20,079 nucleotides of DNA from a virus. The notes below the pieces were generated by a model. That model was not told where the DNA came from. It searched no databases and saw nothing but the letters and a program-made list of their open reading frames with translations. A program made the translations under genes and the position numbers. The stretch spans positions 1 through 20,079 of the IMG/VR virus record IMGVR_UViG_3300028920_000019. One strand, 5' to 3'. This document shows, in pieces, positions 1 through 20,079 of this stretch (positions are counted from its first letter, which is position 1; every line of letters begins with the position of its first letter).

Positions 1-127
1 GACATCTATATGCTCAAAGGAAGCTTCGCCTCTAATAATCGGCGCAGACATCAGGTCGCAACTGTTCTCATCAATAACGGGTTCCTCGAATGGGACAAGG
101 ATGATGATATCGTGTATGTCACAGAGA
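1..127. repeat. Terminal direct repeat, left copy (circular overlap)
   Basis: Bases 1-127 are identical to 19953-20079. An exact overlap of this length at both ends is what an assembler leaves when it runs around a circular molecule. The winged-helix gene that reads in frame across the join supports a circle of 19,952 bp. A linear molecule with true terminal redundancy is the alternative. Confidence 0.95.
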
Positions 128-159
128 AGGGGCGTAATGAGTTAATGAAGGGGGCCTGA
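1..159 (+). CDS. Small winged-helix DNA-binding protein, 3' part (gene spans the circular join)
   Basis: This is the C-terminal part of a gene that starts at 19851 (or 19860) and continues through the join; the reading frame is open from base 1 to the TGA at 157-159. The whole product is 86 residues (83 from the second ATG). The visible segments, LKGSFASNNRRRHQVATVLI followed by NNGFLEWDKDDDIVYVTEKG, look like a recognition helix followed by the beta wing and the terminal 'VTEKG' typical of archaeal winged-helix regulators. The stop lies one base before the ATG of the metallophosphoesterase gene, so the two are probably co-transcribed and translationally coupled. Role inferred: regulator of this operon or of element maintenance. 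No family member can be named. Confidence 0.8.
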   Translation, partial: DIYMLKGSFASNNRRRHQVATVLINNGFLEWDKDDDIVYVTEKGRNELMKGA

Positions 160-160
160 T

Positions 161-1264
161 ATGGCATACAATTTACAATTCGAGTACCGGTTGTCTGACA
201 GTGAGATGCAGCTGGTGAATCTGTTGAAGAATAAACAGATGACAATGAAGGAGCTTGTGGATCTTACAGGGTTCTCCCAGTCATCTGTTTATAACCATTT
301 TAATACAATGGGGAAGAAAGGTATTATTGTGGAGAAGTGGAGTAAGAAGGGGAAGGAGCTTTTCTATTTCATCGAGAACCCTCTTGGTCTCAGGGAAGAA
401 TTCCAATTCGACGGAGAAAAAGGTGATACTGTCAACAATGACTTATATGAGGCTATAAGCAACACATCCCAGGTGATACAACGCTATGATATGAATCCTA
501 GGGAAACGAACGGGCATGTCTTCAATATGCCGAATGAAACATGCGCTATCGTATGGGCGGCTGATTTTCATATCGGCCACACACATGCGAACTATCCCCT
601 CATTAAACACATATTCACAAAGGTGCGGGAAATCCCAAATCTATATATTGCCCTTCTTGGCGACCTTATTGATAACTCAGCCAATCTCGGATCCCCCAGG
701 GGTACAGAGAACCTGATAAATAAAAGCGGGCAGCTGAGAATGGTTGAAAGTCTGTTGTTCAAGCTTGACGACAAGATAGTCATCCTTATCGAGGGGAATC
801 ATGAGAACCGGAGCTATATATCTGACCACTTCAGGGTCAATGAATTCATAGCGAAGGAGCACCAATGCAAATACGGGGGATATGGAGAACCCTTCTCTAT
901 TGTCCACGGGAAAAAGGTCTACAAGGTGTTCTGTCGCCATGACGCGCGTGGTAGGTCACAGTATAACCCTCTCCATGCGAACATACGGAGTATACTGTTC
1001 GAGTTTAGCAGAAAGGCCCATGATGCAGATATTGTGGTAACCGCTCATAAGCACCAATCAGCATCTGCTGTATATGATGTTGGGGGGAAGGAACGCACCC
1101 TCATTGCTGTTGGTAATACTGTTAACCGTGATGATTTCGCTGAACGAATAGGTCTTGTGTCAGGTATTGATGATTACCCTGTTACTTTGTTTCATCCCTC
1201 TGGTTATACGGTGACCTATCGTCATTTTAATCATGGTGTTTCGGAGTTGATACGATATGGCTAG
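161..1264 (+). CDS. Winged-helix / calcineurin-like metallophosphoesterase fusion
   Basis: 367 residues. Residues 1-73 look like a winged helix-turn-helix (MKELVDLTGFSQSSVYNHF is the HTH, followed by a basic wing). Residues 128-340 carry the metallophosphoesterase signature: D135-x-H137, G167-D168, G212-N-H214-E, H260, and A-H296-K-H298. All metal ligands of the dinuclear phosphoesterase fold are therefore visible, and the enzyme should be active on a phosphodiester or phosphomonoester; the substrate is unknown. The HTH fusion suggests nucleic acid is the target, or that the enzyme is brought to DNA. It starts one base after the upstream winged-helix gene behind a GGGGG-rich site. It ends inside the next gene (4+ base overlap). 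Lengths and motif spacing look complete. It could be a nuclease involved in element replication; that is inference. Confidence 0.88.
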   Translation: MAYNLQFEYRLSDSEMQLVNLLKNKQMTMKELVDLTGFSQSSVYNHFNTMGKKGIIVEKWSKKGKELFYFIENPLGLREEFQFDGEKGDTVNNDLYEAISNTSQVIQRYDMNPRETNGHVFNMPNETCAIVWAADFHIGHTHANYPLIKHIFTKVREIPNLYIALLGDLIDNSANLGSPRGTENLINKSGQLRMVESLLFKLDDKIVILIEGNHENRSYISDHFRVNEFIAKEHQCKYGGYGEPFSIVHGKKVYKVFCRHDARGRSQYNPLHANIRSILFEFSRKAHDADIVVTAHKHQSASAVYDVGGKERTLIAVGNTVNRDDFAERIGLVSGIDDYPVTLFHPSGYTVTYRHFNHGVSELIRYG

Positions 1265-1457
1265 CCAGCTTTCTCTTGATGATTGCACTGGGAAAAGACC
1301 GTGTCCTAGAACACGAAAGATTTCGAAAGACATAGATGTTTTTTTGAAGAAGAAACGTATCGAGAACCAGAAAAAGGCATATAAAGCCATTGGTCTTGAT
1401 AGGGCTAAATGTATGAATGAAGTGAAAACTTTTATAGTTAAGAAAAAAAAGAGGTGA
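1257..1457 (+). CDS. Small very basic hypothetical protein
   Basis: 66 residues that overlap the end of the metallophosphoesterase gene by 8 bases, a coupling arrangement seen repeatedly in this element. GGAG at 1243-1246 lies 10 bases before the ATG. The protein is Lys/Arg rich (ends KTFIVKKKKR), with two cysteines near the N-terminus (C10, C16) and one near residue 52. There is no transmembrane segment and no domain I recognise. A nucleic-acid-binding role is possible from the charge only. The frame stays open across the overlap and the next gene starts 8 bases after its stop. Confidence 0.6.
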   Translation: MASQLSLDDCTGKRPCPRTRKISKDIDVFLKKKRIENQKKAYKAIGLDRAKCMNEVKTFIVKKKKR

Positions 1458-1464
1458 AAAATAT

Positions 1465-1611
1465 ATGCAGAAATGTTTGATATGCGGAAAAAAAGCCAAG
1501 TATTTCATAAAGGAACTATCTTTATTTCCAACATCTGGGAATAAATTTTTTCTTTGTGGAGAATGCATAGACATCAAATGGTCTAAGAAAGGGCCTGAAA
1601 ATGACATATGA
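1465..1611 (+). CDS. 48-residue zinc-ribbon microprotein
   Basis: Starts at 1465 behind a strong GAGGTGA site (1451-1457). The 48-residue product has C-L-I-C near the N-terminus and C-G-E-C after about 27 residues, a classic two-knuckle (CxxC...CxxC) zinc-binding pattern resembling a ClpX-type or ribbon-type zinc finger. The rest is short and basic (ends WSKKGPENDI). Its stop overlaps the start of the next zinc-ribbon gene by 11 bases, so the two are translated in tandem. Function unknown; small zinc proteins like this in archaeal elements often act as protein or nucleic-acid adaptors. Confidence 0.7.
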   Translation: MQKCLICGKKAKYFIKELSLFPTSGNKFFLCGECIDIKWSKKGPENDI

Positions 1612-1693
1612 ATTTTGTCCTAACTGTGGAAATCGAATACAAATTGATGGCGAAAAATATTGTCCCTACTGTGGAATGTGTATGGAGTGTTGA
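1601..1693 (+). CDS. 30-residue zinc-ribbon micropeptide
   Basis: A 30-codon frame starting inside the previous gene (ATG at 1601) and ending at TGA 1691-1693. It encodes FCPNCGNRIQIDG followed by KYCPYCG, the standard zinc-ribbon pair of knuckles found at the ends of many archaeal proteins, plus two more cysteines in the last four residues (CMEC). The tight CPxCG...CPYCG spacing is unlikely in a chance frame, which is the main evidence that it is real. Its stop lies about 40 bases before the TATA box of the glycoprotein block, so it ends this operon. It might instead be a decayed fragment of a larger zinc-ribbon protein. Confidence 0.62.
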   Translation: MTYEFCPNCGNRIQIDGEKYCPYCGMCMEC

Positions 1694-1730
1694 ACTATTG
1701 CGGGTGGAAAAAAACATGGGTAATGAAAAA

Positions 1731-1740
1731 GTATATATAG
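1731..1740 (+). promoter_or_regulatory. Archaeal TATA-box promoter of the glycoprotein block
   Basis: GTATATATAG preceded by an A-rich BRE-like stretch (GAAAAA). With the usual spacing of about 25 bases, transcription would begin near 1760, which places the first in-frame ATG of the transcript at 1771 rather than 1741. Confidence 0.6.
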
Positions 1741-1770
1741 ATGGGTTCTGTTATTGGGGTATTGATTGAT

Positions 1771-3744
1771 ATGATTCACAGGAAATATTTGATGACTGTT
1801 ATTTTATGTTTTATTTTGTCATCATTTCTTTTCAACACGCATGCATATTTTTCCGGATTGGATTTTGGTGTTAAGGTTGATCTCCTGGAAAATAGTCCTC
1901 CTGAAATATCTAATATAACATCCTTCCCTTTGATTATTGATATTGGTGAAAATGTTAACATAACATGTAATGTCACCGATGTTGATGATGACCTTGACAC
2001 GGTATGGCTTAATGTCACATATCCTGATAGCAGTACAACAAATAACAGTATGGATCAGTATGGGGCCACATCATGCTATTACCGAAATACAACATATAAT
2101 CAGGAGGGTAATCATACATTTTTTATCTGGGCTAATGATACTAATGGTAACACAACTCTAGCCTATAGTATAAATTGTAGTGTTTTTGATGATTTCGGGG
2201 CTCAAAGTTATTCGAACCAGAACGGAACAGATGAGTGGTATGATGACTGGTATGAATATGGTGGAGATAATGATCCAGCAACAGGTGATATACAAATAGT
2301 GTCTGACACAAATATGACCCCTACAGAAAATTATAATTTAATGTTGAAAGATTATTCTTCAGGTCTTGCTATCGGGAGGCAGGCCATATGGGGTAATGTT
2401 TTTCCCACAAATGGCACTCTTGAGTTTGATTGGAGATGCGATAGTACAGAAGCAACATACCCGTCGGAGGGGCTGGGGGTTTATATACTTAATCCGGATG
2501 TTGGGTGGAGCCGTATAGCATGGCTTGTTGATAATACGGATCCAACCACTTATCATCATTTCGAGGACGATGATCTTTCTTATTGTATGAATGAATATTT
2601 TTCCATAATGTTTCAACCAAATGCATCTGTTGATTCTGATGATTATTTCTATATAGATAATATATATATTAATTATACTAGTGATGAACAGAAATTCCAG
2701 GTGTTAAGTGGGGGAGAGCCGAATCAACCGCCGGAAATATCTACATTGATTGTTAATCCTTTGCCCGGTGAGGAGGATCTTGATGTTAATTATCCCTATC
2801 CCGATGACACATTAAAAGTGTGGATAGAAGATCCTGATGGTGATAGTTTCAACTGGACAATAGAATGTAGCACGGGGAATAACAATAGTGGGCAAGAAGC
2901 TGATGGGGGAGGGGTGGTGACATGTTCTATCGCTGATTCACTCCCCCTTGATTATTCAACGAAATATTATTGGTGGATAAATATAACTGTATATACTGGT
3001 GATACACCCCCCGTGAACCGTACATTTAATTTCACCACTGAAAACGAGAATAATCCCCCGATAATCAATATTTCATCTGCTTCCCCTAGTAACGGTAGCA
3101 CAAGTGAAAGTATTTCTCTCTCAGACTTGGAGATATGGGTGGGGGATAACGAAACAACTTTCAACTGGACAATAGAATGTAGCAATGGAAACAGCTCAAG
3201 TGATAATGGTGCGAATAATGGAACTAAGGAATGCCCTGTTGATGGTGGTGACCCCCTCAGTTATGATACTGAGTATTTCTGGTGGGTAAATGTGACAGAT
3301 GGTGAAGACTGGACGAACGCCACACTTAATTTCACAACGGGAAGTGAACCAGTGAATCATCCACCCGTCATATCATCCCCATCCCCCAGTGACCATGCTA
3401 CAGATGTATCTTCATCCATATCGGCTGTTAGTGTAACGATAACAGATGCTGACGGCGATACATTCAATTGGAGCATAGAGACTAGTCTAGGTGACAGTAA
3501 TAGCGGGAATGATGCATCTAATGGCTCTAAGAGCTGTACCCTCGCTAGTCTTAGTTATGATGATGATGTTACATGGTGGGTTAATGTAAGTGACGAGGCG
3601 ACAAATAAAACATATGAATTTAGTGTAGCTAGTGCACCCCCTGGCCCATATGAACAACTTAGTGAGAACACCGGATGGCTTATAATGATAATGGGGGTTA
3701 GCTTTATATTTGCTCTCTTGTTTAGTGTATTCAAATATAGATAA
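1771..3744 (+). CDS. Cell-surface or virion glycoprotein with three Fn3-like repeats and C-terminal anchor
   Basis: 657 residues from the ATG at 1771; an upstream in-frame ATG at 1741 would lie before the predicted transcription start. Order: signal peptide (hydrophobic run ending ..FLFNTHA), an Ig-like domain (about residues 43-137), a jelly-roll or concanavalin-like domain ending YFYIDNIYI (about 140-305), and three tandem Fn3-like repeats beginning at 'QPPEIS', 'NPPIIN' and 'HPPVIS'. Each repeat has an F-N-W-[TS]-I-E strand and a WW-[IV]-N-[IV]-[TS] strand. Then comes a single transmembrane helix (GWLIMIMGVSFIFALLFSVF) with a 3-residue basic tail. More than 25 N-X-S/T sequons predict heavy N-glycosylation. 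It is a type I anchored surface protein, first gene of the four-gene block. Paired cysteines in repeats 1 and 2 suggest disulfides. It could be a spike, adhesin or S-layer-like coat; no precise family is recognised. Confidence 0.85.
   Translation: MIHRKYLMTVILCFILSSFLFNTHAYFSGLDFGVKVDLLENSPPEISNITSFPLIIDIGENVNITCNVTDVDDDLDTVWLNVTYPDSSTTNNSMDQYGATSCYYRNTTYNQEGNHTFFIWANDTNGNTTLAYSINCSVFDDFGAQSYSNQNGTDEWYDDWYEYGGDNDPATGDIQIVSDTNMTPTENYNLMLKDYSSGLAIGRQAIWGNVFPTNGTLEFDWRCDSTEATYPSEGLGVYILNPDVGWSRIAWLVDNTDPTTYHHFEDDDLSYCMNEYFSIMFQPNASVDSDDYFYIDNIYINYTSDEQKFQVLSGGEPNQPPEISTLIVNPLPGEEDLDVNYPYPDDTLKVWIEDPDGDSFNWTIECSTGNNNSGQEADGGGVVTCSIADSLPLDYSTKYYWWINITVYTGDTPPVNRTFNFTTENENNPPIINISSASPSNGSTSESISLSDLEIWVGDNETTFNWTIECSNGNSSSDNGANNGTKECPVDGGDPLSYDTEYFWWVNVTDGEDWTNATLNFTTGSEPVNHPPVISSPSPSDHATDVSSSISAVSVTITDADGDTFNWSIETSLGDSNSGNDASNGSKSCTLASLSYDDDVTWWVNVSDEATNKTYEFSVASAPPGPYEQLSENTGWLIMIMGVSFIFALLFSVFKYR
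2847..2872 (+). repeat. 26-bp exact intragenic repeat, copy 1
   Basis: Identical to 3159-3184. It encodes the F-N-W-T-I-E-C strand in the first Fn3-like repeat; the surrounding DNA of the two repeats is much more diverged. Confidence 0.8.
3159..3184 (+). repeat. 26-bp exact intragenic repeat, copy 2
   Basis: Second copy of the segment at 2847-2872, coding the same strand in the second Fn3-like repeat. The third repeat (near 3464) has only a diverged version (FNWSIET). Confidence 0.8.
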
Positions 3745-3762
3745 AAATGAGGTAAAAAAAAT

Positions 3763-5010
3763 ATGAAAAAAAAATATATGAAAAATATGAAAAAAAATAT
3801 AGCATACAGTATTCTGGTAGCTTCTGTACTTGTAACAAGTTTTTTCAACATACATCCTGTTTCAGCAGACCAACCACCCATCAATCATGAGTATCAGCAA
3901 TACTTCGAAGAATACGATCCTGGGGACTATTACACCAACACAAGTTGGTATAACACATCCCTATATGGTGTAACAAATTCTGGAGCGATCACTTTCCACA
4001 ATGATGGGGAAAATATTACAACAACCGCTGATTCGGTGTATAACGGAACATATGGATTTAATATAAAACGCACCAGTGGGGGTAACTCGGGATTCAGCAT
4101 AAATCTTACAGATAATGATGACCAATACAATATAAGTTATTTCAGTTTTTGGGTTTCCCAACATGCAACTGGTACAGAGGCACTATATTGCCAGATAATG
4201 AATGAAACCCGTGGTTCATCAGCCCTAAACACAGATGCTGTTATATCATTACAATTTGTTGATGGGTCTAACATAGAATTTGTTGATGGGAACGGGGCAC
4301 AGAACGCGGGTACATATGTTGAAGACACTTGGTATTTCATAAAGATTGAATTTGATTGGGATAACCAACAATGTGATTGTTATGTCAACGATTCCCTAGA
4401 ATTAGATGACAGCCCTTTCAGGGGGACTAACACCCTTGAGGGTGTTAAATTCATAATGTTCAATACAGCAAGTTCATCAAATGGTAATTTCTCTATTGAC
4501 AACATATCCATTGGTTCACCTGTCACCATCGGTGAGGGGGGGGAAGAAGAACCAGATGAGTATCCATATATCAATGCAACTGCTTTTAACGCCAGCCTTA
4601 CAAATGTAGGGGGTGTTTACTCAATCACATTCAAAGGAGACCAAAATGAAGAATTATGGTGTAATGATACAAACAGCCTTGGTAATGAAACACTAAATGT
4701 AACAATTGTTGATGGCAATCAAAGTGTCCAATGGGTTAACATATCACTTGCAGACATAGATGACACGCCAGATATAGATGCTGAAGACTTCGAATTATAT
4801 GCATATAACACCAGTACCTCATCCTGGGAAACACAAGGATCATTTCCCCCAGGTGGTGGAAATATATCCATCTCGGATGGTCTCGGTGCAACATTTCCCG
4901 TATCTGGAAACCATACATTCTTATTTAGATTCAAACTCACTGTTGATGCCGACCAAACTAAAAAAGTTTATGAAGAAACAATAGGATGTAGCGTCTATAT
5001 CGACGGATAG
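3763..5010 (+). CDS. Secreted glycoprotein with LamG/ConA-like domain, no membrane anchor
   Basis: 415 residues, 18 bases after the previous stop, with GAGGT at 3749-3753. The N-terminus is basic then hydrophobic (signal peptide ending HPVSA before DQPP). Residues about 40-252 form a beta-rich domain like LamG/concanavalin folds (EDTWYFIKIEFDW, NGNFSIDNISIG). An acidic linker (GEGGEEEPDEYP) follows, then a second beta domain (about 270-415) rich in N-X-S/T sites. Unlike its neighbours it has no C-terminal transmembrane helix, so it should be released or held by partner proteins. Two further ATGs at codons 6 and 9 are alternative starts. It may bind glycans; this is inferred from the fold only. 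Domain assignment is by pattern and moderate in confidence. Confidence 0.8.
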   Translation: MKKKYMKNMKKNIAYSILVASVLVTSFFNIHPVSADQPPINHEYQQYFEEYDPGDYYTNTSWYNTSLYGVTNSGAITFHNDGENITTTADSVYNGTYGFNIKRTSGGNSGFSINLTDNDDQYNISYFSFWVSQHATGTEALYCQIMNETRGSSALNTDAVISLQFVDGSNIEFVDGNGAQNAGTYVEDTWYFIKIEFDWDNQQCDCYVNDSLELDDSPFRGTNTLEGVKFIMFNTASSSNGNFSIDNISIGSPVTIGEGGEEEPDEYPYINATAFNASLTNVGGVYSITFKGDQNEELWCNDTNSLGNETLNVTIVDGNQSVQWVNISLADIDDTPDIDAEDFELYAYNTSTSSWETQGSFPPGGGNISISDGLGATFPVSGNHTFLFRFKLTVDADQTKKVYEETIGCSVYIDG

Positions 5011-5017
5011 GTGATAC

Positions 5018-6925
5018 ATGCGAAAAAGGCCGGCTTCGTTATTAATCATAGGTATATTAATAACAAGTGGTCTTTCTGTTGTTATAAATATATCTCCCGT
5101 ATCAGCAATTGATTGGCTAGATGATTTTTCATATCGCATAAGCCACAATATAACTGGTTCTAGCACTGCGGGAAACAACTATCAAATTAATTTAACTATC
5201 CATAGCGGTGGTGATAGCGAAAATAATGAAGGATCTGTTTGTTATCTTGAAAATAATTGCAATAATTTCCCAGACGACATAAGATTCACAAGCGATGATG
5301 GAGTAACAGAACTCGATTACTGGATAGAGGATGAAGAAACAGACCCCATACGGGTATGGATAGAAGTAACAGATGATTTATCCAATGGAAATACTGTTTT
5401 AATTTTTGTGTATTGTGGTAAAGAAGGGGTGTCAAGCAATAGCAGCATAAACGATACATTTTTATGGTTTTATGATCCATCAATTGGTGATGACCCCGCA
5501 AATCTAACAGTTGATGCAGACGCGGGAACAAAATGGATTCATGTTTCAGATGTTTCTGCTTTCAATACTGGTGAACAAATACAAATACATGACTTATCAG
5601 ATGAAGGAACAGCATCCCCCCCAGTTACATATGGTGAAACAATAGGCAATGGTGAAAACATAACCATACAAACAGTGCATGAGGGAAACAATAGTTTATA
5701 TATTACCGACGTATTGAGCAATACCTATACTGTTGAAAACAACTCATGCATATCACATTGGTATTATCATTGGCAGAACAGTCTGGATGGTGGGAATGCT
5801 GACCGTTCACGTATGTGGTATTGGGAAAATTATGATATAGATCAGACGGGAATAAGAAGTTTCACACTTGTTGAATTTGCTAATCCATATGGTTTGGGGG
5901 ATTTTTCTTCAACAGGTTTCGGCTTTGATGACAGACTTGTTTTTTCACCCTATGATGATAGCAATGGCACATTTGTTAGATGGAGTACATCCCCCGGTTA
6001 TGCGACAAGTGATCATCCAACCTATCAGCTTTATACATATAATGGAGGTTTTCATGATTCATGTACAATTATATGGAATACTAGTTATGCTGACACAATG
6101 ACAATTGGTGAAAAACAATTACAAAGTTATTATATTCTAGATGGGTCAAAATGTGATATAGCTTGTTATAATTATAGTGATTTTTCCGATGTTGACTATG
6201 CGAATGCAACGGAAGATATACCAGATGATATAACATATCCATTTATTCGCATACATATAGGCAATACTGCCCCATCTCTAACAGGAGATTGGGAATTTTA
6301 TCATATTGATGATAAACTATATATCTATTGCCAAGAACCCCAGGGTTCCCCCCCTGAACTTGCTTTGTATGTTCATTGGTGGGTTGTTGCTAAATATGTA
6401 TCACCCGAGCCAATACATGGGGATTGGGGGGGGGAAGTTGATGAAACCGGTGACTATTTTGATAAAATGAATTTCGGTGTGTATGCAAATATTCCCCCTG
6501 AAAACAATTCACCCATAATCTCTGATCCTCACCCCCCAAACGGGGCGACAGGTATTTCAACATCACTGGGTGAATGGAATTGCACAATAAATGATCCTGA
6601 GGGTGATATTTTCGACTGGACAATCGAAATATCAAACAGCAATAATTCAAGTGGCGATGATGCTAGTAATGGAACAAAAAATTGTGAATTAGGGGAACTT
6701 GAAAATAATACTTTGTATACAATATATGTTAATATAACGGGTGGAACATGGGATGAAGGATATGGTCCAGAGAACAAGACATATAGTTTCCGCACCATAA
6801 ACCCTGAAGATATTTCCTCCACTACTGGAATAATGGATTATGGCATAATAATATCCGTCATGATTTTCTTTCTTGTAATTGGTGTATTCGCCAGTCTATT
6901 GCAAATCACAAAGGGGGTTAAATAA
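5018..6925 (+). CDS. DUF2341-containing anchored surface glycoprotein
   Basis: 635 residues; GGTGA at 5010-5014 directly precedes the ATG. Signal peptide 1-30 (ends ISPVSA), then a DUF2341 domain (about 31-150: IDWLDDFSYRISHNITG, then PDDIRFTSDDGVTELDYWIE and VLIFVYCGKEG). A beta insertion follows (about 165-235: GTKWIHVSDVSAFNTGEQIQ) of a type common in viral fibre and surface proteins. Next comes a large middle region, one Fn3-like repeat (about 495-590) closely related to those of the first glycoprotein (FDWTIEISNSNNSS), and a transmembrane helix (about 605-627) with a short basic tail (QITKGVK). DUF2341 proteins are typically extracellular binding modules of archaea and some bacteria. It likely sits beside the other three glycoproteins in one transcript. 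The glycan or protein target is unknown. Confidence 0.82.
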   Translation: MRKRPASLLIIGILITSGLSVVINISPVSAIDWLDDFSYRISHNITGSSTAGNNYQINLTIHSGGDSENNEGSVCYLENNCNNFPDDIRFTSDDGVTELDYWIEDEETDPIRVWIEVTDDLSNGNTVLIFVYCGKEGVSSNSSINDTFLWFYDPSIGDDPANLTVDADAGTKWIHVSDVSAFNTGEQIQIHDLSDEGTASPPVTYGETIGNGENITIQTVHEGNNSLYITDVLSNTYTVENNSCISHWYYHWQNSLDGGNADRSRMWYWENYDIDQTGIRSFTLVEFANPYGLGDFSSTGFGFDDRLVFSPYDDSNGTFVRWSTSPGYATSDHPTYQLYTYNGGFHDSCTIIWNTSYADTMTIGEKQLQSYYILDGSKCDIACYNYSDFSDVDYANATEDIPDDITYPFIRIHIGNTAPSLTGDWEFYHIDDKLYIYCQEPQGSPPELALYVHWWVVAKYVSPEPIHGDWGGEVDETGDYFDKMNFGVYANIPPENNSPIISDPHPPNGATGISTSLGEWNCTINDPEGDIFDWTIEISNSNNSSGDDASNGTKNCELGELENNTLYTIYVNITGGTWDEGYGPENKTYSFRTINPEDISSTTGIMDYGIIISVMIFFLVIGVFASLLQITKGVK

Positions 6926-6938
6926 ATGGGGAATAATA

Positions 6939-6946
6939 TTTATATC
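6939..6946 (+). promoter_or_regulatory. TATA-box promoter before the fourth glycoprotein
   Basis: TTTATATC 55 bases upstream of the ATG, giving a predicted start near 6969 and a leader with GAGGTGA at 6980-6986. This suggests the fourth glycoprotein can be expressed independently of the first three. Confidence 0.5.
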
Positions 6947-6993
6947 AGTAATCACATTCGATTTATTAATAAAAAATATGAGGTGAAAAAAAA

Positions 6994-9294
6994 ATGAAAA
7001 ATAAAAAATTGATAATATGTGTTGTTTTTTTGTTATCTATAACAAATATTGTGTTAGCTGACCCTTTCGACAGCGAAGATTTCGGTGTATATGCAGATCT
7101 GGATGAAACAGAATGGGGCAATTGGTCAGAAAATTGGACTATTTCAACCAGTCATACATGCGAATCAACGGGGTATTTATATGGTAACTGGAGCGAAAGC
7201 GACCATTTCATCATCACACCCGGTCGTCCTGATGAGGATTGGACATATGCAAATAGTACACATTGGGATGTAGTTGACAATGGTGCATGGTGGCGGGGGA
7301 ACTATACATTTGATGTCACATGTGACATGAATCATACCTTTGCAGTACTAAATAATAGTGGTATGAATCGTAGCCAGAGTTTCGGATGGGTTCATGTTAA
7401 TGATACAGAGGTTTCCCCTGTGCGTGTTTTCCCCTATATCATATTCGCCTATAATGGATCCACTGATTATGATTTGGTGATGTGGACTGGTCTGGAGGCA
7501 TATATACTTCATTGGAATGGAACCAATATGACGGATATAGGTGATACCGTGCCAGATCAGCCAGTGGTTGATCCAGTTACTGATGCAACTGATATATCTG
7601 ACCAGTGGGAAGCTGATGGATATCTTACTGATGAGGGTAACTATTACAAACTTATATATAATGAGCATACAGGGCAGGTATGGTTCAAGTGGTGGGGTCC
7701 GGTTCCCATGAGTGAACCCCCTGGATGGACTATACAGTTCCAGGATGATGAATTAATCCATGAAGATGCAAGGTGTTATGGTGTTGGTGTATGGAACCCG
7801 AACCAGATAGCTACAGCACATGTTCAATTCGACTTGTTGAATGTATGGCAACTTAATTATACTGTTAACTCCAGTGATTATTGCAATATAAGTGCATATA
7901 ATGAATCACGTCCACATATGGATTTCCCCATAATAAACCTAGGTACATGGACTGAGGAGATAATGGCATATTTCAATGGAAGTGAACTTGGTAATCTTTC
8001 TGCTGATGATGTGCGAAGTATTATGAAGGATAACTTGACGAACTTGATGAATGTGGAAAGCCGTATGTATGAACTAAAAAACCCTAGTGGTTATCGGCAG
8101 AATGACACCATTTATTATTATAGCTGCACAATTGATAATTTTACAGCATTCAGTGAGGAAAGCTTTGATGACTGGATACATATACATATACAGCATTGCC
8201 CAGAACGAAATATAAGCACTGAATATGGTGATTTAATGATCGGTATCGATGTTGATAATGACCGTGAATGGGATATCAATGACAGGGTCTATTGGGCCTA
8301 TCTGGATGATGAAGGAGATCTATTTTTTGAAACATATAATGGTAATGGATATGTGATAGATAATCTGTCTCAAGCAAGTATCTGGTCCACTGAAAGTTCC
8401 GCGGTGGGGAACCTCCATAGATATGAATCACATCTAAACTATGCATTAACAATCCCTCTAGCAGACTTGATTAAAGAGGATGAAACACCCCTTAACAGTA
8501 CTGATATATTCGGGTTAAGTATACTGACAACCATGGATGAAAACTGGTTCGATAATGCCACAGTATGGCAAAACTGGAATGAAACCAGTGGTGACCCATA
8601 TTACACAGAAACAGGATATACACCACCAGATGGGGGACAAGCTGTAATTGCATATTTCTTTAATCAAACAGGCCCGGAGGGATATGGTGCAAATACAACT
8701 AATCTGCAGCGATGGGGGGAGGGAGAAATAGGGCCAGGTCTTGAAGCAGATGAAGAAGTATCATATAGTGTCAATATAACCAAGACTGCTAATGTATCAA
8801 GTATCGATGAGGCTGGCACGACATATGCCTTGATTAATTACAGCATCTGGGTGAACAATACAGGATCCCTCGATTTGACAAATGTTGTGGTGAACGATAC
8901 ACTCTGGAATTGCAGCTGCAGTGGTCATCATTTCTATGAAGCCGAGTTCAATGACACTAATATATCCTGGGATAGCATAACAAATGGTACCTGCTGGAGG
9001 GAATTCAATATAACCACGATAGCTGGGGGGGAAAGCTGGCATATATGGTACGTGGTGAACATGTCACTCTGTGATGGATATAGCCATGGTACATTGCTTA
9101 ATACAGCTGTTGTGAATGCCACAGAGCTCACGGGTAGCTCTAGTGATACACATAGTATCAGTTGGGATGCCCGGGCTGATTCACATGGCATATCTATAAC
9201 AGCTGATTGGACATCTCTTATAACATTTGTTATAGTGTTGCTTATTATATCCTTTATGGCTGCTGCTATTGGTCATGCAAAAATAAGTAAATAA
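6994..9294 (+). CDS. Giant anchored glycoprotein with DUF11-like repeat
   Basis: 766 residues with a strong GAGGTGA site. Signal peptide 1-22 (ends IVLA before DPFD), then a long beta-rich and tryptophan-rich ectodomain. The middle (about 385-560, including GDLMIGIDVDNDREWDINDR) resembles DOMON/CBM9-like sugar-binding folds. Residues about 590-720 form a DUF11-type repeat (SVNITKTANV, INYSIWVNNTGSLDLTNVVV). The C-terminus is a transmembrane helix (about 741-760) and a short tail (GHAKISK). It has dozens of N-X-S/T sequons. Right after the signal peptide comes SEDFGVYADL, a motif shared with two sister glycoproteins. It is the last gene before a convergent minus-strand gene. Probably the main coat or adhesion protein; function inferred. 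Confidence 0.82.
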   Translation: MKNKKLIICVVFLLSITNIVLADPFDSEDFGVYADLDETEWGNWSENWTISTSHTCESTGYLYGNWSESDHFIITPGRPDEDWTYANSTHWDVVDNGAWWRGNYTFDVTCDMNHTFAVLNNSGMNRSQSFGWVHVNDTEVSPVRVFPYIIFAYNGSTDYDLVMWTGLEAYILHWNGTNMTDIGDTVPDQPVVDPVTDATDISDQWEADGYLTDEGNYYKLIYNEHTGQVWFKWWGPVPMSEPPGWTIQFQDDELIHEDARCYGVGVWNPNQIATAHVQFDLLNVWQLNYTVNSSDYCNISAYNESRPHMDFPIINLGTWTEEIMAYFNGSELGNLSADDVRSIMKDNLTNLMNVESRMYELKNPSGYRQNDTIYYYSCTIDNFTAFSEESFDDWIHIHIQHCPERNISTEYGDLMIGIDVDNDREWDINDRVYWAYLDDEGDLFFETYNGNGYVIDNLSQASIWSTESSAVGNLHRYESHLNYALTIPLADLIKEDETPLNSTDIFGLSILTTMDENWFDNATVWQNWNETSGDPYYTETGYTPPDGGQAVIAYFFNQTGPEGYGANTTNLQRWGEGEIGPGLEADEEVSYSVNITKTANVSSIDEAGTTYALINYSIWVNNTGSLDLTNVVVNDTLWNCSCSGHHFYEAEFNDTNISWDSITNGTCWREFNITTIAGGESWHIWYVVNMSLCDGYSHGTLLNTAVVNATELTGSSSDTHSISWDARADSHGISITADWTSLITFVIVLLIISFMAAAIGHAKISK

Positions 9295-9318
9295 ATAATA
9301 GTTGATAAAATGAAAAAT

Positions 9319-9360
9319 ATAAAAAAAGAGAGAGAGGGAGGGGGGGTCATCCTCCCCTCC
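9319..9360. terminator. Purine-tract hairpin, probable terminator for the minus-strand gene
   Basis: GGAGGGG (9337-9343) pairs with CCCCTCC (9354-9360) over a 10-base loop. Read on the minus strand the hairpin is followed by CTCTCTC and then a long T-rich run, as expected for a terminator downstream of the minus-strand gene that ends at 9382. It also separates the gene from the convergent giant glycoprotein. Confidence 0.5.
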
Positions 9361-9366
9361 AACACC

Positions 9367-9395
9367 AAATCAAGCATATGTTTAATGCTTGATTT
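9367..9395. terminator. 11-bp perfect hairpin between convergent genes
   Basis: AAATCAAGCAT (9367-9377) and ATGCTTGATTT (9385-9395) are perfect complements around a 7-base loop. On the + strand it is followed by TTTT-like sequence, so it can act as a terminator for the giant glycoprotein; on the minus strand its loop carries the stop codon of the 51-residue gene. Confidence 0.55.
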
Positions 9396-9537
9396 TGATG
9401 TATCCGAACAACCCGATAATCATCGAGATTATCAAAACCACAATCAGGAGCTCAAGGAAATCCCCTGTGAGCAAATCCATGATCGGTGTCAGATTTATCT
9501 CGGCAAGTACGGGCAAATCACAGAATATATTCCACAT
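9382..9537 (-). CDS. 51-residue single-pass membrane protein, the only minus-strand gene
   Basis: Minus-strand ATG at 9537-9535, TAA at 9384-9382, with a perfect GAGGTGA site (plus bases 9544-9550) 7 bases upstream of the ATG and a TATA box (plus 9571-9578) at the right distance. The product begins MWNIFCDLPVLAEINLTP and has one hydrophobic helix (LELLIVVLIISMIIGLFGYI) and a short KIKH tail, so the N-terminus is probably outside. It is too short for routine length cut-offs. Context: convergent with the glycoprotein block, divergent from another 52-residue membrane gene. It may be a virion membrane protein, a holin-like protein or an immunity peptide; no homolog is recognised. Confidence 0.7.
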   Translation of the reverse strand: MWNIFCDLPVLAEINLTPIMDLLTGDFLELLIVVLIISMIIGLFGYIKIKH

Positions 9538-9570
9538 CTGTTATCACCTCTAAAAAAGGTATTGTATTAC

Positions 9571-9580
9571 TATATATATC
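9571..9580 (-). promoter_or_regulatory. TATA-box promoter of the minus-strand membrane gene
   Basis: Minus-strand GATATATATA. A start about 25 bases downstream falls near plus 9549, just at the Shine-Dalgarno site, giving a very short leader for the 51-residue gene. It lies back to back with the + strand promoter at 9604. Confidence 0.5.
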
Positions 9581-9598
9581 CAATTTTTCAAAAAACAA

Positions 9599-9618
9599 GG
9601 GGGTTTATATACACCCCC
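9599..9618 (+). promoter_or_regulatory. TATA box enclosed in a palindrome (promoter-operator)
   Basis: GGGGGT (9599-9604) and ACCCCC (9613-9618) are perfect inverted arms around an 8-base spacer containing TTATATAC. The TATA box is correctly placed for the gene at 9647 (start near 9634). A dimeric repressor on these arms would block TBP, so this looks like an operator; one of the element's winged-helix or RHH proteins is the natural candidate. Confidence 0.5.
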
Positions 9619-9646
9619 AGCCATCCAACAGGAGTGAATAATATAC

Positions 9647-9805
9647 ATGGTTGATCCATTACTCATAATGATAGCCGCAATGATACTCATCATCATAACC
9701 CTTATACTTGGGGTCATGCTTTCCATATATATACAGGAAAAAGTAATAAAAATATATCTCACCAACAGAAAATTCAAGGAAATATTCAAAAATGGTAAAA
9801 AATAG
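9647..9805 (+). CDS. 52-residue single-pass membrane protein
   Basis: ATG at 9647 behind AGGAGTG (9630-9636); stop TAG at 9803-9805. The N-terminus is short and outside-like (MVDP), one long hydrophobic helix follows (LLIMIAAMILIIITLILGVM), and then a basic cytoplasmic tail (EKVIKIYLTNRKFKEIFKNG). Below usual length cut-offs, but it has a promoter, a ribosome site and a coupled downstream gene that overlaps its last 14 bases. First gene of the right-hand operon. Role unknown; small basic-tailed membrane proteins of this kind are common in archaeal virions. Confidence 0.68.
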   Translation: MVDPLLIMIAAMILIIITLILGVMLSIYIQEKVIKIYLTNRKFKEIFKNGKK

Positions 9806-10175
9806 TCACCTGGAACAAGAATTTGATACATATAGCAGGCTTGCATTAGAGAAAACAATAGATTACCTAGATCAAAGAGAAAAATATACAACATATCACC
9901 CCGATACAAACACATTTATCATACGGCCTAAACTCATGGCACGTATCATAAAACATGGGGGAAACCTGCAAGCGAAAATAAATAAGGATGATTATGATCT
10001 TTTTTTACGGGTTCTCAATAACCTTAACAGGATGAATAAGATAGAAAGTATATATCGAGGTAGCGGATATACTTATAATATGAATGAATATAATGGGTCA
10101 CGTCATTATGGCATCATTGTTAAAAAGATACATAAAATAGATGGAAGAGGTGGATTATGTCTTTTAAAAACATAA
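9792..10175 (+). CDS. Hypothetical protein, possible winged-helix
   Basis: 127 residues overlapping the previous gene by 14 bases and the next by 19. It is soluble, charged and helical at the N-terminus (HLEQEFDTYSRLALEKTIDY), with a middle part (PKLMARIIKHGGNLQAK...LFLRVLNNLNRMNKIESIYR) that could fold as a winged helix ending in a two-strand wing (GYTYNMNE...HYGIIVKKI). This is a pattern-level suggestion only. The last dozen residues lie inside the downstream gene's ribosome site. No family recognised. Confidence 0.65.
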   Translation: MVKNSHLEQEFDTYSRLALEKTIDYLDQREKYTTYHPDTNTFIIRPKLMARIIKHGGNLQAKINKDDYDLFLRVLNNLNRMNKIESIYRGSGYTYNMNEYNGSRHYGIIVKKIHKIDGRGGLCLLKT

Positions 10176-10432
10176 AAACAAATATAAAAAACAAACTTGG
10201 AACAATAAAGAAAGCGGTATGGATAAATAGCCGGGAGAACAAGGATAAAGCCGATGCTTTCCTTAATAATGCATGCAAAAGATTACGTAAGATGGGATAC
10301 CGGGCGAAACCATATAAACGGTCAGCGGTATGGTGGAAATGGCAAATCAATACGAATGCACCCCGTGAAGTACAGAATGATGTGATAGATGACCTCAAGG
10401 ATGAAATAGGTAATGTTATGGAGGGTGAATAG
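10157..10432 (+). CDS. Small basic hypothetical protein
   Basis: 91 residues with a GAGGTGGAT ribosome site. The N-terminal half is strongly basic (KNIKTNIKNKLGTIKKAVW), the core (ADAFLNNACKRLRKMGYRAKPYKRS...WWKWQIN) suggests an alpha-beta-beta unit, and the C-terminal helix is acidic (DVIDDLKDEIG). It has no membrane segment. The composition suits a nucleic-acid-binding or scaffold protein. It ends 3 bases before the large exported protein's gene, so the two are co-expressed. Function unknown. Confidence 0.65.
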   Translation: MSFKNIKTNIKNKLGTIKKAVWINSRENKDKADAFLNNACKRLRKMGYRAKPYKRSAVWWKWQINTNAPREVQNDVIDDLKDEIGNVMEGE

Positions 10433-10435
10433 GAT

Positions 10436-12349
10436 ATGCCGCAGAAATGGCTAAAAACAGGCTTCATGGGGATTATATTATTCTTATTTATTTCCATGTC
10501 AACAGCTGTGCCATATGTTTATGGGGATGAAATAGAACGAGTTACAAGCACAAGCACTACAGTATATTATGTGCCATACGGGAATGGTATTGATGATAAT
10601 GGAGATGGCATAATAGATGACCTAAATGAAAGCGATGTAGAACAAGGAACATTACCCGTAAACAGAACATATAATGTATTTGATGATTGGAATATGACAT
10701 ATGACTATCATAATGCGACAACTGGTGTGAAAATGGGGGGTGTATATGAAAATCTAGCAATTGTTGAAGTTAATGGAAGTAGTCTGAATCCCACATATTC
10801 TGCAAAATATGTCGCAGCTGATGCAATAAATAGAAGTTCATATGGTGAATGGAATGATGTAGTTCCATTATTAAAATTTAAAATAAATGTAAGTAGTTCG
10901 GATATAATGACAGGATGCCAAGAATTTTATTATCGTTCACCTATCAAATGGAATGATGATTATGATGAATATATATTAAATATATATGATGATGAAGGTA
11001 ATTTAGTTTATGCAATAGCAGAATATCCATTTATTGGTTCAATAGATAACACATCCGATAAATGTGTGCGAGAAAATAGAACTTATTTCAAAATACAGAT
11101 GAACTTAAAATCTGATACGGAATATACATTTTATGAATATGTGCAAACTGTAGATGATGACCCAATAAATGAGGTATATATATATTTCGCCCCGTATCAA
11201 GATATAGCAAGTGACGGACTTACAGACTCATATTTTTTTCCAGGAACATTACAATCTACTAAAATAGAAACTGAAGTATCATGGAGTATGATATTCCATA
11301 TGGGTATCGGAGCGGCTGGAACTGAAAGAGTTATTATCGGGGATAATGATCCAAGTGCTGATCATACTATAAATATACAGGGTATATATAGCGAAAATTC
11401 CACTGAAATAAACCAGGTTACAATAATAATGCCCATAAGAACCTCAACACCATTAAATATCACAATTGATTATCATATAGAGAGCGGTGTTAATTCTGTT
11501 GATGGATGGATAGAACCAGCTGTTGTTGGTCTTACGGGAACTTTGATATATACATTTAATTTTACTGATCCAGATAATACAAAACCTAATGATTACTATA
11601 TTACGATATATATAACTAATCTAGATGATACTGATGATGTTATGACTTATGTCATGTACCCGGAAATAGTTGGTGGAAATGCAACAAATCATAATGTTTG
11701 TTATCCCAGTTCAATAACTGGGCCATATTATGAAATATATCATTTTGCAGTTCATCTTGAACTTTATGAAACATTCGATGCAGGAGGGGGGGTGGAGGAA
11801 GACGACAGTAATACTAATACTGATTGGCTTCTAGGGGCTGCATATCTATTGGGAGGATGTGTATTAATAGCACTTGCGATATTAGCCGCCCCTATAATAC
11901 CCCTAGCTATAGGTTTGGGTGTTATAGGTGGATATTTAATATATAACGGTCTTGCTGTATTAACAGATACTGATTTACCTGGATTAATTCCTGATTTAGC
12001 CTCAGGAATTGTTCGCGCCTTACGATTAATATATGATGGTCTTCAATGGATTGGTGAACAATTATATAAGATTGGTATATTAGTATATGAATCACTTATT
12101 GAATTTGGTGAATGGGCTATAGAGAATGCTGGATTGATTCTTGAGGGTATTGCCGCTATTGTTTATTTCGTTCTTTTCCTCGCATTCATATGGCTATCAG
12201 CATATTTCTACAGGATACTATGGGCGATAGGCCACCTTGACCCATTCCTTATCCAAAAAATAAGTAAGGAAGCATCCTCAGACATAAGCGGTGTTTCAAA
12301 AAAAATAGGTAGATTCGGGAAAAGAATAAAAAAATTAAGGAGAAAATGA
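10436..12349 (+). CDS. Large exported protein with Ca-binding loop and multi-helix membrane C-terminus
   Basis: 637 residues. Signal sequence 1-30 (FMGIILFLFISMSTAVPYVYG). Residues about 38-52 (NGIDDNGDGIIDDLNE) match the dockerin/EF-hand-like calcium loop (DxNxDGxIxD). A glycosylated beta-rich ectodomain follows up to about 450. From residue 463 come long hydrophobic helices (WLLGAAYLLGGCVLIALAIL, IIPLAIGLGVIGGYLIY), then an amphipathic Gly-spaced stretch (GLQWIGEQLYKIG, LIEFGEWAIENAG), another hydrophobic pair (IVYFVLFLAFIWLSAYFY), and a very basic 30-residue tail ending KKIGRFGKRIKKLRRK. Topology differs from the four type I glycoproteins: it has several helices and a large basic inner tail. 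It could be a fusion/spike protein or a channel that contacts DNA. No homolog is recognised. Confidence 0.78.
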   Translation: MPQKWLKTGFMGIILFLFISMSTAVPYVYGDEIERVTSTSTTVYYVPYGNGIDDNGDGIIDDLNESDVEQGTLPVNRTYNVFDDWNMTYDYHNATTGVKMGGVYENLAIVEVNGSSLNPTYSAKYVAADAINRSSYGEWNDVVPLLKFKINVSSSDIMTGCQEFYYRSPIKWNDDYDEYILNIYDDEGNLVYAIAEYPFIGSIDNTSDKCVRENRTYFKIQMNLKSDTEYTFYEYVQTVDDDPINEVYIYFAPYQDIASDGLTDSYFFPGTLQSTKIETEVSWSMIFHMGIGAAGTERVIIGDNDPSADHTINIQGIYSENSTEINQVTIIMPIRTSTPLNITIDYHIESGVNSVDGWIEPAVVGLTGTLIYTFNFTDPDNTKPNDYYITIYITNLDDTDDVMTYVMYPEIVGGNATNHNVCYPSSITGPYYEIYHFAVHLELYETFDAGGGVEEDDSNTNTDWLLGAAYLLGGCVLIALAILAAPIIPLAIGLGVIGGYLIYNGLAVLTDTDLPGLIPDLASGIVRALRLIYDGLQWIGEQLYKIGILVYESLIEFGEWAIENAGLILEGIAAIVYFVLFLAFIWLSAYFYRILWAIGHLDPFLIQKISKEASSDISGVSKKIGRFGKRIKKLRRK

Positions 12350-12353
12350 TAAC

Positions 12354-12593
12354 ATGTATTTTGATTTTTTATTGAATGATGTTGCGCCTTTCACATTCAT
12401 GGCTATGGGTTTCGCATGGATTTTTCTCATGTTGAAGGATATATATTATGGATTGAAACATATCATTGACATACAGCGTGGATTACTGGATACCCGTTCA
12501 GATAATCCTTTAACACCTGAGCGTTATGATCTTGCTACCGCGAAGGAAAGACGAGAAGGAACAATGCGTGATTACCGTGAAATGTGGAGATAA
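12354..12593 (+). CDS. Small membrane protein with charged tail
   Basis: 79 residues, 4 bases after the previous stop, with GGAG inside that gene's last codons. One hydrophobic helix (about 10-30: APFTFMAMGFAWIFLMLKDI) precedes a helical charged tail (DLATAKERREGTMRDYREMWR). It is likely a membrane partner of the large exported protein before it. No family recognised. Confidence 0.68.
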   Translation: MYFDFLLNDVAPFTFMAMGFAWIFLMLKDIYYGLKHIIDIQRGLLDTRSDNPLTPERYDLATAKERREGTMRDYREMWR

Positions 12594-12635
12594 AAAAAAG
12601 AATAGATAAAGATATGATTTAGGGGGTCAAAAAAA

Positions 12636-13247
12636 ATGTTAGAAGGAATTTTCTCGATACTGATATATGCCCTAATTATAGGACTAATGGTTTCATTAGT
12701 CCTAGAGATAGTAAGGCCTTTCCGTGGCGCAATCTCATCACGTAGGTTTCTTTCACGGGATGCTGGTGATAGACTCAGGAAATATCTTGTTAATTGCGCT
12801 AAACTTAATCCCCGTAATTGCAGGGTGTTGAAGATGCGTAGGACTAAATATAATAATGGTGGTAAGATCGGTAAGATAGTGGGTGTTGTCCCCAGTAAGT
12901 TCGTTACTCGTTTCATTATTAAGAGACGTGCTTTTAGTGGTAAACAGATCCTGTATTGCCCGGTGGATATGCATACGAATATATTGTGTCAGGATGTTAT
13001 TGTTAATGCGCTTGGTTTGGAGAATGCAGCTGGTTTTTATTATCCTCATCCGTATGATAAGACTTTGAAGAAGAAGGTGTATAATTTTCTTCAGACAGCT
13101 TTTGATATAGATATGCATAGTATGTTTATTATGGATATGAAGATGATTAATCCGACACAGGTGGAGATGGCTATCGCTGGTGAGAGACCTATTGAGCGTA
13201 TTATCAGGGAGGTTCCTGAAGAGTATGAAGAGGTGATTGAACAATGA
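12636..13247 (+). CDS. Membrane-anchored cytoplasmic protein (pair member 1)
   Basis: 203 residues with GGGGGTC upstream of the ATG. An N-terminal helix (IFSILIYALIIGLMVSLVLE) anchors it; then an Arg/Lys-rich region (RPFRGAISSRRFLSRDAGDR) and a soluble domain of about 150 residues with a basic then acidic end (EVPEEYEEVIEQ). Its last four bases overlap the start of the 251-residue gene, whose GAGGTGA site lies in its end, so the two are made together. The layout (anchor plus inward domain, followed by a similar protein, near a P-loop ATPase) suits a virion-assembly or secretion platform. Function unknown. A perfect 11-bp hairpin lies in the DNA coding its membrane helix. Confidence 0.72.
   Translation: MLEGIFSILIYALIIGLMVSLVLEIVRPFRGAISSRRFLSRDAGDRLRKYLVNCAKLNPRNCRVLKMRRTKYNNGGKIGKIVGVVPSKFVTRFIIKRRAFSGKQILYCPVDMHTNILCQDVIVNALGLENAAGFYYPHPYDKTLKKKVYNFLQTAFDIDMHSMFIMDMKMINPTQVEMAIAGERPIERIIREVPEEYEEVIEQ
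12679..12704 (+). repeat. 11-bp perfect hairpin inside the 203-residue gene
   Basis: TAGGACTAATG (12679-12689) and CATTAGTCCTA (12694-12704) are exact inverted arms with a 4-base loop GTTT, near codon 16 of the gene. Position early in the message suggests translational or transcriptional attenuation; chance codon effects are possible. Confidence 0.6.
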
Positions 13248-13999
13248 TTAATATGTTGATGCCGTTTATTAGTATATATATTGATTTACCACGGATGCTA
13301 TTGGATTATGGCAGCCAGGTTAATGAGGGTGGTGAAGCATGGGTAGCTATCGGCTTGATTGTTTTGATGATGTTGGCTGTTTATGGTCTAACTATACTTA
13401 TTATCAAGTTCATGCTTATTGATAATTTGTTTCCGTTCCTGTTTATTCGTGATTCTATACGTAATCGTATTCGTGTCGCCCGTATTATTTATGGATCCAG
13501 GAATGGTAAGTTATCCCGGTTGAAAAATGCTGATACCCTGCATATCAAGACGAGCTTTATGCCATTGTTTGAAACATTACCTGTCAATGTGGGTGATAAT
13601 AAGATACGGTATAAATGGTGGCGTAGCTATAATATTGAGAATAATGAGATTAAACAGATCGTGTGGGATGATGACGCTAAAACATTTCGTATACAGTATG
13701 AGACACTTACACTGGATGGTGAAACACTTGATGATTATATAATTGATTCCAAGCGGGAATTAAAGAATGTTGCTGTTGGTGTTTCCCAGGGTATACGTGG
13801 CGACTTTAATCTTCAGAAGGATCGTTATTATCTTTCTATCCCACATCCTTTGGATGAGGAGGAGGGAAACGAAACAATGAACCCGAAGGAGCCACATAGC
13901 AGACCCGCACGGGAGATATCAATAAAGGAGTATCAATCTTTATCCGAGGAGGACCGTAAACGGATACATGGCACACATGATGTTGTAATACGGGGGTAA
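13244..13999 (+). CDS. Membrane-anchored cytoplasmic protein (pair member 2)
   Basis: 251 residues; ATG overlaps the previous gene's stop, with GAGGTGA 6 bases upstream. A hydrophobic N-terminus (LMPFISIYIDL) and a strong transmembrane helix (about 33-58: WVAIGLIVLMMLAVYGLTILI) are followed by a basic stretch (RDSIRNRIRVARIIYGSRNG). Then comes a soluble beta-rich domain (KIRYKWWRSYNIENNEIKQI, YETLTLDGETLDDYIID) and a charged C-terminal tail. The design mirrors the preceding protein (anchor, Arg-rich linker, inner domain), although I see no clear sequence similarity. Probably partners. Function not recognised. Confidence 0.72.
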   Translation: MINMLMPFISIYIDLPRMLLDYGSQVNEGGEAWVAIGLIVLMMLAVYGLTILIIKFMLIDNLFPFLFIRDSIRNRIRVARIIYGSRNGKLSRLKNADTLHIKTSFMPLFETLPVNVGDNKIRYKWWRSYNIENNEIKQIVWDDDAKTFRIQYETLTLDGETLDDYIIDSKRELKNVAVGVSQGIRGDFNLQKDRYYLSIPHPLDEEEGNETMNPKEPHSRPAREISIKEYQSLSEEDRKRIHGTHDVVIRG

Positions 14000-14006
14000 A
14001 TGGGAT

Positions 14007-14411
14007 ATGGCGCATGATAATCCTTATGAGATGACTGTGTTCAACCCGAACCAGATGGATGGATGGGATTATCTTGAGATATATGGTATAAAGAAAGCAT
14101 TGGATCTCTGTAAGAAATTCTTTGACCTGTATAGCATAAAAAGCAAGGAGAAGGATACAAGTAAGCAACTTGGTAGATTACTTATCATGATTGAGAAATT
14201 CGCGAAGAAATATGACATGATACCGGAGAACCTGCGCAATCCATTAGCCATGCTGAAGAAAGGCAGGCTGGGGCATGACCTTGTTCATGAGGAGGTTTGC
14301 CTGGATTATGTGATGGCTGTCTATGTTGAATTGTTAACTATTGATAAACGGAAGGGTGTCCCCAGGGATTATTTCATAACTGAATGGAGTAAAAAAGATG
14401 AAAGTGCTTGA
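14007..14411 (+). CDS. Helical hypothetical protein
   Basis: 134 residues, 7 bases after the preceding stop. Soluble and mostly helical (IKKALDLCKKFFDLYSIKSK, LIMIEKFAKKYDMIPENLRN), with no motif I can place. It overlaps the methyltransferase gene by 14 bases, so they are co-translated; a role as accessory to the methyltransferase or in replication is possible but unproven. Confidence 0.68.
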   Translation: MAHDNPYEMTVFNPNQMDGWDYLEIYGIKKALDLCKKFFDLYSIKSKEKDTSKQLGRLLIMIEKFAKKYDMIPENLRNPLAMLKKGRLGHDLVHEEVCLDYVMAVYVELLTIDKRKGVPRDYFITEWSKKDESA

Positions 14412-14991
14412 TCTTTTCAGTGGTCTTGGGGGTTTCAGTATGGCATTCAATGACAGGGGGCATGATGTGACAACACTTGATAATGATGAATCATTCAAAC
14501 CGGATATCTGTATGGATATACTGGATTTCGAGCCTGAAGATTATTATGATGTCATATTAGCCTCGCCCCCTTGTGAGTGTTTTAGTGTGGCCAGTATAGC
14601 GAATCACTGGAAGGATGGGATACCAGATGGAAAAACAATGAAGGCGATATACCTAGTAAAACATACATTAGGGATTATAATTGATTCACGACCAAAGTTC
14701 TGGTTCCTTGAGAACCCAAGGGCGATGTTGAGGACTATAATAGGCAATCCCCCTGTGACGGTTTTCTATGCGCAATACGGGGAGGACCGGTTGAAGCCGA
14801 CTGATATATGGGGGCGTCATCCGAAGGGTTTCAGGGAGATGCAGATAACCGACAAGTCCTTGCTGGAGTATACTCCTGCGCCGAGGGGGAGCCGCAGTGG
14901 TACCCAAGGTATAGCGGGTACAGCAAAACGGGCTATGGTGCCTTATGGGCTTAGTGAAACGATATGCAGATTATGTGAGAGGGGTTTATGA
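14398..14991 (+). CDS. Minimal C5-cytosine DNA methyltransferase
   Basis: 197 residues, far shorter than the 300-400 of standard C5-cytosine methyltransferases. Motif I (SAM binding) DLFSGLGGFS at 5-14; motif IV SPPCECFS at 56-63 with catalytic Cys59; motif VI ENP at 105-107 (Glu105); a QYGxxRLKPTDIWGRHP block (126-142) typical of phage-type cytosine methyltransferases; and a motif X-like KRAMVPYGLSETICR (177-191). The target-recognition domain is therefore very small. No restriction enzyme is next to it, so it is an orphan methyltransferase, likely protecting the element from host restriction or marking its DNA. The following small membrane gene begins at its stop (ATGA overlap). Confidence 0.88.
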   Translation: MKVLDLFSGLGGFSMAFNDRGHDVTTLDNDESFKPDICMDILDFEPEDYYDVILASPPCECFSVASIANHWKDGIPDGKTMKAIYLVKHTLGIIIDSRPKFWFLENPRAMLRTIIGNPPVTVFYAQYGEDRLKPTDIWGRHPKGFREMQITDKSLLEYTPAPRGSRSGTQGIAGTAKRAMVPYGLSETICRLCERGL

Positions 14992-15158
14992 ATAGTGTTT
15001 TTTGTTTATTACCACCGGAGCCTGGGTATTTGTTGTCTCTTACCATACTTTTTTTTGCAAGTGTCGCCTTTTTTTGGTTAATATACAATACTATTAACTA
15101 TCCAGCTAAAAAGTATGAAAAATATCAACGTAAAAGGGGGGGTAAACATATCAAATAA
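14988..15158 (+). CDS. 56-residue single-pass membrane protein
   Basis: ATGA overlap with the methyltransferase stop (ATG 14988, previous TGA 14989-14991), GAGGGG upstream. The product has a hydrophobic helix (YLLSLTILFFASVAFFWLIY) followed by a basic tail (NYPAKKYEKYQRKRGGKHIK). It overlaps the start of the recombinase by 44 bases. Too short for usual annotation, but coupling and topology match the other micro-membrane proteins here. Alternatively this stretch is mostly the recombinase leader. Confidence 0.55.
   Translation: MNSVFCLLPPEPGYLLSLTILFFASVAFFWLIYNTINYPAKKYEKYQRKRGGKHIK
15077..15098 (+). promoter_or_regulatory. TATA box inside a 7+8+7 palindrome before the recombinase
   Basis: GTTAATA (15077-15083) and TATTAAC (15092-15098) are exact inverted arms around TACAATAC. 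The arms overlap a TATA-like TTAATATAC located about 30 bases before the recombinase ATG, giving a near-leaderless transcript. The design (inverted arms with an 8-base gap over a TATA box) repeats that at 9599-9618, suggesting an operator for autoregulation. Confidence 0.5.
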
Positions 15159-15696
15159 TTTACGTAAAGCAGCGATATATGCCCGTGTATCAAAAATAGA
15201 GGGACAGAACCCACAGAAACAAGTCAAGGAACTAAAAAACTATGCGAAAAGCAAAGGATACATAATATACAAAGTATACATAGACAAAATAAGTGGAACA
15301 AAAAGCAACAGGCCAGCCCTCATGGAATTACTCAAGGATGCGCATGACCATAAATTCAATTGCATACTCGTCTGGAAACTAGACCGGCTTGGTAGATCCC
15401 TGCAGCATCTCATCAAAGTCGTTAATTATTTTAAAACATGGAATATAGATTTTATATGTACCAGCCAAAACCTCGATACCACAACAAGCGATGGCATGCT
15501 AATATTTCACATAATGGGTGCAATGGCGCAATTCGAACGAGATCTAATAAGTGAAAGAACCAAGCTAGGTCTCAAGGGTGCAAAGGGTGTAGGCAAACGT
15601 GGGAAGGACAAGGGTAAGCGCAGGACATGGGGATACCGCAAAGAAAACAAACAAAAAAAGGGTACCCCCATTTTTTGGGGTTTTGATAAGGAGTGA
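15115..15696 (+). CDS. Serine site-specific recombinase lacking a helix-turn-helix
   Basis: 193 residues. The resolvase/invertase catalytic domain is complete: IYARVS (catalytic Ser26), KLDRLGRS (89-95) with the active-site arginines, and the dimer helix GAMAQFERDLISERTKLGL (135-153). In Tn3/Hin-type enzymes the helix leads into a linker and a helix-turn-helix of about 45 residues. Here about 40 residues remain and they are almost all Lys/Arg/Gly (KRGKDKGKRRTWGYRKENKQ), with no HTH. DNA binding must use this basic tail or a partner, or the HTH has been lost. No alternative frame downstream supplies an HTH. Likely roles: multimer resolution or DNA inversion in the circular element. A 20-bp palindrome with a 2-base core lies 12 bases past the stop. 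Confidence 0.85.
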   Translation: MKNINVKGGVNISNNLRKAAIYARVSKIEGQNPQKQVKELKNYAKSKGYIIYKVYIDKISGTKSNRPALMELLKDAHDHKFNCILVWKLDRLGRSLQHLIKVVNYFKTWNIDFICTSQNLDTTTSDGMLIFHIMGAMAQFERDLISERTKLGLKGAKGVGKRGKDKGKRRTWGYRKENKQKKGTPIFWGFDKE

Positions 15697-15701
15697 GAAA
15701 T

Positions 15702-15743
15702 ATGGATAAAAAAACGACCGTTTTTTTGATAGGAGAGATATAA
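15702..15743 (+). CDS. 13-residue leader peptide, possible
   Basis: ATG at 15702 behind AAGGAGTGAG (15688-15697), with 13 codons (MDKKTTVFLIGEI) to TAA 15741-15743, whose last base is the A of the ATPase start (TAATG). A good ribosome site and stop/start overlap suggest a translated leader that couples to the ATPase gene. The 20-bp palindrome lies inside it, so it could equally be an incidental frame over a recombination site or hairpin. Confidence 0.3.
   Translation: MDKKTTVFLIGEI
15708..15727. repeat. 20-bp palindrome, candidate recombination site or hairpin
   Basis: A7-CG (15708-15716), central AC, CG-T7 (15719-15727): a perfect 9-bp inverted repeat around a 2-base core. Serine invertase crossover sites (for example Hin hix: inverted A/T-tract arms with a 2-bp core) have this plan, and it sits just after the recombinase. 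It can also form a hairpin ending in a T run. Confidence 0.5.
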
Positions 15744-17296
15744 TGGATGAAGGACATGATAGCCTGAAAATATGGCATATGAAAAGAAGCGCAAGTGGAC
15801 AAGCGCAAAGACGATATAAGGAATTGATAGAGAAGACACCCATGGATTATGGAACATTGTTTACATTGCTGGAGAACTATTGGGTTGACCAGGATAAGAT
15901 ACATGCTATGGCTAAGGCGTTACTGATGAAACAGAAGGCTGGGGAAGAGATAAGTGATGATATGCTTATTAGCTTCCGTATCGAGAGTACTGCACAGTGG
16001 GCTAAGAAACAGGCTATGCTTGATAGTACCAGTAGATTACTTATTGCTGGGGCTGGTGATGCACAGGAATACCAGAGTTTTATGCAGAAGTACCCAGAGT
16101 GTCTTGTCAGTAATTTTAAGTTACCTGGTACATATGGTGTTATACATGGACCACCCCGGTCAGGTAAGACGGATCTTGCGTGTACATTGATGAATCTTAT
16201 GCTTGGGTTTGATCTTGATATTATAACAAATATAAAGATAAATAATCCACCTGATGGTATACATGTAATAACGACACTTAGCCAGCTTGTAAGTAAACTA
16301 GTTGGCAGTAACCGTCAGACAGTTGTTATTCTTGATGAAACAGCTACTGTTGTCAGTAAACAAAAACCAACAGCATCCAGGAGTATTGATTTCCAGAACC
16401 TGGGTAGATTCATAGGGAAACTAAGATCATCACTTGTAATGGTTACACAAAGTTTCTATAGAGATGTACCCAGCTTGATACAGGACTGGACCACAGAGAA
16501 ATATGAAAAGATAGGACTCAAGATGGTTAAGATAGATCTCGCTAGACCCAATGGACATGTTAAGATGCATAAAATATTTAAGGATATACCAAAGACCAAT
16601 CTTGATTTTGAGACACATGATATAACAGGACTACAATTCGATATCTCAATAGATGAACTTTTGCAAACAATAGCTGATGCGCCAGATAAGGATAAAGCAA
16701 TACAGAGGTATATTTCGAGTGGAAAAGAAAAAGAGGAAGAAAAGGAATTAATTGATAGCCCGGTGTCAGTAACAGATACAGATAAACTTGAGGAGATGCT
16801 GAATATATTAAAGGAGAACAAAGAGATGGCTGATCAATGCAGGGGTACACGGGGTGGTGTTACACGTGAACAGGTTCATGTATGTTTTAAGGATATAACA
16901 AAAGAGGCAGCCGCAGCGATATCACAGAGATTTAATGTATGGGAAGAATCACAAAAAAAGAAGGAAGAAACAGAGGATGAAACAATAGAGTTACCAAGGG
17001 ATGAAACCATTAAGATAGAGGAGATACCAAAACCAGATATGAATAAAATAAACCAGATAACAAGTTTATTGGAAAACAACCCCACATTGTATACATTATG
17101 TACAGACAATGGAAAATTGACAATAGAGAAAATACAGAATAAATATGGATGGGCGAACCTAACAGAAAAAGAAGCAGGTATAATAATAAAAAAACTAGAG
17201 TCACCTGATAAAAAAATGTTCAACTGGATGGATCACTCATACAAATGGAGCGAGATAGAAAAAGATATTGATGATCACAATTATAAATTGGAGTAG
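15743..17296 (+). CDS. P-loop ATPase, probable packaging or assembly motor
   Basis: 517 residues, SD AGGAGAGAT 3-4 bases upstream. The N-terminal 125 residues are helical with no clear motif. Walker A is GPPRSGKTD at 136-144 (Lys142), Walker B VVILDE at 194-199, and a sensor-type strand ends LVMVTQ (231-236), in the order of additional-strand/RecA-like ATPases such as FtsK/HerA or Zot-like motors. The C-terminal third is Lys/Glu rich (residues 330-350 and 395-435), ending in a possible small winged helix (about 440-510). It is followed by a two-helix membrane protein. In archaeal viruses and plasmids such ATPases package or pump DNA or drive assembly. No tail or capsid gene is next to it, so the substrate is open. 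Confidence 0.78.
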   Translation: MDEGHDSLKIWHMKRSASGQAQRRYKELIEKTPMDYGTLFTLLENYWVDQDKIHAMAKALLMKQKAGEEISDDMLISFRIESTAQWAKKQAMLDSTSRLLIAGAGDAQEYQSFMQKYPECLVSNFKLPGTYGVIHGPPRSGKTDLACTLMNLMLGFDLDIITNIKINNPPDGIHVITTLSQLVSKLVGSNRQTVVILDETATVVSKQKPTASRSIDFQNLGRFIGKLRSSLVMVTQSFYRDVPSLIQDWTTEKYEKIGLKMVKIDLARPNGHVKMHKIFKDIPKTNLDFETHDITGLQFDISIDELLQTIADAPDKDKAIQRYISSGKEKEEEKELIDSPVSVTDTDKLEEMLNILKENKEMADQCRGTRGGVTREQVHVCFKDITKEAAAAISQRFNVWEESQKKKEETEDETIELPRDETIKIEEIPKPDMNKINQITSLLENNPTLYTLCTDNGKLTIEKIQNKYGWANLTEKEAGIIIKKLESPDKKMFNWMDHSYKWSEIEKDIDDHNYKLE

Positions 17297-17335
17297 TATA
17301 TGAAGAAAATATATTAATATATATGCTGTATACCT

Positions 17336-17614
17336 ATGGAAGCGCAAAATAATAAAGATGGATTAATAGACCTATTGGCACTACTATTAAGCATGATAGT
17401 ACCCCTCATAGCACTCATGATGGTAAACCGTGGCATAGAGATAAAACTAATGGATAATGTATACATAGTTCCCTATACAGATATGTTCCCGGAATGGAGC
17501 CTCTTCTTCTACATTGGTGGTATGTATGCCGCAATCATAACAACCAACTGGATGATCCTATCACACAAAAAAACAATAAGGAACGAAAAAAAACCCAAGG
17601 AATATAAATTATAG
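17336..17614 (+). CDS. Two-helix membrane protein
   Basis: 92 residues with two hydrophobic helices (about 10-31 LIDLLALLLSMIVPLIALMM and 55-76 LFFYIGGMYAAIITTNWMIL) separated by an external loop (GIEIKLMDNVYIVPYTDMFP) and ending in a basic tail (KKTIRNEKKPKEYKL). There is no ribosome site; a TATA-like ATATATT about 25 bases before the ATG (17306-17316) suggests a leaderless transcript. The size and two-helix hairpin are like major coat proteins of spindle-shaped archaeal viruses, or an assembly partner of the ATPase. Function inferred only. Confidence 0.68.
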   Translation: MEAQNNKDGLIDLLALLLSMIVPLIALMMVNRGIEIKLMDNVYIVPYTDMFPEWSLFFYIGGMYAAIITTNWMILSHKKTIRNEKKPKEYKL

Positions 17615-17616
17615 TA

Positions 17617-17637
17617 TTTCCTTTGTTTCCTTTGTTT
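17617..17637 (+). terminator. T-rich terminator with tandem 9-bp repeat
   Basis: TTTCCTTTG occurs twice directly (17617-17625, 17626-17634) and continues TTTC, just after the stop at 17612-17614. Archaeal transcription often ends at T-rich runs of this kind. Confidence 0.5.
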
Positions 17638-17656
17638 CGAGTGGAACGAGAGAAAC

Positions 17657-17664
17657 TATATAAA
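17657..17664 (+). promoter_or_regulatory. TATA box of the structured RNA
   Basis: TATATAAA with a purine-rich BRE-like GAGAAAC upstream. The expected start is near 17685, exactly at the base of the first long complementary arm. Confidence 0.6.
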
Positions 17665-17684
17665 CCACCACTGCATTCATAAGA

Positions 17685-18055
17685 ATGAGAACAATGAAAC
17701 ACACACCAAACTCTCACCATGGCCCCGGATGCGGCATTTTTCTTCACCTTTTAAGTGATCATTGTTCTCACAATGGCCAAAGGAAAGCGGCTAAAAAAAC
17801 ACCCGGGGCCTCCCTTTCCGGCAACATGGCGCATGGACTATTTTTCTTTGCCTCCAGCAAAGAGTTAGGCATCCCAACTCCCCCAAATCCATGCGCCTCC
17901 TCACCATGGGGGATGGAACATATGAAGGATGAGATCTTTTTCGAAGACAATTCTAATCACAACTTTACCACAACTCATCCCTCAAACTCGCAATACTCAG
18001 TATGTTTCACCCCCTCCTTAGGCTCCATCAATCACATAAAGGATGGAGGGAAAAA
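17685..18055 (+). ncRNA. Candidate structured non-coding RNA or long leader
   Basis: A gene-free stretch with its own promoter. Complementary arms are long: 17686-17697 with 17759-17770 (12 bp, TGAGAACAATGA); 17721-17728 with 17803-17810 (8 bp, crosses the first, so alternate fold or pseudoknot); 17782-17787 with 17814-17819; 17828-17837 with 17888-17897 (10 bp) enclosing a hairpin 17845-17851/17857-17863 (7 bp); 17927-17933 with 17974-17980 (7 bp); 18023-18029 with 18042-18048 (7 bp) over the downstream ribosome site. An open frame 17685-18062 exists, but its composition (His/Pro/Ser rich, no motif) is unlike a protein and it lacks a ribosome site. It may be a trans-acting RNA or a regulatory leader of the gene at 18059. 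No known family is recognised. Confidence 0.5.
18023..18048 (+). promoter_or_regulatory. Hairpin that can cover the ribosome site of the next gene
   Basis: CTCCATC (18023-18029) pairs with GATGGAG (18042-18048), which overlaps the Shine-Dalgarno GGAGG (18045-18049) of the gene starting at 18059. Formation of the hairpin would hide the site. Confidence 0.45.
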
Positions 18056-18058
18056 AAC

Positions 18059-18110
18059 ATGAAAAATGCCGAAAAAAGAACAATAAAAGCGGTGGGTGAC
18101 CGAGGAGAAA
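18059..18110 (+). repeat. 52-bp perfect direct repeat, copy 1
   Basis: Identical to 18727-18778; begins exactly at the ATG of a 46-residue gene and covers its first 17 codons. The unit length between copies is 668 bp. Confidence 0.9.
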
Positions 18111-18199
18111 AGAAAACAAAAAAAGATGAACACTTCATAGACCACGAACACAGCATATTCATTGGGTGGTTCAGATACGGGGATCTGGTGAAAGCATGA
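18059..18199 (+). CDS. 46-residue protein, twin 1
   Basis: ATG at 18059 behind GGAGGG (18045-18050). The first 17 residues (MKNAEKRTIKAVGDRGE) are identical to those of the twin at 18727; then sequences differ, though both keep a W-x-x-Y-x-x-L pattern near the end (here GWFRYGDLVKA) and both are exactly 46 residues. Very basic N-terminal half (KKTKKDEH). Its stop overlaps the start of the exported protein gene (ATGA). No family recognised; possibly a regulatory protein. Confidence 0.65.
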   Translation: MKNAEKRTIKAVGDRGEKKTKKDEHFIDHEHSIFIGWFRYGDLVKA

Positions 18200-18714
18200 A
18201 AACACTAGGAACATTAATAATAATGGGTATGCTCGCACTACCCACGATCTCAGCAACAGCCTCAGGAATAATGATAGAGCCGAAACAAATAGACATACGA
18301 ATGGATTATGGAGATGATAACCCCATAGAACAAGTAAGAATAACAAACAATGAAGATACCGAAATAACAATAAAATTATCTTCGCAAGGAGAAATAAACA
18401 CATGGATAAGCAATACTGTGATAACATTAGATAAACATGAAACAGAAACAATCCAATTATATATAAACCCTGAATATGAAAAAGATTTATTTGGGAAATA
18501 TGATTCGATTAAAACTCAAAAAGGGATCATAGAATACAAATGGGAAAATGATGACAGTGCCGAAACAGAAATACAATATCTATCAATACAGGATGTAGAT
18601 GCAGGAAAAAGCGAAACACAACAATTAGCAGAATCCCCAGGTGATTTAATTGTAATAGGAGTTGTGATATCAGCACTGGTAATAATTGGGGTAATAACTA
18701 TATCTCGACATTGA
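18196..18714 (+). CDS. Membrane-anchored extracellular beta-domain protein
   Basis: 172 residues from the ATG at 18196, which overlaps the previous stop; an in-frame ATG at 18166 would give 182 but lies inside the previous gene and has no signal-like start. Signal peptide (LGTLIIMGMLALPTISATA), one Ig-like beta domain (about 25-140: QVRITNNEDTEITIKLSSQG, ETIQLYINPEYEKDLFGKYD), and a C-terminal transmembrane helix (DLIVIGVVISALVIIGVITI). In contrast to the large glycoproteins it has essentially no N-X-S/T sites. It lies between the two 52-bp direct repeats. It may be a surface or superinfection-exclusion protein; inference only. Confidence 0.72.
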   Translation: MKTLGTLIIMGMLALPTISATASGIMIEPKQIDIRMDYGDDNPIEQVRITNNEDTEITIKLSSQGEINTWISNTVITLDKHETETIQLYINPEYEKDLFGKYDSIKTQKGIIEYKWENDDSAETEIQYLSIQDVDAGKSETQQLAESPGDLIVIGVVISALVIIGVITISRH

Positions 18715-18726
18715 TGAGGTGAAAAT

Positions 18727-18778
18727 ATGAAAAATGCCGAAAAAAGAACAATAAAAGCGGTGGGTGACCGAGGAGAAA
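18727..18778 (+). repeat. 52-bp perfect direct repeat, copy 2
   Basis: Second copy of 18059-18110; the left border is at the start codon and the right border is one base into the 18th codon. Confidence 0.9.
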
Positions 18779-18867
18779 TGTGTGAAGTAGAAGTGCATAA
18801 CCCACATCTCAATGTGGAAGCAATATTCTGGATGCCCTACAAAGAACTCAAGAGGCTGTTCGAATGA
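18727..18867 (+). CDS. 46-residue protein, twin 2
   Basis: ATG at 18727 behind GAGGTGA (18716-18722). N-terminal 17 residues identical to the twin at 18059, then a different C-terminal half (MCEVEVHNPHLNVEAIFWMP, then YKELKRLFE). Same length and a related W-x-x-Y-x-x-L end, so the two are paralogs with an identical start rather than a simple copy. Its stop overlaps the ATG of the next gene (ATGA). Function unknown. Confidence 0.65.
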   Translation: MKNAEKRTIKAVGDRGEMCEVEVHNPHLNVEAIFWMPYKELKRLFE

Positions 18868-19115
18868 CCATATACATGGGAACAAAACTACAACAAGAAA
18901 AACAGAAAAGAATAAACCTATCAATAGCATTCAGAGAAGCAAACCGATACATGGCAGCCCTCGCAGACAGCAGCTCAGCCGCCTATGCAGGATGGGAAAA
19001 ATATGCAGACAGTCTAGAAGAAAAAATCAAGGATCTCACAAAAAGATACCAAAAAATACTGGACTTACACTCAACAGCGGAAAATCTTTATTACGACGAG
19101 GATGACCATGAATGA
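18864..19115 (+). CDS. Small helical protein
   Basis: 83 residues starting at the ATGA overlap with the previous stop. Soluble, strongly helical with heptad-like spacing (KQKRINLSIAFREANRYM, YADSLEEKIKDLTKRYQKIL) and an acidic end (YYDEDDHE); probably a coiled-coil dimer. The next gene starts inside its end. No family recognised. Confidence 0.68.
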   Translation: MTIYMGTKLQQEKQKRINLSIAFREANRYMAALADSSSAAYAGWEKYADSLEEKIKDLTKRYQKILDLHSTAENLYYDEDDHE

Positions 19116-19281
19116 AGTATATATGAAACTCCTGTTCGTACGGGAAGGTCCCAGGAGCGACCGGGAAGAACATGTGTTCGCATTCAAAACAGCTGACGAA
19201 CGTGATAGACACATGAAATTATGGAAAAAACACTATCGCCATATACAGTTCCGGATGGGTGAACATGTATTCAAACTATGA
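19108..19281 (+). CDS. 57-residue hypothetical protein
   Basis: ATG at 19108, overlapping the preceding gene by 8 bases; GACGAGGAT upstream. The product is basic and mixed alpha/beta (VYMKLLFVREGP, EEHVFAFKTADERDRHMKLW, YRHIQFRMGEHVFKL) with no membrane segment. Last gene of the small-gene cluster before the AT-rich segment. Function unknown. Confidence 0.55.
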   Translation: MNEVYMKLLFVREGPRSDREEHVFAFKTADERDRHMKLWKKHYRHIQFRMGEHVFKL

Positions 19282-19327
19282 AGCACGGGAAAACTGTGTG
19301 ATAGCATACAATATAGAATGCAGCTAC

Positions 19328-19392
19328 TATACTAATATAATGTTATATTATATTATTATATATTATATCATTATATCATTATCCTTTTATAC
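19328..19392. promoter_or_regulatory. AT-rich palindromic region, candidate origin or operator, with promoter
   Basis: Nearly pure A/T. TAATATAA-TG-TTATATTA (19333-19350) is a perfect 18-bp palindrome, followed by the repeated unit ATTATATC (near 19364-19379). TTTTATAC at 19385-19392 is a TATA box for the gene at 19418 (near-leaderless). Such easily melted DNA beside an RHH gene could be the replication origin or the RHH operator; it cannot be proven here. Confidence 0.4.
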
Positions 19393-19417
19393 AAAAAAAA
19401 TAATAGGGTGATAAATA

Positions 19418-19849
19418 ATGTCACGGTACGGTGATAAAATACAATGCTGCATCTACCTTCCCAAGCGCATAAAACGCCTTCTCGAGGACAGTGGACAAAA
19501 CCATAGTGACCTTGTAGCAAGATTACTCGCAATGTACTTTCAAAGACATAACTCTCTTGAAGAAGTAGAACGCAAAATAAAAGAGCATGAAGATGAGATA
19601 GGGGTATTGAAGATTCACAGGGAAGATCTTATTGAGAAAAAAGACAAACATAAAAAAGATGATACCCTACAATATGAATCAAGAACTGCGCTACGGGAGA
19701 TGTGGGAGATGGGGAAAAGATGGAACATCTCTGACAGCTTCAACATTGAATGGCTTGAATCACCTGCGAATATGGAACGTGTGGCATTCTCAGGATTTGA
19801 TGACACAGTCGCCTGTCTGAAATGGCTCAAGGGGGAAAAAGGTGAATAA
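19418..19849 (+). CDS. Ribbon-helix-helix regulator with coiled coil
   Basis: 143 residues, GGGTGAT 4-6 bases upstream of the ATG. Residues about 8-42 fit a ribbon-helix-helix: a beta strand (KIQCCIYLP) and two helices (KRIKRLLEDSG, HSDLVARLLAMYFQ). Residues about 46-80 form a charged coiled coil (EEVERKIKEHEDEIGVLKIH), and the C-terminal 50 residues form a separate small domain (SRTALREMWEMGKRWNISDS). RHH proteins of plasmids bind operators next to their own gene as dimers; the AT-rich palindrome upstream is a natural target. Likely role: copy-number or partition control, or repressor. The next gene (winged helix) follows directly, so both may be one operon. Confidence 0.78.
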   Translation: MSRYGDKIQCCIYLPKRIKRLLEDSGQNHSDLVARLLAMYFQRHNSLEEVERKIKEHEDEIGVLKIHREDLIEKKDKHKKDDTLQYESRTALREMWEMGKRWNISDSFNIEWLESPANMERVAFSGFDDTVACLKWLKGEKGE

Positions 19850-19850
19850 T

Positions 19851-20079
19851 ATGGGGGGGATGAAGCACAAAGCGGTTATACAATATGTGGTGGATTGCGG
19901 GGGGTTCGTTCCTCTCCGCTCCTCATCTCCTTCTCTTTATAAAGGGATAAGTGACATCTATATGCTCAAAGGAAGCTTCGCCTCTAATAATCGGCGCAGA
20001 CATCAGGTCGCAACTGTTCTCATCAATAACGGGTTCCTCGAATGGGACAAGGATGATGATATCGTGTATGTCACAGAGA
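19851..20079 (+). CDS. Small winged-helix DNA-binding protein, 5' part (continues at base 1)
   Basis: Starts at ATG 19851 (GGTGA 8 bases before it) or at ATG 19860, both in frame; the reading frame runs off the end and is completed in the first 159 bases because 19953-20079 duplicates 1-127. N-terminal part: KHKAVIQYVVDCGGFVPLRS then SLYKGISDIYMLKGSFASNN, consistent with the first helices of a winged helix. The stop of the RHH gene lies one base upstream, so RHH, winged helix and phosphoesterase probably form one operon. Confidence 0.78.
   Translation, partial: MGGMKHKAVIQYVVDCGGFVPLRSSSPSLYKGISDIYMLKGSFASNNRRRHQVATVLINNGFLEWDKDDDIVYVTE
19953..20079. repeat. Terminal direct repeat, right copy (circular overlap)
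   Basis: Exact duplicate of bases 1-127, produced by circular closure; unique length is 19,952 bp. Confidence 0.95.

Follow-up and report, generated by a model that had tools for sequence, protein, structure and literature searches.

The stretch at 17685-18055 of the window (the whole of the DNA analysed, an IMG/VR virus record of 20,079 nt) lies between the gene at 17336-17614 and the gene that begins at 18059; the features of the locus are collected in Table 1. The stop codon of the upstream gene is followed by the T-rich sequence TTTCCTTTGTTTCCTTTGTTTC. The window contains 17 matches to the pattern TWTATAWA, a match alone being weak evidence for a TATA box. The copy at 17657 is intergenic with the right spacing, 25-30 nt upstream of the predicted start, and is preceded by the purine-rich sequence GAGAAAC, a BRE-like element. 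The TATA box which an earlier note on this DNA had placed after the T-rich tract was recovered at 17657-17664 and is a plausible archaeal promoter at the right distance to the start. Gene 18059 is preceded by a strong Shine-Dalgarno sequence, GGAGGG, and ATGA overlaps join 18059 to 18196 and 18727 to 18864. No informative Pfam match was obtained for the protein encoded at 18196-18714. The sequences 18059-18106 and 18722-18768 form a near-identical duplication of 47 bp within genes for two small paralogous proteins with diverged ends, and appear to stem from a recent duplication or gene conversion. A search for terminator-like sites between the predicted start and gene 18059, including near 18055, found none, and the plus strand near 18055 carries an A-run, not a T-run. 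The simplest reading of this arrangement would be one operon with a long leader.

Table 1. Features at and around the candidate leader (window positions).
Feature	Position	Strand	Remarks
T-rich tract, possibly an archaeal-type terminator for the upstream operon	17617-17635	+	TTTCCTTTG repeated twice
Putative TATA box	17657-17664	+	TATATAAA; start predicted at ~17685-17687
Candidate structured leader	17685-18055	+	Non-coding; GC-rich (46%), C-rich
Helix P1, left arm	17686-17697	+	TGAGAACAATGA; perfect 12 bp with 17759-17770
Motif copy 1	17713-17722	+	CTCACCATGG
Helix P2, left arm	17721-17728	+	GGCCCCGG; within the P1 loop; pseudoknot with P1 if formed
11-nt segment	17732-17742	+	CGGCATTTTTC; perfect complement of the start regions of genes 18059 and 18727
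Helix P1, right arm	17759-17770	+	TCATTGTTCTCA
Motif copy 2	17767-17776	+	CTCACAATGG
Helix P2, right arm	17803-17810	+	CCGGGGCC
Helix P3, left arm	17828-17837	+	GGCGCATGGA; perfect 10 bp with 17888-17897
Small hairpin inside P3	17845-17863	+	TCTTTGC-ctcca-GCAAAGA; read from the sequence; partly formed in the predicted fold
Helix P3, right arm	17888-17897	+	TCCATGCGCC
Motif copy 3	17900-17909	+	
Long irregular hairpin	17908-18014	+	GGGGG/CCCCC, TGGAACATA/TATGTTTCA, GATGAG/CTCATC; predicted fold
Hairpin predicted to hide the Shine-Dalgarno GGAGG of gene 18059	18023-18048	+	CTCCATC/GATGGAG, 7 bp; pair probabilities 0.93-0.99
Gene for a small protein (46 aa), leading the presumed operon	18059-18199	+	Own frame best by codon score
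Partner of 17732-17742, overlapping the start codon of gene 18059	18061-18071	+	GAAAAATGCCG
Secreted or membrane protein, 172 aa	18196-18714	+	ATGA overlap with gene 18059
Paralogue of gene 18059	18727-18867	+	First 17 residues identical

The window carries a perfect terminal direct repeat of 127 bp (1-127 = 19953-20079). With this identity of its two ends, the record most likely represents a complete circular genome of ~19,952 bp, from a dsDNA virus. Genes were recognised on the plus strand only, and few proteins could be assigned; they include a protein with an HTH plus a metallophosphoesterase, a small cytosine-5 DNA methyltransferase, a serine recombinase and an ATPase-like protein related to phrog_1979 (PHROGs). 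The large secreted-looking proteins gave poor matches only. A Sulfolobus plasmid-type HTH scored above the cut-off in one search and just under it in another, and Pfam returned a DUF11 match among the virus proteins. These proteins, together with the style of the promoter, suggest that the host is likely an archaeon. No relatives were found in viral contigs with five whole proteins, one ATPase fragment and two DNA patterns as queries, the reach of the pattern-based scans being close relatives only, and phage records searched with blastn and tblastn yielded no useful match. Region 13244-13999 had no match in plasmids, the plasmid search otherwise returning only remote methyltransferases, and the resolvase matched four bacterial loci among genome contigs at 37-59% identity. 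ORF 161-1264 matched three remote exonuclease-like proteins; its coding sequence contains a perfect 13-bp inverted repeat (231-243/280-292). An extremely AT-rich stretch of ~65 bp (19325-19390) precedes gene 19418 and is a candidate DNA-unwinding element or promoter.

The earlier note had described 17685-18055 as gene-free, although the frame 17685-18062 is open for 125 codons. A leaderless 125-codon protein gene, beginning at the promoter's start site, would explain the ATG at the predicted start, the frame open from 17685 to 18062 and the ATGA overlap of this ORF with gene 18059. The coding capacity of the frame was evaluated with a codon model trained on a reference set of 18 other genes of the same virus, in all 18 of which the true frame scored highest (with a small margin in a few). 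The own frame of ORF 17685-18062 scored -0.235 per codon and the five other frames -0.17 to -0.33, two of them higher, and no frame carried a codon signal. The GC content by codon position was flat (0.43, 0.47 and 0.48), unlike that of all 18 reference genes, and a fully open frame of such length appeared in 6.5% of dinucleotide shuffles. An AlphaFold single-sequence model of the 125-codon frame had a pLDDT of 31 and was devoid of secondary structure, whereas the control, a different orphan protein from this virus, was mostly helical with a pLDDT of 52. No match for the ORF was found in Pfam or PHROGs. A protein gene is scarcely credible on this evidence, and the protein-coding reading was rejected on the codon score, which showed no advantage of the own frame, and on the disordered model. 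These results indicate that 17685-18055 is non-coding, in agreement with the earlier description. Rfam, riboswitches and phage RNAs included, contained no match for the stretch at the gathering threshold, and at a low threshold it returned a single chance match to the MIR533 microRNA model (E 0.37; 18.6 bits against a cut-off of 80); no tRNA was found. An RNA from this stretch would therefore be previously unrecognised, as had been claimed.

The 12-bp and 10-bp complementary arms reported earlier (P1 and P3, respectively) were found to be exact and perfect at the positions given for them, the latter enclosing the 7-bp hairpin with arms TCTTTGC/GCAAAGA (17845-17851/17857-17863). An overlapping alternative to the small hairpin pairs 17862-17869 with 17873-17880. 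The strongest alternative pairing is the GC helix P2, GGCCCCGG/CCGGGGCC, one arm of which sits in the P1 loop; a pseudoknot with P1 is possible, as the earlier note had anticipated. The longest arm (12 bp) compares with a shuffle mean of 7.3, and 1 of 300 region shuffles reached 12, while none of the 300 contained at least two perfect arms of at least 10 bp. The minimum free energy (MFE) of 17685-18056 was -103 kcal/mol on the plus strand (z -3.9) and -134 kcal/mol on the minus strand (z -4.0), and none of 200 shuffles folded as well on either strand. With the fold carried to 18072 the plus-strand z was -4.2, again equalled by none of 200 shuffles. In the 20-kb genome, 6 perfect arms of at least 10 bp were counted against 1-5 in five shuffles, two of the six being in 17685-18055, and a fold scan in 150-nt windows placed this stretch among the best, behind 9301-9450. 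The statement that such long arms are unlikely by chance thus holds against shuffles of the region and is weaker genome-wide. The excess of structure in 17685-18055 is likely, but not overwhelmingly so, to be real; it is only modest since the region was chosen as the best of 20 kb, a choice after which the significance of the arms is, as a rough estimate, a modest ~0.05.

The second strongly foldable stretch, 9301-9500 (z -6.2 on the plus strand), has hairpins GGAGGGGGGG/CCTCCCCTCC and AAATCAAGCAT/ATGCTTGATTT and lies within ORF 9310-9654, itself doubtful, which follows a large gene of structural type.

The motif CTCAC[CA]ATGG has three exact copies in the 20 kb, which start at 17713, 17767 and 17900 and not at 17712, 17766 and 17898 as first listed. 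Its recurrence stands as an observation and is weak in statistical terms, since 6.7% of shuffles had three copies with at most one mismatch (P 0.07). The copies were also considered as initiation sites of small upstream ORFs with 11, 28 and 8 codons, a proposal that found no other support and was rejected. The sequence CCTCC, which resembles an anti-Shine-Dalgarno, occurs 4 times in 17685-18055 and 9 times on the whole plus strand of the window.

When the fold was extended through the start of gene 18059, the segments 17732-17742 and 18061-18071 formed an 11-bp helix with a pair probability of 0.84. The same 11-nt target recurs at the paralogue 18727 (18729-18739) by way of the 47-bp repeat. 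A perfect 11-nt complement to the 48-nt target was present in 0.55% of shuffled leaders (P 0.0055), the target having been noticed after looking. P1, P2 and the long-range helix are mutually exclusive in a nested model, and the corresponding conformers differ by less than 4 kcal/mol (-113.1, -113.0 and -116.7 kcal/mol, respectively). Taken as a whole, the start region is not unusually occluded, with 10% of shuffled leaders equally closed (P 0.1). Since the pairing of the 11-nt complement has two competing helices within 4 kcal/mol, the models make a translational switch at gene 18059 plausible.

Taken together, the results point tentatively, with a probability of roughly 0.4, to 17685-18055 as a structured 5' leader of ~375 nt on the 18059-18196-18727-18864 mRNA of a circular dsDNA, probably archaeal, virus. 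A free-standing non-coding RNA from the plus strand, either trans-acting or packaged in particles, would also account for the promoter-like box and the foldability, and its segment 17732-17742 could base-pair in trans at the starts of both 18059 and 18727. Such an RNA, which the earlier note had offered as an option, is not supported, as a terminator is absent near 18055 and the stretch continues with a Shine-Dalgarno sequence into gene 18059. An RNA of its own is consequently less likely than a 5' leader; with the direct junction to a gene that has its own Shine-Dalgarno, and with none of the Rfam families matched, it is quite improbable. Of the three roles proposed earlier, namely a trans-acting RNA, a packaged RNA or a switch for gene 18059, the switch is the best, and the free-standing options are not supported. 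A structured minus-strand RNA that runs antisense to the leader and is folded into two branched domains (~17825-17912 and 17721-17810), is improbable. It draws on the MFE of 17720-17912, for which z was -5.4 on the minus strand against -2.7 on the plus strand, on a minus-strand gain from G-U pairs of -23 against -12 ± 3 in shuffles, and on a hairpin in the predicted minus-strand fold, CAUUGU-GAGA-ACAAUG, with a GAGA (GNRA) cap. However, that sub-region was picked after looking, 17800-18072 leans to the plus strand, and the region as a whole folds equally on both. Upstream on the minus strand there is no convincing promoter, only TTTTATTG near 18087-18080, and the excess of A-C over G-T mismatches partly reflects base composition, in counts that are incomplete because the stem list omits stems with an innermost wobble pair. 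A strand call by G-U pairs was likewise rejected, as the minus-strand signal is confined to 17720-17912, is absent region-wide and is partly due to base composition.

The equal folding of both strands, the perfect Watson-Crick arms and the few G-U pairs on the plus strand are also what a DNA-level element would show, either a replication origin, a replication-protein binding region or a recombination site, in which proteins would bind the hairpins and the CTCAC[CA]ATGG repeats. The confinement of the repeated motif to 17685-18055 within the 20 kb, the circular genome and the precedent of SNJ2, an archaeal virus with origins made of hairpins and inverted repeats in a non-coding stretch (PMC13107129), agree with this explanation. 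Against it, the 20 sequences scanned with Pfam contained no Rep family, neither Rep-Arvir (PF25227, DUF7845) nor a rolling-circle family, the most AT-rich stretch and better unwinding site is elsewhere (~19325-19390), and the promoter-like box is directed into the region. A DNA element is therefore considered rather improbable. Greater weight is given to the absence of any selected structure, that is, to a non-coding spacer or decayed sequence whose inverted repeats and fold energy are the extreme that chance would produce in a 20-kb genome, and which was picked for its looks. The genome-wide arm count (6 against 1-5), the better fold at 9301-9450, the P values of 0.07 for motif recurrence and 0.1 for start occlusion, and the ambiguous strand signal all favor chance. 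It is nonetheless unlikely to be the explanation, as two arms of at least 10 bp and a z of about -4 coincide in one gene-free stretch of 371 nt in an otherwise gene-dense virus, and no shuffle did as well for arms (0/300) or fold (0/200).

The transcription of the 5' leader, its strand and both the switch and the trigger are our inferences. The TATA box at 17657 would direct initiation near 17686, and the leader would mask the first ribosome-binding site twice, with GGAGG held in the 18023-18048 hairpin and the start codon held by the 11-bp long-range helix. Both the small protein and the membrane protein coupled to it through the ATGA overlap would thereby be translated at a low level. The segment 17732-17742 is in the P1 loop and adjoins the P2 arm, and formation of either P1 or P2 is predicted to compete with the pairing at the start. 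In a pseudoknot variant, P1 would present its loop for pairing with the partner of P2 or with the start codon. A protein, a small molecule or temperature may favor the alternative fold and release translation, a virus protein being our guess for the trigger. Since the 47-bp repeat carries the same 11-nt target to 18727, the leader could act on both starts, 18059 and 18727. That it represents a new class of RNA switch, in which a pseudoknotted leader with a loop antisense to the start region common to two paralogues sets both in cis and possibly in trans, is a long shot. At present the leader is an orphan candidate from one genome. If real, it would offer a small and concrete example, open to testing, of how a probable archaeal virus controls translation. 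To our knowledge, regulatory RNA in archaeal viruses has hardly been described.

The packaging RNA of phage phi29 is a structured non-coding RNA borne by a virus. GOLLD and ROOL are large phage-associated RNAs (PMC12286853). The candidate resembles all three in being virus-borne, structured and non-coding, and differs in that it has no Rfam match and no terminator of its own and is located directly upstream of a gene. The origin of the pleolipovirus SNJ2 comprises a hairpin and inverted repeats in a non-coding stretch of a circular archaeal virus (PMC13107129), and the likeness lies in a non-coding region of hairpins and inverted repeats in a circular, here probably archaeal, virus. Compared with that origin, the candidate is larger and more complex, and neither a Rep-Arvir (DUF7845) protein in the scanned set nor a recognised initiator adjacent to it was found. 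A further comparison is with structured 5' leaders and riboswitches in which the Shine-Dalgarno sequence is concealed, exemplified by the SAM/SAH pseudoknot riboswitch (PMC7367207). Relative to riboswitches of this type the candidate is much longer, is preceded by an archaeal-type promoter, and comes without an Rfam match, a known ligand or known conservation. In its predicted folds it has in common with them mutually exclusive helices, a ribosome-binding site enclosed in a hairpin and a possible pseudoknot.
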